Below the pieces are notes generated by a model. The model was not told the DNA's origin. It saw only the letters and a program-made list of their open reading frames with translations, and searched no databases. From Pedobacter montanisoli (lineage in GTDB: Bacteria; Bacteroidota; Bacteroidia; Sphingobacteriales; Sphingobacteriaceae), in assembly GCF_022809115.1 (NCBI RefSeq), contig NZ_JALGBH010000002.1, forward strand, positions 809,543 to 873,542: a stretch of DNA of 64,000 nucleotides. Direction: 5' to 3'. Of this stretch, positions 1 through 64,000 are shown piece by piece. Within the stretch, counting starts at the first letter, position 1, and every line of letters starts with the position of its first letter. A program made the translations under genes and the position numbers.

Positions 1-92
1 GGAGTTCATTTATATGTATAGATTAAAATTTTGCTGTATTCTAAATACAACCGCTAAGTTCAATTGTTTTTAACTGGAATGCAAAAAATATA

Positions 93-2405
93 TTATTCTA
101 ATGACTTTTTATTGTAAATAAGATAGCCTATGTGAAATAGTACGCCATGTCTTTTCCGTTCATCATCGTAATAATTGTAGCTTAAACTTATAGGGCCTAA
201 AGGCGATTGGTAAACCAATCCGGTTGTAGCTGCATAATATATTTTTTCGAAAGGCTGCTGATAAGCAACTTCTTGTAAGCCTATTTTAGCAAATGCTTTG
301 TGTGGCATAAATACATAACCTTCTAGGCGCAGATCTAAATTGCGTTTTAAGGTAAATACGTTTTTTAGTCCGACTGATCCATAAGTATGCGCTTTAAAAT
401 TCTCTAAAAAAATAGATCTGCTGTCTTGTAAAGGATAAAAAGTTGGCGCTTGCAATAAAGTAGCATAATAATTATTTGAAAGTTCCTGATTAGAAAGCAC
501 AGCCTCGGCAAATGCGGCAAGGTTATAATTTTTTATTCTTAAGAAATAATTTTCGTAACTCAGTTTAACATTTACCCAGTTTTTATAATGATGCGTTAAA
601 GGACTGGGAACCTGTAAAGGCAAAATGTGCTGAAATATATTACCTGGTGTATAATTTTCTCTACCGTGGTTTACATTAAAACTGGCATAAATATATTTAC
701 CCGCAGTAGCATATTGTTTTCGGTTTAATGAATTTTTTTCAAAAGTTAAGCCTGTATTAAATCCGCTAAAAGAGGTTTTATCCAATATATCACCTACAGC
801 AAAAGTATTATTAGGACTGTAGTAGTTTGAGTTATAGATAAAAGCCGAATTTAAAACCAGTCTGCTGTTCTTGTTTAAGGGAACTCCCAGTTTAAGATCT
901 ATCTTACGATCTGTTTGTTCAATATATACAGGCTTGGGATTTTCGATAAAGATCTGGCTGGTGTTGTAATAATTCCAGTGGTTAAAAGTTATTTCAGAAG
1001 CTAAAAAGATGGGCAATTTACTCGGAAAATCTACACGACCGTTAAGTTGAGCCGCTTCATAAAATCTACCGGAATAGAAATTTGCACCAAAAGTATAGGC
1101 CTTTTTATTGATGTAATTGTATTGAATACCTAAAAATACGTTGCTAATGGGTCTGGTTGAAATATTGCCGCCAAAATCTATCTTAAAGCTTTTTTTAGGC
1201 CGGGCATAGATCTCAAAAATATAACTATCGCGAATATCATCATAAAAGATCTTGGGGTATACGGATTCAAAAGTTTCGTCGGCTACTAATTTATAGTAAC
1301 CACGTTTAATATCATCTAGGTTAAAATTAGGCTGGTCACTTTTAAATAAACGTTCTATATATTTTTTCTGTTGCGAGTTTACGCCATAAACTGCCACATC
1401 GCTAAAAATGAGATCAGATTTACGTTCATTAAATTCAATTCTTTTTTGCAGCAGTTCCTGTGGGTTAACACGTCGTTGAACGTGTTTTTTGATCTGCTCC
1501 ATATTGGCCATGGTAGCTTCGTAACCTTTTTGGATAATCTCTGCTACAGGCACAAAGTTGGTAGAGGAGTAATCGCTGAGATTGGGTTCTATGTATATGC
1601 CTTCTTTTCCTACCAGCGTAGAATCAGATTTTGCCAGAAACATATACATCAATAACCTGTTCATTAAACGATCGTCGTTTTTAGGGTATTCATTATAGGT
1701 TTTAGACGAAACATTTGCGCCGATGATAATATCAGGACTAAATTCTTTCTGCATCACATCGGCAGGGAAATTGTTATAGATACCACCATCAAAATACAGC
1801 TTATCGTTAATTCTGATGGGCCTGTAAATTAGAGGCACGGTCATACTGGCTCTCACCGCATCGGCCAAACTGCCTTTACTCATGGTAATGCTTTTTTGCG
1901 ACAACACATCAGAAACCATACAGCGATAGGGAACAAAAAGCTGGTTAAAGTTGTCTTTAGCAATGGCCGAAGCTTGCGAAAAAAGCTCCAAAAGCGCAAA
2001 ATTTAACGGAATATCATTGATCAGGCTCGATCTAAACGATAATCTTAAACCCGTATCTATATTAAGTTTGGCATTGATGCTTGAAGCATTAGGCGGATTT
2101 TTCTGAAAATAAAAGCTGTAATCGCTGGTATAACGTCCGTTTACCCAATCCTGAAAATCTTTGCTCAGGGCTATTTTTTCAATTTGGCTGGGTGAGTAGC
2201 CAGCCGCATATAAACCACCTACAATGGCTCCCATAGAAGTTCCGGTAATGTAATCTACCGGTATATTGTTTTCTTCCAGTGCTTTTAGCGTGCCAATGTG
2301 AGCAAGTCCTTTTGCACCGCCACCACTAAAAACCAAGCCTACTTTTTGGGCATGACCTATATTTAAGTTGAAGGATAATATTACGAGTACAAACAGGAAC
2401 CGCAT
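93..2405 (-). CDS. Patatin-like phospholipase with C-terminal BamA/TamA-type outer membrane barrel
   Basis: Predicted serine lipid acyl hydrolase fused to an outer membrane barrel. A signal peptide covers residues 1-20 (ending GHAQ). The patatin domain carries the oxyanion loop GGGAKG (28-33), the nucleophile elbow GTSMG (Ser57) and the catalytic Asp in DGG (Asp206), so the Ser-Asp dyad looks intact. Residues of about 330-400 resemble a POTRA segment, and the rest is aromatic-rich beta-strand sequence like bacterial surface antigen D15. The same architecture is known from patatin type V autotransporter-like proteins of the RssA/PlpD type. It stands alone, divergent from the DUF2200 gene. The substrate is not visible from sequence; phospholipid turnover at the cell surface is the family-based guess. 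The 92 bases after its stop hold nothing I can name. Confidence 0.9.
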   Translation of the reverse strand: MRFLFVLVILSFNLNIGHAQKVGLVFSGGGAKGLAHIGTLKALEENNIPVDYITGTSMGAIVGGLYAAGYSPSQIEKIALSKDFQDWVNGRYTSDYSFYFQKNPPNASSINAKLNIDTGLRLSFRSSLINDIPLNFALLELFSQASAIAKDNFNQLFVPYRCMVSDVLSQKSITMSKGSLADAVRASMTVPLIYRPIRINDKLYFDGGIYNNFPADVMQKEFSPDIIIGANVSSKTYNEYPKNDDRLMNRLLMYMFLAKSDSTLVGKEGIYIEPNLSDYSSTNFVPVAEIIQKGYEATMANMEQIKKHVQRRVNPQELLQKRIEFNERKSDLIFSDVAVYGVNSQQKKYIERLFKSDQPNFNLDDIKRGYYKLVADETFESVYPKIFYDDIRDSYIFEIYARPKKSFKIDFGGNISTRPISNVFLGIQYNYINKKAYTFGANFYSGRFYEAAQLNGRVDFPSKLPIFLASEITFNHWNYYNTSQIFIENPKPVYIEQTDRKIDLKLGVPLNKNSRLVLNSAFIYNSNYYSPNNTFAVGDILDKTSFSGFNTGLTFEKNSLNRKQYATAGKYIYASFNVNHGRENYTPGNIFQHILPLQVPSPLTHHYKNWVNVKLSYENYFLRIKNYNLAAFAEAVLSNQELSNNYYATLLQAPTFYPLQDSRSIFLENFKAHTYGSVGLKNVFTLKRNLDLRLEGYVFMPHKAFAKIGLQEVAYQQPFEKIYYAATTGLVYQSPLGPISLSYNYYDDERKRHGVLFHIGYLIYNKKSLE

Positions 2406-2532
2406 CAGTATTTTTTATGGTTTCAGTGCTTAAATTTAAAGATTATGCTTTTGTAAAGCAAAAGAGAAAGCGGTAAACTAAGGTTTTTAAGAGGCTAATT
2501 GACGCTTATCTTACAAGAATACATCTATAGGG

Positions 2533-2564
2533 TTTTTAATCGGGTTCATATTTTGGTAAATTTG
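2533..2564 (+). promoter_or_regulatory. Putative Bacteroidota-type promoter for DUF2200 gene
   Basis: The octamer TAAATTTG at 2557-2564 matches the Bacteroidota -7 consensus TAnnTTTG exactly. It lies about 40 bases before the ATG at 2605. The -33 region (GTTTTTAAT from 2532) is only a weak match to TTTG. Predicted by motif only. Confidence 0.35.
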
Positions 2565-2604
2565 GAAATAAGTAAAACCTGAAGATTAAATTAGAATCTG
2601 GAAA

Positions 2605-2967
2605 ATGAACAATAAAAATTACGAAAGAGTTTATAAAATGTCTTTTGCAGGTGTTTATCCGCATTACATTCAAAAGGCAGAGAAAAAAGGCAGAACTAAA
2701 GCAGAAGTAGATGAAATCATTTGCTGGCTAACGGGCTACGACCAAAAAGCTTTGCAACAGCAGATCGATCAAAAAACTGATTTTGAAACTTTTTTTGCTC
2801 AGGCACCTCAAATCAACCCGAATGCTTCAAAAATTACCGGAGTAATCTGCGGTTACCGCATAGAAGAAATAGAAGAAGAGCTGATGCGAAAAATCCGTTA
2901 TTTAGATAAACTGATTGATGAGCTGGCTAAAGGAAAAGCAATGAACAAAATTTTAAGACAGGATTAA
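2605..2967 (+). CDS. DUF2200 family protein
   Basis: A 120-residue cytoplasmic protein that I recognise as DUF2200. The hallmarks are an N-terminal [20 protein letters not shown] segment, an ICWLTGYD motif near residue 40, a [12 protein letters not shown] block, and [15 protein letters not shown] in the middle, ending in a helical [18 protein letters not shown] tail. Length equals the usual family length. No biochemical role is known for this family. It is followed 20 bases later by the RibD-C reductase gene in the same direction, so the two are probably co-transcribed. Nothing in it suggests a signal peptide or membrane segment. Confidence 0.85.
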
Positions 2968-2987
2968 TCAAGCTTAAAACCATAGTT

Positions 2988-3554
2988 ATGAGAAAGCTTA
3001 TAGCAGCAATGAATATGACCCTTGATGGGTTTTGCGATCATACATCTGGCATTCCTGATGAAGCAATACACCAGCATTATGCTGATTTGTTAAACCAATC
3101 AGGTACGGCTTTGTATGGCAGGATAACTTATCAACTTATGGAATATTGGCGACCTATTTTAGAAAATCCAACAGGAAATAAATTTATGGATGAGTTTGCC
3201 GTAGCCATAGATCGCATTCCAAAAATTGTTTTTTCTCATACCCTTAAAAATGTAGATTGGAAAAGTGCAAAACTGGCTCATCATGGGCTTAAAGAAGAAG
3301 TTTTAGCACTTAAACAACAAACAGATAAAGACATTTTGGTATGTAGCCCAAGTTTGATTGTAGCTTTAACAGAGCTTAATTTAATAGATGAGTATCAACT
3401 TTGTATCCATCCTGTTATAGCAGGAAAAGGGTTGCCTTTATTTAAAAACATACATGAAAAGATTATGCTTAAGCTCATAAAGACTAAAACTTTCGATTTT
3501 GGAGGAATAATTCTTTATTATGAACCAAAAAGAAGCGCTAAAGCACAAAGTTGA
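2988..3554 (+). CDS. Dihydrofolate reductase-like protein (RibD C-terminal domain)
   Basis: A 188-residue protein of the RibD C-terminal / YwjB-like dihydrofolate reductase fold family. The start MRKLIAAMNMTLDGFCDH is the typical first strand with the GFC(D) loop; GTALYGRITYQLMEYW is the conserved cofactor-contact region, and a late LIDEYQLCIHPVIAGKGLPLF block is the usual C-terminal signature. These proteins bind NADPH, but the substrates of stand-alone copies are generally unknown; this is not the housekeeping folA. It sits 20 bases after the DUF2200 gene. The C-terminal few residues (KRSAKAQS) look less conserved, followed by a possible remnant reading frame. Confidence 0.85.
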   Translation: MRKLIAAMNMTLDGFCDHTSGIPDEAIHQHYADLLNQSGTALYGRITYQLMEYWRPILENPTGNKFMDEFAVAIDRIPKIVFSHTLKNVDWKSAKLAHHGLKEEVLALKQQTDKDILVCSPSLIVALTELNLIDEYQLCIHPVIAGKGLPLFKNIHEKIMLKLIKTKTFDFGGIILYYEPKRSAKAQS

Positions 3555-3570
3555 GCTTTACAGCATATAA

Positions 3571-3645
3571 GTAATAGAAGACCTAGTAAGATTAGCGGCT
3601 GCTGTAGGAGCGGGCAATGTAATGATTACCTACACGGGTATATAA
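3571..3645 (+). pseudogene. Possible 3' remnant of a lost gene
   Basis: Between two stops there are 24 open codons reading VIEDLVRLAAAVGAGNVMI and then TYTGI before TAA. It has no start codon and no RBS, yet the amino acid pattern looks protein-like (amphipathic helix then strand), as if it were the C-terminal tail of a deleted gene. I do not recognise the family. It may equally be chance. Confidence 0.2.
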
Positions 3646-3680
3646 ATAATGAAAGAAAGTTAATTGGAAAACATAAGGCA

Positions 3681-4094
3681 ATGAAACAGCACGAAAACAA
3701 TACATCAATTTTTCCAAAAGGAAATCAGTTACCAGCAGATTGGTTTAGCGGTCATGCATTTTTAACGCCACTTATTGCAAAAGACAAGAACAATGAATTT
3801 TCGGCCGGAAGCGTAACTTTCGATCCCGGAGCAAGAACCAATTGGCATACACATCCCAAAGGACAGGTTTTGATTGTTACTGAAGGTATTGGATGGTATC
3901 AGGAAAAAGGTAAACCCGCACAGCCTATAAAAAGGGGCGATGTAGTTAATATTCCTGAAAATGTAGAACATTGGCATGGTGCAACAGCCACACATAAAAT
4001 GGTACACATTGCCATTACCAATTATGTGGGAGAAGAACAAGTTACATGGCTACAAGCCGTAACTGATGAAGAATATAAACAGGTAAATGGTTAA
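3681..4094 (+). CDS. Cupin-domain metal-binding protein
   Basis: A single-domain cupin of 137 residues. The first cupin motif is TNWHTHPKGQ (His56, His58, Gln62) and the second is IPENVEHWHG (His97, His99), giving the HxH...Q...H ligand set seen in manganese-binding cupins related to hydroxynitrile lyase-like proteins and to proteins annotated next to carboxymuconolactone decarboxylases. No signal peptide. Role is uncertain: a small-molecule lyase, isomerase or dioxygenase is possible. It is followed by a strong hairpin terminator, so it ends its transcript; the DyP peroxidase gene after it has its own start region. Confidence 0.85.
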   Translation: MKQHENNTSIFPKGNQLPADWFSGHAFLTPLIAKDKNNEFSAGSVTFDPGARTNWHTHPKGQVLIVTEGIGWYQEKGKPAQPIKRGDVVNIPENVEHWHGATATHKMVHIAITNYVGEEQVTWLQAVTDEEYKQVNG

Positions 4095-4125
4095 TATCAG
4101 TTAATGATTTATATAGAATACAATT

Positions 4126-4156
4126 GAAGAGGGAGCCTTTTTCCCTCTTCTTATTT
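4126..4156 (+). terminator. Rho-independent terminator after cupin gene
   Basis: A perfect 9-bp stem (GAAGAGGGA at 4126-4134, TCCCTCTTC at 4142-4150) with a 7-base loop, followed by TTATTT. It lies 32 bases after the cupin stop. Confidence 0.8.
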
Positions 4157-4251
4157 GGGTTGGATAATATAAAAATACATTCAAATTATTTCATACATAC
4201 TTAAAGCAATACTTTTAATAAATTTGATACATAATCATAACCATACCTGCT

Positions 4252-5184
4252 ATGCCAATAAACCCTCAAAACGTAACCGATTATCCTAATAACAATACTT
4301 ATTTTCTGGTATGGAACTTTAGGGAAGACGTACCTGTAGAAAATATCAAGCTGGTATTTCAGAGAATATGTGCTTTGGTTATTAATCTCAATAATTCTGC
4401 ATTAGATCGTTTTCCTAATTATAAAGCAAGCTGTGTAATGGGCATAGGTTATGATGCCTGGTTAAAACTGGATTTACCTAAACCACTGCCTAAAGAGCTT
4501 AAAAATTTTGAATCTATAACTGGCAGTAAACATACGGCAATTGCCACTAAAGGTGATTTACATTTCCATATCCGTTCTGATGAAAAAAGCTTTGCTTTTG
4601 ATATGGCTTCGGTAATTACAGATGCCATGAAAGACATTGCAGATTGTGTAGGAGAGGTGCAGGGTTTTCGCTATTGGGACAGTCGCTCTATTTTAGGTTT
4701 TGTAGATGGAACAGAAAATCCGCATGGTGCAGATCGCGATTTTTTTGCGGTTATTGATGAGCAGGACCCGGCTTATAAGGGCGGGAGCTATCTTTTTGTG
4801 CAGAAATACATCCATAATCTGGATGCCTGGAAATCGCTTTCAATAGAAGAGCAGGAAAAGGTAATGGGCCGTACAAAAGAAAATGATATTGAAATGAGCG
4901 ATGACGTAAAACCTAAAAATTCGCATATCGCTTTGGCTAATATTGGTGATGATTTTAAAGTAGTGAGAGATAATATGCCTTTTGGAAATGTGACCAGCAA
5001 CGAAATGGGAACTTATTTTATTGCTTATGCAAGCACTTTTAGTACGGTAGAAAAAATGCTGACCAATATGTTTGTAGGTAATCCCCCGGGTAATTATGAT
5101 CGTATTTTAGATTTTAGTACTGCTCAAACAGGAACCCTCTTTTTTGTACCTTCATTGGATCTGCTGGATGAATTTTCGGGATAA
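4252..5184 (+). CDS. Dye-decolorizing (DyP-type) haem peroxidase
   Basis: A 310-residue DyP-type peroxidase, close in size to the YfeX/TyrA group. The diagnostic GxxDG motif is present as GFVDGTENP (149-157), with catalytic Asp152; the proximal haem ligand is probably His225 in KNSHIALAN, and Arg239 in VVRDN is the likely distal arginine. No Tat or Sec signal is seen, so it is cytoplasmic or loaded into an encapsulin; I see no encapsulin gene here. Family enzymes use hydrogen peroxide to oxidise dyes and phenolics; the physiological substrate is unknown. It lies 35 bases before the nitronate monooxygenase gene, an oxidative-chemistry pairing that may form one transcript with the GNAT gene. 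Confidence 0.92.
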   Translation: MPINPQNVTDYPNNNTYFLVWNFREDVPVENIKLVFQRICALVINLNNSALDRFPNYKASCVMGIGYDAWLKLDLPKPLPKELKNFESITGSKHTAIATKGDLHFHIRSDEKSFAFDMASVITDAMKDIADCVGEVQGFRYWDSRSILGFVDGTENPHGADRDFFAVIDEQDPAYKGGSYLFVQKYIHNLDAWKSLSIEEQEKVMGRTKENDIEMSDDVKPKNSHIALANIGDDFKVVRDNMPFGNVTSNEMGTYFIAYASTFSTVEKMLTNMFVGNPPGNYDRILDFSTAQTGTLFFVPSLDLLDEFSG

Positions 5185-5219
5185 ATAATTTTAAGAGAGC
5201 TAATGTAATAAATAATATC

Positions 5220-6278
5220 ATGCACTGGAAAAACGATTTAAGCCGCTTATTGAACATTGAATATCCCATTATTCAGGCACCGATGTTGGGTACTGCGACA
5301 CCCCAAATGGTGGCTGCTGCAGCTAAAGCAAATTGTTTAGGTGCTTTGCCTTTGGGCGATCTTCCGGCCGATAAATGTGTTGAAATTATCCGTGCTACCA
5401 AACAACTCACAAACGCGGTTTTCGCGGTCAATATTTTTGTGAATGATATTCCTGAAATTACAGACGAACTGAGAGCACAATACAAGACTGTCAAAAATTT
5501 TATTACGCAATTAGCCAATCAACATCATATAGAAGTTCAGTTACCTGAAATTGAAGAAATTAAGGTTAACAGCTATCATGAGCGTATAGATGCCATGATT
5601 GCAGAAGACTGCAAAATTGTAAGTTTTACCTTTGGTAACCTTGATGAGCAAAGTATTCATCGGTTAAAAAGCAGCGGAATTAAACTAATTGGAACCTGTA
5701 CTTCGGTAAATGAGGCTGTTATTTTAGAAAAATCGGGTATTGATCTCATTTGTGTACAAGGCATTGAGGCTGGCGGACACAGGGGTACTTTTGTGAATGC
5801 GGACATTCCCGAAATAGGAGGTATGTCGCTCTTATCAAAAGTTTATGATAGTGTAAGCGTTCCACTGATCTATGCCGGAGGTATTTACAATGGAAGAACA
5901 TTAAAGGCAGCGCAGGCTCTGGGCGCACAAGGTTTTCAAATTGGCAGCCTGTTGTTAGGTTCTGCCGAGAGTGCTTTAATGGAATTTGAAAAGCAACGCC
6001 TAAGAAATCTCAATGAAAAAGATATTGTACTCACTAAAAGTTTTTCGGGGCGTTATGCCAGAGGTATTAAAAATACCTTTGTAAACGCGGTTGAGGCCAA
6101 TCAACAAATTCTGCCTTATCCGTACCAAAACAAGCTTACGGCCGAATTGCGAAGAATAGCAAGAATAAACCATAATGCAGATTTTGTAAATATCTGGACC
6201 GGACAATCTATTAATGCCTACAGTGGAAAATCTACAACCGAAATTCTTGAAAACTTAATTAAAGAAGCAGAAAAATGA
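5220..6278 (+). CDS. Nitronate monooxygenase (2-nitropropane dioxygenase family)
   Basis: FMN-dependent TIM-barrel enzyme of 352 residues. Seen motifs are the N-terminal YPIIQAPMLG, the phosphate/FMN region CVQGIEAGGHRG (about 178-189, with the His of the AGGH motif), and YAGGIYNG followed by the FMN-phosphate-binding stretch ALGAQGFQIGSLLL. Class I nitronate monooxygenases detoxify propionate-3-nitronate and similar nitronates. The length and motifs fit, though many annotated members have untested substrates. Its stop overlaps the start of the GNAT gene (ATGA), showing translational coupling. Confidence 0.88.
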   Translation: MHWKNDLSRLLNIEYPIIQAPMLGTATPQMVAAAAKANCLGALPLGDLPADKCVEIIRATKQLTNAVFAVNIFVNDIPEITDELRAQYKTVKNFITQLANQHHIEVQLPEIEEIKVNSYHERIDAMIAEDCKIVSFTFGNLDEQSIHRLKSSGIKLIGTCTSVNEAVILEKSGIDLICVQGIEAGGHRGTFVNADIPEIGGMSLLSKVYDSVSVPLIYAGGIYNGRTLKAAQALGAQGFQIGSLLLGSAESALMEFEKQRLRNLNEKDIVLTKSFSGRYARGIKNTFVNAVEANQQILPYPYQNKLTAELRRIARINHNADFVNIWTGQSINAYSGKSTTEILENLIKEAEK

Positions 6279-6772
6279 TAGAAAATTTAGATTTAAAAAT
6301 AATTATGCTCAGCTTTCACCAGCTGTCTGCCTATATAGAACCTGGAAAACTTGAAAATGAATTGGGTTTAAAGTTAAACAACAGGGTGGTTTCAGAAAAA
6401 GTAAAAGCAAAGATCACCACACAGATCTTGCCTGAAATAAAAGAAGGTAAAGCTGAAAATGTCTTCTTTACGTTTTGGATCATTATAGATAAGCAGAAAA
6501 ATGAGATTGCTGCCGAGTTTTGTTTTAAAGGACTGCCTGTTAACCAAAAAGCTGAGATTGGTTATACTACATTTCCCCAGTTTCAGAACAGGGGTATCAT
6601 GACCCAAGCCTTGCAGGAAATTAGTAAGTGGATTTTTGAATATACAGATTTGAATGCCATTTTAGCCCAAACCAGCCCTCAAAATTTGGCTTCTATAAAA
6701 GTACTGGAAAAATCATCTTTTAAGCTGATCAAAGCCGAACCTGAAAACATGATTTGGGAAAGAACGAGATAA
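6275..6772 (+). CDS. GNAT family N-acetyltransferase
   Basis: A 165-residue acetyltransferase of the RimJ/RimL-like branch. The strand AEIGYTTFPQFQNRGIMTQA (about 95-115) is the acetyl-CoA pyrophosphate-binding motif A (Q/RxxGxG/A-like, here QNRGIM), and the late block LNAILAQTSPQNLASIKVLE is motif B with the typical N-x-x-S-x-x-V-L-E. The start ATG overlaps the upstream stop by 4 bases. The substrate is unknown; it may acetylate an amine, a peptide N-terminus or an antibiotic. Confidence 0.85.
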   Translation: MIENLDLKIIMLSFHQLSAYIEPGKLENELGLKLNNRVVSEKVKAKITTQILPEIKEGKAENVFFTFWIIIDKQKNEIAAEFCFKGLPVNQKAEIGYTTFPQFQNRGIMTQALQEISKWIFEYTDLNAILAQTSPQNLASIKVLEKSSFKLIKAEPENMIWERTR

Positions 6773-6789
6773 AAGCTTGTGATCCGAAC

Positions 6790-6987
6790 TTATAACCGAT
6801 GCTGTGTAGGCCAGGGTTTACCTTTACCCGTTTCGCAAAATAATTTCAAACTTTTGAGAAACTGCGCCCAGGTATAACTGCATTCAGCAAACATGGGTGT
6901 ATAATCTTTCCAGTTATCGTGATGAAAGGTCAATAAGGTACATAGATCATTTGCCCAGTTATTACAACATCTCTTTGGCTGTTTAAG
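6790..6987 (-). pseudogene. Truncated SRPBCC/AHSA1-type gene (3' remnant)
   Basis: On the minus strand, directly after the stop of the neighbouring secreted-protein gene, an open frame of about 65 codons ends at a stop at 6790-6792. It reads through NWANDLCTLLTFHHDNW and ends WAQFLKSLKLFCETGKGKPW then PTQHRL. This ending is the one I know from Bacteroidota START/AHSA1 (SRPBCC) proteins, whose last residues are typically W-x-x-F-L-x-S-L-K-x-Y-x-E-T-G-x-G-x-P. The start and N-terminal two thirds are missing, so this is a remnant cut at the left edge of the toxin-immunity island. Confidence 0.6.
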
Positions 6988-7719
6988 TTAAAAATCCTTG
7001 ACAATATCAGCCATTCCTTCTCCCATGCTGTTTAGAAAATCATCATAAGAGTTTAGAAATTTTGCATTTTTAGGGAGTTTAAAAATCTCGTAATTTATTT
7101 TGCTTGCAATAGCATTGCTGGTTAAGATCTCTGTAACCTCGTAGGTTCTTATCAATACACCATCTTCTCTGGAATGAACGGGATGATATTTTACAAACTT
7201 CAAAACAAGACCTGTTAGTTTGCTTGAAACAAATGAGAAAGGTGTTATTGTTTTGAATACAGGAGCGATATATAATACATGGTGAATAGTGTCATAAGGT
7301 TGACGTTGCCCCTGTTCATTAATAAAAGCCTGAACATAATCAATGTTTACTCTTTTACATTCAAAGCCGTTTAGAAGTGTATCACTTTTTGAAACGATGG
7401 TGTCGATTTTATAAAAGACCCTGTCTTCGTCCTGATTAAATAAGTTTGAGCCAGGATATTCTGAGATCTTAATTTTTGCAATGTACGCAGTGTCTTTTCT
7501 CTTGTTATGTATAGCGTAAAGATTGTTGTCGTTTTTAGGTTTCAAGAGTTCATGAAACATGTCTTTGCTTTTATAGCAATCTTCGCCTATAGTTAAAGTG
7601 GCAAATTCAAATCTGTCAGACCTGTAATTGAATGAATAAAACTGCGCAAACAAGCTATTGGTGGCTATCAATTGAATGATAGCAACACAGAGTATTAAAC
7701 TTTTTATTTTCTTTTTCAT
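6988..7719 (-). CDS. Secreted protein of unknown function in the toxin-immunity island
   Basis: A 243-residue protein with a clear Sec signal peptide (KKKIKSLILCVAIIQLIA, cleavage probably after LFAQ at residue 26). I recognise no domain. The mature part is strand-rich with several Asp/Tyr/Lys clusters; the Y-K-I-D-T-I and G-F-E-C-K-R segments recall GLPGLI-type periplasmic proteins, but I would not assign it. Its start lies two bases after the stop of the last immunity gene, so it belongs to that transcript and could be a further component (for example a periplasmic immunity or chaperone protein) or an unrelated passenger. Confidence 0.7.
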   Translation of the reverse strand: MKKKIKSLILCVAIIQLIATNSLFAQFYSFNYRSDRFEFATLTIGEDCYKSKDMFHELLKPKNDNNLYAIHNKRKDTAYIAKIKISEYPGSNLFNQDEDRVFYKIDTIVSKSDTLLNGFECKRVNIDYVQAFINEQGQRQPYDTIHHVLYIAPVFKTITPFSFVSSKLTGLVLKFVKYHPVHSREDGVLIRTYEVTEILTSNAIASKINYEIFKLPKNAKFLNSYDDFLNSMGEGMADIVKDF

Positions 7720-7721
7720 TT

Positions 7722-8465
7722 TTAAGACAATTTCAAAAAATCATACTTGTCTTCGTATTTTTCCAATGGTCGGTACGGCAGCAATTCCTTCGGTATTAAA
7801 GGATGATCTGCCTCTACTTCTATACCCTTTAGCCAGGCTAATTTTGCGTAACCTAAGGCGGGTACAGAAATATAATCCTGGGCAATGCCCATATATTTGT
7901 TACGCTTTTTGTGATCTTTCAGTAAGAGCATCAGAGCTTCTTCAATCATTGCTTTGTCCTTTTGCAGTATCCCTTTAAAGTACATAAGATCGGGGATGTT
8001 AATCTTTCCCTTTTGTGTAGAAGCAATACGCTCATAGGTTGCTATATCTTTATCTAAAGCCTGCCAATCTTCTTTAATGATGCATTGCATTGCATGAATG
8101 AGGCTTCCGCTTTTGATGGTATGGGCAAACCAAGGGTGCGTCAAATCAGCATAACGGCTAACTAAAGATATATTATCACTTAGTATCGCCAATGTGATAT
8201 GATGAATACCGCTGTCAAGTAAACGATCTTCAAACCGCGTTATAATATGTTCATCTAAAATACCGCAGGTAAAAAAGTCTTGCTTGGCTAATTGTAAATT
8301 ATTTTCAATGAATAAATGATAAAAACCAAAAACTTGATTGCATCCCCAAAGAAACCTAATATCGCTTACATATTGGACAGGCTCTACATTCTTATCATTA
8401 ATTCTAATTACTGATTTTTGCTCATCGATCTTAGAATTTTCAAATATCTCTTTTAAGGAAAGCAT
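7722..8465 (-). CDS. Imm49-like immunity protein, copy 1
   Basis: An all-helical cytoplasmic protein of 247 residues, one of four paralogues. Its second half, from THPWFAHTIKSGSLIHAMQC (about residue 110) to DHPLIPKELLPYRPLEKYED, is nearly identical to copies at 9428 and 10304, while residues 1-105 are quite different. The arrangement of helices, the KLAWLKGIEV...IPKELLP ending and the place behind a toxin tail suggest family Imm49; that name rests on memory of the family and not on a search. Its ATG is one base after the stop of a relic toxin tail, the same spacing as for the intact toxin and its immunity gene. It presumably neutralises a toxin tip now lost. Confidence 0.75.
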   Translation of the reverse strand: MLSLKEIFENSKIDEQKSVIRINDKNVEPVQYVSDIRFLWGCNQVFGFYHLFIENNLQLAKQDFFTCGILDEHIITRFEDRLLDSGIHHITLAILSDNISLVSRYADLTHPWFAHTIKSGSLIHAMQCIIKEDWQALDKDIATYERIASTQKGKINIPDLMYFKGILQKDKAMIEEALMLLLKDHKKRNKYMGIAQDYISVPALGYAKLAWLKGIEVEADHPLIPKELLPYRPLEKYEDKYDFLKLS

Positions 8466-8466
8466 A

Positions 8467-8529
8467 CTAATAATTTGCTAATTTTAAAACTACTATATCT
8501 CCTGATGCTTTATCCACTCCGGTTACAGT
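8467..8529 (-). pseudogene. Relic toxin C-terminus 1
   Basis: Twenty codons plus stop reading TVTGVDKASGDIVVLKLANY, identical at the protein level to the last 20 residues of the intact toxin at 11043-13250, but without any upstream toxin frame. The stop is followed after one base by the ATG of immunity copy 1, as at the intact pair. Codons differ at several third positions, so it is an older homologue and not a very recent duplicate. Confidence 0.85.
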
Positions 8530-8555
8530 AAATATATTTTCTTACAACAAACCTG

Positions 8556-8589
8556 AAACAAAGCCACTCCTTATGAGTGGCTTTTGTTT
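8556..8589 (-). terminator. Terminator after immunity copy 2
   Basis: Hairpin with arms AAACAAAGCCACTC and GAGTGGCTTTTGTTT around a short loop; on the minus strand it directly follows the stop of the immunity gene at 8588 and ends in a T-containing arm. The CCACTC/GAGTGG core recurs in the terminators at 10263 and, in altered form, 9387. Confidence 0.7.
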
Positions 8590-9331
8590 ATTTAAGAAAT
8601 GGATAATCTTCGTAGTGATCTAAAGGTTTAATTGGCATTAACTCTAATGGTACCATCTCATTTTTCAAATCAATCTCGTAACCTTTAATCCAAGCTAATT
8701 TGCATAAACCGGAAACGTCCGGAGAGAAGAACCTGCTGATTAAGGGATCATCATTTCGTTTGCTATCTGTTTTTATCAGTTGTTTTAAACCTGCTTCTAT
8801 CAATCCTTCTTCCTTTGACAAAAAACCTAAAAAAACATCCACCATGGGTGCCCACCACTTGAGAGTGCGAACCTTTACAAATCGCTCAATTTTTTGAATA
8901 TTCTCCTCCAGTTTTTCCATTTCATTTGACAAGATATTTAAAACCGCATGTGAAATCTGAAAACCAACACTAAGTTCATGGCATTTGGAGTTCTGTAATT
9001 TACAAAAACGTTGTATCAAATCGTGATTGTCGGACAAAAGTGCGTAGCTAATGGGATTTATTCCTGTATCCAATATGCATCTTTTAAGATTAACTCCTCT
9101 GTACTCGTCTATACGAGCGGCCTTGTAAAAATAGTTTCTGGCAAGATCTAAATCTTTTAAGGAATATATAGCATGAACTGCAAATACTATGTAAGTCCCA
9201 CCCATAATAATCAGGTTAAAATTCGGATCGCCGCCAGTTTTTAATTTTTGTTCTACAATTTGCTCATCGTCGAGCCTTTCATCATAAATTGTTTTAAGAT
9301 GTTCAAATCTTTCCATATTAGTAGTTGTCAA
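8588..9331 (-). CDS. Imm49-like immunity protein, copy 2 (divergent)
   Basis: A 247-residue paralogue that differs from the other three copies along its whole length, including the C-terminal half (KLAWIKGYEIDLKNEMVP then LELMPIKPLDHYEDYPFL keeps only the frame of the family ending). The helical pattern and positions of conserved Leu/Tyr/Pro residues agree with the family. Unlike copies 1, 3 and 4 there is no toxin tail in the 97 bases upstream. It has its own downstream terminator. It may protect against a different toxin variant or be an older acquisition. Confidence 0.7.
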   Translation of the reverse strand: MTTTNMERFEHLKTIYDERLDDEQIVEQKLKTGGDPNFNLIIMGGTYIVFAVHAIYSLKDLDLARNYFYKAARIDEYRGVNLKRCILDTGINPISYALLSDNHDLIQRFCKLQNSKCHELSVGFQISHAVLNILSNEMEKLEENIQKIERFVKVRTLKWWAPMVDVFLGFLSKEEGLIEAGLKQLIKTDSKRNDDPLISRFFSPDVSGLCKLAWIKGYEIDLKNEMVPLELMPIKPLDHYEDYPFLK

Positions 9332-9386
9332 GTTTCTTTGTACCCGTTAATAGTCTTTTCAATCTTAGATCAGTATTAAAGATTAT

Positions 9387-9420
9387 AAAACAAACCACTT
9401 TTTTTGAGCGGTTTGTTTTA
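9387..9420 (-). terminator. Terminator after immunity copy 3
   Basis: Strong hairpin with arms AAAACAAACCAC and GCGGTTTGTTTTA (one G-T type mismatch) around a T-rich loop, starting eight bases after the stop of the immunity gene at 9428 on the minus strand. Confidence 0.75.
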
Positions 9421-9427
9421 TAGCTAG

Positions 9428-10162
9428 TTATTTCAAAAAATCGTACTTGTCTTCGTATTTTTCCAACGGACGGTACGGCAACAGTTCCTTAGGTATTAAA
9501 GGATGATCTACCTGCACCTCAATACCCTTTAGCCAGGCTAATTTTGCGTAACCTAAGGCGGGCACAGAAATATAATCCTGGGCAATACCCATATACTTGT
9601 TACGCTTTTTATGGTCTTTTAGCTGGAGTAACAACGCTTCTTCAATCATTCCCTTGTCCTTTTGCAGCATCCCTTTAAAGTACATAAGATCTGGGATGTT
9701 AATCTTTCCCTTTTGTGTAGAGGTAATGCGCTCGTAGGTTGCAATATCCTGTTCTAAAGCTGGCCAGTCTTCTTTAATGATACACTGCATGGCGTGAACA
9801 AGGCTGCCGCTTTTTATGGTATGGGCAAACCATGGATGGGTTAAGTATGAATAACGAGTTATCAATTCCAGATTATCGCTCAATAGCATATAGCAAATAT
9901 GATCTATGCCCGCATCCAAAAGTCGATCTTCGAATAATTTTATCTGAAACTCATCTAATTTACCGCAGGTATCAAAACTCTTCTTTGCTTCCTTAAAGTC
10001 CTTATATTTTATAGCATATATGGCAAATGTTCGATTGCAATACCAAAGTCCGCGTATTTGTCCTTGAATATTATTAGCTAATCTAATTTGCTCTAACGTT
10101 TCCTTTTCTGCAACACGCTCATTAGCGAATAGTTCCTCAACGGGTACTCTTTGATCTTTCAT
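9428..10162 (-). CDS. Imm49-like immunity protein, copy 3
   Basis: A 244-residue paralogue. From about residue 108 (THPWFAHTIKSGSLVHAMQC) to the end it is almost identical to copies 1 and 4; residues 1-100 are its own (MKDQRVPVEELFANERVAEK). The switch from divergent to identical is abrupt, as expected from gene conversion or recombination within the conserved half. A relic toxin tail lies 11 bases upstream of the ATG, and a terminator follows. Function by inference: immunity to a lost toxin tip. Confidence 0.75.
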   Translation of the reverse strand: MKDQRVPVEELFANERVAEKETLEQIRLANNIQGQIRGLWYCNRTFAIYAIKYKDFKEAKKSFDTCGKLDEFQIKLFEDRLLDAGIDHICYMLLSDNLELITRYSYLTHPWFAHTIKSGSLVHAMQCIIKEDWPALEQDIATYERITSTQKGKINIPDLMYFKGMLQKDKGMIEEALLLQLKDHKKRNKYMGIAQDYISVPALGYAKLAWLKGIEVQVDHPLIPKELLPYRPLEKYEDKYDFLK

Positions 10163-10173
10163 TTTTTTACTTT

Positions 10174-10248
10174 TTAATATTGGGCTAATTTAAGTACTAC
10201 AATTTCACCTGAAGCCTTATCCACTCCGGTTACAGTTTTAGTTATTTC
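10174..10248 (-). pseudogene. Relic toxin C-terminus 2
   Basis: Twenty-four codons plus stop reading EITKTVTGVDKASGEIVVLK then LAQY, matching the last residues of the intact toxin (which has D for E and N for Q). An in-frame TGA precedes it, so no toxin frame remains. It sits between the terminator of copy 4 and the start of immunity copy 3. Confidence 0.85.
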
Positions 10249-10262
10249 TCATAACTAATCTA

Positions 10263-10296
10263 AAGCCAAACCACTCAAAAAGAGTGGCTTGTTTTA
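10263..10296 (-). terminator. Terminator after immunity copy 4
   Basis: Hairpin with stem CCACTC/GAGTGG and five-base loop, extended by AAGCCA/TGGCTT partial pairing, followed on the minus strand by weak T tracts. It lies eight bases after the stop of the immunity gene at 10304. Confidence 0.65.
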
Positions 10297-10303
10297 TATG
10301 TAA

Positions 10304-11041
10304 CTATTTTAAAAAATCGTACTTGTCTTCGTATTTTTCCAATGGTCGGTATGGCAACAGTTCTTTAGGTATTAAAGGATGATCTACCTGCACTTCAATA
10401 CCCTTTAACCAGGCTAACTTTGCATAACCTAATGCAGGTATAGAAATATAAGTCTGCGCAATGCCTGCATGTTTGTTTCTCTTTTTATGATCCTTAAGCA
10501 ATAATAGCAACGCTTCTTCTATCATAAGTTTATCCTTTTGTAGCATTCCTTTAAAGTACATAAGATCCGGAATATTGATCTTTCCTTTTTGCGCAGAAGT
10601 TATACGCTCATAAGTCGCAATATCTTTTTCCAAAGCCTGCCAGTCTTCATTAATGAAACATTGCATGGCATGCACCAAACTACCACTTTTAATAGTATGG
10701 GCATACCAAGGGTGTGTTAGTTTGGCATAACTTTTAATGAGAGAGTTTTCGTCACATAAAAGGGCGTAAGAGAAATGATTAACACCATAGTCCAGAATAC
10801 GAGAATTATAATTAGTAATTAAATATTCATCTAATCGTCCACATATATAAAAATACTGTTTGCATTTCTCTATATTATTTTCAACAAACAAAGAATGTAA
10901 TGCAAAAATCTCATTATAATACCATAGCATTCGCTTATCACTCTCTGATTGTATTCCATCTGTTTCTGGCAAATAAATTCTTGTCAATGCTTCATGCTCA
11001 TTTTTCAACATTTCCACATATAGTTCCTTAAGTGATAGCAT
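10304..11041 (-). CDS. Imm49-like immunity protein, cognate copy 4
   Basis: A 245-residue member of the same family, directly downstream of the intact toxin; the toxin stop (TAA) and this ATG are separated by one base, so it is the likely cognate antidote. Residues 1-105 are specific (MLSLKELYVEMLKNEHEALT at the start), while the half from THPWYAHTIKSGSLVHAMQC to the end is shared with copies 1 and 3. No signal peptide: protection would act in the cytoplasm, where a nuclease toxin would arrive. Confidence 0.8.
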   Translation of the reverse strand: MLSLKELYVEMLKNEHEALTRIYLPETDGIQSESDKRMLWYYNEIFALHSLFVENNIEKCKQYFYICGRLDEYLITNYNSRILDYGVNHFSYALLCDENSLIKSYAKLTHPWYAHTIKSGSLVHAMQCFINEDWQALEKDIATYERITSAQKGKINIPDLMYFKGMLQKDKLMIEEALLLLLKDHKKRNKHAGIAQTYISIPALGYAKLAWLKGIEVQVDHPLIPKELLPYRPLEKYEDKYDFLK

Positions 11042-11042
11042 A

Positions 11043-13250
11043 TTAGTAATTAGCTAATTTTAATACTACAATATCCCCTGAAGCCTTATCTACTCCAGTT
11101 ACAGTTTTGGTTATTTTGCTTTTGTTTGCATTGATAACCGAAGCTAAAGATGATAGACTTCCTCCTTGATTTATCATTTTTGTAATAATATTATCAATCC
11201 AATCATTGCTCATTTGTGGTGGCAATAATGTATTATTATTCCTTGGGTTTAGCTTAATATTCCCTGCTGCCTGAACCTGTTTGGCTTCATTAATTATGAT
11301 CTCCTCTACATTGCCAGCGGCATCTTTTTTGATATATACTCCATCAAATCCGTTGTTAGTGCCAATCTTGGCTTCGTGTTTTACAAAACCGTTTGTTGCG
11401 AAAATATCATCACACAATTGTTCAGTTTTGCTTCCTGCTTCCCCAAGCACCCCATTATCGCCATAACGTACAATATCGTCAATTTTATTTTTAAGATTTG
11501 TTGCTACGGGTTTAATTCTAAAAGAGGCCTGATCTATCAAAGTACGGCTAAGGTTGGTGAGTTTATTATCGGCTGGTTTAACTGCTTTGAGTGCCTTAAC
11601 TGCATTGTGGCTAAAAGCATCAACCGCGACTTTGATTAAACGGACGCTCTTACCGTTTTTAATAGCTAGAAAACCAATCTTACCTGCTGCCTGGCTTAGT
11701 GGCTTGCTTAAGGATTGTCCCGCCGTTTTAATCCACTTTCCACCTGTCGCCACCCAGCCTGTTACTGGCACGGCACCACCAAAGCTCATTGCTGCATTGA
11801 TGCGATCTCCTTCTATAAAATAAATGGCACCATTGGTAATGTCTGCAATTTCTCCGATCAGCGGAACCAATCCTGCAAGATCAAGCGCAAAATGGATCTC
11901 TTTATTGAGAACATTCCATGTTGCGGTAGCTGCAATTTCTGTTTTTGTCCAAGTGGGATGTTTAGCCTTTAAATAGACCATCTGTATTTGGATGTCTATT
12001 ACATATTGGAAACCCCACGGCGGAAATAAAACAGGAGTATCGCCCTCCTCATATAAGTTTTCTACTGCTTCCGGATTATTGTAATAATAATCCTCTATCT
12101 GCCCAAAGCTGAAAGACTGGCCCAATTCGGCAACATATACGCTCTCACTTCTGTCGTGCAGATCGTTTCCGGCATATGGGTCATAGTTATAGTCTGGTTC
12201 ATCAGGATCTGTAATAACTGGTAATATGGGCGGGGGTGTATTGCAATCAGGATTTTGATGTACCATTAGCTTAGCCCCTGTAGCGCCGCTATGTACCTGA
12301 ATTGGGCCTGTTGGGGGTTGCGTGGTATCGCATGGATCATAATCTGGCGGGGTTGTTGGAGAAGTTCCACCGCCGCCTCCAGACCCGCCTCCTGAACCGC
12401 CACCAGAGCCGATACCATCGTCATATTCATAGCAGTCGGTAATGTCTTTGGATGATACACGCCAGCCAGCACGATTATCACCGTCCATATTACATTCTTC
12501 TCCCGGCCAGTGCCCATCACCGGTACATTGATATGCTACTATGTAATAATAAGTGGTGGTGTAGCAATCCTGATAGACCATACTGGTTTTACCGGATGTG
12601 CCGGGCTTAACAGCTCCGCCCAAGGTTTTGGTTGTTGAATTTTTATTAAGCTCACCATTAGGTGACGTAGAGCCTGTGCCCGGCAAAGCTGTCGAGGCCG
12701 ATTTAAGGTAGGTTACGCTGATATCGCCTTCAAATTCTCCAGCGTTTCCGGCACGCCATTTAGAAATCCACTTTTGTGTTGGTGCATAGGTATTGATGAA
12801 AGTGAGCGTTCTTTCAGGCGATACATCTACCGTGAGGTTCTGGAAAACGATAGCTCTGGGATTGGACAGTTTAATACTGAATATATAGCTGGTACGATCT
12901 CCGTTTTTAACAATGGTAACACTATCGGTATTGATCTGGAGCCCCTCATAAGTTTCGGGTGTATTGACGGCCATGGTTTTGGCCTTTGAGTTGGCTGTCG
13001 TGAGCATCTTTCCAACGGTGCCCAGAACATTCAGGTCTGTTTTTGTTTTGAAAGAATTGAAGTTTACCTTCTCCATTTGCGGACCTTTCCGGTACTCCGC
13101 ATTTCTTTTGACAAGTTCAGGATTACTGTGTTCTTTTTTGCTCTGGTTAAACAGATCTTTTTTACAAGAGAGGACTGCAATTGCTATAATTGCAAGAAAG
13201 GCTAAAAAGAGGCTGCCTCTTTTTCGGCCCGAAAGCGTGAGTTTAGTCAT
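11043..13250 (-). CDS. Lipoprotein polymorphic toxin with pretoxin domain and PD-(D/E)xK-like nuclease tip
   Basis: The ATG at 13250 gives 735 residues; a TTG 36 bases upstream is in frame but unlikely. The N-terminus is a lipoprotein signal (hydrophobic stretch, then VLSC with Cys29). About residues 30-270 are strand-rich, then a Gly/Ser-rich linker (GGGSGGGSGGGG, near 283-295) and a Pro-rich stretch. Residues of about 454-508 (ALDLAGLVPLIGEIADITNG, then GDRINAAMSFGGAVPVTGW) match pretoxin PT-TG type regions. The last 130 residues carry Glu626, GFDGVY (Asp636) and INEAKQ (Glu655-x-Lys657), fitting a PD-(D/E)xK active site, then QMSNDWID. It is likely a contact toxin cleaving nucleic acid. 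No T9SS tail is seen. The export route is unknown. Confidence 0.8.
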   Translation of the reverse strand: MTKLTLSGRKRGSLFLAFLAIIAIAVLSCKKDLFNQSKKEHSNPELVKRNAEYRKGPQMEKVNFNSFKTKTDLNVLGTVGKMLTTANSKAKTMAVNTPETYEGLQINTDSVTIVKNGDRTSYIFSIKLSNPRAIVFQNLTVDVSPERTLTFINTYAPTQKWISKWRAGNAGEFEGDISVTYLKSASTALPGTGSTSPNGELNKNSTTKTLGGAVKPGTSGKTSMVYQDCYTTTYYYIVAYQCTGDGHWPGEECNMDGDNRAGWRVSSKDITDCYEYDDGIGSGGGSGGGSGGGGGTSPTTPPDYDPCDTTQPPTGPIQVHSGATGAKLMVHQNPDCNTPPPILPVITDPDEPDYNYDPYAGNDLHDRSESVYVAELGQSFSFGQIEDYYYNNPEAVENLYEEGDTPVLFPPWGFQYVIDIQIQMVYLKAKHPTWTKTEIAATATWNVLNKEIHFALDLAGLVPLIGEIADITNGAIYFIEGDRINAAMSFGGAVPVTGWVATGGKWIKTAGQSLSKPLSQAAGKIGFLAIKNGKSVRLIKVAVDAFSHNAVKALKAVKPADNKLTNLSRTLIDQASFRIKPVATNLKNKIDDIVRYGDNGVLGEAGSKTEQLCDDIFATNGFVKHEAKIGTNNGFDGVYIKKDAAGNVEEIIINEAKQVQAAGNIKLNPRNNNTLLPPQMSNDWIDNIITKMINQGGSLSSLASVINANKSKITKTVTGVDKASGDIVVLKLANY

Positions 13251-13544
13251 TGAGGGTATTAGTTTAGTTTGGGTTACAAAAACCAAGTTATCAATTTAAA
13301 ACAAATACACAAAAATAATTATAATAAATATTTTGTATTTATTATATAAAATTTTTCGTTCTAATAAAATTGACTGTAAATTATTATTGATAGTTTTGCT
13401 TTTAATTTATCATTAAATAGTTTGTTAAGGGGTGTTCATATCCCTGCTGAACTTAATTTCCCAATCTCTGCAAATAAAAGTAGGATAGGAGCCCGAAAAA
13501 TTGTAAAAATCATTCAAGGCTTTTTTATTGACAAAACCTAAAAA
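13251..13544. other. AT-rich intergenic region upstream of toxin gene
   Basis: About 290 bases of very AT-rich sequence between the toxin start and the tRNA terminator. It must hold the toxin promoter (minus strand), but no clear TTTG/TAnnTTTG pair is seen. I find no open frame of significance and no copy of the missing 5' part of the SRPBCC gene. Confidence 0.5.
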
Positions 13545-13573
13545 ATAAAAGCCACCCAAAGAGTGGCTTTTAT
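13545..13573 (-). terminator. Terminator after tRNA-Arg
   Basis: Hairpin ATAAAAGCCAC / GTGGCTTTTAT with a short loop and an A/T tail, 13 bases after the 3' end of the minus-strand tRNA. The stem core GCCAC/GTGGC resembles those of the immunity-gene terminators. Confidence 0.7.
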
Positions 13574-13585
13574 ACGGTGTATCTG

Positions 13586-13657
13586 TGTTCCCGGCGGGAG
13601 TCGAACCCACATCATCAGAACCGGAATCTGACATTCTATCCATTGAACTACGGAAAC
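13586..13657 (-). tRNA. tRNA-Arg (anticodon CCG)
   Basis: On the minus strand: acceptor GTTTCCG pairing with CGGGAAC (one T-G pair), D-arm with AGTTCAATGGATAGAA, anticodon stem TCAGA/TCTGA enclosing TTCCGGT (anticodon CCG), and T-arm GTGGGTTCGACTCCCGC with the invariant GTTCGA. Discriminator A, CCA not encoded. It reads CGG codons. Its 3' end faces the toxin-immunity island, a common place for island integration. Confidence 0.93.
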
Positions 13658-13958
13658 AGCTAAGCCGCAAAAATAAAAAAAATAGTGATTATTCTACTAT
13701 AATGCGCCTGATGTTGAACAAAATATTGAAAGCACTTTTGAAACAAAATGATTTTAAAACACTTATAATAAGCAATACAAGTAACATATAAAACAAAAAT
13801 TGCAATGAAAGAGCTGTTAAAACACATTTTCAGCCCTAATAAACCCTATAATTTTTTTGTAAAAAAATGCTTTTTGGCTTTGATAGTTTTTGAAAAAAAA
13901 AATGCACTTTTGCGGTAAATAAACAAGGGTGTTAATGGAGTAAATAAATTTAGAGGTT
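13658..13958. other. Intergenic region between tRNA-Arg and mgtE
   Basis: About 300 AT-rich bases that must contain divergent promoters for the tRNA (minus) and mgtE (plus). A candidate mgtE promoter has TTTG near 13880 and CACTTTTG near 13905, an imperfect match. An ATG-started frame of 37 codons at 13805 (MKELLKHIFS...) has no RBS and overlaps that promoter; I doubt it is coding. No M-box or other riboswitch recognised. Confidence 0.4.
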
Positions 13959-15335
13959 ATGGAGCAACTGCTGGTAGATGAAGTATTACAACTTTTGGAA
14001 AATGATAATGATAGGCAGTTAAAAAACTATTTAAACGAGCTCAACATATCTGATGTTGAGGAGTTGATAGACGAGCTTCCACAACATGCGGTTAAATTTA
14101 TCGAATCATTGTCAACAAAACGTGCCGTAAACGTTTTCAGGATCCTGGATTTTCCAACTCAGGAGCGGATCATTAAAAAATTACAGAGTAATAAACTTAC
14201 CGAAATCATCAGACAACTGCCGCCCGATGACAGAACTGCTTTATTTAGTGAGTTAAAAGGTGATGCTGTAAAAAAACTACTGGTTTTACTGAATGATGAT
14301 GACCGTAAAGAGGCTTTGGTGCTTTTGGGTTATAAAGAAGACAGTATTGGCCGTTTGATGACGCCCGATTTTATTGCCGTAAAAATAGACTGGACTGTAA
14401 GCAGAGTGCTTAATCACATACGTAGGTATGGCAAAAACTCTGAAACCATTGATGTGGTTTACGTGATTGATAAAGATGGGGTGCTGTTAGACGATATCAG
14501 GATCAGAGAGATTTTATTGGCAGATCCCGATGCACAGATAGGAGAGTTAACGGATAACCGATTAATTTCCCTTAATGTAAACGACCCGCAGGAAGAAGCC
14601 ATTAGCATCTTTAAAATGAACAATAGGGTAGCCCTACCTGTTGTGGATGATAACAATATCCTGTTAGGTATTGTAACCATAGATGATATTTTATGGATAG
14701 CGCATGAAGAGTACACCGAAGACATGCAGAAATTTGGGGGTACCGAGGCTTTAGATGAACCTTATCTAGATATCCCGATCTTAAAACTGATTAAAAAACG
14801 TGCAGGTTGGTTAATTGTACTCTTTTTAGGCGAAATGTTAACCGCTACAGCCATGCAGCATTTTGAGTTTGAGCTTGAAAAAGCGGTGGTACTGTCGTTG
14901 TTTATCCCTTTAATTATGAGTAGTGGAGGTAACAGCGGTTCGCAGGCTTCTACTTTAATTATACAGGCTATGGCCCTGGGCGAAATTACCATTGCCGAGT
15001 GGTGGCGTGTAATGCGCAGAGAGATCATCTCAGGCTTATCATTAGGTGTGATTTTAGGGAGTATAGGCTTTTTGCGTATTATTTTATGGCAGGAGTTGGG
15101 CATTTATGATTACGGTGAGCATTGGTTCCTGATCTCACTTACCATTTTCTTTACGCTGGTAGGTATTGTACTTTGGGGTAGTTTAATTGGATCGATGATG
15201 CCTATCATGTTAAAACGTTTAAAATTAGACCCGGCTACTTCATCTGCACCTTTTGTAGCTACAATGGTAGATGTTACAGGTATCGTGATCTATTTTAGCA
15301 TAGCTGTACTGATTTTAAAAGGCGTGTTGCTTTAA
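13959..15335 (+). CDS. mgtE: Magnesium transporter MgtE
   Basis: Full-length MgtE of 458 residues. Residues 1-125 form the acidic helical MgtE-N domain, 130-255 two CBS domains (RLMTPDFIAV at the start, then DPQEEAISIF and LPVVDDNNILLGIVTIDDIL), and 280-458 five predicted membrane helices with the conserved pore stretch MSSGGNSGSQAST (about 320-332). The family forms a homodimeric Mg2+ channel gated by Mg2+ binding to the N and CBS domains. It stands as a single gene; a convergent hairpin terminator separates it from the next gene. An RBS-like AGAGG lies upstream of the ATG. Confidence 0.95.
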   Translation: MEQLLVDEVLQLLENDNDRQLKNYLNELNISDVEELIDELPQHAVKFIESLSTKRAVNVFRILDFPTQERIIKKLQSNKLTEIIRQLPPDDRTALFSELKGDAVKKLLVLLNDDDRKEALVLLGYKEDSIGRLMTPDFIAVKIDWTVSRVLNHIRRYGKNSETIDVVYVIDKDGVLLDDIRIREILLADPDAQIGELTDNRLISLNVNDPQEEAISIFKMNNRVALPVVDDNNILLGIVTIDDILWIAHEEYTEDMQKFGGTEALDEPYLDIPILKLIKKRAGWLIVLFLGEMLTATAMQHFEFELEKAVVLSLFIPLIMSSGGNSGSQASTLIIQAMALGEITIAEWWRVMRREIISGLSLGVILGSIGFLRIILWQELGIYDYGEHWFLISLTIFFTLVGIVLWGSLIGSMMPIMLKRLKLDPATSSAPFVATMVDVTGIVIYFSIAVLILKGVLL

Positions 15336-15393
15336 ATAAAAAACACTATCAAATTAAATATTGATGTAAAATATAATCCTGAGATCAGGATAT

Positions 15394-15429
15394 AAAAAAA
15401 GCTGCTTCCATTACGGAGCAGCTTTTTTT
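15394..15429. terminator. Bidirectional terminator between mgtE and DUF6588 gene
   Basis: AAAAAAAGCTGCT ... AGCAGCTTTTTTT: a 6-bp GC-rich core flanked by A7 and T7, giving a hairpin with a T tract on both strands between two convergent genes. Confidence 0.9.
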
Positions 15430-15445
15430 ATAGTGTTTTTATCGT

Positions 15446-16438
15446 TTATTTACCCATACCAAAACCAATACCGGCATTTACATAACCATATTTAGACTGG
15501 GTGTAAGAACCGTATAATCTGAAGAAAGCCAGATGTAACTGGAAACCCACAGAAGCCTTTAAACCGTTAACATAATCCTGTTTAATGGTAAAAGGATCAA
15601 CTACGGTATCAGAACCAAACTGATAAGTACCTAAAGCCCTAATATCTGCATTTGAGTTATTGAAACCCACACTTGCAAAAGGCGTAAAGAAAAGGAAACG
15701 TTTAGATACAATGGCATCTATATTTAAACCTTTAATTTTGGTAGAGATGTGTTGATCGTGTTTGCTGTTATCCCCAACTTCTAAAGGAATATCCCAGTTA
15801 AATTGTGTATAACCTACAGCTATAGCCACATCCACTGGTACAATCTTATCTACTTTGCCTAAAATAAGGGGTAGAACTTCTATTTTAGCACCAGCACCAA
15901 ATAAATCAACCTTACCAAAATCATTCAGGTCAATTTTTGGAATATAACGTAAAGAAACGTCTATATTTTTAGGTAAACCTACCGTTAACTGTATTTGCGG
16001 CGAAGGCACAATGCTTACACCAATACCCTCAGGCAAATTAAATTCCTGTCCGTTACTATTTAAGCGCATTCTTGCACCTGTTTGATCGGGACCAGATATG
16101 GTAGGTGTTATAGAGCTACCCACAGCACTCATGGTTTTAAGACCTAAGCTGTTTACATCAAAAGTCCTGTCGCTTTGCGGAACAAAAGCAGCTGTTGCTG
16201 TAAATCTTAAATCGAACCTGAGTGTATTTTTAGCTTTGGCCGAATTGTACCAGCCAGAATTTAAACCTAAGCCAAAACCATTTAACGCTGGGGTTAAATA
16301 GGCATTAGCCAGTTTACCTGCATCTTCGGGACTTCCTTTCATCAGATCAGAAACCTGATCCTGGGCAGAAACGCCTAATGGAAGTAAAAGAGAACCGATT
16401 AATGCACCTTTTTTCAGTAAATTGAAGTACGTCTTCAT
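15446..16438 (-). CDS. DUF6588 family outer membrane protein
   Basis: The ATG at 16438 gives 330 residues starting MKTYFNLLKKGALIGSLLLP; a TTG 21 bases upstream is less likely. A signal peptide ends at VSAQ. The mature protein has many alternating hydrophobic strands and Gly/Asn turns, and ends in a strand with aromatic residues (YGYVNAGIGFGMGK), as outer membrane barrels do. I recognise the family as DUF6588, found in Bacteroidota and without known function. It is divergent from the RluD-like gene and ends against mgtE. Confidence 0.75.
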   Translation of the reverse strand: MKTYFNLLKKGALIGSLLLPLGVSAQDQVSDLMKGSPEDAGKLANAYLTPALNGFGLGLNSGWYNSAKAKNTLRFDLRFTATAAFVPQSDRTFDVNSLGLKTMSAVGSSITPTISGPDQTGARMRLNSNGQEFNLPEGIGVSIVPSPQIQLTVGLPKNIDVSLRYIPKIDLNDFGKVDLFGAGAKIEVLPLILGKVDKIVPVDVAIAVGYTQFNWDIPLEVGDNSKHDQHISTKIKGLNIDAIVSKRFLFFTPFASVGFNNSNADIRALGTYQFGSDTVVDPFTIKQDYVNGLKASVGFQLHLAFFRLYGSYTQSKYGYVNAGIGFGMGK

Positions 16439-16625
16439 CTTTGTTTGATATATATTCAATTACGAAAATATATCATTTTGATTAGATACGGAAAAAAGTT
16501 GAGTATAATTTTTACGTTAGAGGAAAAGTTTTTCATAGCCAAACCATCATAAGTCACACATCAAAAGCAAATAATAAGCCAAATTGTTTTTATTAATTAT
16601 CAATTCGATAATTTATTTTTGCTGA

Positions 16626-17660
16626 ATGGAAAAATATGCAATAGACCCCGAAGAAGAAGAGCAGGACTTATATGAGCATTTCAATATTGTTGTGGATAAA
16701 GGACAGTCTTTATTGCGTATTGACAAGTTTTTGATGCACCGTATAGAAAATGCATCAAGAAACAGAATACAGAACTCAATTGATGCAGGTAATGTACTGG
16801 TTAATAAGCAAACGGTAAAATCGAGTTATAAGGTAAAACCTTTAGATGAGATTTCTATTGTATTTGCACACCCGCCCCGAGATACAGAAGTTTATCCCGA
16901 AAATATACCTTTAGAAATTGTTTATGAAGATGATGACCTGTTGGTAGTAAATAAACCTGCGGGTATGGTGGTACACCCGGGTTACAACAATTATACTGGA
17001 ACCTTGGTTAATGCGCTTACTTATCATTTTACCCAACTACCTACTTTACCCGGTAATGATGGGCGTCCGGGCTTAGTGCACCGTATAGATAAAGATACTT
17101 CGGGCTTGTTGCTGATCAGTAAGAACGAGATTACCATGACTAAGCTGGCTAAGCAATTTTTTGACCACAGCATTAAACGTAAGTACATTGCATTGGCATG
17201 GGGAGATATTGAAAACGATGGAAGGATAGAGGGATATATTGGCCGAAGCCTTAAAAACAGGATTATACAGGATGTGTATGACGATGAAACCAAAGGTAAA
17301 TGGTCTGTAACCAATTACCACGTTATAGAGCGTTTAAACTATGTTACTTTGGTAAGCTGCCAGTTAGAAACAGGCCGCACGCACCAGATCAGAGCACATA
17401 TGAAACACATTGGACATCCTTTATTTAGCGATTCTACTTACGGAGGTGATAAGATTTTAAAGGGTACAACGTTCAGTAAATACAAACAATTTGTAAACAA
17501 CTGCTTTGAAATGATGCCCAGACAGGCTTTGCATGCGCAAACCTTAGGCTTTATTCATCCATCTACCGGAAAATATATGGAATTTGAAGCTCCTTTACCG
17601 CAAGATTTTGAAAGCGTTTTAGAAAAATGGCGTAATTACGTTAAACAAGTACAGGATTAA
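16626..17660 (+). CDS. RluA-family 23S rRNA pseudouridine synthase (RluD-like)
   Basis: 344 residues: an S4 RNA-binding domain (about 27-85) and an RluA-type catalytic domain. The catalytic motif is HRIDKDTSGL with Asp156; PAGMVVHPG (111-119) and ETGRTHQIRAHMKHIGHP are the other family motifs. By architecture it is nearest RluD, which modifies helix 69 of 23S rRNA, but RluC or an unassigned member cannot be ruled out. A TATTTTTG box lies just before the ATG, which would make the mRNA almost leaderless. The class IV aminotransferase gene starts immediately after its stop. Confidence 0.9.
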   Translation: MEKYAIDPEEEEQDLYEHFNIVVDKGQSLLRIDKFLMHRIENASRNRIQNSIDAGNVLVNKQTVKSSYKVKPLDEISIVFAHPPRDTEVYPENIPLEIVYEDDDLLVVNKPAGMVVHPGYNNYTGTLVNALTYHFTQLPTLPGNDGRPGLVHRIDKDTSGLLLISKNEITMTKLAKQFFDHSIKRKYIALAWGDIENDGRIEGYIGRSLKNRIIQDVYDDETKGKWSVTNYHVIERLNYVTLVSCQLETGRTHQIRAHMKHIGHPLFSDSTYGGDKILKGTTFSKYKQFVNNCFEMMPRQALHAQTLGFIHPSTGKYMEFEAPLPQDFESVLEKWRNYVKQVQD

Positions 17661-18506
17661 ATGAGCAACCCATATATTTTAGTTAACGACGAATTTGTAT
17701 TAAGTAATCATCCTGTATTAACGGCCAATAACAGAGCCTTTAGGTATGGAGATGGTGTTTTTGAAAGCATGCGTATGGTTAATGGTAAATTACAGTTTGC
17801 CGAACTGCATGCCGATAGGCTTAAAGCGGGGATGAAAACACTTAAAATAGATGGTTACAATTTATTGGATGAGTATTTTCTGAAACAAAAAACAGCCGAA
17901 TTACAAAAAAAAAATCGCCTGCAGGGAAATGTACGCTATCGCCTAACCGTTTACAGAGGCGGAGCAGGATTGTACACGCCTGATAGCAATAAAGCGGGCT
18001 ATGTATTGGAAGCTGAAAGTTTAGATAACAATCACTATGAACTCAATAAAAAGGGGCTTATTATTGATGTGTACGATGAATTGACCAAGCACATAGATAA
18101 ACTTTCTAACTGTAAAACCATTAACAGCCTTTTATTTGTACTGGCTGGTATTTACAAAAAGAAACACCGTTTAGATGAAGCACTGATTTTAAACCACAAT
18201 GGTTTTTTATGCGAGAGTATCAGTTCAAACTTGTTTGTAGTTTATAAAGATCAGATCTATACACCTTCATTAGAAGAAGGCTGCATTGCCGGTGTAATGC
18301 GCACAGTAGTAATGCAACTGGCTAAACAGAATGATATTCAGATTGTGGAAGCCCAGATTAATCCGCAAATACTTACCGAAGCCGATGAGGTTTTTGTAAC
18401 CAATGCCGTATCGGGTATAAGATGGGTAATGGGCTATGGGCGTAAGCGTTATTTTAATGAAAAAGCTAAGTTTTTAAGTACTAAGCTAAACGAAACTTTA
18501 AGCTGA
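17661..18506 (+). CDS. Class IV aminotransferase (PLP; branched-chain / aminodeoxychorismate lyase type)
   Basis: 281 residues of the fold-type IV PLP family (IlvE, D-amino acid transferase, PabC). Seen are FRYGDGVFESMR (about 28-38), the PLP lysine Lys152 in NCKTINSLLFVLA, and Glu185 in CESISSNLFVV, followed by EEGCIAGVMR. The N-KTINSL stretch and the size fit either branched-chain aminotransferase or 4-amino-4-deoxychorismate lyase; sequence alone does not decide. The ATG abuts the stop of the pseudouridine synthase gene (TAAATG), so both are translated from one mRNA. Confidence 0.85.
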   Translation: MSNPYILVNDEFVLSNHPVLTANNRAFRYGDGVFESMRMVNGKLQFAELHADRLKAGMKTLKIDGYNLLDEYFLKQKTAELQKKNRLQGNVRYRLTVYRGGAGLYTPDSNKAGYVLEAESLDNNHYELNKKGLIIDVYDELTKHIDKLSNCKTINSLLFVLAGIYKKKHRLDEALILNHNGFLCESISSNLFVVYKDQIYTPSLEEGCIAGVMRTVVMQLAKQNDIQIVEAQINPQILTEADEVFVTNAVSGIRWVMGYGRKRYFNEKAKFLSTKLNETLS

Positions 18507-18507
18507 T

Positions 18508-19098
18508 TTATACTTTTGAACCGAAATAATACTGGTCTTCCATCGATTTAAAGAAAAGCCAGTTTCGGTCTGTAGTAAACAAGGCAATATCTTCAAGCGG
18601 ATGATCGAACAATAAGTTTGCATGCTTTAAGGCCTCGTTCAGTTTTATTTTAATAACGGGATAATAATACAGGTAACATAAATACAACTCTGTATCATCA
18701 AGTAAATCTTTTTGTGTTAAAGCTGTTTCTAATAAGCTTTTTACATCATCGCTTAAATACTGTTCCATAAGTGGCGGTACAAAACGAAGTGGATTTTGAG
18801 AAGGAAAATTGCGATATAGAGTTGTTTGTACCCAGGTTTCATTATTAAAGTTTAACAGTTTGCTGTCTAATTGATAAGCAATTAGTGGAGCCTCATTTAA
18901 AGCCTTTTGCCAGTAAATTAAAGTTTCTGGATCATGGGCTTCTATTTCATGAAGACTGTGTTCAACTTTATTTTCAAGAATTTCATCATAAATGGATAAC
19001 CAGCCCGAAATACGCATACTGATTTCTTTTTGTACAGCAATTTGCAATTGAAGTTGTTTCTTCTTCTGCTCAAGTAATACTTTCTGCTGATTATCCAT
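18508..19098 (-). CDS. Conserved hypothetical protein, helical
   Basis: 196 residues, not recognised. It starts with a Gln/Lys-rich helix (KVLLEQKKKQLQLQIAVQKE), continues with predicted amphipathic helices, and has no signal peptide or membrane segment. It lies one base past the convergent aminotransferase gene and 16 bases downstream of fmt on the same strand, so it is probably the last gene of the fmt transcript. No functional claim can be made. Confidence 0.6.
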   Translation of the reverse strand: MDNQQKVLLEQKKKQLQLQIAVQKEISMRISGWLSIYDEILENKVEHSLHEIEAHDPETLIYWQKALNEAPLIAYQLDSKLLNFNNETWVQTTLYRNFPSQNPLRFVPPLMEQYLSDDVKSLLETALTQKDLLDDTELYLCYLYYYPVIKIKLNEALKHANLLFDHPLEDIALFTTDRNWLFFKSMEDQYYFGSKV

Positions 19099-19114
19099 AT
19101 AATTAATTAAGTGA

Positions 19115-20026
19115 TTAGTTAAGCCTTATGCCACGTAGAAATTCATCTATACGCATACGCTTTTTCCCTTCATATTGTACATCCAACAGGTTTATATAGC
19201 CATTTGTTGTGGCCACTTTGAGGTAAGTTTTGCCATCGCTCAAAAAATCTCCCGGTTTAGCGCTATGTTGCACATATTCAGGGCTGGCTTCAAAAACTTT
19301 CAGTAATTTATCCTGAAAAACTGTAAAAGCGGTAGGGTAAGGGCTCAATCCTCTAATGTGGTTATAAACCTGACTGGTAGGCTGGTTCCAGTCTATCTTA
19401 CAAAAGTCTTTAAAGATTTTGGGTGCAGCTTTTAAGTTTGCACTTATAGGTTGTGGTGTTTCAGTGTAAGTGTTATCGCTAATAGCTGTTACTGTTTTAA
19501 CGATTAGCTTAGCACCTGTTTCCATTAATTTATCATGTAAAGATCCCGCGTTTTCATCGGGATCTATGTGTACTTTTTCACTAAAGATCACATCTCCGGT
19601 GTCTATTTCATGTTTCAGAAAAAATGTAGTTACACCACTTTCAGTTTCGCCGTTAATAATAGCATGGTTAATTGGCGCTGCACCACGGTATTGCGGTAAT
19701 AACGAACCATGAAGATTAATGGTGCCTTTTGGCGGCATATTCCATACCACTTCGGGCAACATCCTAAAAGCCACAACCACTTGCAAATCTGCTTTTAGCT
19801 CGCTTAATTCTGTTAAAAAATCAGGGTCTTTTAGCTTTAAAGGCTGTAATACCTTTAAACCATGGGCCACAGCATATTTTTTTACAGCACTTTCATTTAA
19901 CTTCTGACCTCTTCCTGCCGGTTTATCTGCCGCAGTAACCACCCCAACAATATCAAATCCTGCATCTTTTAAAGCAGCTAATGACGCCACGGCAAAATCG
20001 GGCGTACCCATAAAAACAATTCTCAT
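19115..20026 (-). CDS. fmt: Methionyl-tRNA formyltransferase
   Basis: 303 residues, normal length. MRIVFMGTPDFAVASL is the standard N-terminus; INLHGSLLPQYRGAAPI carries the catalytic His and the SLLPxYRGAAP signature, and FFLKHEIDTGDVI contains the Asp of the formyl-transfer site. The C-terminal OB-like domain is complete (ending EGKKRMRIDEFLRGIRLN). The enzyme formylates initiator Met-tRNA with 10-formyl-tetrahydrofolate. No def gene is adjacent. Confidence 0.96.
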   Translation of the reverse strand: MRIVFMGTPDFAVASLAALKDAGFDIVGVVTAADKPAGRGQKLNESAVKKYAVAHGLKVLQPLKLKDPDFLTELSELKADLQVVVAFRMLPEVVWNMPPKGTINLHGSLLPQYRGAAPINHAIINGETESGVTTFFLKHEIDTGDVIFSEKVHIDPDENAGSLHDKLMETGAKLIVKTVTAISDNTYTETPQPISANLKAAPKIFKDFCKIDWNQPTSQVYNHIRGLSPYPTAFTVFQDKLLKVFEASPEYVQHSAKPGDFLSDGKTYLKVATTNGYINLLDVQYEGKKRMRIDEFLRGIRLN

Positions 20027-20063
20027 GTTAATGCTATAAATTTAATAGAGCAATAAAACCTAC

Positions 20064-21332
20064 TTAAGGATAAAGCAGGTATTTTTTGCGCATTTCTTTA
20101 TACTTACTTAAACCTGGTTCCCAACTTTTTCTGATCTCGGCTTCAGATTTTCCATCAATAATTTGTTGACGGAAATCGCCAACACCTACTAATTTTTCTA
20201 TGGTACCCATCTGGTTGCTCAGTTTAGAATTAAAGAAATCTTCTTTACGTGGCGATTTCTGGTATAATTCTATTAACCAGCTTAAATTGATCTGCTTGGT
20301 TTTTCTTAAAATAGAAGTATCGTAATTTCTTAAATCTATTCCGTAGCATACCTCATCTTTAAAAATAGGTGTTTCGGCCATGCCTTTTATGCCAGTTGGC
20401 GTAAATGAGAACTGATAGATCCCTTTGTAATAAGGAGCTCCCAATATGGTGAAAGGAAACTGCGTGCCACGACCATGGTTTACATAAATACCTTCAAATA
20501 AACAGGTACTTGGGTACAATAGTATAGATTGTTGTGTATTTAGGTTAGGCGATGGTTTTACAGGCAGCACATAAGGCATATCATGTGTGTAATTGGCATT
20601 TTTGATGACTTTGATCTTACACTTTAAACCGTCTTTTAACCAACCTTCGCCGTTTAACATCTGTGCATATTCGCCTATAGTTAAACCATGTGCAATAGGT
20701 ATAGGTTGTAAGCCTATGCCCGATTTGTATTTAGGATCTAAAATAGGCCCGTCTATCAGGTAACCGTTTGGATTAGGTCTGTCTAAAATGATCACTTCTT
20801 TATTGTACATTGCACCAGCTTCCATTACATGCTGCAAAGTATTGATATAAGTATAGAAACGAACGCCAACATCCTGTATATCAAAGATCAAAATATCAAT
20901 ATCTTCAAGGTTTTCTTTAGTTGGTGTGCTGTTCTTACCATACAAAGAAACTACTTTAATGCCTGTAGCTTTATCTATCGAATCATCAACATGAATACCT
21001 GCACTTGCATCACCTCTAAAGCCATGTTCAGGGCCAAATATCTTAACAATGTTAACGCCTAATTTCAGTAATGCATCTACCGTGGTTTCTTTACCTATAA
21101 CAGAGGTAGGATTAACTACCATACCCACTCTTTTTCCTTTTAGCATAGGGAGATAAAGATCGGTTTGTTCGGCTCCGGTTTTAATGCTCGCTTCTACAGA
21201 TTTGCTCTTGTTCTGCTGTTTTGAGGCAGGTGCTTTATGCGAAACACCTTGTCCGCATGCAGAAAATACAAAAGCAAATAAACAAATTTTAAGTGCTGCA
21301 ATAGTTTTGTTCATGATGAGTTTTTTAAACAT
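20064..21332 (-). CDS. DUF1343 / NamZ-like exo-beta-N-acetylmuramidase lipoprotein
   Basis: 422 residues from the first ATG (an in-frame ATG at 21314 would also work and leaves a normal signal). The signal ends FVFSACGQ, a lipobox with Cys26, so it is a lipoprotein. The family signature is present: GKRVGMVVNPTSV, FGPEHGFRGDASAG, and FDIQDVGVRFYTYI, then LDRPNPNGYLIDGP. DUF1343 was shown to be NamZ, which removes N-acetylmuramic acid from peptidoglycan fragments; a role in muropeptide recycling is inferred here from family only. No murQ or sugar transporter genes are next to it. Confidence 0.88.
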   Translation of the reverse strand: MFKKLIMNKTIAALKICLFAFVFSACGQGVSHKAPASKQQNKSKSVEASIKTGAEQTDLYLPMLKGKRVGMVVNPTSVIGKETTVDALLKLGVNIVKIFGPEHGFRGDASAGIHVDDSIDKATGIKVVSLYGKNSTPTKENLEDIDILIFDIQDVGVRFYTYINTLQHVMEAGAMYNKEVIILDRPNPNGYLIDGPILDPKYKSGIGLQPIPIAHGLTIGEYAQMLNGEGWLKDGLKCKIKVIKNANYTHDMPYVLPVKPSPNLNTQQSILLYPSTCLFEGIYVNHGRGTQFPFTILGAPYYKGIYQFSFTPTGIKGMAETPIFKDEVCYGIDLRNYDTSILRKTKQINLSWLIELYQKSPRKEDFFNSKLSNQMGTIEKLVGVGDFRQQIIDGKSEAEIRKSWEPGLSKYKEMRKKYLLYP

Positions 21333-21392
21333 TTATGTGTTAATTCAATTTTGAATTAGCATTTTTGCTAATATACAATTTATCGTAAAATT

Positions 21393-22613
21393 TTGAACTT
21401 CGAATATTTTATAGCCGGCAGAATATCCTTAAAATCAGAGCGTACCTTTTCTAAATTAATAGTACGTATAGCCATTATAGGTATCATGCTTAGTTTGGCA
21501 GCAATGATCTTATCTGTTGCGGTTATAAAAGGCTTTAAAACTGAAATTCAGAATAAAGTAAGAGGTTTTGTAGGCGATATACAGATTTACCGTTATGATC
21601 TGAACGGCTCGTTTGAAAAATCGCCCTTTATACCTAATGATACTACCTTAAAAGCACTTAAGAACAACAAAGACCTGTTCACTTATTATCCATTTGCAGT
21701 TAAACCTTCTATTCTTGTGGTAAATGGCGAAGTAGAAGCTGTTAATTACAAAGGGATAGACAGTTTATATGACTGGTCTTATTTAAAAGAACATTTGGTG
21801 CAGGGCAGGGTAATCAATTTTGCCGATAGTGCTGCAGCTATGAAAGAAATCTTGGTTTCTGAGTTTACGGCAAAAAGATTAAAACTTAAAGTTGGCGACA
21901 GCTTTATTATGCACTTTATACAAAACCCACCTAAAAAGCGAAAAGTAACTATTGTGGGTATTTTTAACATAGGCATAGATAATTTAGACAAGAACTTTGT
22001 AATTGGCGATTTAAACCTCATCAGAAGATTAAACAACTGGCAGGCACAAGAAACGGGTGGAATAGAAGTAAAGGTTAAAGATTTTAGTCGGTTAAAATTC
22101 ACAGCCGATCAGGTTTACCATGACCTTGAATTAAAATTAAGATCACGTTCTGTAATGGAAAGCAGTCCTGAAATTTTTAACTGGCTTTCTTTATTAGATG
22201 TAAATACTCAGGTTTTGCTGGTGTTAATGATGATTGTAGGCTTAATTAACATGATTACGGCACTGCTTATCATGATATTAGAGCGCACCAATATGATCGG
22301 AATGCTTAAAGCAATGGGAGCGGGTAATGCCAGCATTATGAAAATATTTATTTATAATGCTTTGTATCTTATAGGAATAGGTCTTGTATTAGGTAACTTA
22401 TTGGGTATTGGCATAGGTATTTTGCAACAGCAAACCCATTTTATAAAATTAGATCAGGCCAGTTACTATCTTTCTTTTGTTCCGGTAGAATTTCATGTAA
22501 TGGATATCTTATTACTGAATATAGGTACGGCGGTTATTTGTACATTGGTACTTTTGGTACCAGCTATGTTAATTGGTAAAATCAGTCCTTTAAAAGCAAT
22601 AAGATTTAAATAA
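21393..22613 (+). CDS. ABC transporter permease, FtsX/LolE type
   Basis: 406 residues beginning MNFEYFIAGRISLKSERTFS, the usual LolC/LolE N-terminus; the start codon appears to be TTG. One membrane helix at about 22-48, a large periplasmic MacB-PCD-like domain (about 50-260), then three helices (about 268-295, 315-345, 370-400) with the FtsX signature ERTNMIGMLKAMGAGNASIM. Such permeases extract lipoproteins from the inner membrane or act in related export; no ATPase gene is adjacent. A terminator hairpin overlaps its last codons. Confidence 0.85.
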   Translation: MNFEYFIAGRISLKSERTFSKLIVRIAIIGIMLSLAAMILSVAVIKGFKTEIQNKVRGFVGDIQIYRYDLNGSFEKSPFIPNDTTLKALKNNKDLFTYYPFAVKPSILVVNGEVEAVNYKGIDSLYDWSYLKEHLVQGRVINFADSAAAMKEILVSEFTAKRLKLKVGDSFIMHFIQNPPKKRKVTIVGIFNIGIDNLDKNFVIGDLNLIRRLNNWQAQETGGIEVKVKDFSRLKFTADQVYHDLELKLRSRSVMESSPEIFNWLSLLDVNTQVLLVLMMIVGLINMITALLIMILERTNMIGMLKAMGAGNASIMKIFIYNALYLIGIGLVLGNLLGIGIGILQQQTHFIKLDQASYYLSFVPVEFHVMDILLLNIGTAVICTLVLLVPAMLIGKISPLKAIRFK

Positions 22614-22633
22614 ACCTTTAAAGGACTGTTTTT
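22583..22633 (+). terminator. Terminator overlapping the 3' end of the permease gene
   Basis: An 11-bp perfect stem (CAGTCCTTTAA at 22583-22593 inside the coding sequence, TTAAAGGACTG at 22618-22628 after the stop) followed by TTTTT. The left arm encodes the residues SPLK of the permease. Confidence 0.75.
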
Positions 22634-22635
22634 GA

Positions 22636-23094
22636 TTAGAGTAGCTTTCTCATGGCCATGCAATAGCCATAATGCAACCCATCGTGGTTTGAAACTAAAG
22701 TAACCACATCTTTAATATTATTCAGGGTAAAGTTATAAGTAGCGATGTTATAAGTTTTAAACTGGTCAAATTTATCGGTTTGCAGATCTGCTTCCAGTTG
22801 GTCTATATTGGCTAAAAGATAATGTTTGATTTCCTCAATTTCGGCTTCGTTAATGAACGATTCGGGTTTTGTGCCATGTCTGTATTTTTCCAGTAGTGTA
22901 TCACTAACTAAACAAGGGTTCCCGGTTAATTTGTAACTTAATAATTGCTGGCTAACCATAATATGCCCCAGGTGCCATGCAATATTGTTGTTAAAACCTG
23001 TTGGGATTTGGTTAAGCTGTTCAATGGTAAAAGCTTCTGTAAATTCTATGAATTTTTTACGTGTGGCTCTGATCAATGCAAGTGTAGTGTTCAT
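22636..23094 (-). CDS. DinB-family (YfiT-like) putative metal-dependent protein
   Basis: With the ATG at 23094 it has 152 residues; a TTG 33 bases upstream also fits the frame but would enter the left inverted repeat of a repeat element. Four-helix DinB superfamily, with His residues in NIAWHLGHIMVSQQ and SNHDGLHYGY that match the three-His metal site. Members include bacillithiol and mycothiol transferases and damage-inducible proteins; no specific substrate can be given. It is transcribed in the same direction as the S9 peptidase gene upstream, separated by a mobile-type repeat. Confidence 0.82.
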   Translation of the reverse strand: MNTTLALIRATRKKFIEFTEAFTIEQLNQIPTGFNNNIAWHLGHIMVSQQLLSYKLTGNPCLVSDTLLEKYRHGTKPESFINEAEIEEIKHYLLANIDQLEADLQTDKFDQFKTYNIATYNFTLNNIKDVVTLVSNHDGLHYGYCMAMRKLL

Positions 23095-23113
23095 GGTTAA
23101 ATGGTTTAAATGA

Positions 23114-23250
23114 ATGAGGGGGTTCAAATTAGGTTTATCGTCATCCTGAACTTCCCGATTGAATTCGGGACAAGTCGTTTCAGTATCTTATCTCAGTTCA
23201 AAGATTCCGTATCGAGTACGGAATGACGTAAGACTAATGAACACCCTCAT
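23114..23250. repeat. Palindromic intergenic repeat element, copy A
   Basis: A 137-bp element bounded by 13-bp inverted repeats (ATGAGGGGGTTCA at 23114-23126, TGAACACCCTCAT at 23238-23250, one mismatch). Inside are two smaller hairpins: TCCCGA...TCGGGA within a GTCATCCTGAAC region, and ATTCCGTA-TCGAG-TACGGAAT ending in GAATGAC. Copy B at 60364 shares ends and inner hairpins in the opposite order. It resembles the GTCATCCTGAA-type repeats common in Bacteroidota genomes. No coding capacity. Confidence 0.85.
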
Positions 23251-23273
23251 CTAAAATTTATATGCAAATTTAA

Positions 23274-25697
23274 TTATCTGGCAGATGCCGGTTTTGCATT
23301 TTTTACATAGGTATCTAACCAACGGTTAGTTTCCCAAAGCATGTGCATAATATTTTCTTTAGCACGGTAGCCATGAGCTTCGTAAGGTAAATATACAAAG
23401 CGTGTAGTACCGCCATGACCTTTAATTGCATTAAATAAACGCTCACTATTAATTGGGAATGTTCCCTGATTATCGTCCATTTCGCCATGGATCAATAATA
23501 TAGGCGTTTTAATTTTATCTGCATAGCTGAACGGACTCATTTCATAATACAATTGAGGAGCTTGCCAGTAAGTTCTATCTTCATTCTGAAAACCAAAAGG
23601 TGTTAAAGTACGGTTGTAAGCACCACTACGGGCAATACCAGCTTTAAATAAATTGGTATGCGCCAATAAGTTTGCAGTCATAAACGCACCATAACTGTGA
23701 CCGCCAACAGCCATTCTGTTTCTATCGCCAACACCCATTTCGCTTAATTTGTTAATAGCGGCTTCGGCATTTAATTTCAATTGTTCAACAAACGAATCGT
23801 TAGGTCTTTTCCCATCTTTAGCAACAATTGGCATCTCAGCATTATCTAAAACTGCGTAACCCTGTGTAACAAAGAAAAGTGGTCCGCCAGAACTTACCAT
23901 AGTAAATTTATTTTCCGAACCACGTACCTGTGCAGCATCATTTGCAGAGTTAAACTCTCTCGGATATGCCCAGATCAATACAGGCAGAGGTCCGTCTTTA
24001 TCTTTATTGTAACCTTTAGGCAGATATAGATCTCCGGTAAGGTCAATGCCATCGGCACGTTTGTAAGAGATTTTTTGTTTGCTAACACCATCTAAAGCAG
24101 TATATGGATTGGTAAAGCTGGTGATTTGTCTATCGGCAACTTTTAAAACCAGATTTTTGATGTAATAGTTAGGAACATCAGTTTTACTTTCGCGTCTGGT
24201 TAATAAAACCAATTTCTGAGGGTCTAAAACATCGGTTACGGTTTCAAAAGTACCTTCCTGACAGCGCCATAAAATCTCAGATTTTTTAGTGTTCAGGTCA
24301 AATTTTGCCAAAAAAGGTAAATCGCCTTTAGGTGATGCACCTGTAGTATTGTTCAATAACAATTTAGTGCCATTATCTGTAGTTAAAATTACCTGACGGC
24401 CAAATTTATTTTTTTCGGTTACAGGATTGCCCGGGTTATTGTAAGCATCTGTAGTATTTAATTCGTACAATGTTTCTAAGGCCCCTGTACTAGGATTAAA
24501 ACGATTTAATTTACTGGTTTGGTTGGTTCTCGACATTTCTCTAACCAAAGCTAAAGTAGCGTTGCCCCAACTTGTACCTGCATAACGGGTTTTGGTTTTG
24601 AATAATTCTTTAGCCGATCCGCTAAAAGGTGCTTTTAGCTCATAAACAGCATCATGGTACTCTACTTTCTTTTTGATCAATCCGCTGTCAAGTGGCTGTG
24701 CCCAGGTAATGGTAGCCGCTTCATCATCACGCCAGTCAAAACTTCTTGGAACGTTTTGTACGTTATCATAACCCGAAGGACGAACTTCTGTAGAAGGCAA
24801 ATCTGCCAGTTGTTTTACTGTTTTACCACTTCTATCAATGATTTTAACTACAGAAGGAAAACCTCCGGCAGAAACCAGATAAGAGAAAGGTTTTTTGATG
24901 GTACGTACCAAAAAGTAGTTTTTATCTGGCGATAAACTTACCGAGCTGTAAATAGCAGGTGAACCGATAGGTGTTTCAATGCCATTTTTATTTTGTACTA
25001 ACTGTGATGTAGCAAAAAACTCAAATAATTGCTCATCATAAGGCGATTTAATTAAATCCTGTATGGTTGCGCTTGGTGCAACTTTACCTAAATTTTCCTG
25101 TACGGTAGGGCCTTTTGGTGCCAACGGACGGGCAGGGGCCATGCTGGCAGCTTTGGTAGCCACTTGGTAAACAAGGGTCTGGTCATCTATCCATATAAGG
25201 CTCGAGCCTAAAATAGCGTTTAAAGGCTGTTTGTTAACTTTAGTTGCTTTTCCTGTAGCTACATCAATAACATAGAGGTCAATTCTGTTTTGACCGGTCT
25301 GGGTAAAAGCTATTTTGTTTTCGCTTGGGTTCCAACGTATGTTACCCGCATATAATGTGGCAGGTAAACCGGTAATGGCTACAGTTTTTCCTGTTTTAAT
25401 GTTCTTTAAACTGAAATTATTGAAAAAAGTCTGGCGACTTGGCGAGTAATTGTTTGGATTGATACGCATTCCAGCAATTTTATACTCGGGCATAGCCAGT
25501 TCTTCTATAGAAGGATAAGGATTTCTTTCACTAAATAAAATCCATTCAGCCTTACTGTCTATATTTACACCAGGCGTAGGTTTAGCTAAGAGTAAATCCA
25601 CAATTTCTTTTGCCGGCTTTTGGTAAGTAACTGCATCTTGCGCAAAACTGTTGCCTGCCAGTGCAATCAAAAATAAGCTTAGTAGTTTTTTCTTCAT
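23274..25697 (-). CDS. S9-family prolyl oligopeptidase-like serine peptidase
   Basis: 807 residues, secreted: signal peptide KKKLLSLFLIALAGNSFAQ. Residues of about 40-540 are WD/beta-propeller-like repeats, and about 560-807 the alpha/beta hydrolase domain. The nucleophile is in GGHSYGAFM (Ser near 668), the acid probably in LLIHGEMDDNQGTFP, and the His in YEAHGYRAKENI. The long form with WDDQ/YEMSPF features is like the plant and bacterial glutamyl endopeptidase branch of S9. It likely degrades peptides in the periplasm. A single gene with its own promoter region toward the TruC-like gene. Confidence 0.9.
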   Translation of the reverse strand: MKKKLLSLFLIALAGNSFAQDAVTYQKPAKEIVDLLLAKPTPGVNIDSKAEWILFSERNPYPSIEELAMPEYKIAGMRINPNNYSPSRQTFFNNFSLKNIKTGKTVAITGLPATLYAGNIRWNPSENKIAFTQTGQNRIDLYVIDVATGKATKVNKQPLNAILGSSLIWIDDQTLVYQVATKAASMAPARPLAPKGPTVQENLGKVAPSATIQDLIKSPYDEQLFEFFATSQLVQNKNGIETPIGSPAIYSSVSLSPDKNYFLVRTIKKPFSYLVSAGGFPSVVKIIDRSGKTVKQLADLPSTEVRPSGYDNVQNVPRSFDWRDDEAATITWAQPLDSGLIKKKVEYHDAVYELKAPFSGSAKELFKTKTRYAGTSWGNATLALVREMSRTNQTSKLNRFNPSTGALETLYELNTTDAYNNPGNPVTEKNKFGRQVILTTDNGTKLLLNNTTGASPKGDLPFLAKFDLNTKKSEILWRCQEGTFETVTDVLDPQKLVLLTRRESKTDVPNYYIKNLVLKVADRQITSFTNPYTALDGVSKQKISYKRADGIDLTGDLYLPKGYNKDKDGPLPVLIWAYPREFNSANDAAQVRGSENKFTMVSSGGPLFFVTQGYAVLDNAEMPIVAKDGKRPNDSFVEQLKLNAEAAINKLSEMGVGDRNRMAVGGHSYGAFMTANLLAHTNLFKAGIARSGAYNRTLTPFGFQNEDRTYWQAPQLYYEMSPFSYADKIKTPILLIHGEMDDNQGTFPINSERLFNAIKGHGGTTRFVYLPYEAHGYRAKENIMHMLWETNRWLDTYVKNAKPASAR

Positions 25698-25860
25698 TTC
25701 AATTAAATTGAGTTGGTTAAATTTACTACTATTCAGTTCAAATTCTGATTTTGTATCAATAATTTGATAGAAATAATAAGTACCTTAAAAAACAATCTTA
25801 CAACACAATTTTAAAATTTTTAAACCCACGGAGGAAACAAATTTTATAATTTAGCTCCGC

Positions 25861-26571
25861 ATGTTAGAAATAGTTTATCAGGATAATGACCTTATTGCCA
25901 TCAATAAGCCTCATGGTTTATTGGTTCATCGCTCTAAACTGGCCAACGATGCCAAAGAGTTTGCTTTACAATTGCTTAGAGACCAGGTAGGTAAACATGT
26001 AAATCCGGTGCACCGCCTCGACAGGAAAACCGGAGGGGTATTGCTGTTTGCTTTTTCTAAAGAGGTAGAAATAGAAATGCAGAAGCAGTTTCAGGAAGGT
26101 TTGGTAGAGAAAAAATACCTGGCTATAGTGAGAGGCTTTACGCCAGATGAAATGGAAATAGATTATCCGTTAGCAAAAGAAAACGGAACATTGCAGGAAG
26201 CCTTTACCATGTTCAGAACTTTAGAAAGAGCAGAAATACCGGTACAATTTGGAAAACACCCAACCGGCCGTTACAGTTTGGTAGAGGCAAATCCGAAAAC
26301 CGGAAGGATGCACCAGTTACGCAAGCATTTTGCCCATATCTTTCATCCCATTATAGGTGACCGTCCACATGGTTGTAATAAGCAAAACCGTTATTTTAAA
26401 GAGCATTACCATATGAATACCATGCTTTTGCATGCCAGTTCTTTAGCATTTGTTCATCCGCTTACCGCAGAACATATTAACATTACTGCCAGTTTACAAC
26501 CCGAATTTGAACGTACAGCCACTATTATGGGCTTAAATTTAGAAGCGTTACATAATTTTTCTGTTAAATAG
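25861..26571 (+). CDS. RluA-family pseudouridine synthase, TruC-like
   Basis: 236 residues, RluA catalytic domain without an S4 domain. MLEIVYQDNDLIAINKPHGL is the normal first part; the catalytic motif is HRLDRKTGG (Asp54), and NPKTGRMHQLRKHFAHIFHP is the substrate-binding motif. The K-T-G-G variant and the RPHGCNKQNRYFKEHY block are like TruC, which makes pseudouridine 65 in tRNA-Ile and tRNA-Asp. The next gene starts 13 bases after its stop. Confidence 0.88.
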   Translation: MLEIVYQDNDLIAINKPHGLLVHRSKLANDAKEFALQLLRDQVGKHVNPVHRLDRKTGGVLLFAFSKEVEIEMQKQFQEGLVEKKYLAIVRGFTPDEMEIDYPLAKENGTLQEAFTMFRTLERAEIPVQFGKHPTGRYSLVEANPKTGRMHQLRKHFAHIFHPIIGDRPHGCNKQNRYFKEHYHMNTMLLHASSLAFVHPLTAEHINITASLQPEFERTATIMGLNLEALHNFSVK

Positions 26572-26584
26572 CGTTATTTACTTT

Positions 26585-27328
26585 ATGCTAAAAAAGATTA
26601 TTCTCGCCGCTATAGCCCTCTCTTTAAGTGCCTGTTCATCTATTTATATGCCTGTTGTGCCCAACACACCGATGTTAAGCAACCAGGGCGAATTTTCTGC
26701 CGGAGCACACCTTTCTTTAAAAGGAAATTTTAATGTGAACGGTGCTTATGCTGTTGGCGATCATTTTGCGGTTATAGGTAACGCAGCATATCTTAACAGC
26801 GAGAAATACAGCAAAGATCTAGAACACAGCCTTTATGAAATAGGAGGAGGGTATTTCAGAAATTTTGGTCCCGATAATAACCGTATTTTAGAAGTGTACG
26901 CAGGTGTGGGTAGTGGCAAAAACATTAAGACCACCCGTACTTATGATAATAGGGAAATGCTGTTGGCTACTGATGTACAGCATGCCCGTTATAACAAAAC
27001 TTTTTTGCAGGTAAATTACAGTTCAAAGAAAATAGATACCATACGTTTGTTTGGTACACAGCTTAAATTGAATTATGGTATGGCCTGGCGGTTAAGCTAT
27101 GCAGAAACCAAAGATTTTACCATCAATAATGTAGCACATGTCAATGAAGATAATATATTCATAGAACCTGTATTTTTTACACGTATGGTGTTAAGTGATG
27201 AATTTCAACTGCAGTACACTACAGGCAGTAACATTGGCTTAAAAAGCAGAAAATTCTTAAATGCGGGTTATTCTATATTTACTATAGGTGCAGTTTTAAA
27301 TATAGGTAAGAAGCCTAAAGTTAAGTAA
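26585..27328 (+). CDS. Putative outer membrane lipoprotein, function unknown
   Basis: 247 residues with a lipoprotein signal (LAAIALSLSACSS, Cys17). The mature part reads as successive amphipathic strands (FNVNGAYAVGDHFAVIGNAA and similar), like an 8-stranded OmpA-like barrel with lipid anchor. I recognise no named family. It is between the TruC-like gene and a secreted hydrolase-like gene in the same direction, 13 and 20 bases apart, so an operon is likely. Confidence 0.65.
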   Translation: MLKKIILAAIALSLSACSSIYMPVVPNTPMLSNQGEFSAGAHLSLKGNFNVNGAYAVGDHFAVIGNAAYLNSEKYSKDLEHSLYEIGGGYFRNFGPDNNRILEVYAGVGSGKNIKTTRTYDNREMLLATDVQHARYNKTFLQVNYSSKKIDTIRLFGTQLKLNYGMAWRLSYAETKDFTINNVAHVNEDNIFIEPVFFTRMVLSDEFQLQYTTGSNIGLKSRKFLNAGYSIFTIGAVLNIGKKPKVK

Positions 27329-27348
27329 ATACTTCTTATTTTTATGGT

Positions 27349-28308
27349 ATGCAATACTTAAAGTTAGCTTTATTTTTTACGCTGCTGCTTGTAAAAACCG
27401 CTACGGCACAGCTTGCGCTATCACAAAAAATAGCAGGCTTTAAAACACTTAAAATAGATACAGGTATTATTTTAACCATAGATGAACCTGTAAACTTTAA
27501 TTATAAAAGACCCTTAAAAGTTATTTTATATGCTTTGCCTAATGGAAATACCACAATGCAAACTTATGGAAAGAAATTAAGTGCCAATGATGACTGGCAT
27601 TTTGATATACAGCATATTGGTGCGCAAACTGCTTTTATACGCGAAACCGACAAACACAGCAATTATGTAGTGGTATATGCCGAAAACGATCTGAAAAGCT
27701 GGCCAGCCTGGCGTAAAAAATATAAAAATGCAGATCAGGTAATTACCAATATTGTTGCATCATTGTATGAAAAGTACAAGAATTTTAACCCCGAAATTTA
27801 TCTTACAGGACATAGTGGTGGCGGAAGTTTTATTTTCGGTTACATTGGTGCAAACAACCAGATAGCTGATTATGTGAAAAGAATAGGTTTTATAGATGCA
27901 ACTTATGCCTATAATACCCCGCAACATAAAGATAAACTACTCAACTGGCTTGAAGATAAAAATAAGACTTTACAGGTTATAGCCTATAATGACAGCGTTG
28001 TGGTACTTAATGGTAAGCCTTTGGTTTCGCCTAAAGGTGGCACCTGGTACAGGAGCCAACTGATGGCCAAAGATCTCACAGAGAAAATCAATTTGTCTAA
28101 TTTAAACCTGAGCGACAGAATGGATTTCTTTAATAAGAACCATACTATAGATTTTGTATTGATCAAAAACCCTGAAGCCAAGATTTATCATACCAATCTC
28201 GTAGAAAAAAATGGCTTTATCAGCCTGATTTTTAATGGCACAAAATTCAAGAGCCGTAATTATACTTTCTGGAGTGATAGAGCTTATTCAAAGTATATTT
28301 CAGATTAG
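27349..28308 (+). CDS. Secreted alpha/beta-hydrolase-like protein
   Basis: 319 residues with a signal peptide ending TATAQ (about residue 20). The elbow GHSGGGSF (near 155-162) after a strand EIYLTG and before a helix FIFGYIG is that of an alpha/beta hydrolase with Ser nucleophile. The early block RPLKVILYALPNGNTTMQTY is the usual first strand with an oxyanion-type ALPNGN loop. The Asp and His acid-base residues are not obvious; the C-terminal region KNHTIDFV may give the His. It could be a peptidase-like or esterase-like enzyme. Same direction as the lipoprotein and dinB genes. Confidence 0.65.
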   Translation: MQYLKLALFFTLLLVKTATAQLALSQKIAGFKTLKIDTGIILTIDEPVNFNYKRPLKVILYALPNGNTTMQTYGKKLSANDDWHFDIQHIGAQTAFIRETDKHSNYVVVYAENDLKSWPAWRKKYKNADQVITNIVASLYEKYKNFNPEIYLTGHSGGGSFIFGYIGANNQIADYVKRIGFIDATYAYNTPQHKDKLLNWLEDKNKTLQVIAYNDSVVVLNGKPLVSPKGGTWYRSQLMAKDLTEKINLSNLNLSDRMDFFNKNHTIDFVLIKNPEAKIYHTNLVEKNGFISLIFNGTKFKSRNYTFWSDRAYSKYISD

Positions 28309-28323
28309 AAATAGGTTTAATAA

Positions 28324-29397
28324 GTGGTTCGTAAGATTATACATATAGACATGGATGCTTTTTATGCTTCTGTAGAGCAGCGGGATTTTCCGCAATACAG
28401 AGGTAAACCTTTGGTTGTGGGAGGTACTCCTGAAGGCAGAGGTGTAGTAGCCACAGCCAGTTATGAGGCCCGTTCTTTTGGCGTACGTTCTGCAATGCCT
28501 TCAAAAAAAGCACAGCAATTATGTCCTTATGCAATTTTTGTCTATCCCCGGTTTGATGTATATAAGCAGGTTTCAAGGCAGATCAGAGAAATATTTAGTC
28601 GTTATACAGATCTGATAGAACCTTTATCATTAGATGAAGCTTATTTAGATGTAACGGAAGATAAACTGAACATCGGTTCGGCCATAACCATTGCAGAGGA
28701 AATTAAAAAAGCGATTAAAGAGGAATTGAATCTCACAGCTTCTGCAGGCGTTTCTATCAATAAATTTGTAGCCAAAATAGCTTCAGACATGAACAAACCA
28801 GATGGTTTGACTTTTATAGGCCCTTCCAAAATTGAAAAATTCATGGAAAAACTACCGGTAGAAAAATTTCATGGCGTGGGTAAGGTTACTGCAGAACGCA
28901 TGAAAATGCAGGGCATACGCAAAGGTAGTGACCTGAAAAAGCTAAGTGAGGAACGTTTAATGGTTCTTTTTGGGAAGTCTGGAAAATTCTTTTACAACAT
29001 TGTAAGAGGAATAGATAACCGGGCAGTAAAACCCGATAGAGAAACTAAATCTATCAGTTCTGAAGACACCTTTAGTTACGATCTTGATAAGGGAAGCGAA
29101 TTGTATGAACATGTACTACGCATTACGCAATCTGCTTTTAAAAGACTTAATCAATATCGTTTATATGGACGAACATTGACTGTGAAAGTAAAATTTGCAG
29201 ATTTTAAGCAGATTACCAGAAGTATATCTTTTGATCATCCTATAAGTAATGAAAACGAAGCCTACCTTTCGGCCAAAACACTGATAGAAAACGCAGATTT
29301 TGAAGGTAAATTAGTAAGATTGATAGGTGTGGGCTTTTCTAATTTTCATGAACCTAAAATGCGAAACCGGGTAGAAGAGCAAAAAGAACTCTTCTAA
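28324..29397 (+). CDS. dinB: DNA polymerase IV
   Basis: 357-residue Y-family polymerase. The start codon is GTG (VRKIIHIDMDAFYASVE). The catalytic acidic residues are in HIDMDAFYASVEQ and LSLDEAYLDV; the steric-gate region and ATASYEARSFGVRSAMP are conserved; helix-hairpin-helix around KFHGVGKVTAERM; little-finger domain about 240-345. It ends EEQKELF, which resembles a C-terminal beta-clamp-binding motif (QxxLF-like, here QKELF). Translesion synthesis polymerase. The GTG is 16 bases after the hydrolase gene stop. Confidence 0.95.
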   Translation: MVRKIIHIDMDAFYASVEQRDFPQYRGKPLVVGGTPEGRGVVATASYEARSFGVRSAMPSKKAQQLCPYAIFVYPRFDVYKQVSRQIREIFSRYTDLIEPLSLDEAYLDVTEDKLNIGSAITIAEEIKKAIKEELNLTASAGVSINKFVAKIASDMNKPDGLTFIGPSKIEKFMEKLPVEKFHGVGKVTAERMKMQGIRKGSDLKKLSEERLMVLFGKSGKFFYNIVRGIDNRAVKPDRETKSISSEDTFSYDLDKGSELYEHVLRITQSAFKRLNQYRLYGRTLTVKVKFADFKQITRSISFDHPISNENEAYLSAKTLIENADFEGKLVRLIGVGFSNFHEPKMRNRVEEQKELF

Positions 29398-29518
29398 AAA
29401 ATCATTTATAATCTTTTCTCTTATTTCTTGAACAATACGTGCCATAGATTTAAAGTTTAATTATATCTTAACACATACTTAATCTGTTGATTTTACATTC
29501 GTTATAAAACAAGAGAAG

Positions 29519-29674
29519 ATGAAAATCAACTTTATTTTAATCGCAGTAGCTATTGTAGCCCTATTGGGTTTCATTTATTATATCATCAGCAACAATAATG
29601 ATGAGCAGAATGAAGAAATGAAACAACTGGCTAAAAAATCGCTGTTTAAAAAAGACAAGAAAACCAGCGTTTAG
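29519..29674 (+). CDS. Small single-pass membrane protein (51 aa)
   Basis: ATG with an AGAGAAG purine stretch just upstream, 51 codons. N-terminal membrane helix (INFILIAVAIVALLGFIYYI), then a short acidic stretch and a basic tail (KKSLFKKDKKTSV). The pattern of helix plus charged cytoplasmic tail looks like a real small protein; conserved short Bacteroidota membrane proteins of this kind are common. Function unknown. Six bases later the convergent peroxidase gene ends. Confidence 0.65.
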   Translation: MKINFILIAVAIVALLGFIYYIISNNNDEQNEEMKQLAKKSLFKKDKKTSV

Positions 29675-29680
29675 CATTAG

Positions 29681-30820
29681 CTATTTTGGCAACTCAGGTT
29701 GTCTGTCTTTCCATGGTGTAGTGCTGATCGCGTATAAAAACGAGATAACTGCATCTTTTTCTGCTTTGCTCAACTTTAATCCTCTTAACAGCTTGTCGTT
29801 TTTAGGTAATAAAGGATCGTTAACCTGCTCTGGTTTAACATTTTGAACGGGCATACCTACATTGTACATATTCATTACACCTTCCATATCAGGAAATAAT
29901 CCATTATGAAACCAAGGGGCAGTACGCATTACATTACGTAAACCAGGTGTTTTAAATTTTCCTACATCTTCAGGTTTTTTGGTGATATTATAAAGACCCA
30001 GATCTTCATGCGATCGGCCATAATAGGTTAAGCCTACATTGTGAAAATCGAAATCGGTAAATAAAGGACCATTATGACAATTTATGCAACGGGCTTTAGT
30101 TCTGAAAAGGTGTAATCCCAAAACCTGCTGGTCGGTAAGCGCTTCTTTTTTACCTTCTAAGAATCTGTCAAAATCGGTTTTACGGCTCACAATGGTGCGC
30201 TGATAAATAGCCAATGCTTTTAATATGCGTTGATTACTAATTTTATCGGTACCAAATGCAGCAGAAAAGAAAGGTTTATAACCTTTTATTTTACCTATTT
30301 TTTTTGCCAATTGTTTCAGATCCTGATGCATTTCTATCTCGCTGCTTATCGGACCTTCTGCCTGTTGTTCCAGACTATCGGCTCTGCCATCCCAGAAAAG
30401 CTTTTTTTGCGCCCATACATTCTCTAAAGAGATCGCATTACGCTTATTGGGTGAGTGATCGTGACCAATAGAAACCTCTCTGCCATCTGCCCAGTTGAGA
30501 TCGGGTGCATGGCAACTAGAACATGAAATTTGGTTAGATGAGGATAGGCGTGGATCAAAAAATAACAAACGCCCCAGATCTACAATCTTTTTGATAGAAT
30601 CATCTTTTAGATTTATAGGAGAGGGAGGTAGTACGCCCAATTCTTTCCAGTTTACTCCCTTATCTACATTGGGCGCCGGCCATTTATCTGGAGACTGGCT
30701 ATAGATCTTACGTAAGCTATCTGGTGTAAGCTCGTCGCCTTTGATAAATTCGGTACCTCTGAAAGAAACAAAAAACAAAATTCCAAAAACTGCAAACAGT
30801 CCTGCAAATACCTTTTTCAT
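29681..30820 (-). CDS. Di-haem cytochrome c peroxidase (MauG/CcpA family)
   Basis: With the ATG at 30820 (379 residues; a TTG nine bases upstream is less likely). A signal/anchor helix (KKVFAGLFAVFGILFFVSF) is followed by two c-type haem motifs, CSSCH (about 100-104) and CINCH (about 245-249), and by the family blocks FDPRLSSSNQISCSSCHAPD and FKTPGLRNVMRTAPWFHNGL. These periplasmic enzymes reduce hydrogen peroxide or, in MauG-like cases, oxidise proteins. It is the last gene of an operon with a TonB receptor, a DUF4876 lipoprotein and a barrel protein, five bases after the last of these, which argues for a role in metal or haem handling. Confidence 0.9.
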   Translation of the reverse strand: MKKVFAGLFAVFGILFFVSFRGTEFIKGDELTPDSLRKIYSQSPDKWPAPNVDKGVNWKELGVLPPSPINLKDDSIKKIVDLGRLLFFDPRLSSSNQISCSSCHAPDLNWADGREVSIGHDHSPNKRNAISLENVWAQKKLFWDGRADSLEQQAEGPISSEIEMHQDLKQLAKKIGKIKGYKPFFSAAFGTDKISNQRILKALAIYQRTIVSRKTDFDRFLEGKKEALTDQQVLGLHLFRTKARCINCHNGPLFTDFDFHNVGLTYYGRSHEDLGLYNITKKPEDVGKFKTPGLRNVMRTAPWFHNGLFPDMEGVMNMYNVGMPVQNVKPEQVNDPLLPKNDKLLRGLKLSKAEKDAVISFLYAISTTPWKDRQPELPK

Positions 30821-30825
30821 GTGTG

Positions 30826-32355
30826 TCAAAAATAAATATTTAATCCCAAATTACAGGAGATAAAATCCTTACCAATCTGATTAAAATTATAATCAGTAAG
30901 CTGGTTTTTTACTGACAATTGGCGGTAATAATCTGCACTTGCAGTAATGGCCGATCTGAAATTTTTAAATAGATTAGCCGTAACATAATGAACAGAAACA
31001 GAGGTTTTTACAGTATTACTGCTATAAAACTGGTAATCCGGAAAGATAACATCATGTGTAAAAATATTAATCTGTAGTGGATCTACACTTAATTCATTTT
31101 GCAGAGGTGTACGATATCCTAATTGTAAGCCTAATTTTAAGCGATCTTTGTTTTTAAAGTTCAGGTAAGCATTATACAATACATTGGGTTCAAAAAGTAC
31201 ATATTGCAAGTGGTGCTGTGTTGCTACATCCTGTTTATTGAGGTGATTGTAGTTTACATTTAAACCAAACTCATTTGCATAATTAGAATGGTCTAACCTG
31301 ATCAGGTATTGCAGGTTAAAGTTTTTTGCCGAATACTTGTAGTTTATAGCATAAAAAACAATGTTCACATCATTACTTTGCTGCTGATTATAGGTAAGTT
31401 GTAATTGTTGTTGTGTTTTTTTATCCTGTTTATCTAATTGTAAAAAAATATCATACTTTTCTGTGTCATAGAAAGATACGTATGATTTTCTTACAGATTG
31501 ATCTAGGTCTTTGTAATTGTCTTCAAGTATAGTTTTATAGCTTGCAGCAGCTTTTAAATGGTAGTCAGCAAAAGAAGTGGTATAAGTTAAGCCTAAACCA
31601 TATTGCTTATCTAATCTTTTTAATGGGCTTTCATTCTGGCTTTTGGTGTAATAACCATAACCCTGTACAAAATAATTTACCCTGTCTGGATATCCGCCTC
31701 CTCGGTAACCTATATTCTTATATGCAATACCCATTGTTTCGGTACCATAACCCCATAAAGCGTTTATACCGATAACACTTTTACTTAAGCGATAGAGTAC
31801 TTCTGGTTTAATCTGAAACTGGTAAGTATTTACCTGTGGTCTTGGATCAACAGATCTAGTGGCCGAATTATACAGGTAGTTTAAACCTGTTGCGAGGTAT
31901 ATTTTATCTTTAATGAGATTATAAGATAAGATACCGCCTAGTTCATATCTGAAACGTTCATAACTACCCGCTTTTATAGAGCCATAATAGTAGGGCTGAT
32001 CATCCTGTTCAAGTCCTTTGGTGGTCCATGATAAGCTGTCTTGCCATATTCTTGAAAATCTGAAATAACCGGTAGTCTCAAAACGTCCGAATTTGTTAAA
32101 ACCTTCAGATACCAAACCTGCCTGATGTGTGGTTTGAGCTTGTTGTGCCCTTCTTAAACCACCATTTGAATAGTCATAGTCCAGATTGATCTTTCCGCTT
32201 CGATTAACAGGAGTAACCAATAAAAAATTGGCGTTTTGTTGGGCTGCAGATAAAATGTTGCCTGATTGTTGGTACAGGTATAAACTATCGGTTAAAGATT
32301 GTGCAAAACCTTTAACCGATAGTAAAACAAAGCATATTGTAATAAACTTCTTCAA
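30826..32355 (-). CDS. DUF6850-like outer membrane beta-barrel protein
   Basis: 509 residues, signal peptide MKKFITICFVLLSVKGFAQ. The mature protein is dense in aromatic alternating strands (GYFRFSRIWQDSLSW, YYGSIKAGSYERFRYELGGI) and ends in FISCNLGLNIYF, a canonical barrel C-terminus with terminal Phe. I recall this family as DUF6850, found beside DUF4876 proteins. The start codon is TTG, two bases after the stop of the DUF4876 gene, so expression is coupled. Function unknown; perhaps a porin or a partner of the TonB receptor. Confidence 0.75.
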   Translation of the reverse strand: MKKFITICFVLLSVKGFAQSLTDSLYLYQQSGNILSAAQQNANFLLVTPVNRSGKINLDYDYSNGGLRRAQQAQTTHQAGLVSEGFNKFGRFETTGYFRFSRIWQDSLSWTTKGLEQDDQPYYYGSIKAGSYERFRYELGGILSYNLIKDKIYLATGLNYLYNSATRSVDPRPQVNTYQFQIKPEVLYRLSKSVIGINALWGYGTETMGIAYKNIGYRGGGYPDRVNYFVQGYGYYTKSQNESPLKRLDKQYGLGLTYTTSFADYHLKAAASYKTILEDNYKDLDQSVRKSYVSFYDTEKYDIFLQLDKQDKKTQQQLQLTYNQQQSNDVNIVFYAINYKYSAKNFNLQYLIRLDHSNYANEFGLNVNYNHLNKQDVATQHHLQYVLFEPNVLYNAYLNFKNKDRLKLGLQLGYRTPLQNELSVDPLQINIFTHDVIFPDYQFYSSNTVKTSVSVHYVTANLFKNFRSAITASADYYRQLSVKNQLTDYNFNQIGKDFISCNLGLNIYF

Positions 32356-32357
32356 TG

Positions 32358-33698
32358 TTATTTAAAAACTGATTTGGTTACGTCAGGGATATTTAATTCA
32401 TCAAAATCATTAGCAGAGCTATTGGTGTCTTTTAAGATATGACGTCCATTTACCACTTTAGCGGTTTTACGTATTAAAGATTGCGAAGAATATTGCCCTT
32501 TAGATACAAACTTAAAGGTAGCATCTAATTTAGCATTGAATTTTTTAGGGATTTGATTAGCTTCTAAAGGAGGTTGTATCTCTACCGCATCAAAAACTTC
32601 ATTTAATGGAATTTGGTAATACTTATCTGTAGAAGTTGTAATTACTTTTATATCTGGCGCTGCATATCTTTTCCAAGATTGAATATCTCTTGTGGTTTTA
32701 AACAATAATAAGGCTTCACGACCTGTGGCATCTAAAATCAGATCTTTATTTGCTCTTATATCAATGTTAACCATATTAGGAACAGCAGGATTGTCAATAT
32801 CAGAAGCCAATGGTGTTATACCTGGATAATTACCTAAATAAACTTCAAAATCTGCTTTGCTTAAATCAATGGTTAAGCTGGGGTCTTTAACAGAAATACC
32901 TTTGCCGTCATTTCCTACATAAGGTGTTTTATGATTTAGCGCAGTACCTGCAATGATGATACTTTCACCAGGCTTAACAGGATGATCTTTACCGCTGCCT
33001 GGAATCATAAATATGTTTTTGGCATATACATAGTTGTTGTTGGCATTAGGATCATTCATATCAATAGACTTAGTCCAGTCATATTGTTTAGTTGCCGTTT
33101 GATAATATCCAGTAGCTAAGTCTATGGCAGTTAATTTAGAATTAGTGCCATAAGCCTCTACAAAATAAAGACTGTCTGCATAAAGCACCTGATTTGAATT
33201 GTTATAGATCTCAACAAACTGATCTCTGAACGAAGCACCGTTACTGGTATGTGAACCTGCATAATAGATTTGCTTAAATACCCAGTCGCCAATTTTGCCT
33301 GTGTTTAAGCTTAAAGACAAGCTGTTTACATTCTGAATAATATTCTGTGATTTCAGTAAACCATTAAACACAACATCATTCTCAGTAAAAATACCAACGT
33401 AAGTAGTATAATCAGCTGCTTTTATGGTAAGCGTAGCTTCTATATCATAGTTTCCCGGCGAAATTTTATCTATTGAAGCCTTACCATTAGCATCAGATTT
33501 TATGGTTGTAACCAGGCCGTTTGCCAGATTGGTAAGTTTGATCTCTGCATTAGCTAAAGGTAGGCTGTATTCTTTTAGAGATTGATCAAAAGATACATTT
33601 ACACTTAAAGCAACAGGTTTTAAGTCTTCAAATTCATTCCTTTTACAGGCAGAGAATATAAATAGTAATGCGGCTATCAAAAAATAGAGTTTCTTCAT
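32358..33698 (-). CDS. DUF4876 surface/periplasmic lipoprotein
   Basis: 446 residues. Lipoprotein signal with lipobox FSAC (Cys18). An N-terminal Ig/carboxypeptidase-regulatory-like domain (about 28-125, with TTIKSDANGKASIDKISPGN) is followed by the DUF4876 domain (about 130-440). The middle contains a lamin-tail-like fold signature: DQFVEIYNNSNQVLYADSLY and GESIIIAGTALNH. It is five bases downstream of the TonB receptor gene and likely a surface-exposed partner of that receptor, in the way of SusD-like proteins, but the family has no known ligand. Confidence 0.82.
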   Translation of the reverse strand: MKKLYFLIAALLFIFSACKRNEFEDLKPVALSVNVSFDQSLKEYSLPLANAEIKLTNLANGLVTTIKSDANGKASIDKISPGNYDIEATLTIKAADYTTYVGIFTENDVVFNGLLKSQNIIQNVNSLSLSLNTGKIGDWVFKQIYYAGSHTSNGASFRDQFVEIYNNSNQVLYADSLYFVEAYGTNSKLTAIDLATGYYQTATKQYDWTKSIDMNDPNANNNYVYAKNIFMIPGSGKDHPVKPGESIIIAGTALNHKTPYVGNDGKGISVKDPSLTIDLSKADFEVYLGNYPGITPLASDIDNPAVPNMVNIDIRANKDLILDATGREALLLFKTTRDIQSWKRYAAPDIKVITTSTDKYYQIPLNEVFDAVEIQPPLEANQIPKKFNAKLDATFKFVSKGQYSSQSLIRKTAKVVNGRHILKDTNSSANDFDELNIPDVTKSVFK

Positions 33699-33703
33699 TT
33701 TGC

Positions 33704-36412
33704 TTAAAATTTAATGGATAATTCGGCTCCAATACTTAAAGGGTTTAAATAAGAGTAAGATTTATTGTTTTTCGGGTCGTAATAATTGGCTTTTAAGTTA
33801 AAAACGTTATAAGCATTCACAGAAAAACGAATATTATTTTTTAGTTCTTTTGCCAGGCGCATAGAAACATTGGCGTAAGAAAAAGGTAATTTACCCTGTG
33901 TTTCAAGGTCTGTTGATCTTGTTAAATGCCCATAATCTGGATTGTTGGGATCAAAGTTCTCAATAGGATAACGGTTACCATAGCTGTCTAAATAAGCTTT
34001 AGGATAAGTAGAATCTCCTTTTACAAGCTGATTTTTTAACCATACAAAATCGAAGTATAAACTCACAACCAATCCTAATTTAGGAATGTGGGTATCGCTG
34101 TTCAATTTAGACATGAATGAAGTATTGATGCTTTCGCGGGCATCATATATAGCATACCATGCTTTTTTATTGGCTAAAATATCAGCATCGCTGGCTTTTG
34201 TTATAAACTCATTTGAATTATAGTAAGAGCTGTAAGTATAACTGCTGTTAAAAGAAAAGCTGGTTTGTATGGCTGCGATCTTTTTTATGCTTAAAAACAG
34301 TTCAACTCCATTATTGCTTGAGCTTACATTATTTGTAATTACACTATTTGCTAAGCCTCCTTTTAAAGTATAGGTTCCTGTAGGCTGATAAACGGGTTTT
34401 TGGTTATTGGTAATGGTATAAGTATAATCTGGAACCATTATGCCAAAATATTGTGACTGACCAGCAAACCCATTTTTATTATTTTTTAAATAACCGTTTA
34501 CAGAAGCATTAAATAATGGATGATTATAACTTAAACCTATTTCTGCCTGATTACTTTGCGATGGTTTTAAGTTTGAATTATCTGGCAAATATTTATAGGT
34601 ATAAACCAGAAATAAGCTATTTCTGACATCGCCTGTATAAACATTAAGAATAGGAAGATCAAAATAAGTAGGACCAGGATAACGGTAAGCCATAGTAGGC
34701 GCTTTTGTAGCTATGCCATAAGCAGCATTAAAACTGAAGTTTTTACTGATAGAATAATTGGCATTAATGCGAGGTTGTATCGTACCATAACCATTTTGAA
34801 TATCGTAACGTAAACCTGCATTAAACCTAAAATTTCTGTCAAATACCTTGATATTAAAGCGATCTTCAAGATAAATGCCCGAATTGATCAGATCTGGAAG
34901 TAATTCAAAATCATATGGGCGTTCATTTTTGTAACCCTGACTAATAAAGCGAGGCCTTTCGGGGTCAAACAATACGCCTTTACCCTTATTAGAGGCAATG
35001 GAGATACTTGCACCATAAGAAAGAATATGCTTGATTTCGCCTGTATTGAAATGACTTGAGAAACCGATATTACCATTAAAGTTTTTGGGTTTACCCACAA
35101 CCTGATCAACTGCAAGATAATTGCCAGGTAAATAATAGCCCTCATAAACTCCGGTGGTATCTTTATTGGCCATAGGTTTTACATTACCGTTTAAATACCA
35201 TTGACTATAACTATCCTGAAAACCTATATCTAAGCCAGCATTAAGGCTAATACTTTTAATAACATTACTGTTCAACTGCCACGATAAGCGGTTGGAAACA
35301 GCAAAACGTCTGTTTTTAGAATAAGCCATTTTTTCGGTTCCATCATCCGGATCACGTTTGGCATCATCTAATTTTTCACTGTAATCTAACGAAATGGTGT
35401 TTTTTATGCGATGATTGAAATAAATGGTATGCATTATTCCACCCGAAACACGATTGTATTTTTTCATGTTGTCACGTGGGTCGTCATTACTCACTAAGTA
35501 ATTGATATTTGCATTTAAAAAGCCATATTTTTCAGGAAGTTTAAAACCTTTAGTTAAAGAAAAATTGGTAGACCCATTATTGATACGGGTATTAAACATA
35601 AATGGAGTTTTACCAGCCTGGCGATTAATAATGATGGCTCCGTCGGTTAAATCTCCGTATTGAGCAGGAGCTACTCCAGAAATTACTTCTATACTTTCTA
35701 TATTATCAGCAGGGATTTCTCTTAAGTCCAGCCCTCCAAAAGTTACATCATAACCCACATTATTGGTTCGGTCTGTAATGGTAGAATTGCCCAAACCATA
35801 AGTGCCCACATTTTTAGCCTGCATATTAGCATTGTTATTCTGTGCTAAACCATCCACAATAATGGCTATACCCATTGCATTATTATTGGCAGCACTCCCG
35901 GAAGCCTCACTTCTTAAGGTCAAATTTTTGGGACTTTGTAAGTCAACAGGACTGTACAGTTTGCCAGGTAATCCGTTTAATATGTCTGCTAAACTAAAGG
36001 CCTGTGCCTGTTCTATGGCTTGCCTGTCAAATAAAACAGATGAGTTAGAGAGATTGGTCGTTTTCTGTACAGCAGATACCTGAACTTCATTCAAACTTAA
36101 ATTGAGATCCTGTAACGTTATAGGTACATAAACTTTTTTAGTTACACCATCGATATTTATGGTTTTGTCAAACCTTTCTTTACCAACCATGTTGGCCTGC
36201 AACCTCAAAGACTTGATATCTTTAACATTGATGATAAAAGAAAATGATCCATCTTTATCGGTATAGCTAACCCTATCAAGGTCAGGCAACCTTACAGTAA
36301 CATACTCTAAAGGTTCCTGTTTATGATTAATAATCTTGCCCTGGATGCTGATTTGGGCAAAAAGTATAGGGCCGTTAAGAATAAGAAATAATAAGTATAA
36401 GTATCTTTTCAA
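33704..36412 (-). CDS. TonB-dependent outer membrane receptor (carboxypeptidase-regulatory N-domain)
   Basis: 902 residues, signal peptide MKRYLYLLFLILNGPILFAQ. A CarboxypepD-reg-like domain (about 22-110) precedes the plug (about 125-265, with DILNGLPGKLYSPVDLQSPK and IPADNIESIEVISGVAPAQY) and a 22-strand barrel ending SIGAELSIKF. The start is TTG, preceded directly by an operator-like TTTAGACTAATTATAAA, so repression would block both transcription and start access. It heads the operon receptor - DUF4876 - DUF6850 - di-haem peroxidase. The ligand is unknown; iron or haem compounds fit the operator and the peroxidase. Confidence 0.92.
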   Translation of the reverse strand: MKRYLYLLFLILNGPILFAQISIQGKIINHKQEPLEYVTVRLPDLDRVSYTDKDGSFSFIINVKDIKSLRLQANMVGKERFDKTINIDGVTKKVYVPITLQDLNLSLNEVQVSAVQKTTNLSNSSVLFDRQAIEQAQAFSLADILNGLPGKLYSPVDLQSPKNLTLRSEASGSAANNNAMGIAIIVDGLAQNNNANMQAKNVGTYGLGNSTITDRTNNVGYDVTFGGLDLREIPADNIESIEVISGVAPAQYGDLTDGAIIINRQAGKTPFMFNTRINNGSTNFSLTKGFKLPEKYGFLNANINYLVSNDDPRDNMKKYNRVSGGIMHTIYFNHRIKNTISLDYSEKLDDAKRDPDDGTEKMAYSKNRRFAVSNRLSWQLNSNVIKSISLNAGLDIGFQDSYSQWYLNGNVKPMANKDTTGVYEGYYLPGNYLAVDQVVGKPKNFNGNIGFSSHFNTGEIKHILSYGASISIASNKGKGVLFDPERPRFISQGYKNERPYDFELLPDLINSGIYLEDRFNIKVFDRNFRFNAGLRYDIQNGYGTIQPRINANYSISKNFSFNAAYGIATKAPTMAYRYPGPTYFDLPILNVYTGDVRNSLFLVYTYKYLPDNSNLKPSQSNQAEIGLSYNHPLFNASVNGYLKNNKNGFAGQSQYFGIMVPDYTYTITNNQKPVYQPTGTYTLKGGLANSVITNNVSSSNNGVELFLSIKKIAAIQTSFSFNSSYTYSSYYNSNEFITKASDADILANKKAWYAIYDARESINTSFMSKLNSDTHIPKLGLVVSLYFDFVWLKNQLVKGDSTYPKAYLDSYGNRYPIENFDPNNPDYGHLTRSTDLETQGKLPFSYANVSMRLAKELKNNIRFSVNAYNVFNLKANYYDPKNNKSYSYLNPLSIGAELSIKF

Positions 36413-36430
36413 TTTAGACTAATTATAAAC
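36412..36430 (-). promoter_or_regulatory. Operator-like site at the TonB receptor start
   Basis: ATTTAGACTAATTATAAAC: imperfect inverted repeat (TTTA-n9-TAAA, core GACTAATT). It shares ATTTAGACTAATT with the site at 36470. The form resembles iron-responsive Fur or DtxR-type boxes of AT-rich genomes; the regulator is inferred. Confidence 0.45.
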
Positions 36431-36469
36431 AGTCGCAAAATTGAAGAAAATAGTTTGTTAAAACAAATT

Positions 36470-36488
36470 ATTTAGACTAATTCTAATT
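36470..36488 (-). promoter_or_regulatory. Second operator-like site upstream of the TonB receptor operon
   Basis: ATTTAGACTAATTCTAATT, an inverted repeat TTAGAnTAATTCTAA-like (TTAGA ... TCTAA arms). It lies about 60 bases upstream of the first site, partly over the stop codon of the upstream MATE gene. Two spaced copies of a 13-base core are unlikely by chance. Confidence 0.5.
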
Positions 36489-37844
36489 AAATTGATTGAG
36501 TTTCTTACTCAATACCTGAAAACGCCAGAATAATAGGATAGAGGCAGCAAGCAGGCCAAAAGTTAAGCCGTACCAAATGCCTTTAACACCAACACCATGA
36601 TATATTCCTACATAATAACCTAAAGGTATGCCAACTACCCAATAAGATAGAAATGTAATGAAAGTAGGAATATTTACATCGCCAATACCTCGTAATATAC
36701 CTAAGCCTACCACTTGCGTACCATCAAATAACTGGAAAAAACCTGCAATGATTAAAAGTTGTGCGGCAAGACCTACCACCATTTTATCATCGGTAAAGAT
36801 ATAGGGTAAAAACTGGTTAGCTCCCATAAAAAGAATTGCGGTAAAACCCATAAATAAAAGTACCACATGGTAACTGGCTATGGCCGAGTGACGCAGATCT
36901 ACAAATTTTTTACCTCCGTAATTGTGACCTGTTTTGATGGTCGCTGCCGAAGCAATTCCACTGGCCAACATATAAGTAAACGCAGCTAAAGATAAAGCTG
37001 TGAAATGAGAAGCCTGTTCAACTTTTCCTATAGTACCAATCATAATTCCGGCACCGCTAAATGCGCTGATCTCAAAAGAATATTGCATGGCGACAGGTGC
37101 ACCCAGTTTGATGATTTCTTTTATTTTTTTGAAATTAATCGCTTTAAATGCAAAGTGTGTTAAGTAAGGAATAAAGCGTTTGGAATTAAATACATAAGCG
37201 CCCATAGCTATAGCCATGGCTACTCGATCTATTAAAGTAGCATAACCTACGCCTCTAACGCCCATGGGCTCAATGCCAAACATACCTTTTACAAAAATGA
37301 TCCCGAAAATAATGTTTACAATATTACCCCATATAGAAATAGACATAGCCTGTTTGGTAAAGCCCAAGCCTTCTGTAAACTGCTTAAACGACTGGAAAAT
37401 CATTAAGGGAATAATAGAAACTCCCATTAATCGCAGGTAGGGTTTGGCATGTTCAACCACATCGGCAGATTGCCCCAAATGATTGATCAATGTAAAAGAT
37501 ACCAGATAAACCAGTACCACCAAGATAACGGCAAAAATAAAATTGATTAAAATGCTGTTTGCTAATAGTTTACCACATTTTTCGTAATCTTTACTTCCGT
37601 TTGCCTGTGCTATTAGAGGCGTTAAGCCATATGAAATACCCAAGCCCAAAACCAGTATGAGCATAAAAAGGCTGTTTACCAGCGAAACTGCTGCCAGTTG
37701 TACCGTTCCGGCAAAATGACCTACAATAATACCATCGGCCATATGCACAAGGGTATGCCCTAATTGCGATACTACAATGGGCAGTGCAAGTTTTAGGTTT
37801 TCGTTATAATAAGGTTTGTATTTCTTGAATGAATAGCTAAGCAT
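36483..37844 (-). CDS. MATE-family multidrug/Na+ efflux transporter
   Basis: 453 residues with twelve predicted membrane helices in two MatE halves (about 15-225 and 235-445). PIVVSQLGHTLVHMADGIIV is the standard first helix of the NorM-like branch; FDGTQVVGLGILRGIGDVNI is the conserved motif of the second half. Exports cationic drugs or dyes with Na+ or H+. It is upstream of the receptor operon in the same direction, with the second operator in between, so the two are probably separate units. Confidence 0.92.
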   Translation of the reverse strand: MLSYSFKKYKPYYNENLKLALPIVVSQLGHTLVHMADGIIVGHFAGTVQLAAVSLVNSLFMLILVLGLGISYGLTPLIAQANGSKDYEKCGKLLANSILINFIFAVILVVLVYLVSFTLINHLGQSADVVEHAKPYLRLMGVSIIPLMIFQSFKQFTEGLGFTKQAMSISIWGNIVNIIFGIIFVKGMFGIEPMGVRGVGYATLIDRVAMAIAMGAYVFNSKRFIPYLTHFAFKAINFKKIKEIIKLGAPVAMQYSFEISAFSGAGIMIGTIGKVEQASHFTALSLAAFTYMLASGIASAATIKTGHNYGGKKFVDLRHSAIASYHVVLLFMGFTAILFMGANQFLPYIFTDDKMVVGLAAQLLIIAGFFQLFDGTQVVGLGILRGIGDVNIPTFITFLSYWVVGIPLGYYVGIYHGVGVKGIWYGLTFGLLAASILLFWRFQVLSKKLNQFN

Positions 37845-37890
37845 AAGCTTGCAAAAATCGGAATTTTACGCCAGATAATCACGATAATTT

Positions 37891-38514
37891 TTAATTGCTC
37901 AAGGTAAAGTACTCTTCTTTTTCAGAAATATGTGGTGTTATACTACCCATCAAAATAAGGTTAACAATAGTTTTTTGGGCATTTTTATAAGAACTTCTTG
38001 TAAGCTTGGCCAACTCTTTTAAAGTAGCGCGATGCTGTTCTTTAAGATGCTGCAAAAAGATTCTGTCTTGATCGGTATAGCTCAATAGATTGCTTTCTAA
38101 TTTTCCTTTTTTAAGCACATCTACCAGTATTTTGCTGGCCAGCACGCTTTTATCTTTTACCCTGAAATACACCCACCATTTTTGGTTCTCATCTAAAGCG
38201 TAATGAGGCTTAATGTCGCTTTGAGGGATTTTTGCCACCAATACCGTTTTATGATCAACATATACTTCTTCAAACTCGGGTTCTATTGCAGGTTTACAAT
38301 AAACATGGGCGGCCTTGGTAATCATGAAACGTTCTTCTTCTTCTGATTTTACCCCTTTAACAGAACCGTCATCAGCTACACCGATCAACAACATACCGCC
38401 TTGGTTATTGGCAAAAGCAACCAAAGTCTTGGCAATTTTTTCGCAGCTGCTGATAGTTTTCTTGAAATCAACACTTGCGTTTTCGCCTTCTAATATGAGT
38501 TTTCTGATGTTCAT
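37891..38514 (-). CDS. AlbA_2 (Schlafen-like) putative DNA-binding protein
   Basis: 207 residues. N-terminal AlbA_2 domain (about 1-125): EGENASVDFKKTISSCEKIA is the conserved E-x2-x-DFK start, and NNQGGMLLIGVADDGSVKGV the GG-x-hhhGhxDxG motif. The C-terminal 70 residues form a winged-helix-like part (LKEQHRATLKELAKLTRSSY). Such proteins are ATP/nucleic-acid binding or transcriptional regulators; the exact role is unknown. Its start overlaps the last base of the DUF4442 gene, so the two form a coupled pair. Confidence 0.8.
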   Translation of the reverse strand: MNIRKLILEGENASVDFKKTISSCEKIAKTLVAFANNQGGMLLIGVADDGSVKGVKSEEEERFMITKAAHVYCKPAIEPEFEEVYVDHKTVLVAKIPQSDIKPHYALDENQKWWVYFRVKDKSVLASKILVDVLKKGKLESNLLSYTDQDRIFLQHLKEQHRATLKELAKLTRSSYKNAQKTIVNLILMGSITPHISEKEEYFTLSN

Positions 38515-38999
38515 TAAATCGCTACCCGTTTGTTTTCGTTTGGATATTTATTTCTTAAATAAACTTCGTTCATCACTCTGGCACAAAGCTCACCTTGTTT
38601 GTTGTAAAGTTCCATAGGGTAGGCTTTTACAAATTTTCCGGTTTCTGTAAGCGCTTTTTCTGCTTCAGCTATCATTTCATCTGTAATGACAATGGTAAAA
38701 TACAGCGCTGACATACCAGGTTTAATGTATTGTATAGAAGCACTTTTTAGCCATACTCTACATTTGTAGCCCTTTCTTTGCATAAGTTGATCAAACAGGA
38801 TGGCATAAAAGGGATCAGTAGCAGCATATATGGTACCGCCAAAAATAGAACCATTGTAATTTCTGTTTAAAAAACTGTTGCTGATCTTTACATCAACTCC
38901 TCTAAAACCTTTATGAAATCTTCTAACCCAGATGCGTTGAAAAAGCAAAGGAGGATACAAACTTAACGCCCATTTAAGCGTTCTTTCAGATACCATCAT
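38514..38999 (-). CDS. DUF4442 hotdog-fold protein
   Basis: 161 residues, hotdog fold thioesterase-like. RFHKGFRGVDVKISNSFLNR then NYNGSIFGGTIYAATDPFYA match the conserved G-S-x-F-G-G-x-x-x-A-x-D segment of DUF4442/YiiD-C-like proteins. Likely acts on acyl-CoA or as a fatty-acid-binding protein. It is the first gene of the pair with the AlbA_2 protein. Confidence 0.85.
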   Translation of the reverse strand: MMVSERTLKWALSLYPPLLFQRIWVRRFHKGFRGVDVKISNSFLNRNYNGSIFGGTIYAATDPFYAILFDQLMQRKGYKCRVWLKSASIQYIKPGMSALYFTIVITDEMIAEAEKALTETGKFVKAYPMELYNKQGELCARVMNEVYLRNKYPNENKRVAI

Positions 39000-39280
39000 G
39001 ATGTTTAAATATCTGTAATTAAATTTAAGTTTGAAAAAACTGAAGTTAATTTTTGATTAATTTACAAAGACTAACGAAAAATTCAGAAGTTAGAAGACCG
39101 AAATTTGGCTATGTTAAACGAACAAAGACCGAAAGATGTATAACTAACCAACCAATCAACTAACCAACTAATAAACAAACTACTAAAAAAGAGATAAAAA
39201 GAATATATTTACATGGTTTTTGATGGTTATGCTGCTGATACAGCACATTACATTGTTACCTGCATTCCATGTAAAAAATT
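39000..39280. other. Divergent intergenic region with possible upstream ORF
   Basis: Holds promoters for the DUF4442 gene (minus) and the regulator (plus). A low-complexity stretch of AACCAACC-type units lies at about 39143-39175. A 20-codon frame starting at 39229 (or 22 codons from 39223), MLLIQHITLLPAFHVKNYAP, ends at 39291 and overlaps the start of the regulator gene at 39281; it could be a regulatory leader peptide or chance. Confidence 0.35.
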
Positions 39281-40237
39281 ATGCCCCATAAAAAAGCTCA
39301 GAAAGAAGATGTTGTGTATATTTTAAATATACTGGCAACTATATATCCCATTAGCGAGGAGTTAAAGCAAGCTTTTTATGAAAAAACGCTACGATTTAAG
39401 GTAAAAAAAGGAGCGATTCTACTAAAGGAGGGAGAGCGTAGCCAGTATATGTATTTCATTAAAAAAGGAGCTTTGATGGGGCAGACCATTCATAAGAAAA
39501 AACAGATTGTTACCTATATCTCCATAGATAACGAATTTGTGAGCTCTATTTCCGGGCTGCATGGTATAGTACCTTCACAAGAGGCCATTATAGCTGTTGA
39601 AGATACGGAACTCATAGCCATGCATAATGATGATTTACAGGCATTGTTTCTTCAGTATTTTGATATGAACTTCCTGTTTAGGGTAATGGTAGAAAAATAC
39701 TATCGCGATGCGCAGGAGCGTAGCCACATCATTAGGGTGGGCAATGCCAAAGAACGTTATCTGTATTTTATAAATACCAAGCCGGGTTATATAGAAAGAT
39801 TGCCCTTGAATTTGGTAGCTTCCATGCTTGACATGAAATTGGGTACTTTGCTAAAGGTGCAAAAGCAGCATCAGCTTTCTTTGCAAAAAGATAAAGAAAC
39901 AGAAGAATGGTGTAGTAAAATAGAAGATTATATTATTAATCAAGAAGCATTCAGGTATTCAGATTTGAGCATGGAGCATATGGCTGCAGCGTTATCCATT
40001 AGCATACATAAGCTTTCGTCTATATTTAACAATACCTATCAACTCACTTTTTCAGAATTTGTGAACGGTTATCGTATCAAAAGCATTCAGAATGATATGA
40101 TTGACAAAGACATTATGCACAATTATACAATTGAAGCTTTAGCCAAAAAATCGGGTTTTGCTACCCGGAGTGCTTTTTATAATGCCTTTAAAAAAGCCGT
40201 TGGTATTACGCCTCTAGCATATCGCAACTCCTTGTAA
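39281..40237 (+). CDS. Crp-type sensor fused to AraC DNA-binding domain (transcriptional regulator)
   Basis: 318 residues. Residues of about 38-125 form a cyclic-nucleotide-binding-type beta roll (KKGAILLKEGERSQYMYFIK, KKGALMG, then DTELIAMHNDDLQALF). Residues 172-197 (RLPLNLVASMLDMKLGTLLK) sit where the Crp HTH normally is and look like a decayed copy of it. Residues of about 215-318 form a complete AraC/XylS domain: HTH1 LSMEHMAAALSISIHKLSSI, HTH2 TIEALAKKSGFATRSAFYNA, then FKKAVGITPLAYR. So the effector-binding half is of Crp type while DNA binding is of AraC type. It lies just upstream of the giant surface protein gene, probably its regulator. Confidence 0.85.
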   Translation: MPHKKAQKEDVVYILNILATIYPISEELKQAFYEKTLRFKVKKGAILLKEGERSQYMYFIKKGALMGQTIHKKKQIVTYISIDNEFVSSISGLHGIVPSQEAIIAVEDTELIAMHNDDLQALFLQYFDMNFLFRVMVEKYYRDAQERSHIIRVGNAKERYLYFINTKPGYIERLPLNLVASMLDMKLGTLLKVQKQHQLSLQKDKETEEWCSKIEDYIINQEAFRYSDLSMEHMAAALSISIHKLSSIFNNTYQLTFSEFVNGYRIKSIQNDMIDKDIMHNYTIEALAKKSGFATRSAFYNAFKKAVGITPLAYRNSL

Positions 40238-40245
40238 TTTACTTT

Positions 40246-40273
40246 TTTGTCCAGTTTTATAAAACTGGACAAA
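40246..40273. promoter_or_regulatory. Perfect 28-bp palindrome between regulator and surface protein gene
   Basis: TTTGTCCAGTTTTA followed by its exact reverse complement TAAAACTGGACAAA. There is no T tract after the hairpin on either strand (the T run precedes it), so it is a poor terminator and more likely an operator. It is centred about 57 bases upstream of the -7 box of the surface protein gene. Confidence 0.6.
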
Positions 40274-40288
40274 GTTGTACGCTCAAAA

Positions 40289-40320
40289 TTTAGCGACAAT
40301 AAATGCGTGGTTTAACTTTG
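40289..40320 (+). promoter_or_regulatory. Putative promoter of the giant surface protein gene
   Basis: TAACTTTG at 40313-40320 matches TAnnTTTG exactly, with TTTA (3 of 4 for TTTG) 20 bases upstream. It overlaps an imperfect hairpin, GTGGTTTAAC ... GTTAAAACCAC. The ATG follows 30 bases downstream. Confidence 0.5.
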
Positions 40321-40349
40321 TAGTTAAAACCACACTAAATTGTTCATCA

Positions 40350-43300
40350 ATGAAGATAAATTTTTACTTCAAGCTTTTATTTTTTATAATCCCCTTTTTA
40401 AATATAACCACTGTTTTTGCACAGGCCGCATTAAATTTCAATGGCACTGGCTATCTAAGCAAAGGTACTGTGATTTCTACTACCGCTACCAATTTTACCA
40501 TGGAAGCATGGGTGCGATGGAGTGGTTCGGGAAGCAATCAGGCCATTATTTATAATGGTAGTACAGGTGGTAATGGATATGGTATTTATTTAATGGGTAA
40601 CAGCGAAATAAAGGTTTTAATGGGTGGTGTAACCTTTGTAGGCAGCGGCGTTTCGCTTGTTCCCAATGAGTGGACACACCTTGCTATTGCCCGCAATAAC
40701 AATTCGATCACGTTGTATAAAAATGGTATTTCAATAGCTAACAGTACTGCCGCACCCTATAATCCAAATGGAAACTTTACCATAGGTGCAAATAATGCTG
40801 GGAGCGAATTATTTAACGGCGACATAGACGAAGTGCGCTTTTGGACTACGGCACGCTCGCAGGAACAGATACGGCTCAGCATGAACGTATTACAGCCCTC
40901 GCAAACTAATCTGCTTGCTTATTACGACTTTAATAATGGTACCCCGAATGCCAATAATACGACAATAAGTACCATTCCCGATATTTCTGGCAACAACAAT
41001 ACGCTTACCCTTAAAAATTTTGCGTTGACAGGTAGCAGTGCTAATTTTGTACAGAATGTAGCTAAAATATACTATGTCAATGCCGCGGCAACATCCCTTA
41101 ACATTGGTACCACCTGGGAAGATGCCTATACCAACCTGCAGACCGCTATTGACATTGCCGCACCGGGCGACGAAGTTTGGGTAGCTTCTGGTACTTACCA
41201 GCCTGCCTACGGGGCGTCTTTTATCATGAAAGAAAGCGTGAAGATTTATGGTGGTTTCCCAGCCACCGGTAATCCTAAATTTACCGAACGTAATTATAAA
41301 GCCAATGTTACCACGCTGAGGGGCAATGCAGGTAGAGTCATCCGTAATGAGAGCAACGGGCTTACCTTGGCGGCCGTATTGGATGGCTTTACCATAACCG
41401 AAGGCATAGTTACCTATAGCAGTTCAGGCCAAGATCAATGGTTGGAAGCTGGTGCTGGTATGCGCAATGTCAACGTGTCGCCCACGGTACGCAACTGTAC
41501 ATTCACCAACAATAAGGCAGGCGGAAATGGTGGAGCTGTGTACAATGAAGGCGGTGCCCCCATGTTTGCCAATTGTATCTTTTCTGCCAATGTATGTGGA
41601 TACACTACAGCGGGCACCAGGTCTGGTGGTGCAATGGCCAACAACAACAGTACACCTAACCTTACCGACTGTACTTTTTCTAGTAACATTGATAGATGTT
41701 ACGGTGGTGGTGCATTATTTAATTCTTATTGCGGTGCCATGATGCTAACACGTTGTACCTTTTTGGATAACAGTTCAACATCAGGTGGCGCAGTTCGCAA
41801 TAGGGCATCTCATCCCGCATTTAACAATTGCCTATTTTTAAATAATAAGGCAGATAGATTTGCAGGCGCCTTCTGGAATGAGGATATTCTTGTTGCATCT
41901 CCTACATTCACCAACTGTGTATTTGCCAATAATATCAGCACTGGAGATGGAGCAGGAGGAGCTATATATAATGAAGCAGCAGGTGTTTCAACCTTTAACA
42001 ATTGTGTTTTTTATGGCAATAAAGCATTATCCAGCGGTTCAGGAGGGGGCGATGGCGGAGCTTTTTATAGTAGCTACGGTGCTACCCAAAAGTTTATTAA
42101 TTGTACATTTACCCGTAATTCGTCTGTTTATCATCCTGAGGTTATTGTTTGCCTTTCTTCAACAACCGAGTTCCGTAATACTGTTCTGTTTGGTAATACC
42201 GGAGGCGTGAAGAGCGAAGCATCTTTCACCAAAGGCGGTAGTGTATTATATATATACAATAGCCTGATACAGAGTTATCCACCAGATGACCGACTTAGTG
42301 GTTGGTATTTATATGCCGCCAACAATCTCGACAATACTACCGACCCCCTGTTTGTCAATGCAGATAATCCTGCCGGTAACGATGGCATATGGGGCACAGC
42401 AGATGACGGTTTGCGGTTGCAGGTGCAATCACCCCTCATTAATAAAGGCGATAACAGCATGGCTACTGTAGCTATCGATATGGTGGGCAACCAAAGACAA
42501 GTAGGTACCGTTGATATAGGTGCTTACGAATATCAGGGATTTGCAGACCCCACACTGTCCAGCTTTGCCGATATGACCAAAACCTACGGTGATGCCCCTT
42601 TTACCATCATCGCACCAACCAGCAACAGCCCTGGTGCTTTTAGCTATACCAGTAGTAATACGGCAGTAGCCACCATTAACGGCTCCACAATAACCATTGT
42701 TGGCGCAGGTACGGCTATCATTACCGCCAAGCAGGCCGCTACAGCCAATTACAGTGAAGGCAACATTACCAAAACCCTAACGGTAAATAAAGGAAATCCG
42801 GTATTTTCTGGTTTTGCCAATATGGCTAAAACCTACGGTGACGCCCCATTTACCATCATCGAACCAACCAGTAACAGCACTGGTGCTTTTAGCTATACCA
42901 GCAGTAATACGGCAGTAGCCACCATTAACGCCAGCACGGTAACCATTGTTGGCGCAGGCACGGCCACCATTACCGCCACGCAGGCCGCCACGGCCAATTA
43001 CGGTGGAGGCAGCACTACAATCACTTTGACCATAGCCCGCAAGGCCATTACCATTACTGCCGCCAATAAAACAAAAGTTTATGATGGGCAGGTATTCTCG
43101 GGGCCTTATACCATTGCTTCTTATACGGGATTTGTAAATGGTGAAGATGAAACCACGCCGGGAGTATTTAGCGGAACGTTGAGCTACAACGGTACAGCAA
43201 AAACCGCGGTTAACGTAGGTACGGCCTATACCATCGTGCCATCAGGTTTAACTGCAGCTAATTATACCATTAATTATGTAAACGGCGAGCTCACCATCAC

Positions 43301-46300
43301 CAAAACTACAGTTACGGGCCTTACCTTGAAAGACGATAACGTTGCCTATGATGGAACCCCAAAAACTTTAGCGGTTACCGGCAATTTGCCCACGGGCGTA
43401 ACAGTAAACTATGATAGCTATACAGCTGTAGGGACCTATCAGGTAACAGCCACCATTAGCGGCGCTAATTACCAAACGCTTATATTAACAGCTACCCTAA
43501 AAATTATAAATCCGGTACCCGGTAACAACAATATTATTTATGTAAACCTCAATGCTACCGGAACAGGTACCGGTACTACCTGGACAAACGCCATGCCCCA
43601 ACTGGCCGAAGCCTTGAAATGGGCAAGGCAGCAAAACAACTTTACCGCAGATAATCCCCTAAAGATATACGTAGCCCAAGGAACCTACAAACCCCTATAC
43701 AGCGGCGCCGATGGCAGCTATACCACAAAAAGCAACAGTAGAGACAATGCTTTTGTAATGGTAAACAATGTGAAACTATACGGCGGATTTACAGGCAATG
43801 AAACCAATCTTAACGGTACAGCAAATGACCTTGCCGGACGTGTACTCCCCAACCTTGGAGGAACTGGAGGCACTATCCTTTCTGGTGATATAGGCACGGT
43901 AAATGACAGCAGCGACAACAGCTATCATGTGATGGTTATTGCCAGTGCAGCGGCAGACAGTATCGTAGTAGATGGCTTTGCTTTTGCCGGGGCAAATGGC
44001 GACAAAAGTACTACTTATACCTGCAATGGCATTAATATAACAGCAAATACTGGCGGTGGTTTGGCATTGTACAACACCAATAATAAGGTGCTTATCCGTA
44101 ACTGTGCCTTTACTGATAACCAATCCAATCAGGGTGCAGGCTTGTATACCTTATTGGCATCACCTGTATTGCAGAATTGCGTGATACAAGGCAATACAGC
44201 AATGGACAACGGCGGTGCTATGAGCAATTTCAATGCATCTGCACCAACCTGTATCAACGTACTCATGACAGGCAACAAAGCGGCTTATGGTGGTGCTGTA
44301 TTTGCCGGAAGCAGCAGCAATCCTAAGTTTATCAACTGCACTGTTGCTGGCAACTATGCCAGCGGCGATGGCGGCGGTATCAATACCAAAGGCAACACGG
44401 CAATCACCACTATAGGTAACAGCATTGTTTATGGCAATGCTACAGGAGGAGTATCTCCCAATATACGTAACGAAGCAGGAGGTATGGCCAATGTGTTGTA
44501 TTCACTTATCGAAAGCAGTACAGGGATTTGGCAATCTTCTTTTGGTACAGATCAGGGGAATAACGTTTTCGCTAACCCTTACTTTGTGCAAGCGGTGATT
44601 CCAACCCTTGCCAATACACCAAATAACACAGGCGATTACAGTTTGAAAGATATCAGTAATGTCATCAATAAGGGAAGTAATAACTTGCTACCTGTTAGCA
44701 TCACTATCGATCTTGCAAATGCCGTACGCATCTGGCAAAACAGGGTAGATTTAGGTGCTTATGAATTTCAAGGTATATCAACACCCACATTGTCCAACTT
44801 TCCAGATGTTACCAAAACATATGGCGATGCAGTATTTGCATTGACCGGACCAGACAGTAATAGCGATGGAGCCATCAGTTACAGCAGTAGCAATACCAAT
44901 GTGGCAACTGTTAATGGAAATACCGTAAACATTACAGGTGCAGGAACGGCAACTATTACCGCTACACAGGCGGCAATGTCTGGTTACAATAGCGGAAGTA
45001 TCACAATGACTTTAACCGTAAATCAACGTCCCATAAGTATTCAGCCAGCTTTTGCACAAAAAACATACGGCAGTACCTATAGTTATGGAACGATGGCATC
45101 AGCCGTAACCATCAGTGGTCAGGGAATTGCCTCGGGGCAAACCCTTTCTGCAGTAACGATCACCAGTTCAGGCACTCCAAGTATTGCACCTGTAATCGCA
45201 ACTCCCTATTATACAAGCAAGATCACCAATGGTAGTGTGGTAATCAAAGATGCCGGAGATAATGATGTAACCACCAACTATGTAGTTACATTGCAAGAAG
45301 GGCAATTGCAGGTTGAACAAGCGGTATTGACAGTTACGGCTGCTGACCAAGCCAAGGTTTATGACGGGCAGAAGTTTGCTGGGCCTTATACCATTGCTTC
45401 TTATCAAGGATTTGTGAACGGTGAACATGAAAATACATTTGGTGTACTGCAGGGTGCATTGAGCTATGGTGGTTCAGCACAGACAGCAGTTAACGCTTCA
45501 GCAACAGTCTATCCAATTATTCCATCGGGTCTGACCGCACAAAACTATACCATTAATTATGTAAACGGTGGACTGACGATAACGAAACGTCAGATTACAA
45601 TTACAGCCAAAGATGTAACAAAGACTTATGCTACACAATATACATTTGCCAATAATTCGTCAGAAGTAATTATAACCGGTACAAGAAATCCTGTATTCGC
45701 ATCTGGCGATGGCATTAGCACATTGTTATTGAGTAGTACAGGTGCAGCGACAGGAGCAGATGTTACAACTTATCCTATTGTAATCGATAACAATAGTATA
45801 ATAATCAAGGATAATAATGGTAGTGGTAACGAGGTGACCGCAAATTATGCTGTTAGCCTGGTAAATGGAGAGATGACTGTAAACAAAGCAAATCCGTCAT
45901 TGTCTGGCTTTGCCGACATTAACAAAATCTATGGCGATGCGGTTTTCACTTTAACTGCCCCAACCAGCAGCAGTAGCGAAACATTTAGCTATAGCAGCAA
46001 CGATGCAAATGTGGCCTCTATTAATGGTAGTACTGTAACAATTAAAGGCGCAGGAACAGCAACCATAACTGCTACACAAGCTGCTACAACAAATTACAAT
46101 AGCGCTAGTATTAATCTAACCCTATCAGTAGGCAAAGCCAATCAAACAATTAGCTTTGCCCCATTAACTACAAAAACCACCACAAGCCCCGATTTTGCTT
46201 TATTGGCAACCGTTAGCAGCAATCTTGCGCTGAATTTTACAAGCAGCAATGCAGCAGTTGCCGAGGTATATCAGGATGCCGGAGTATGGAAAGTACACAT

Positions 46301-46943
46301 AAAAGGAGAAGGTACAACAGACATCACCGCCAGCCAGACGGGAAGCAGCAATTATCTTGCGGCAGCAGATGTGACACAGCAACTACAGGTAATAGGAGCC
46401 CCACTTCCGGTAACCTTAATCAGCTTCATGGCCAAGCCAGAGGGCCGCTATGCCAAACTGGAATGGAAAACTGCAAGCGAACAGAACAACAGAGGCTTTG
46501 AAATCTACCGAAGCGGTGACGATGGTTTTTTTGTAAAGATAGGCGAGGTTTCGGCTTCTCCACTTTCAAATCTCACCTCTCATAGCTACGCCTACATCGA
46601 TAAAACTCCACTAAATGGTACCAACTATTACAAACTGGTACAGATAGATAATGATGGCAAGCCAACAGAACTGGGCATAAGAAGCTTGACCTTTAGTTTT
46701 TCGGCCTATGGCTTTCTGCTTTACCCCAACCCTGCAGAAGATCAGGTTAATATCAGTTTTACTGCAGGGCGTTTTAATCTATTGCAGGTTGTAGATATAA
46801 ATGGAAAAGTACTGCAACAATGGAATATCAACGATAGGGAAGACAGCAAGATACTGTCGCTAGGTAGGTATCCAATAGGAACGTATATTATCCGCCTCAG
46901 AGGAAAAGGTATAAACGAAACCCAAAAAGTAGTGAAGAAATAA
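40350..46943 (+). CDS. Giant T9SS-exported surface protein: LamG, two beta-helices, MBG/YDG repeats
   Basis: The ATG at 40350 gives 2197 residues with a signal peptide (NFYFKLLFFIIPFLNITTVF, then AQ); an earlier in-frame ATG adds 25 residues without signal character. Order by base position: LamG-type lectin-like domain (40430-41050), right-handed beta-helix with repeated C-x-F/I-x-N turns and GGAV/GGAF motifs (41070-42540), two MBG-like units and a YDG domain (42549-43310), a further Ig-like unit, a second beta-helix (43530-44770), more MBG/YDG units (44785-46130), a beta domain starting LPVTLISFMAKPEGRYAKLE (46405-46690), and a type A T9SS sorting tail (LYPNPAEDQVNISF to KVVKK). Likely an adhesin or polysaccharide-binding protein attached to the surface. 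Confidence 0.9.
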   Translation: MKINFYFKLLFFIIPFLNITTVFAQAALNFNGTGYLSKGTVISTTATNFTMEAWVRWSGSGSNQAIIYNGSTGGNGYGIYLMGNSEIKVLMGGVTFVGSGVSLVPNEWTHLAIARNNNSITLYKNGISIANSTAAPYNPNGNFTIGANNAGSELFNGDIDEVRFWTTARSQEQIRLSMNVLQPSQTNLLAYYDFNNGTPNANNTTISTIPDISGNNNTLTLKNFALTGSSANFVQNVAKIYYVNAAATSLNIGTTWEDAYTNLQTAIDIAAPGDEVWVASGTYQPAYGASFIMKESVKIYGGFPATGNPKFTERNYKANVTTLRGNAGRVIRNESNGLTLAAVLDGFTITEGIVTYSSSGQDQWLEAGAGMRNVNVSPTVRNCTFTNNKAGGNGGAVYNEGGAPMFANCIFSANVCGYTTAGTRSGGAMANNNSTPNLTDCTFSSNIDRCYGGGALFNSYCGAMMLTRCTFLDNSSTSGGAVRNRASHPAFNNCLFLNNKADRFAGAFWNEDILVASPTFTNCVFANNISTGDGAGGAIYNEAAGVSTFNNCVFYGNKALSSGSGGGDGGAFYSSYGATQKFINCTFTRNSSVYHPEVIVCLSSTTEFRNTVLFGNTGGVKSEASFTKGGSVLYIYNSLIQSYPPDDRLSGWYLYAANNLDNTTDPLFVNADNPAGNDGIWGTADDGLRLQVQSPLINKGDNSMATVAIDMVGNQRQVGTVDIGAYEYQGFADPTLSSFADMTKTYGDAPFTIIAPTSNSPGAFSYTSSNTAVATINGSTITIVGAGTAIITAKQAATANYSEGNITKTLTVNKGNPVFSGFANMAKTYGDAPFTIIEPTSNSTGAFSYTSSNTAVATINASTVTIVGAGTATITATQAATANYGGGSTTITLTIARKAITITAANKTKVYDGQVFSGPYTIASYTGFVNGEDETTPGVFSGTLSYNGTAKTAVNVGTAYTIVPSGLTAANYTINYVNGELTITKTTVTGLTLKDDNVAYDGTPKTLAVTGNLPTGVTVNYDSYTAVGTYQVTATISGANYQTLILTATLKIINPVPGNNNIIYVNLNATGTGTGTTWTNAMPQLAEALKWARQQNNFTADNPLKIYVAQGTYKPLYSGADGSYTTKSNSRDNAFVMVNNVKLYGGFTGNETNLNGTANDLAGRVLPNLGGTGGTILSGDIGTVNDSSDNSYHVMVIASAAADSIVVDGFAFAGANGDKSTTYTCNGINITANTGGGLALYNTNNKVLIRNCAFTDNQSNQGAGLYTLLASPVLQNCVIQGNTAMDNGGAMSNFNASAPTCINVLMTGNKAAYGGAVFAGSSSNPKFINCTVAGNYASGDGGGINTKGNTAITTIGNSIVYGNATGGVSPNIRNEAGGMANVLYSLIESSTGIWQSSFGTDQGNNVFANPYFVQAVIPTLANTPNNTGDYSLKDISNVINKGSNNLLPVSITIDLANAVRIWQNRVDLGAYEFQGISTPTLSNFPDVTKTYGDAVFALTGPDSNSDGAISYSSSNTNVATVNGNTVNITGAGTATITATQAAMSGYNSGSITMTLTVNQRPISIQPAFAQKTYGSTYSYGTMASAVTISGQGIASGQTLSAVTITSSGTPSIAPVIATPYYTSKITNGSVVIKDAGDNDVTTNYVVTLQEGQLQVEQAVLTVTAADQAKVYDGQKFAGPYTIASYQGFVNGEHENTFGVLQGALSYGGSAQTAVNASATVYPIIPSGLTAQNYTINYVNGGLTITKRQITITAKDVTKTYATQYTFANNSSEVIITGTRNPVFASGDGISTLLLSSTGAATGADVTTYPIVIDNNSIIIKDNNGSGNEVTANYAVSLVNGEMTVNKANPSLSGFADINKIYGDAVFTLTAPTSSSSETFSYSSNDANVASINGSTVTIKGAGTATITATQAATTNYNSASINLTLSVGKANQTISFAPLTTKTTTSPDFALLATVSSNLALNFTSSNAAVAEVYQDAGVWKVHIKGEGTTDITASQTGSSNYLAAADVTQQLQVIGAPLPVTLISFMAKPEGRYAKLEWKTASEQNNRGFEIYRSGDDGFFVKIGEVSASPLSNLTSHSYAYIDKTPLNGTNYYKLVQIDNDGKPTELGIRSLTFSFSAYGFLLYPNPAEDQVNISFTAGRFNLLQVVDINGKVLQQWNINDREDSKILSLGRYPIGTYIIRLRGKGINETQKVVKK
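42549..43040 (+). repeat. Tandem 83-codon repeat within the surface protein gene
   Basis: Two adjacent units of about 249 bases, both coding FADM/FANM-x-KTYGDAPFTII ... SNTAVATIN ... AATANY, with long stretches of identical DNA (for example GGTGCTTTTAGCTATACCAG). More diverged units of the same module occur at about 44785 and 45890. Near identity at DNA level shows recent duplication or conversion. Confidence 0.85.
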
Positions 46944-46967
46944 TCCATCAAAAGTATTCATATTATT

Positions 46968-47002
46968 GAGCCACCTGAACCCATAAGACAGGTGGCTTTT
47001 TA
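46968..47002 (+). terminator. Terminator after surface protein gene
   Basis: Stem GCCACCTG/CAGGTGGC (8 bp) with an 11-base loop followed by TTTTT, 25 bases after the stop. The remaining 230 bases to gyrA are AT-rich promoter region; TTTAGACTAATAAATTAGAC at 47008 contains the TTAGAC core twice as a direct repeat. Confidence 0.85.
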
Positions 47003-47236
47003 ATAAGTTTAGACTAATAAATTAGACCAATAAAGTTACCTATCTTTTGTCTCGGTAGCTTAAAAAAGGCTGATACCGTAATGTAAATAAGCCAGGACAT
47101 TTGCGATGAATCTAAATGATTAGTTACAAAGACTAAAACTTTTCCACATTGCCTTATATAATGTAGCTTATTTTATTAAATTCGCAAGATTATATCAGTA
47201 GCTAATTAATTCCGTTTTTAACGGACAAAAAGAATT

Positions 47237-49768
47237 ATGGCAGAAGATTTAGAATATCAAGACAGCGACAAGATCATTCCTATTAATATAGATGAGCAGA
47301 TGAAATCTGCTTACATCGATTATTCGATGTCTGTTATTGTGAGCAGGGCATTACCAGATGTGAGAGACGGATTAAAACCGGTTCACCGCAGAGTATTATA
47401 TGGTATGCTGGATTTAGGTTTAGGCAGTGGAAAACCTTATAAAAAATCAGCCCGTATTGTGGGTGAGGTACTGGGTAAATATCACCCTCACGGTGATTCA
47501 TCTGTGTACATGACCATGGTGCGTATGGCGCAACCTTGGAGTTTACGCTATATGATGGTTGATGGACAAGGTAACTACGGCTCAATAGATGGAGATTCTC
47601 CGGCGGCAATGCGTTATACTGAGGCACGTTTTCAAAAAATTGCTGAAGAAATGCTTGCCGACATCAATAAAGATACAGTTGATTTTCAACTTAACTTTGA
47701 CGATTCTTTACAGGAACCGACGGTTTTACCATCTAAAATCCCAAATCTGTTAGTTAACGGTGCATCAGGTATTGCCGTAGGTATGGCTACCAATATGGCT
47801 CCGCATAATTTAACGGAAGTGGTAAATGCAACTATTGCTTATATAGATAACAGGGATCTTACTATTGCCGAGTTAATGAAATATGTTAAAGCCCCTGATT
47901 TTCCAACAGGTGCTATTATTTACGGTTACTCAGGTGTTCAGGAAGCTTTTGAAACCGGAAGAGGTCGTATTGTAATGCGTGCCAAAGCCGAAATAGAAAC
48001 CATAAAAGATAGAGAGAGCATTGTTGTTACAGAAATACCTTATCTGGTAAACAAAGCCCAGATGATAGAACGTACAGCAGAGCTGGTAGGAGAGAAAAAG
48101 ATAGAAGGTATCTCTAATATTAAAGATGAGTCTAATAAAGACGGTATCCGTATTGTCTATGAGATAAAAAGAGATGCCAATGCCAATATTGTACTAAATA
48201 ATTTATTTAAATATACAGCCCTACAAAGCTCATTTAGTGTAAATAACATTGCGCTGGTAAATGGACGTCCGCAATTATTAAATCTTAAAGATCTTATTCA
48301 TCATTTTGTTGACCACAGACACGATGTAGTGGTTAGAAGAACAAAATTTGAATTAGGAGAGGCCGAAAAACGTGCGCATATCTTAGAAGGTTTACTTATT
48401 GCTTTAGACCACATTGAAGAAGTAATTAAACTGATCAGATCTTCAAACACACCAGAAGATGCACGTACAGGTTTAATGGAAAAATTTGGTTTAAGTGATA
48501 TACAGGCCCGTGCAATCTTAGATATGACTCTTAGAAGGTTAACAGGACTTGAAAGAGATAAGATCAAAGATGAATATGCTGAATTGATGAAAACCATCGA
48601 ATACCTGAAATCTATATTAGCAGATGAGGGTTTAAGAATGAAGATTATTAAAGATGAGTTGACAGAAATTACCGATAAATACGGTGATGAACGCAGAACA
48701 TCTATTGTTCATTCGGCAGAAGATATGAGTATGGAAGACTTTATCGAAGACGAAGAAGTTGTAATTACCATATCTCATGAAGGTTACATTAAACGTACAC
48801 CGGCTACAGAATACAGAATACAGGGACGTGGAGGAAAAGGTTCAAAAGGAAGTGATTCAAGAAATGAAGATTTTATTGAGCATTTGCTGGTAGCCACTAA
48901 CCACAACTATATGTTATGCTTTACAGATGCGGGTCGTTGTTTCTGGTTACGTGTATATGAAATACCTGAAGGTACCCGTCAAAGCAAAGGAAGAGCGCTT
49001 CAGAATATTATCAATATTCCTAAAGAGGAAAAAGTTAAAGCGTTTATTAAAGTTAAAAACCTGAAAGATCAGGAATACTTAGAGAACAACTTTATTATCA
49101 TGTGTACCAAAAAAGGTACTATCAAGAAAACTTCTTTAGAAGCTTACTCAAGACCAAGAGTAAACGGTATCAACGCCATTAACATCAATGAAGGCGATCA
49201 GCTTTTAGAAGCCAGTCTTACTACCGGAAGCAGTGAAATATTAATGGCCTTACGTTCAGGAAGAGCCATTCGTTTTAACGAAAGTACTGTAAGACCGATG
49301 GGCAGAACTGCAACAGGAGTAAGAGGTGTAACCCTAAGTCATGACAAAGATGAAGTAGTTGGCATGATTGCTGTAGATAATCAGGAGGCAACTGTATTGG
49401 TGGTTTCAGAAAAAGGTTATGGAAAACGTACCGATATAGAAGATTACCGCGTTACCAACAGAGGAGGTAAAGGCGTTAAAACCATTAACGTAACTGAAAA
49501 AACCGGTGAACTGGTAGCTATTAAAAATGTTACGGATGAAGATGACCTGATGATTATTAACAAATCTGGTATAATTATAAGAATTGCAGTAGCAGAATTA
49601 AGAATAATGGGCAGAGCAACACAGGGCGTTAGATTAATTACCTTAAAAGGTAACGATGAAATTGCTTCTGTGGCCAGAATTGACCATGAGGAAGAAGAAG
49701 AGGAAATTGTAAATGGCGAAAATCCAGCGGATGAAGGCACAACATCGCCAGAATCAGATAATGAATAA
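47237..49768 (+). CDS. gyrA: DNA gyrase subunit A
   Basis: 843 residues. The active-site tyrosine is Tyr127 in [10 protein letters not shown]; the QRDR is [20 protein letters not shown] (81-100). The C-terminal beta-pinwheel has the degenerate GyrA box GRGGKGSKG (about 535) and further RGGKG and GRATQGVR repeats; an acidic tail ([13 protein letters not shown]...) closes it. The GyrA box supports gyrA over parC. In the QRDR, Met92 occupies the place of E. coli Asp87, while the residue for Ser83 is Ser88. Two TPR genes follow. Confidence 0.95.
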
Positions 49769-49788
49769 CTAAAAACTAAAATTATAAA

Positions 49789-50871
49789 ATGAAAAAAATC
49801 CTTTTAAGTGCCCTTTTCCTGGGCGCAGTAGTAGGTGCCCATGCTCAGAAAGCTGAAGTAACAGAGGCACGTAAATTATGGGAGATATTCAATAACATAG
49901 GTATTAAAACAATGCCTTTGAATAAGAATTTAGAGAATCTTGAAAAAGGCCTTAAACATACAGACAATGCAATAGCCAACGAGAAAACCAAATCTTTGGC
50001 TGAAACATGGAGTTTAAGAGCCTCTTTATCATCAGCAATCAGCGTTATGGATACGCTTGATTTTAACAACTCTATAGCAAAGCAAAAAATTGCTGAAGAA
50101 GCAATTGCCAAGACTAAAGAACTGGATAAAAAAGGTGATGAGAAACAAGCCCTTGAAAATGCTCAGATCAATGTTGAAAATGCGATCAATACCAGAGCAA
50201 TAAAATTATACAATAAAAAAGACTATAAAGGAGCTTTAGTTGAGTTTAATGAGCTGATCGCAAGAAAGCCGGGAGATACCGGCCTTTACATCAATGCCGG
50301 CGTTACTGCAAAGCAAATGGGCGATTTCCCACAGGCCATTAAACATTTCAAAAAAGTAATCAGTTTCAATGTTCCTGAATCAAAAGATTTTTACCGCGAA
50401 GTAATTAACATGTCTTTAGATAATCTTAAAGATACAACAGGAGGTTTAGAACTAGCCAGAGAAGCACAAGCTAAGTTTCCGGCAGAATCTGACTTTATAG
50501 GTATAGAAACCGATATTTATATCACAAGAGGAGATATTGCAAAATCTCAGGAATTATTAGGTAAGCTAATTGAGAAAGATCCTAAAAGAGCTATTTATCA
50601 ATATTTAATGGGTGATACCTATTATAAACAAGCATTAAACATACAAGAGCAACGCGTTAAAATAGATGCCAAAAAGGTAAAAGAATACAATGCCTTAACA
50701 ACTAAAATGGTAGCTTTAGTAGATCAGTCTATTCCTTATTACAAAAAAGCTTTAGAATTAGATCCTAAGTCAGAGCCAACATTGCAAACGCTTAAGCAAA
50801 TTTATGCGTTTAAAAATGATACAAAAAATTACGAAGAGATAGATAAATTATTAAAAGCGTTAAAAAACTAA
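49789..50871 (+). CDS. Secreted/periplasmic TPR protein A
   Basis: 360 residues with a signal peptide ending VGAHAQ. Helical repeat protein: TPR units from about residue 140, for example AIKLYNKKDYKGALVEFNEL, PGDTGLYINAGVTAKQMGDF and QSIPYYKKALELDPKSEPTL. It begins 20 bases after gyrA and ends in a terminator, so it is co-transcribed with gyrA; this placement is common in Bacteroidota. Function unknown, probably a scaffold. Confidence 0.85.
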   Translation: MKKILLSALFLGAVVGAHAQKAEVTEARKLWEIFNNIGIKTMPLNKNLENLEKGLKHTDNAIANEKTKSLAETWSLRASLSSAISVMDTLDFNNSIAKQKIAEEAIAKTKELDKKGDEKQALENAQINVENAINTRAIKLYNKKDYKGALVEFNELIARKPGDTGLYINAGVTAKQMGDFPQAIKHFKKVISFNVPESKDFYREVINMSLDNLKDTTGGLELAREAQAKFPAESDFIGIETDIYITRGDIAKSQELLGKLIEKDPKRAIYQYLMGDTYYKQALNIQEQRVKIDAKKVKEYNALTTKMVALVDQSIPYYKKALELDPKSEPTLQTLKQIYAFKNDTKNYEEIDKLLKALKN

Positions 50872-50891
50872 CCGTTCTTTAATAGCAAAGC

Positions 50892-50927
50892 AAAAGGACG
50901 ATAAACTTGAGTTTATCGTCCTTTTTT
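50892..50927 (+). terminator. Terminator after TPR protein A
   Basis: A perfect 14-15 bp stem (AAAAGGACGATAAAC / GTTTATCGTCCTTTT) with loop TTGA and a run of six T. It separates the two TPR genes. Confidence 0.92.
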
Positions 50928-50942
50928 ATTTTCTTTGTAAGG

Positions 50943-52079
50943 ATGCACAGAATATACCTTTTTTTCATATTATCAGTTTTATATTGCAATGCTGTAAATG
51001 CACAAGGTTCACAGGTGAAAATAGCCAACAATAGTGTTGGAAAGTTGCAAACCAGCATCAGTAATAAAGAAGATCAGAAAAAACAATTTGTCATTATAGG
51101 AGAGGGGCTTAAAGCAATTGAAAGCGCCCAGAACGATAAGAAAACTAAGAACTGGCCAGAAACCTGGGCCATAAAAGCATACCTTACGTCTTATGTGGCA
51201 CTGGTAGATGAAAACGAACAAAGTGCCGAAAAAAACTTTTCCTTGGCAGTAGAAGCCTTAGCTAAAGCCAAAGAATTAGACAAATTTCAGTCTAATCATG
51301 AGCTCATAGGTGCAGCAGAAAAGAACATCATTGCCAAAAAGCAGAGTTTAGGCACAGAAGCTTTCAATAATAATGATTTTTTAAATGCTTATACTTTATT
51401 GAAAGATGTAAGCGATCGTTATCCAAAAGATACGTTACTGGCTGTAAATACAGCTATTTGCGCACAAAACATACAGCAATACAATGATGCACTGGCATTT
51501 CTGTTAAGAGCTAAAGAAGCCGGAATTAAAAATCCCAATGTTTATCAGAATATAGCAGCAATTTATACTTCAAAATTTGATAACGAACAGGCTATTAAAA
51601 CACTTGAAGAAGGTTTGCAGCTCAATCCTTATCATGTATCATTGAACAATGATTATATTAACCTGCTGTTAGACAATGAGAGATATGATAAAGCGTTCAA
51701 AAGGATTGAAAGCTCTTTAGGACAGGATAACCAGAATAAGCTATTACTTTTTTTATATGGATATCTGCAACAATACAAACAGAATAATCTATCAAATGCA
51801 GAAAATGCTTATAAAAAAGCTCTTAATTTAGACCAGAATTACTTTGATTCATTATATCAGCTGGCTTTAGTTTTTTTAAGTGAAGCCAATAATAGTCTGA
51901 ACGAAAAAAATACGACCAAGTATAATTCATTTACCAATCGTGCAGAGTTTACTTTGCTCAGAGCTTATGAAATCAATCAAAATAACAGAAACGTTGTCAA
52001 ATTACTGATTGATATTTATACACGTAAAAATCGCCTTGACCGAGTGCAGGAGCTCAAACGTAAACTTAATGAGTTTTAG
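50943..52079 (+). CDS. Secreted/periplasmic TPR protein B
   Basis: The ATG at 50943 with GTAAGG before it is the likely start (378 residues); an upstream in-frame TTG lies inside the terminator hairpin. Signal peptide MHRIYLFFILSVLYCNAVNA. TPR units include FNNNDFLNAYTLLKDVSDRY, KFDNEQAIKTLEEGLQLNPY and SNAENAYKKALNLDQNYFDS. It is a diverged paralogue of the preceding TPR protein (shared ETWAIKAYL-type and AKELDK segments), so the pair arose by tandem duplication. Confidence 0.85.
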   Translation: MHRIYLFFILSVLYCNAVNAQGSQVKIANNSVGKLQTSISNKEDQKKQFVIIGEGLKAIESAQNDKKTKNWPETWAIKAYLTSYVALVDENEQSAEKNFSLAVEALAKAKELDKFQSNHELIGAAEKNIIAKKQSLGTEAFNNNDFLNAYTLLKDVSDRYPKDTLLAVNTAICAQNIQQYNDALAFLLRAKEAGIKNPNVYQNIAAIYTSKFDNEQAIKTLEEGLQLNPYHVSLNNDYINLLLDNERYDKAFKRIESSLGQDNQNKLLLFLYGYLQQYKQNNLSNAENAYKKALNLDQNYFDSLYQLALVFLSEANNSLNEKNTTKYNSFTNRAEFTLLRAYEINQNNRNVVKLLIDIYTRKNRLDRVQELKRKLNEF

Positions 52080-52386
52080 AAATCTTTAGATTTTACAGCA
52101 TAGTTAGTATTTAAAGAGGGTTGATAAATTTATAACTTAACATAATGTTAATTATAAGACAAAATGATCCGCTTATGATGGGTATTTTAAAGGAAATTTT
52201 GTAATTTACGATTTTCAATATCAACCCTGTTCAAAATGGCTTGAAGCGTTGGAAAAAACAAAAAACGATTAACACGTTGGAAGAAATATTGCGAAATATG
52301 AAGTGATGGTGGAGAAATTATAGTGTTCAGTAGTAAATAATTATTAAAAGAGCTTTAATTTTTGTTTTATATAAAAAATTTCAATT
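52080..52386. other. Intergenic region, no gene recognised
   Basis: About 300 AT-rich bases. Short broken frames (for example around 52180-52290) have no start and no family I know. It may contain the promoter of the 73-residue ORF; no clear consensus is seen. I see no RNA gene. Confidence 0.4.
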
Positions 52387-52608
52387 ATGAATACAAGAGA
52401 AGCTAATAAGCAACAATTGATTGAACGTATAGAGAAGGAATTGCCAGATTTTGCTAGAATGGTAAAAACAACAAAAGATGAAATGATAGTATTATCTCAG
52501 GATGCTTTTGCTGCCGATTATCAGGAAAATGAATTTACATTATTAGGAATGGCTGTAAAATACGCAGGCTTATATAATCGAGAGGTTACTATTATCCCAA
52601 ATAAGTAA
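52387..52608 (+). CDS. Small hypothetical protein (73 aa)
   Basis: A 73-residue protein, MNTREANKQQLIERIEKELP at the start, then ARMVKTTKDEMIVLSQDAFA and a strand-rich end LLGMAVKYAGLYNREVTIIP. Normal codon use and a compact alpha/beta pattern suggest it is real. No family recognised. It sits alone between degraded sequence on both sides, a setting that suggests a small accessory gene, perhaps part of a broken toxin-antitoxin-like or phage-derived unit. Confidence 0.5.
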   Translation: MNTREANKQQLIERIEKELPDFARMVKTTKDEMIVLSQDAFAADYQENEFTLLGMAVKYAGLYNREVTIIPNK

Positions 52609-52633
52609 TTATTCTTTTTATGAGTAATTATGA

Positions 52634-52726
52634 TTTTCCACCCTTAATGACAAAGAGTTTGATCAAATAGTCAGAGACTTATTAAAGGATAATGCTATTG
52701 ATGATTTATTTGTAAAAGCAAAATAA
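52634..52726 (+). pseudogene. Possible remnant reading frame after the 73-aa gene
   Basis: Thirty sense codons bounded by stops, reading FSTLNDKEFDQIVRDLLKDN then AIDDLFVKAK. Protein-like composition, no start codon. Perhaps the 3' end of a lost partner gene. Low certainty. Confidence 0.22.
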
Positions 52727-52844
52727 TTTTAAGATCAAGTTTGTTGCAGAAGCGAGAGAATAGTTAACCGATGATTATTATTAATATAAACTTGTCTGTA
52801 TAAAATTAGTTGGGTTTTCTACTCGTTAAGTGTTTAACTTTTAA

Positions 52845-52885
52845 TTTGATGTTTGATAACAAATTACTAAATTTGTTAGTAATTT
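52845..52885 (+). promoter_or_regulatory. Promoter overlapped by inverted-repeat operator, DUF763-EndoV operon
   Basis: TTTG at 52845-52848, a 19-base spacer and TAAATTTG at 52868-52875 match the Bacteroidota promoter consensus fully. The -7 box lies inside a perfect inverted repeat, AAATTACTAA-ATTTG-TTAGTAATTT (52861-52885), whose last base adjoins the ATG at 52886. A protein bound there would block RNA polymerase and ribosome access. Confidence 0.7.
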
Positions 52886-54100
52886 ATGAAAAGATCAGGC
52901 AGTGCAGATTTACCTTTACACTATGGCCATGTACCCCTATGGTTGGCAGAACGTATGGGCAAATTAGGGAAAGTCATTGTAGAAGAAATACTATCCAATC
53001 AGGGTAAAAGTGCTTTATTATCTAAATTTAGTGATCCTTTTTGGTTTCAGAGTCTAGGAGCTGTAATGGGAATGGACTGGCATTCTTCAGGAATTACAAC
53101 CTCAGTAATGGGTGCTTTAAAAAGAAGTATAAATCCTAATGCTAAAGAATTTGGTATTTTTATTTGCGGTGGTAAAGGCAAACAATCCCGAAATACGCCA
53201 AATGAAGTATTGCGTTTTGCTGAACTTAATGGCTTAGCAGCTCAGGATCTGGTTAGAAGCAGTAAACTGACTGCAAAAGTAGATAATACCGCTATTCAGG
53301 ATGGATTTCAATTGTATCAACATCATTTTATTGTGAGTAATGAAGGTCAGTGGACAGTTATACAACAAGGGATGAGTAACAGTAGCTCTACTGCCCGTCG
53401 TTACCACTGGCACTCCCCCTCTATAAAATCATTCACAGAAGAGCCACACACAAGTATTTATGGAGAAAATCAAGGCAATATCCTCAATCTTACCGATAAG
53501 ATGGCTCAGCCTTTAAAAACTGCCATGATGGAAGTAACAACAGAAAATCCTGATAAAATGTTGTCTGAGATTTCTAAGATCAAGCATTTGGTTATGCCCA
53601 TGCATCATGATGTAAAAGCAAAAGATGTAGATATGAAACGCTTAGGAGCTGTTTTATGGCTGGCACAGGAAAAGAATGTGAACAATTTTGAAGAATTATT
53701 GTTACTTGAAGGCTTAGGGCCAAGAACCTTGCAGTCTTTGGCTTTGGTAAGCGAAGTAATCTACGGACAACCTTCGCAGTTTAAAGATCCTGCCCGTTTT
53801 TCTTTTGCCCATGGTGGAAAAGATGGTCACCCCTTTCCTGTTCCAACTAAGGTTTACGACGAAACGATTGAGACTTTGCAACAGGCCATACAAAAATCGA
53901 AATTGGGACAGAGTGACAAAATACAGGCCATACGATCGCTTTCTAAGGTAACAGCCCGGTTGGCAGAAGATTTTGTGCCTAATGGAAATTTTAACGAGTT
54001 AATTGCCCATGAAAGAGCTAACTCATGGAAATATGGAGGAAGAACAGTGTTTGGTAAAGCTAAAGCACCGCAGAACCAACAATTAGATTTATTTCAATGA
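52886..54100 (+). CDS. DUF763 protein
   Basis: 404 residues of DUF763. The N-terminus MKRSGSADLPLHYGHVPLWL is the family hallmark; other conserved blocks are MGMDWHSSGITTSVMGALKR, FGIFICGGKGKQSRNTPNE, FIVSNEGQWTVIQQGM and YHWHS. A helix-hairpin-helix-like motif LLLLEGLGPRTLQSLALVSE lies at about 271-290, pointing to nucleic-acid contact, followed by RFSFAHGGKDGHPFPVP. No enzyme activity is known. Its stop overlaps the start of the endonuclease V gene (ATGA), so the two proteins are made together, which supports a DNA-repair or RNA-processing role. Confidence 0.88.
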   Translation: MKRSGSADLPLHYGHVPLWLAERMGKLGKVIVEEILSNQGKSALLSKFSDPFWFQSLGAVMGMDWHSSGITTSVMGALKRSINPNAKEFGIFICGGKGKQSRNTPNEVLRFAELNGLAAQDLVRSSKLTAKVDNTAIQDGFQLYQHHFIVSNEGQWTVIQQGMSNSSSTARRYHWHSPSIKSFTEEPHTSIYGENQGNILNLTDKMAQPLKTAMMEVTTENPDKMLSEISKIKHLVMPMHHDVKAKDVDMKRLGAVLWLAQEKNVNNFEELLLLEGLGPRTLQSLALVSEVIYGQPSQFKDPARFSFAHGGKDGHPFPVPTKVYDETIETLQQAIQKSKLGQSDKIQAIRSLSKVTARLAEDFVPNGNFNELIAHERANSWKYGGRTVFGKAKAPQNQQLDLFQ

Positions 54101-54807
54101 TCTGTTATGATAATCTTACATTAGCCGAAGCAACAGCCATACAGAATGAGCTCAAATCAGAATTACGTTTCGATCTGGCAGAAAATCTGGATTTTAAAAC
54201 TGTTGGCGGAGCAGATATTTCTTTTAACAAAGGCAGCAACCAGTTTTTTGCAGCTATTGTGATATTGAACTTTCCGCGTATGACTTTACAAGGTTATGCA
54301 CTGGCTCACGGTATTAGCAATTTTCCTTATATTCCTGGTTTTTTGGGTTTCAGGGAAGTTCCAAGTTTACTAAAAGCTTGGGATATGATCCCCAATAAAC
54401 CTGATGTGCTGATCCTGGATGGGCAAGGTATTTTACACCCCAGAAAAATGGGCATTGCTTCACATTTTGGTGTGCTTACTAAACATTTAACCATGGGTTG
54501 TGCTAAAAAATCACTTTTTGGTAAGTATGAAGAGCCTGATCTTCAAAAATATTCAGATAGTCCTATATATGGGCATCACGAAATTTTGGGCTATGCGCTT
54601 CGTACCAAAGATCGCACTCAACCTGTGTATGTTTCTCCAGGCTATGGTTTAAACGTTTCTCAGTCGTTAAACCTTATCTGCAAATGTATGGGTAAATATC
54701 GTATTCCAGAACCTACGAGAATAGCGCATGAAATTGTAAACCAATTCAGAACAGGTTATTTAAAAGAAGGTTATCATAAAATTCCCCAAAATCCCGAACT
54801 ATTTTAA
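54097..54807 (+). CDS. nfi: Endonuclease V (deoxyinosine 3' endonuclease)
   Basis: 236 residues. The active-site acids appear in VGGADISF (Asp40) and ILDGQGILHPRKMGIASHFG (Asp108); FPYIPGFLGFREVPSLLKAW holds the conserved wedge segment PYIPGFLxFRE. EndoV cuts one base 3' of deoxyinosine in DNA or inosine in RNA. The gene is translationally coupled to the DUF763 gene. The late block is longer at the C-terminus (RIPEPTRIAHEIVNQFRTGY) as usual for bacterial forms. Confidence 0.92.
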   Translation: MICYDNLTLAEATAIQNELKSELRFDLAENLDFKTVGGADISFNKGSNQFFAAIVILNFPRMTLQGYALAHGISNFPYIPGFLGFREVPSLLKAWDMIPNKPDVLILDGQGILHPRKMGIASHFGVLTKHLTMGCAKKSLFGKYEEPDLQKYSDSPIYGHHEILGYALRTKDRTQPVYVSPGYGLNVSQSLNLICKCMGKYRIPEPTRIAHEIVNQFRTGYLKEGYHKIPQNPELF

Positions 54808-54845
54808 ACCATTTATCTTTTCAAGAAATAAACTATTTTTACGCC

Positions 54846-56057
54846 ATGTCAACTAAAAAATCATCCGCGATCATTTTCATATTTATTACGTTACTGATCG
54901 ATTTTACGGGTTTTGGTATCATTATACCAGTTATGCCTAAATTGATCGAAGAATTAACCGGTAAGGGATTAGATGTTGCTGCAGAATACGGGGGTTATTT
55001 ACTGGTAGCTTATTCATTGGCACAATTCTTATTTTCTCCAATTATAGGTGGTTTAAGCGACCGTTTTGGTCGGAGGCCTATTTTATTGCTTTCGTTGTTT
55101 GGCTTAGGTATCGATTATATCTTCCTTTCTTTTGCACCTAATATTTTATGGCTGTTTGTTGGAAGGGTAATAGCCGGTATTACCGGTGCCAGTTTTACTA
55201 CGGCTATGGCTTATATTGCAGATATTTCTACACCAGAAAAGAAAGCACAAAACTTTGGAATGGTAGGCGTTGCTTTTGGTGTAGGTTTTATCATAGGACC
55301 TGTTATTGGTGGCTGGTTCAGTAACATGGGATTAAGAGCGCCTTTTATGGTTTCGGCTATTCTAGCTCTTTTAAACTGGTTGTATGGTTATTTTATTTTA
55401 CCAGAATCATTGGCGCCCGAAAAAAGACGTGCATTCTCATGGGGAAGATCCAATCCCTTGGGCTCCTTATTGAATGTTTCAAAATATCCTACTATTATTG
55501 GTTTAGTGGGTGCTTTATTGCTATTGTATATTTCAAGTCACTCTGTACAATCTAACTGGAGCTATTATGTAATTGAAAAATTTAAGTGGGATTCTGAAAT
55601 GATTGGTTATTCTTTGGGCGTGGTTGGTGTGGTTATTGCGTTGGTGCAAGGTGGACTGATCAGGATATTGATACCTAAGATAGGAAACAAAATGGCAATC
55701 ATCTATAGTCTGATATTGTATATCGTTGGCTTTACTTGTTTTGCCTTTGCCTCGAACGGTTTAATGATGATGTTGTTTATTTTACCTTATTGTTTGGCAG
55801 GTATTGGAGGTCCGGCTATGCAAACCATTATTTCGAATCAGGTAGCAGATAACGCACAAGGCGAAGTACAGGGAATTATTACAGCTATGCAAAGTTTGGC
55901 TGCAATTATTGGCCCTTGGTTAATGACCCATATATTTGCTTATTTTATTGCAGATCATACAACTTATTATTTTCCGGGAGCACCTTTTATACTCAGTGCA
56001 TTTTTAACACTTATAGCTTTATTTATTGCCATTTTTACGCTCCGTAAACACCATTAA
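54846..56057 (+). CDS. MFS transporter, TetA/multidrug (TCR) type
   Basis: 403 residues, twelve predicted helices. LIDFTGFGIIIPVMPKLIEE is the start typical of the TetA-like DHA1 branch; GGLSDRFGRRPILLLSLFG is motif A, and GFIIGPVIGGWF motif C, the antiporter signature. Substrate unknown; TetA-like sequences without known tetracycline resistance are common in Bacteroidota. It is 38 bases after EndoV and its stop overlaps the convergent phoH gene by four bases. Confidence 0.9.
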   Translation: MSTKKSSAIIFIFITLLIDFTGFGIIIPVMPKLIEELTGKGLDVAAEYGGYLLVAYSLAQFLFSPIIGGLSDRFGRRPILLLSLFGLGIDYIFLSFAPNILWLFVGRVIAGITGASFTTAMAYIADISTPEKKAQNFGMVGVAFGVGFIIGPVIGGWFSNMGLRAPFMVSAILALLNWLYGYFILPESLAPEKRRAFSWGRSNPLGSLLNVSKYPTIIGLVGALLLLYISSHSVQSNWSYYVIEKFKWDSEMIGYSLGVVGVVIALVQGGLIRILIPKIGNKMAIIYSLILYIVGFTCFAFASNGLMMMLFILPYCLAGIGGPAMQTIISNQVADNAQGEVQGIITAMQSLAAIIGPWLMTHIFAYFIADHTTYYFPGAPFILSAFLTLIALFIAIFTLRKHH

Positions 56058-57406
56058 AGCAGTTCATTAGCCAGATTGGCCAGTTCGCTCCTTTCCCCTT
56101 TTTGTAAAGTTATATGCGCATAAAGGGGATGATTTTTAGCATTTTCTATCAGATAAGATAAACCATTGCTTTCAGAATCGAGGTAAGGCGTATCTATCTG
56201 GTAGATATCTCCTGTAAACACAATTTTGGTATGCTCACCTGCTCTGCTGATAATGGTTTTGATTTCATGTGGAGTTAAGTTTTGGGCTTCGTCTATAATA
56301 AAGAAGATTTTGGTCAGTGTACGGCCTCTTATAAATGCCAAAGGTGCAATTTCAATCTTTTCAGTATTAACCAGCTCATCAATCTTGCTCTGCATCTTCT
56401 CATCTTTACTGAACTGCTCACGTATAAATTTAAGATTATCCCATATGGGCGCCATGTAAGGATCAACTTTAGACTTTACATCGCCAGGTAAAAAGCCAAT
56501 GTCTTTATTGCTCAATGGCACAATAGGCCGGGTAATGTAAATCTGCCGGTATTCTCTGCGTAATTCTAAGGCACTGGCAAGTGCTAAAAGCGTTTTTCCA
56601 GTACCTGCATTGCCCTGTATGGTTACCAGTTTAATTTCAGGATTCAATAATGCATCTATAGCAAAACTCTGTTCTGCATTACGTGGAGCTATTTTAAATA
56701 TTTCTTTGTAAGAAACCCATCTTAAGGTATTATTGGTAGCATTGTAAAATGTATTAAGCTCTCTGCGTTTGTTTTTTAAAATGTAGAAATGATTACCAGA
56801 ACTATAAGGTAATTTTGCCTGAGCTGCATAAATAATAGTATCAGCCTTTAAATGGTCAAGAATATGAGGGTCTATGTTCTTAACTTCTGTTTTACCTGAA
56901 TAGAGTTCTTCTACATTTTTAATTTTCCCTGTTTCGTAATCTTCGGCATGCAAATCAAGTGCTTTGGCTTTTAAGCGCAAGCAAATATCTTTTGAAACCA
57001 GGATTACTTTACGTTTAGGATGTTCTTCTTTTAAGGCTAAGGCGGTATTTAATATTCTGTTGTCAAATTTATCCTGACTAAACAGGAGTTCTGCATTATT
57101 TTTTTGAGGCTTTTCATTGAGCAATACTTTAAACTTAGCTCCACTCCTTTTGTTTAAACTTACCCATTTATTTAAAAGATGATTTTTGGAGGCCTGATCT
57201 ATAATTCTTATAAAATTTCGGGCTTCAAAATTTCTGGTATCGTTGCCGCTTTTAAAATTATCAAGCTCTTCGAGAACTAAAGCGGGTATGGCAACATCAT
57301 GTTCCTGAAAACTATAGGCTGCATTATGATCGTATAAAATTACGGAGGTATCAAGAACAAATATTTTTTTATCTGTTGTTTGGACCTTATTTTCTTTTCT
57401 TGCCAT
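56054..57406 (-). CDS. PIN-PhoH (PhoH2-like) ATPase / ribonuclease
   Basis: With the ATG at 57406 (MARKENKVQTTDKKIFVLDT) it has 450 residues; an ATG 18 bases upstream is also in frame. N-terminal PIN ribonuclease domain (about 15-180) with Asp19 in FVLDTSVI and Asp115 in QDKFDNRIL; C-terminal PhoH P-loop ATPase (about 235-450) with Walker A GNAGTGKT (265-272) and Walker B FIIDEAQNLTP. PhoH2 proteins unwind and cut RNA. It is preceded by a long non-coding stretch with its own terminator. Confidence 0.92.
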   Translation of the reverse strand: MARKENKVQTTDKKIFVLDTSVILYDHNAAYSFQEHDVAIPALVLEELDNFKSGNDTRNFEARNFIRIIDQASKNHLLNKWVSLNKRSGAKFKVLLNEKPQKNNAELLFSQDKFDNRILNTALALKEEHPKRKVILVSKDICLRLKAKALDLHAEDYETGKIKNVEELYSGKTEVKNIDPHILDHLKADTIIYAAQAKLPYSSGNHFYILKNKRRELNTFYNATNNTLRWVSYKEIFKIAPRNAEQSFAIDALLNPEIKLVTIQGNAGTGKTLLALASALELRREYRQIYITRPIVPLSNKDIGFLPGDVKSKVDPYMAPIWDNLKFIREQFSKDEKMQSKIDELVNTEKIEIAPLAFIRGRTLTKIFFIIDEAQNLTPHEIKTIISRAGEHTKIVFTGDIYQIDTPYLDSESNGLSYLIENAKNHPLYAHITLQKGERSELANLANELL

Positions 57407-57454
57407 ATAAGCTAAAATAACCATTTGGCTATTAAAGTTTTTAATTTTTAGAAT

Positions 57455-57495
57455 AAAAAAACGGAGAACCGCCTCTTTCGATTTGATTCTCCGCT
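57455..57495 (-). terminator. Terminator in the region upstream of phoH
   Basis: On the minus strand CGGAGAA ... TTCTCCG with an 18-base loop, followed by seven T, about 50 bases before the phoH start. It would end a transcript coming from the region at right. Confidence 0.75.
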
Positions 57496-58181
57496 TAAAC
57501 CCAATTCTAACCGTAGTTAGATATGAGCCATCAAAAGAAAATTACCTGACCTAATTTTTGAAATGCTGTTTTTCAACTTTATTTCATCTTTTAATTGCTG
57601 TCAAAGTTTCACCGCCATAGCGTATGTTAACTCATGTACCTGCAATGTCTGTTATTAAAACTGTTCAACTAACTTTGTTTAGTATTGCTACTCTTTTATT
57701 TTACTCTCAGATCAAACTGATTTCGAATTTTAGTTTCCTGGATATTGGATATTAATCACAATGAGGATGCATCTGTTATAAAACTTCTGCAAATTAAACC
57801 TGTTTTTTAATCCCGAAAATTTCAGCCTCTGGCTTCATCTTCGTTTTGGATTAATGTTCAGACTGTCAAAGTACTTCCTGTTTGATATATACTAAGTTAG
57901 GTTAGCTAGGATTATTTGTCAAGAAAATGAGTTAATTTTTACTAACAATTTATGAACCAATGAATTGTGTTTTATAAACATATTTAAACAGCTAATTTCT
58001 TTTAAATTGGCTTAAAAAATGAGATTATTCTATTTTATACTAAGTTATTAACATTCAGGTTTTTAACAAAAAAATCTAATAATAGACATTTTTCAATTTT
58101 TAAATTTCTCAAAAAAATAAAAAGATGTTGCAAACTTTAATTTGTTATGCTTGTAGAATGATATAAATATTAGATTTGTGT
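57496..58181. other. Long non-coding region (~690 bp), possible leader or small RNA
   Basis: No open frame of note on either strand. A minus-strand transcript ending at the terminator at 57455 would leave an RNA of up to about 450 bases. I looked for tmRNA (no GENNYALAA-type tag), RNase P RNA (no GAGGAAAGTCC), SRP RNA and found none. Right end: TAGATTTG (58171-58178) is a -7 match for the FUSC gene, almost leaderless. Confidence 0.4.
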
Positions 58182-60362
58182 ATGCTCAACAGGCCTATCA
58201 GAAATACGCAGGATTTTTTATTAAGCAATTACTTTGTAGAAGGTTTGCGTATAACCTTTGGGGTGATCTGTCCGCCTTTAATTTTGGCACATTTTGGTAT
58301 GCTGCAATATGGCATGACCTTATCATTAGGTGCTATTTGTGTAAGTATTGTTGATACACCCGGCCCAATGCACCACAGGCGTAATGCTATGCTAATTACC
58401 ATAGCATTGTTATTCATCGTATCCATAATTGTGGGGCTAACCAATAAAAACGTCATTTTTACGGGGGTAATTCTCGTTATTTTCAGTTTTATTTTTTCCA
58501 TGTTCCTGCTATTTGGCAACAGAGCGTCTGCAATAGGTGTTGCGGTCTTACTGGTCATGGTATTGAGCATAGACGATATCCGACCCTGGAACGAAGTTTT
58601 ATTATCAGCAGGATTGGTATTGTGTGGAGGTGTGTGGTATGCCATCTTAAGCTATGCCATTTATAGAATAAGACCTTACCGACTGGCACAGCAGGTATTG
58701 AGCGATTCTATTTTGCAGGTAGCAGAATTCTTAAGGGCTAAAGCCAAGTTTTATGAAGAAAAAGTTAATTACGATAAGAATTTCAAAGCTTTGGTGCAAT
58801 TACAGGTAGATGTAAGTCAGAAGCAGGATGAAGTGCGTGAGGTATTGTTCCGTACCCGCGAAATTGTAAAAGAATCTACTCCTCAGGGCAGGTTTTTATT
58901 GGTTGTATTTACCGATATGGTAGATCTTTTTGAGCAGGTAATGTCAACCTATTATAATTACAAACAGTTACATGATCAGTTTGATAAGGCGGGTATCCTT
59001 TATAGATACAAGCTGATCATCAATAAGATTTCTTATGCTTTAGATGATATTGCTTTTGCTTTGAAAACCGGGGGCACTCCTATCATATCTAATACACTGG
59101 ATAAAGACCTGCTTAGTTTAAAAGACGAAATAGGCAAATTAGAACAGGCAGAATCAGCACAATACAATGCACTCGGTATTATTGCTTTGAAGAATATAGA
59201 GGTTAATATTGAAAATATCGTTCAGCGAGTTAAAAATATTGTGAGTTATTTCAATAAAAAAGAGCGTAGCAAGATCAAAAACGGCGATGTTGATGTAGCA
59301 AAATTTGTAAATAAGCAACAGATTGACCTTAAGATCCTGATTGATAATTTAAACTTTAAATCGGCTGTTTTCCGCCATTCATTAAGGGTTTCTATTGTAA
59401 TGTTGGTGGGTTATATTGCAGCTAAAAGCCTTGCCTTTTCACATAGTTACTGGATTTTACTGACCATATTGGTGATTTCAAAACCGGGATTTTCTTTAAC
59501 TAAAGAAAGAAATTACCACCGTATTATAGGAACAGTAATCGGTGCTTTTATTGGAATGGGGATTTTACACTTTGTAAGTGATAAGAACACGCTATTTTTT
59601 ATCCTGATTGTTTTCATGATCGGCGCATATAGTTTCCAGCGTAAAAACTACGTAATCAGCGTGTTGTTCATGACCCCTTATATTCTTATTATGTTTGATT
59701 TCTTAGGTTTGGGTACAATGGCTGTGGCAAGAGAAAGGATATACGATACGTTGATCGGTTCGGGAATTGCCTTTACAGCAAGTTACCTGTTGTTCCCTAA
59801 CTGGGAAAAAGAAAAGCTGAAAGAAGCGATGGTAAATACGCTAAAATCTAATGCAGAGTACTTTAGACAGGTCATCAGGCTTTATTTTGAGGACGAGAAC
59901 GATATCACAAGCTATAAACTGGCGAGGAAAGATATTTTTATCAATTCATCCAATTTATCTTCCTTGTTTCAACGTATGTTCTCAGAACCGAAGAGCAAAC
60001 AGATTTATATTAAAGAATTGCACCAATTTACGGTATTAAATCACCTGCTCACTTCTTATGTGGCTAGTTTAGCATTGTACATAAAGGAACATAACTTTAT
60101 TAGCGTTAATCCGGATAGTTTAAAACTCATTGCCGATCATACCACTTTTCTTTTAAGCAGTTCGGTAGATAATTTATTCTATGATAAAGAAGGTATCAAT
60201 AATGTGCAATTGATCCATCGTAAAAATAAAGAGGAGAATGTATTGCATGCCGATGTACATGAAAATACCACGACTATTATAGAAGAGCATTTTGATCTGA
60301 TACAGAAAGTGGCTTACGATATTTATAAGATCACTGAAAAGATCAACGTTAAGAATTTTTAA
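58182..60362 (+). CDS. FUSC-family (YccS-like) inner membrane protein
   Basis: The ATG at 58182 gives 726 residues; a TTG six bases upstream is less likely. Two membrane blocks: about residues 12-165 (FVEGLRITFGVICPPLILAH onward) and about 400-545 (FRHSLRVSIVMLVGYIAAKS, then SYWILLTILVISKPGFSLTK with the conserved W-x-L-T-x-x-V-x-x-P motif of FUSC). The parts between and after are cytoplasmic helical domains. YccS/YhfK-like proteins are related to aromatic-acid exporters; the substrate is unknown. A TAGATTTG box immediately precedes the start. Confidence 0.88.
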   Translation: MLNRPIRNTQDFLLSNYFVEGLRITFGVICPPLILAHFGMLQYGMTLSLGAICVSIVDTPGPMHHRRNAMLITIALLFIVSIIVGLTNKNVIFTGVILVIFSFIFSMFLLFGNRASAIGVAVLLVMVLSIDDIRPWNEVLLSAGLVLCGGVWYAILSYAIYRIRPYRLAQQVLSDSILQVAEFLRAKAKFYEEKVNYDKNFKALVQLQVDVSQKQDEVREVLFRTREIVKESTPQGRFLLVVFTDMVDLFEQVMSTYYNYKQLHDQFDKAGILYRYKLIINKISYALDDIAFALKTGGTPIISNTLDKDLLSLKDEIGKLEQAESAQYNALGIIALKNIEVNIENIVQRVKNIVSYFNKKERSKIKNGDVDVAKFVNKQQIDLKILIDNLNFKSAVFRHSLRVSIVMLVGYIAAKSLAFSHSYWILLTILVISKPGFSLTKERNYHRIIGTVIGAFIGMGILHFVSDKNTLFFILIVFMIGAYSFQRKNYVISVLFMTPYILIMFDFLGLGTMAVARERIYDTLIGSGIAFTASYLLFPNWEKEKLKEAMVNTLKSNAEYFRQVIRLYFEDENDITSYKLARKDIFINSSNLSSLFQRMFSEPKSKQIYIKELHQFTVLNHLLTSYVASLALYIKEHNFISVNPDSLKLIADHTTFLLSSSVDNLFYDKEGINNVQLIHRKNKEENVLHADVHENTTTIIEEHFDLIQKVAYDIYKITEKINVKNF

Positions 60363-60363
60363 T

Positions 60364-60471
60364 AATAAGGGTGTTTAGTAGATTGAATGTCATTCCGTAC
60401 TCGATACGGAATCTTTAATTAAAGATCCTGAAATAAATTCAGGATGACGGAAAAAATTAAACACCCTTATT
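60364..60471. repeat. Palindromic intergenic repeat element, copy B
   Basis: A 108-bp element with perfect 14-bp ends (AATAAGGGTGTTTA and TAAACACCCTTATT). Inside are ATTCCGTA-CTCGA-TACGGAAT and ATCCTGAA-ATAAA-TTCAGGAT hairpins in the order opposite to copy A (23114-23250). It sits between the convergent FUSC and bioB genes, where it could also serve as a bidirectional terminator. Confidence 0.88.
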
Positions 60472-60479
60472 TTTTGATT

Positions 60480-61484
60480 TTAAATAGCTTGTTCTTCTTG
60501 TTTAAGCATAAGTTGAGGTCTGCCATTTTTAAAGGCTTCTCTGGTTTTTAATCCCAATAATTCAAACATGGCTATATCCTCATTAAATGCAGGATTTGGC
60601 GTGGTTAATAATTTATCGCCTGCGAAGATAGAATTTGCACCTGCCATAAAGCAGAAAGCCTGTTCCAGAACGCTCATTTCGTTTCTTCCGGCAGATAAAC
60701 GTACAACAGATTTAGGCATTACAATGCGTGCTGTAGCAATCATTCTTACCATATCCCATATAGGTACTCTCGGCTGATTTTCCAAAGGCGTGCCTTTTAC
60801 GGGTACTAGTGCATTTACAGGTACTGATTCAGGGTGTTTAGGCATATTGGCTAAAGTTTGCAACATCGAAACTCTGTCTTCTACTGTTTCACCTAAACCA
60901 ATGATACCACCACTACATACCGTTAATTTAGCTTTTCTCACGTTTTTGATGGTATTTAAACGATCATCGTAGGTACGTGTAGAAATAATTCTTTTATAAT
61001 CGTCTTCAGAAGTATCCAGATTATGGTTATAAGCGTATAAACCGGCATCAGCTAAGCGCTGTGCCTGATCTTCGGTTAGCATACCTAAGGTACAGCATAC
61101 TTCCATATCCATGTCGTTAACAGCTTTAACCATTTCAATTACTTTGTCAAAGTCACGGTTATCGCGTACTTCACGCCATGCAGCTCCCATACATAAACGT
61201 GAGGCGCCACCTTCTTTAGCTTTAACGGCTGCTGTAACCACATCAGGTAGTTTCATTAAGGCATGTACATCAACATCGGTATTGTAACGGGCAGCTTGTG
61301 GGCAATAAGAACAGTCTTCTGAACAGCCTCCGGTTTTAATAGATATGAGTGAACTGATTTGAACTTCGTTATAGTCTTTATTTTCACGATGAATACTTGC
61401 TGCTTCGTAAACCAGGTCTAATAAAGGTTTATGGTAAATAGCTGCAATTTCTTCTTTTGTCCAATCGTGTTTTAACTTTTGCAT
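60480..61484 (-). CDS. bioB: Biotin synthase
   Basis: 334 residues, radical SAM enzyme that inserts sulfur into dethiobiotin. The cluster motif is CSEDCSYC (Cys54, Cys58, Cys61), then [18 protein letters not shown] (about 153-160) and the [10 protein letters not shown] and RLSAGRNEM blocks are conserved. It is a full-length gene, with no other bio genes nearby. Its first 24 codons and 132 bases upstream are repeated in tandem, so the promoter region is present twice. Confidence 0.96.
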
Positions 61485-61820
61485 ATATCTTAATAAGGGA
61501 ATATTTGTATCTGCAAATGTGGTAATAATTATTGAACATGCAATAAACAGTTTAAAGTTAAAAGTAGAAAGTTTAAAGTCTCATTTCTCATATCTAACAT
61601 CTCAAATCTAGCTACTCAGGTCTAATAAAGGTTTATGGTAAATAGCTGCAATTTCTTCTTTTGTCCAATCGTGTTTTAACTTTTGCATATATCTTAATAA
61701 GGGAATATTTGTATCTGCAAATGTGGTAATAATTATTGAACATGCAATAAACAGTTTAAAGTTAAAAGTAGAAAGTTTAAAGTCTCATTTCTCATATCTA
61801 ACATCTCAAATCTAGCTACT
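61413..61820. repeat. 204-bp perfect tandem duplication over the bioB 5' end
   Basis: Bases 61413-61616 and 61617-61820 are identical as far as I can compare them by eye. Each unit holds the first 72 bases of the bioB coding sequence and the following 132 bases, which should contain the promoter. The two copies are directly repeated with no gap; flanking sequences differ on both sides (CAGG versus AATA), which defines the limits. Confidence 0.93.
61608..61688 (-). pseudogene. Truncated duplicate bioB start (26-codon ORF)
   Basis: Created by the tandem duplication: [20 protein letters not shown], then LLDL as in BioB, followed by SS and a stop at 61608-61610. It has the same start context as bioB and would be translated on any transcript from the distal promoter copy, acting as an upstream ORF for bioB. 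Confidence 0.85.
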
Positions 61821-61833
61821 AATATCTCAAAAT

Positions 61834-62727
61834 TTACACCCAATTAATGTCTTTTTTCAACAGGCTTAAGGTAGCTTCTTCTTCGCTGCCTTCCAGTACT
61901 TTTGGATTATAGTTCCATTTTGCAGTTGGCGGAAGGCTCATTAAAATACTCTCTATGCGTCCGTTGGTCTCCAAGCCAAATTTAGTACCTGAATCATATA
62001 CAAGATTGAATTCTGCATACCTGCTCCTGCGTAGGTATTGCCATTCTTTATGAGGTGCAGTATATTCTTTATCTCTGTTTCTGTCTATTAATTCGGTATA
62101 AATAGGTAAGAAAGAGTTGCCTACTTCTATTGAAAAATCTAAGATCTGATCAAAATTAAGCCCGGTGTTATCAGGTCTTAAGCGATCATAAAATATGCCA
62201 CCTACTCCCCTTGTTTCATCACGGTGTTTAATGAAAAAATAGTTATCGGCCTGGGTTTTAAATTTCTGGTAAAAATCGGGGCTAAACTTATCGCAAGCCT
62301 GTTTTAATCTGTGGTGAAAGAAACGGGCATCTGTAGGGATTACATAATGCGGAGTTAAATCTATGCCACCACCAAACCAACGGGTTTGCTCATCCATTTC
62401 AAAATACCGGATGTTCATATGGATAATAGGCACGAATGGATTTTCAGGGTGGATTACAATAGATACACCTGTGGCGAAGAACTCATCATTTTCTACTTTA
62501 AATGCTTTCTTTACACTCTCCGGTAACTTGCCAAATACAGCAGAAAAATTTACACCTCCTTTTTCTATTACTGCACCGTGCTGTATTACCCGGGTTCTTC
62601 CTCCGCCTCCGCCTTCTCTTTCCCAAAGTTCTTCTTCAAATTTAGATTTGCCATCAGCAAGCTCTAATCCTTCACAAATGCTATCCTGAATTTGTTTGTA
62701 CGCGGCAGCTACTTTATCCTTAAACAT
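61834..62727 (-). CDS. hemF: Oxygen-dependent coproporphyrinogen III oxidase
   Basis: 297 residues, normal length. Conserved parts are WEREGGGGGRTRVIQHGAVI, EKGGVNFSAVFGKLP, SIVIHPENPFVPIIHMNIRY, WFGGGIDLTPHY, and GVGGIFYDRL, with the C-terminal SLPPTAKWNYNPKVL. The enzyme decarboxylates coproporphyrinogen III to protoporphyrinogen IX using O2, so the organism makes haem aerobically. It is upstream of the bioB duplication on the same strand, with no other haem gene nearby. Confidence 0.96.
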   Translation of the reverse strand: MFKDKVAAAYKQIQDSICEGLELADGKSKFEEELWEREGGGGGRTRVIQHGAVIEKGGVNFSAVFGKLPESVKKAFKVENDEFFATGVSIVIHPENPFVPIIHMNIRYFEMDEQTRWFGGGIDLTPHYVIPTDARFFHHRLKQACDKFSPDFYQKFKTQADNYFFIKHRDETRGVGGIFYDRLRPDNTGLNFDQILDFSIEVGNSFLPIYTELIDRNRDKEYTAPHKEWQYLRRSRYAEFNLVYDSGTKFGLETNGRIESILMSLPPTAKWNYNPKVLEGSEEEATLSLLKKDINWV

Positions 62728-62814
62728 GACTATAAATTATGCTATCAAAGTTACGCTAAATAAAAAGGGATCGGTTCTAATAAATATAGATAGTACATTG
62801 ACTTGACATAAAGC

Positions 62815-64000
62815 CTATTCTTCGATATAATCAAGGTCTTTGAGAAAGGTTTCCTGTAATTGACTTACGGCAAATAAAGCTATTACAACGCAGATAAAGC
62901 CTACAATTAATGCACTGTTTAAAATACCCACTTGATCTTTAAAGAATTGGAATGAAAGTGTAATGGCGATGAGCGAACCTCTTATAAAATTGGGTACGGT
63001 GGTGGTAACCGTTGCACGCAGATTGGTGCCAAACTGCTCTGAAGCTATGGTTACAAAGGTAGCCCAATAACCCGAAGCAAATCCCAGTAACAAGCTTAAT
63101 CCTATAAATTTTTCTGGCGTTAAACCATCAGAATTAAGGTATATGACAATTGAAATGGCTGTTAATGTTAAAAAGATATACATGACTTTTTTACGAGATT
63201 TTAGAATCTGCGCAATAAAAGCTGCCACAATATCGCCTATGGAAATACCGATGTAACAATACATGATCCCCTTGCCCGCATTTAAAACTCCGTTTGCGTT
63301 CATGGCTTTTCCAATCTCAGGCGAAAAAGTAATCAGCACACCTACTACAAACCATAAAGGCAGCCCAATTAAAATGCAGTAAAGGTATTTCTTGAAACGG
63401 GCACCATTGTTAAATAACATCCAGATGTTGCCTCTTTGTATATTATTTTCTTTTGCTTCTTTAAATAAACCTGATTCTACCAAGCCAACTCGCATCAACA
63501 ATAAAGCTAAGCCCATTCCTCCACCAATAAAATAGCTGGTTTGCCAGGTATATTTATCAGCGATTAATGCAGCCACTACTGCGCCCATTAAACCTACCGC
63601 TGCCACCACCATGGTACCATAGCCCCGGTATTTTTTACTCATGGTTTCGGTTACCAAAGTAATACCTGCTCCCAATTCGCCCGCAAGCCCTACTCCGGCT
63701 ATAAATCTGATAATGATATAACTGTTTACATCTGTAACGAAGCCGTTGGCTATATTGGCAAGTGAGTAAGTGATGATGGAGCCAAACAAAACACTCAATC
63801 GACCTTTTTTATCACCCAGTATGCCCCATAAAATACCGCCTAACAGCATACCGAACATTTGACTGTTGATAATGCTCGCACCTACTCTGAGCATATCTGC
63901 ATCGGGTACGTTTAAATCTTTAAGGCTCTTTACACGTACAACAGAAAACAATATAAGGTCGTAAATATCAACGAAATAGCCTAATGAAGCTACAATAATA
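62815..64000 (-). CDS. MFS transporter, 5' end outside the window
   Basis: The frame stays open to the last base of the window (IIVASLGYFVDIYDLILFSV just inside the edge), so the true start is beyond 64000. At least 394 residues with about eleven predicted helices; the FVDIYDLILFSV motif in helix 1 and GGILWGILGDKKGRLSVLFG (motif A, about residues 50-70 of the visible part) are of the SHS/AAHS metabolite-proton symporter branch, which takes up organic or aromatic acids. It lies 87 bases upstream of hemF on the same strand. Confidence 0.88.
   Translation of the reverse strand, partial: IIVASLGYFVDIYDLILFSVVRVKSLKDLNVPDADMLRVGASIINSQMFGMLLGGILWGILGDKKGRLSVLFGSIITYSLANIANGFVTDVNSYIIIRFIAGVGLAGELGAGITLVTETMSKKYRGYGTMVVAAVGLMGAVVAALIADKYTWQTSYFIGGGMGLALLLMRVGLVESGLFKEAKENNIQRGNIWMLFNNGARFKKYLYCILIGLPLWFVVGVLITFSPEIGKAMNANGVLNAGKGIMYCYIGISIGDIVAAFIAQILKSRKKVMYIFLTLTAISIVIYLNSDGLTPEKFIGLSLLLGFASGYWATFVTIASEQFGTNLRATVTTTVPNFIRGSLIAITLSFQFFKDQVGILNSALIVGFICVVIALFAVSQLQETFLKDLDYIEE

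What the first reader, a model, noticed from the sequence alone, without database searches (positions are those of the whole stretch)
7722..13250. Toxin-immunity array that keeps relic toxin tails in front of retained immunity genes
Two short stretches (8467-8529 and 10174-10248) encode the same C-terminal residues as the intact toxin (VTGVDKASG then D/E-IVVLKLA) and lie directly before immunity copies 1 and 3, as the toxin end lies before copy 4. This is what remains if new toxin tips plus immunity genes are inserted upstream and old tips decay while antidotes are kept. The layout is a readable history of toxin replacement, in a lipoprotein-type system where this is little described.
Basis: partly seen in the sequence, partly recalled or inferred. 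Interest (0 to 1): 0.8.

Follow-up and report, generated by a model that had tools for sequence, protein, structure and literature searches.

The report
Immunity array with leftover toxin tails
A soil-type bacterium (Pedobacter) carries one intact antibacterial toxin gene followed by four antidote genes, and in front of each older antidote lies the decayed last scrap of the toxin it once came with, so the locus records past toxin replacements; the process was already known in other toxin systems, but not, as far as I could find, in this lipoprotein-anchored one.

Summary
Order: lipoprotein toxin, imm4, relic3, imm3, relic2, imm2, relic1, imm1. All four antidotes are Imm49 proteins. Relic 1 differs from the toxin tail at 10 of 63 bases, all synonymous (0 of 20,000 simulations). 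It therefore diverged while still part of a working toxin gene, which argues against recent copying of the tail with a duplicated antidote. imm2 belongs to a different clade from imm1/3/4 and groups with antidotes paired to toxin genes of this tip family in other Pedobacter. imm1/3/4 are about as far from each other as from an orphan antidote in another Pedobacter, itself preceded by a 42-aa toxin tail. Intermediates exist: one relative has toxin, antidote, whole orphan tip, antidote; another has an orphan tip plus antidote with no carrier. The tip is a predicted PD-(D/E)XK nuclease; the relics encode its last two strands. The model (effector displacement with antidote retention) matches Kirchberger 2017 for Vibrio T6SS, so the kind is known; the lipoprotein carrier, absence of the T6SS protein VipB, and the very short tails are the variant. 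No strain with an intact donor for relic 1 or 3 was found.

The parts
11043..13250 (-). Lipoprotein polymorphic toxin: signal peptide and lipobox, carrier (aa 1-345), middle region, C-terminal PD-(D/E)XK-type nuclease tip (about aa 593-735)
   Evidence: ORF; carrier shared with two other loci in the genome that have other tips; tip alignment A2; AlphaFold2 and Foldseek
10304..11041 (-). imm4, Imm49, presumed cognate antidote of the intact toxin (stop TAA, one base, then ATG)
10174..10248 (-). relic 3: last 24 codons and stop of a former toxin, 12 of 75 bases and 3 aa different from the present one
9428..10162 (-). imm3, Imm49, clade A
9318..9369 (-). relic 2 (new): decayed toxin tail with internal deletion and frame shift (SKIEKTING ... 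KLDNY*)
   Evidence: DNA alignment alone not significant
8588..9316 (-). imm2, Imm49, clade B, related to antidotes of toxins in G028, G092 and G105
8467..8529 (-). relic 1: last 20 codons and stop of a former toxin; 10 base changes, all synonymous
7722..8465 (-). imm1, Imm49, clade A, sister of imm3
8560..8589 (-). terminator-like hairpin between imm2 and relic 1
   Evidence: read from sequence; the one exact match to this stem pattern in the genome is here
9392..9421 (-). terminator-like hairpin between imm3 and relic 2
   Evidence: read from sequence
10263..10298 (-). terminator-like hairpin between imm4 and relic 3
   Evidence: read from sequence
13585..13657 (-). tRNA-Arg(CCG) flanking the toxin; the slot beside it holds no array in relatives

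Best explanation
This is a polymorphic toxin-immunity locus in which the nuclease tip and its antidote have been replaced several times. A new tip plus antidote entered between the shared carrier and the older tip. The older antidotes were kept, and each older tip shrank to the last 60-75 bases that lie directly before its antidote. Shown: the relics are toxin ends, relics 1 and 3 diverged under toxin coding constraint, the antidotes come from two clades, and stepwise intermediates exist in relatives. Inferred: that the intact toxin is exported through its lipid anchor and kills competitors by cutting nucleic acid, that imm4 neutralises it, that imm1-3 still protect against the lost toxin variants carried by neighbours, that incoming modules were anchored by homology in the carrier, and that the tails persist because they double as the leader from which the stranded antidotes are expressed.
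For: Relic 1 against toxin tail: 10 differences in 63 nt, no amino-acid change (0 of 20,000 random placements); relic 3: 10 in 63 with 2 aa changes (p about 0.0008). Synonymous divergence of the relics from the toxin (pS 0.60 and 0.40) resembles that between the C-halves of imm1, imm3 and imm4 (0.48-0.68). imm2 groups with antidotes of toxins in G028, G105 and G092 (A/B split 100/100; 86/90 within B) while imm1/3/4 group with the G092 orphan antidote (97/99). Relic tails go with antidote clade: clade A tails end KLA[NQS]Y, clade B tails do not. Intermediates: G292 has toxin-imm-complete orphan tip-imm with nearly identical tip starts and identical imm 3' ends; G322 has orphan tip plus imm with no detectable carrier; G092 contig 435 has a 42-aa tail plus imm with no toxin; a Chitinophagaceae MAG has an interrupted tail before its imm. 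Tip exchange on the same carrier inside this genome: carrier DNA 93% and 80% identical at two other loci with DUF3289 and peptidase-C39-like tips. Promoter-like motif (TTTG-N18-23-TAnnTTTG, one mismatch) before imm1, imm2 and imm3 at the relic junctions, and before none of 8 paired antidotes.
Against: No intact toxin paired with an imm1- or imm3-like antidote was found in 147 genomes of the genus, 401 of the family or the GTDB contig scan. The most distal relic (1) is the best preserved, so decay does not follow the order expected from position. imm1 and imm3 are sisters (95/91). The promoter motif is loose, was looked for after the fact, and is absent before two orphan antidotes in other genomes. 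Function and specificity of every protein are untested.
Confidence: 0.8

Rival explanations
1. Local tandem duplication: a unit of toxin tail plus antidote plus terminator was copied downstream several times and the copies drifted; no foreign toxin was ever displaced.
For: Tails are of similar short length, similar hairpins separate the units, imm1 and imm3 are sisters.
Against: Differences between relic 1 and the toxin are all synonymous; imm2 is from another clade; imm4 is as close to an antidote in another Pedobacter (69%) as to imm1 and imm3 (68-69%); G292 and G322 show whole orphan tips.
Confidence: 0.12
2. The tails are kept as functional leaders (5' untranslated region or short leader peptide setting translation of the antidote), and selection on that leader explains their conservation.
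For: All relics stop within about 1-11 bases of the antidote start; promoter-like motifs sit just upstream of each relic in the window; relics 1 and 3 have no in-frame stop and both carry a GTG that could start a short peptide.
Against: Relic 2 has lost the middle of the tail; motifs absent in G092 contig 435 and the Chitinophagaceae case. The tail sequence is explained by conservation of the nuclease's last two strands across genera. Not exclusive of the main explanation, which concerns origin.
Confidence: 0.2
3. The whole array was imported in one piece beside tRNA-Arg, so the displacement history happened in other lineages.
For: mgtE is conserved in relatives, with tRNA-Arg(CCG) beside it in several, but no toxin or antidote lies there.
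Against: The carrier is 93% identical in DNA to another locus in this genome, which fits exchange at home, though that locus could also be a later copy. No integrase was looked for systematically.
Confidence: 0.3
4. Chance similarity of short AT-rich sequence.
For: The matched stretches are only 60-75 bases; the relic 2 match is weak on DNA.
Against: Genome-wide E-values of 1.2e-6 and 8.8e-4 for relics 3 and 1, at the expected places; 20 of 20 aa identical in relic 1.
Confidence: 0.01

Closest known systems
Immunity arrays formed by sequential effector displacement in Vibrio cholerae T6SS clusters (Kirchberger 2017, PMC5361080)
   Same: One active effector followed by stranded antidotes of earlier effectors; a displaced 3' end of an old effector is reported; antidotes from different clades argue against duplication.
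   Different: Here the carrier is a lipoprotein, the T6SS sheath protein VipB was not found in the genome, three relic tails persist in one array and relics 1 and 3 are trimmed to 20-24 codons, and all antidotes are one family (Imm49).
Orphan Rhs/CdiA C-terminal tips with antidotes (Poole 2011 PMC3150448; Koskiniemi 2014 PMC3967940; C-terminal displacement, Jackson 2009)
   Same: Carrier-less tip plus antidote downstream of the active toxin, sharing sequence at the tip start; seen here in G292 (and without a carrier in G322).
   Different: In the window the tips are reduced to the last two strands of the nuclease domain.
tspA fragment between tsaI10 and tsaI11, and esaG/tipC immunity arrays of the T7SS (PMC9484751)
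   Same: Fragment of the toxin's 3' part inside an array of immunity paralogues; conserved and variable blocks within antidotes.
   Different: Different toxin, antidote and secretion system; a single fragment there.
TANFOR polymorphic toxins of Bacteroidetes (PMC7073777)
   Same: Bacteroidota polymorphic toxins with nuclease tips, some paired with Imm49.
   Different: The paper's text does not mention lipoproteins; the carrier here has a lipobox and no Pfam match. The TANFOR domain itself was not compared directly.

Membership tests
Sequential effector-displacement immunity array | One intact effector next to its antidote, followed by antidotes without effectors | tested here: met
Sequential effector-displacement immunity array | Stranded antidotes related to antidotes paired with effectors elsewhere rather than to each other | tested here: inconclusive
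   Met for imm2. For imm1/imm3 only an orphan relative in G092 was found and the two are sisters.
Sequential effector-displacement immunity array | Remnants of displaced effectors at the junctions (supporting, not strictly required) | tested here: met
Sequential effector-displacement immunity array | Related strains showing earlier steps at the same site (evidence used in Vibrio, not a defining feature) | tested here: inconclusive
   No strains of the same species are held; the site in the relatives read has no array; intermediates exist only at other sites and species
Polymorphic toxin system | Conserved N-terminal carrier joined to different C-terminal tips, followed by antidotes | tested here: met
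   Three loci in this genome share the carrier with different tips; antidote role of the genes behind the two other tips is inferred
Imm49 (PF15575) | Profile match above the curated cut-off | tested here: met
   33-54 bits against 30.1 for all four
Tox-REase-1/-6-like PD-(D/E)XK nuclease toxin | E, D, ExK, Q motif and restriction-endonuclease fold | tested here: inconclusive
   Invariant E18, D44, E63-A-K65, Q66 in the tip; predicted fold with best Foldseek hits to SPARDA nucleases at probability 0.91-0.96 but E 7e-3 and TM about 0.4; only Mrr_cat below cut-off in Pfam
T6SS effector | A T6SS in the genome | tested here: not met
   No match to VipB/TssC (PF05943) in the genome; T9SS SprA present. 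One marker only; a very divergent T6SS could be missed.
Surface lipoprotein toxin | Lipid-anchored and surface-exposed | not testable with these tools
   Lipobox LSC read from sequence; export not testable here

The most novel reading that the evidence does not exclude
In this lipoprotein toxin family, displacement regularly leaves a fixed short toxin tail because the toxin's last codons become the promoter-proximal leader of the stranded antidote, a built-in way for old antidotes to stay expressed after their toxin is lost.
Probability: 0.2. Interest if true: 0.6.

Novelty: new variant of a known kind. Interest (0 to 1): 0.45.

Why it matters
The tails give a sequence-level record of toxin turnover: because they still show toxin-type synonymous divergence, they discriminate replacement from simple antidote duplication, a point usually argued only from trees. 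It extends displacement arrays to a lipoprotein carrier family in Pedobacter and its relatives, in a genome without VipB, and gives testable pairs (imm1-4 against tips of G028, G105, G292 and the window).

Tried and rejected
Relic 2 by DNA local alignment: not significant, accepted only on protein level and position. Donor search on plasmids (only 28-31% matches) and in viral contigs (none). Idea that the repeated hairpin is a genome-wide terminator repeat: the exact pattern occurs once. Class-level search for the tip: one distant partial match outside the family, so the tip group looks largely confined to the family. Fulvivirga and Chitinophagales (L045, L046) Imm49 loci: no tail detected (L046 begins inside the antidote gene, so it is uninformative).

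Full report
What is there. The window lies in a 3.29-Mb genome; named records of related loci are Pedobacter. On the minus strand, beside tRNA-Arg(CCG), lies a 735-aa lipoprotein (11043-13250) followed by four Imm49 genes. A third, damaged tail lies before imm2 (9318-9369), so each of the four antidotes is preceded by a toxin end; the imm2 case is the weakest, since DNA alignment alone does not show it.

Why the tails are former toxins. Relic 1 has 10 base differences from the toxin tail in 63 bases and every one is synonymous, including TAA to TAG; no random placement in 20,000 gave this. Relic 3 has 10 with two residue changes (p about 0.0008). Copies that lost their coding role at duplication would not look like this. 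Synonymous divergence of the tails from the toxin (0.40-0.60) is of the order of that between the C-terminal halves of imm1, imm3 and imm4 (0.48-0.68), where non-synonymous change is only 0.035-0.07. All four antidotes remain full-length open frames.

Where the antidotes come from. The tree splits the Imm49 sequences into two clades with 100/100 support. imm2 falls with antidotes that sit directly behind toxins of the same tip family in G105, G028 and G092 (86/90). imm1, imm3 and imm4 fall with an antidote of another Pedobacter (G092, contig 435; 97/99), and imm1 and imm3 are sisters (95/91). imm4 is 69% identical to the G092 gene and 68-69% to imm1 and imm3. Simple local copying is excluded for imm2 and unlikely for imm4; one of imm1/imm3 could derive from the other.

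Intermediates in relatives. G292 (another genus of the family): toxin, antidote, a complete orphan tip, antidote. The first roughly 180 bases of the two tips are almost identical and then diverge, and the two antidotes are almost identical over their last 100 or so bases. G322: a 142-aa tip with antidote and no detectable carrier. G092 contig 435: a 42-aa tail before an antidote between unrelated genes. A Chitinophagaceae MAG (L044): a tail with an internal stop before its antidote (12.5 bits, at the right place). In G028, G105, G201, G338 and G422 the toxin is followed by a single antidote. These form a series from whole orphan tip to short tail.

Tip exchange at home. The first 345 residues recur at two other places in the same genome (93% and 80% identical DNA) with different tips, one DUF3289 (56 bits) and one peptidase-C39-like (just under cut-off), each followed by tandem small lipoprotein genes that may be their antidotes. 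This is the carrier homology that replacement by an anchored crossover would need.

Mechanism of the toxin. The tip has invariant E, D, ExK and Q, and its model (pLDDT 82) has a helix, three strands, two helices and two final strands. The best solved-structure matches are PD-(D/E)XK nucleases, though weak. Zhang 2012 (PMC3482391) lists Imm49 with Tox-REase-1 (motif E, D, ExK, Q) and Tox-REase-6. The relics encode the last two strands only and cannot hold the catalytic residues. No VipB gene was found and SprA of the T9SS is present, so delivery is unknown; the lipobox suggests a lipid-anchored toxin.

Why so short a tail remains. In the window a Bacteroidota-type promoter-like motif lies just upstream of all three relics and before none of eight paired antidotes, but it is also missing before two orphan antidotes elsewhere, and it was sought after the fact. 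Hairpins resembling terminators separate the units. I take a leader role of the tail as a possibility, not as shown.

Known or new. Kirchberger 2017 (PMC5361080) describes this model for V. cholerae T6SS, including a displaced 3' end of an effector. A tspA fragment inside the tsaI array (PMC9484751) and Rhs/CDI orphan tips (abstracts only) are related cases. A search for papers joining lipoprotein, polymorphic toxin, Bacteroidetes, immunity and Pedobacter found none in the held library. The kind is known; the lipoprotein carrier family and three minimal tails in one array are the variant.

Limits. One genome per species was available, so closely related strains could not be compared. At the same slot the relatives read carry no array. 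No intact donor for the imm1 or imm3 pair was found. All functions are inferred from sequence.

Noticed in passing
L050:4509-7889 (G000:C2:402508 and on): Same lipoprotein carrier with a DUF3289 tip followed by three related small lipoproteins (one shortened), likely an immunity array of another type.
   Followed up: partly
L051:6126-10080 (G000:C1:352128 and on): Same carrier, with the reading frame shifting between carrier and a peptidase-C39-like tip, followed by a 204-aa secreted protein and three similar 149-aa lipoproteins.
   Followed up: partly
window 7722-11041: imm1, imm3 and imm4 share a conserved C-half (88-92% aa) and a diverged N-half (34-42%), suggesting the N-half sets specificity.
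   Followed up: partly
window 6988-7719: Secreted protein gene starting right after imm1; a weakly similar gene (E 5e-4) follows the orphan antidote in G092 contig 435.
   Followed up: partly
L057:8970-11530 and the L055 toxin: The G292 toxin carrier is split over two frames, and the G092 contig 400 toxin has an in-frame stop, so some toxins of this family look inactivated while their antidotes are intact.
   Followed up: no
window 13585-13657: The slot beside tRNA-Arg(CCG) next to mgtE differs between relatives, a possible insertion site.
   Followed up: partly

Follow-up and report, generated by a model that had tools for sequence, protein, structure and literature searches.

A predicted LexA box precedes DUF763 in Pedobacter and its relatives and, in one subclade, a DUF763-endonuclease V gene pair

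Introduction

In Bacteroidetes, repressors of the XRE-S24 type (COG2932) act as LexA and bind the motif CTAA-N5-TTAG, which the main text of Sanchez-Osuna et al. 2021 (PMC8565304) reports for Sphingobacteriaceae, Chitinophagaceae and Hymenobacteraceae; its regulon was verified in Bacteroidetes other than the one studied here by EMSA and by RT-qPCR with mitomycin C. That main text mentions neither DUF763 nor endonuclease V (EndoV), although DUF763 may already be listed in the supplementary tables of the same paper. The corresponding motif of alphaproteobacterial LexA is given as GTTC-N7-GTTC (PMC3323433). DUF763 itself (PF05559, COG1415) has no recorded function, as a first-pass annotation of the DNA analysed here had said, and the one paper found to name it is a domain survey (PMC554113), which, like our own searches, places the family in archaea, some Proteobacteria and Bacteroidota.

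Here we describe a DUF763-EndoV gene pair in a 64,000-nucleotide stretch of the Pedobacter montanisoli genome (the window). Its promoter holds an inverted repeat that is very probably a LexA box; we take SOS control of DUF763 to be ancestral and EndoV to have been appended in one Pedobacter subclade.

Results

DUF763 and EndoV form an overlapping gene pair

The DUF763 gene occupies positions 52886-54100 of the forward strand and encodes a protein of 404 aa with a full-length match to PF05559 (E 1.3e-136; 455 bits against a curated cut-off of 35.5). The EndoV gene follows on the same strand at 54097-54807 (236 aa; PF04493, E 4.8e-65). As had been claimed, the two overlap by ATGA, at 54097-54100, through which EndoV is predicted to be translationally coupled to DUF763. 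The nearest solved relative of the EndoV protein is Nfi of T. maritima (2w35/4b20), with which residues 9-220 align and the motifs GADISF, FPYIPG, FRE and DGQG..HPR are shared; the protein thus combines the PF04493 match with the active-site and wedge motifs of its family. In E. coli, nfi is not known to belong to the SOS genes, whereas the EndoV gene of the window stands behind a predicted LexA box. Upstream of the promoter, window positions 52620-52727 resemble what is left of a small, disrupted coding gene.

It is conceivable that DUF763 and EndoV are obligate partners on inosine-containing nucleic acid and that the operon exists for this joint role. Translational coupling in the clade of the window is in keeping with this, as are independent close linkages in Flavobacterium (two loci, looser, with a helicase-like gene between) and in Chitinophaga (one locus, also looser), and a weak positive association among Pedobacter genomes (DUF763 in 59, EndoV in 27, both in 23; odds ratio 2.9, one-sided p 0.06). 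However, 36 of the 59 DUF763-bearing Pedobacter genomes are without EndoV, the two genes adjoin in only 5, unlinked Pedobacter EndoV genes carry no box within 200 nt upstream, and in a phylum-wide sample of 396 genomes (DUF763 in 28, EndoV matches with E below 1e-40 in 50, both in 6) co-occurrence is not significant (one-sided Fisher p 0.13). The co-occurrence across genomes that the first-pass annotation had looked to is therefore significant at neither level, and we consider obligate partnership unlikely. In Pedobacter, immediate adjacency is found in a single subclade, which has full support in the DUF763 tree and in which 6 of 9 members show it. Close linkage nevertheless arose about three times in 80 loci, where by a rough estimate well under one case would be expected; a functional affinity of DUF763 and EndoV is thus possible.

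The inverted repeat contains the Bacteroidetes LexA motif

A perfect inverted repeat, AAATTACTAA-N5-TTAGTAATTT (in full, AAATTACTAA-ATTTG-TTAGTAATTT), lies at 52861-52885 and directly abuts the ATG at 52886. A putative Bacteroidetes-type promoter, TTTG-N19-TAAATTTG (-33 and -7 elements), spans 52845-52875 of the forward strand, and its -7 box (52868-52875) falls within the repeat, just as first described; the promoter match alone is weak, with 5 matches to the pattern in the window against 3.6 expected. For the repeat at up to 3 mismatches, the window holds 1 match against 0.08 expected. The perfect 25-bp repeat has one copy in the 3.29 Mb genome, and a second, at 3 mismatches, sits inside a SusC-like coding gene. 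We therefore dropped the idea of a dedicated regulon defined by the full repeat. The 10-bp arms, although perfect in the window, are conserved in relatives in their inner part only. Orthologues do not keep the outer flanks and share the unit T(A/G)CTAA-NTTTG-TTAG(T/C)A. Within it, CTAA-ATTTG-TTAG at 52867-52879, the sole copy of CTAA-N5-TTAG in the window, overlaps the -7 box and matches the EMSA-defined motif of PMC8565304, which makes it a predicted SOS operator. The box nearly touches the start codon (52865-52886 in the window; L158-L197), with TTAGC-ATG in Mucilaginibacter, and the mRNA is therefore expected to have little or no leader. The conserved DUF763 start is TTG in one group of Pedobacter.

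The same genome holds a candidate repressor for this box. The second-best genome site for the core TACTAAWTTTGTTAGTA (G000:C2:1021534) is directly upstream of an XRE-S24 gene (G000:C2:1021579-1022352), the 258-aa product of which has HTH_3 and Peptidase_S24 domains; its Ala-Gly, its Ser in GDSM and its Lys in VVYKRA stand in S24-like contexts, as would be expected for a self-cleaving repressor. Orthologues are found in 77 of 81 Pedobacter genomes, and in all 30 copies inspected a perfect TACTAA-N5-TTAGTA is located about 45 nt upstream of the gene, accompanied by a weaker copy near -69 and another near -112. At one locus, a perfect box (L062 1501-1517) has as its neighbour a second repressor-like gene with an S24 domain, which is divergently oriented (798-1445, minus strand).

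CTAA-N5-TTAG is not enriched as such in the genome (65 sites against 110 for the reversed control). The surroundings of most of 50 listed sites out of these 65 were read. Among the matches listed, intergenic boxes just before start codons include those of recA, a umuD-like S24 gene, two radical-SAM genes (one splB-like, one COG4277-like) and, at C1:513, a gene for a DnaQ/GIY-YIG exonuclease. Pfam confirmed the RecA, S24, radical-SAM and exonuclease domains of these genes, while their COG-level names come from a reading against the gene list of PMC8565304. Because these boxed genes are listed there, we take the box to be the SOS box of this genome. The search for further operator copies has yielded a predicted regulon, in which a CTAA-N5-TTAG promoter box, a cognate XRE-S24 repressor with its own box and boxes at core SOS genes occur together. 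It resembles the regulon described in the main text of PMC8565304 in its box, in its type of repressor with a multi-site promoter of its own, and in its companion genes (recA, umuD, splB, COG4277 and DnaQ/GIY-YIG exonuclease).

These sites bear on the proposal that the operator is a dedicated or autoregulatory one, to which DUF763 (by way of its HhH-like motif) or some other regulator binds and which exists only there. The exact-spacer box does occur about once per Pedobacter genome, before DUF763: in 81 genomes the pattern TRCTAAWTTTGTTAGYA has 51 matches, 49 of them at DUF763, and its reverse three or four. But the dyad with a free spacer also precedes the lexA-like gene, recA, the umuD-like and splB-like genes and others, the -7 box accounts for the fixed TTTG of the spacer, and a box persists in one Pedobacter genome that has no DUF763 (TGCTAAATTTGTTAGCA, L061 1501-1517), where the gene downstream is CoiA-nuclease-like (a PF06054 match at E 0.0019 that does not reach the cut-off). 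The operator is thus not a dedicated one as first proposed, and binding by a regulator confined to this locus is very improbable.

The box is conserved at DUF763

At 43 of 80 Bacteroidota loci the box precedes DUF763 at no more than about 45 nt from the start codon, as against 2 of 644 other ORFs at the same loci. In this set it is present at 17 of 19 Pedobacter and 15 of 15 Mucilaginibacter loci, and boxed DUF763 genes also occur in Pararcticibacter, Hufsiella, Arcticibacter, Niastella, Deminuibacter, Filimonas and Flavitalea; when the exact pattern is taken together with two further variants, at least 51 of the 59 DUF763-bearing Pedobacter genomes have it. Since it is kept at the same place before DUF763 and is rare at neighbouring ORFs, the box by all indications belongs to DUF763 and not to EndoV. 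Its core is conserved upstream of orthologues whether or not EndoV follows, which bears out the view that the inverted repeat is a real operator. At the EndoV-linked locus of L152 and L272 a second box, CTAATATTTTTAG, lies upstream of the first, at about -60 from the DUF763 start.

Over 77 unique loci, CTAA, TTTG and TTAG are 97-100% conserved, the flanks about 40%, and the first spacer base is free. An early impression of arm covariation did not hold, the outer positions varying independently over these loci. It could be argued that such conservation reflects a core promoter and no repressor binding, the nearly invariant TTTG of the spacer belonging to the -7 element. The invariance of the arms, however, goes further than the TAnnTTTG consensus requires, SOS genes have the same arms around different spacers, other ORFs seldom have them, and this explanation has little chance of being right. 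Very improbable, too, is an RNA hairpin controlling translation of a short leader, for although a 10-bp stem is possible (-6.5 kcal/mol, z -1.9), TAnnTTTG inside the repeat would put the transcription start within or after the right arm and leave the left arm untranscribed, and the outer dyad positions are without covariation (A/T 30, A/C 22, G/T 14, G/C 11).

No box was found before DUF763 in Flavobacterium, Dyadobacter and most Chitinophaga-type loci, nor in at least 7 of the 59 Pedobacter genomes, where most of the genes inspected sit behind a HAD-phosphatase gene, identified by reading the upstream sequence. Thus, SOS control is not essential to DUF763. Upstream of Flavobacterium DUF763, the Flavobacterium LexA box GGA-N5-TCC was not found, bar one likely chance match. 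Two genomes have altered DUF763 genes: one (G004; L003 2814-3425) carries, behind the intact gene, a second copy that is truncated and interrupted by an internal stop, and in another (G007; L022/L023) the reading frame is split in two.

An unrelated LexA box precedes some alphaproteobacterial DUF763 genes

The alphaproteobacterial sample consists of plasmid records only and is not random. In it, GTTC-N7-GTTC in either orientation precedes DUF763 in Bosea (at -26), S. fredii, NGR234, S. americanum and S. sojae, and two Ensifer strains keep the GAAC repeats with a changed spacer. Across the 86 kb of the first 16 loci there are 10 exact boxes, of which DUF763 promoters account for 6. An exact box before DUF763 is absent in S. 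meliloti, S. medicae, R. tropici, R. etli and R. leguminosarum. Together, these results suggest convergent SOS control of DUF763 in Sinorhizobium/Ensifer and Bosea. As in Pedobacter, DUF763 would be placed under a damage-responsive repressor; the N-terminal domain of that repressor and its box are, however, unrelated to those of Bacteroidetes, the annotated regions show no EndoV beside DUF763, and many rhizobia are without the box. The neighbours of DUF763 in Bosea (L149 4304-7215) are genes for a 3-methyladenine DNA glycosylase, two Ku proteins and LigD.

Features of the DUF763 protein

From archaea to Bacteroidota, about 70 positions of DUF763 are invariant, among them D64, H66, D139, H146, R171, R172, H174, H241, K312 and D313, which suggests an enzyme. 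The HhH-like motif of the first-pass annotation, near residues 268-293, is plausible but weak: PF00633 matches the window fragment at E 0.1 and, at best, a haloarchaeal homologue fragment at E 0.001, below the curated cut-off. Such a motif would suit DNA contact. A PDB sequence search with DUF763 gave no credible homologue, and an AlphaFold2 model of middling quality (pLDDT 66.8, pTM 0.71) matched no PDB fold below E 0.1. PADLOC profiles for anti-phage defence gave no match, and a phage or viral origin was set aside, as no DUF763 appeared in phage records or viral contigs.

Discussion

To judge by its sequence, the operator of the DUF763-EndoV pair is nothing out of the ordinary: it belongs with the known SOS boxes of Bacteroidetes. 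What would be new is its predicted control of DUF763 across two Bacteroidota families, apparently again in rhizobia, and, in this clade, of EndoV as well. Repressor binding, induction and biochemical activity at DUF763-EndoV are what we infer from the conserved box and its companions. In the undamaged cell, the XRE-S24 LexA would sit on CTAA-N5-TTAG over the -7 element and block transcription of DUF763 and, by translational coupling, expression of EndoV along with it. DNA damage would lead to self-cleavage of the repressor, and the pair would then be expressed together with recA, the umuD-like and splB-like genes and the other SOS genes. DUF763 would be the ancestral SOS-controlled gene, and EndoV would have joined it in one Pedobacter subclade, inheriting its control.

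The suggestion that the operator implies induction by a signal fits an SOS box well. A joint role for the two proteins in handling inosine-containing or damaged nucleic acid had also been proposed. Because the operator is an SOS/LexA box, the damaged-nucleic-acid part of this is favoured, whereas a role with EndoV on inosine is unproven. The reading we favour for DUF763 is that of a protein recurrently inducible by DNA damage, which probably acts on DNA, most likely on damaged DNA or stalled-repair intermediates. More tentatively, it may constitute a new family for DNA repair or damage processing over which unrelated repressors in two phyla independently gained SOS control, with EndoV as an occasional partner.

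DUF763 is ancient, highly conserved and common to archaea and bacteria. Its predicted membership of the SOS response in Sphingobacteriaceae, in some Chitinophagaceae and, it seems, in rhizobia as well would give the family a concrete pathway, and the window would illustrate how an endonuclease V gene can come under predicted SOS control by being added to an operon that already had it.
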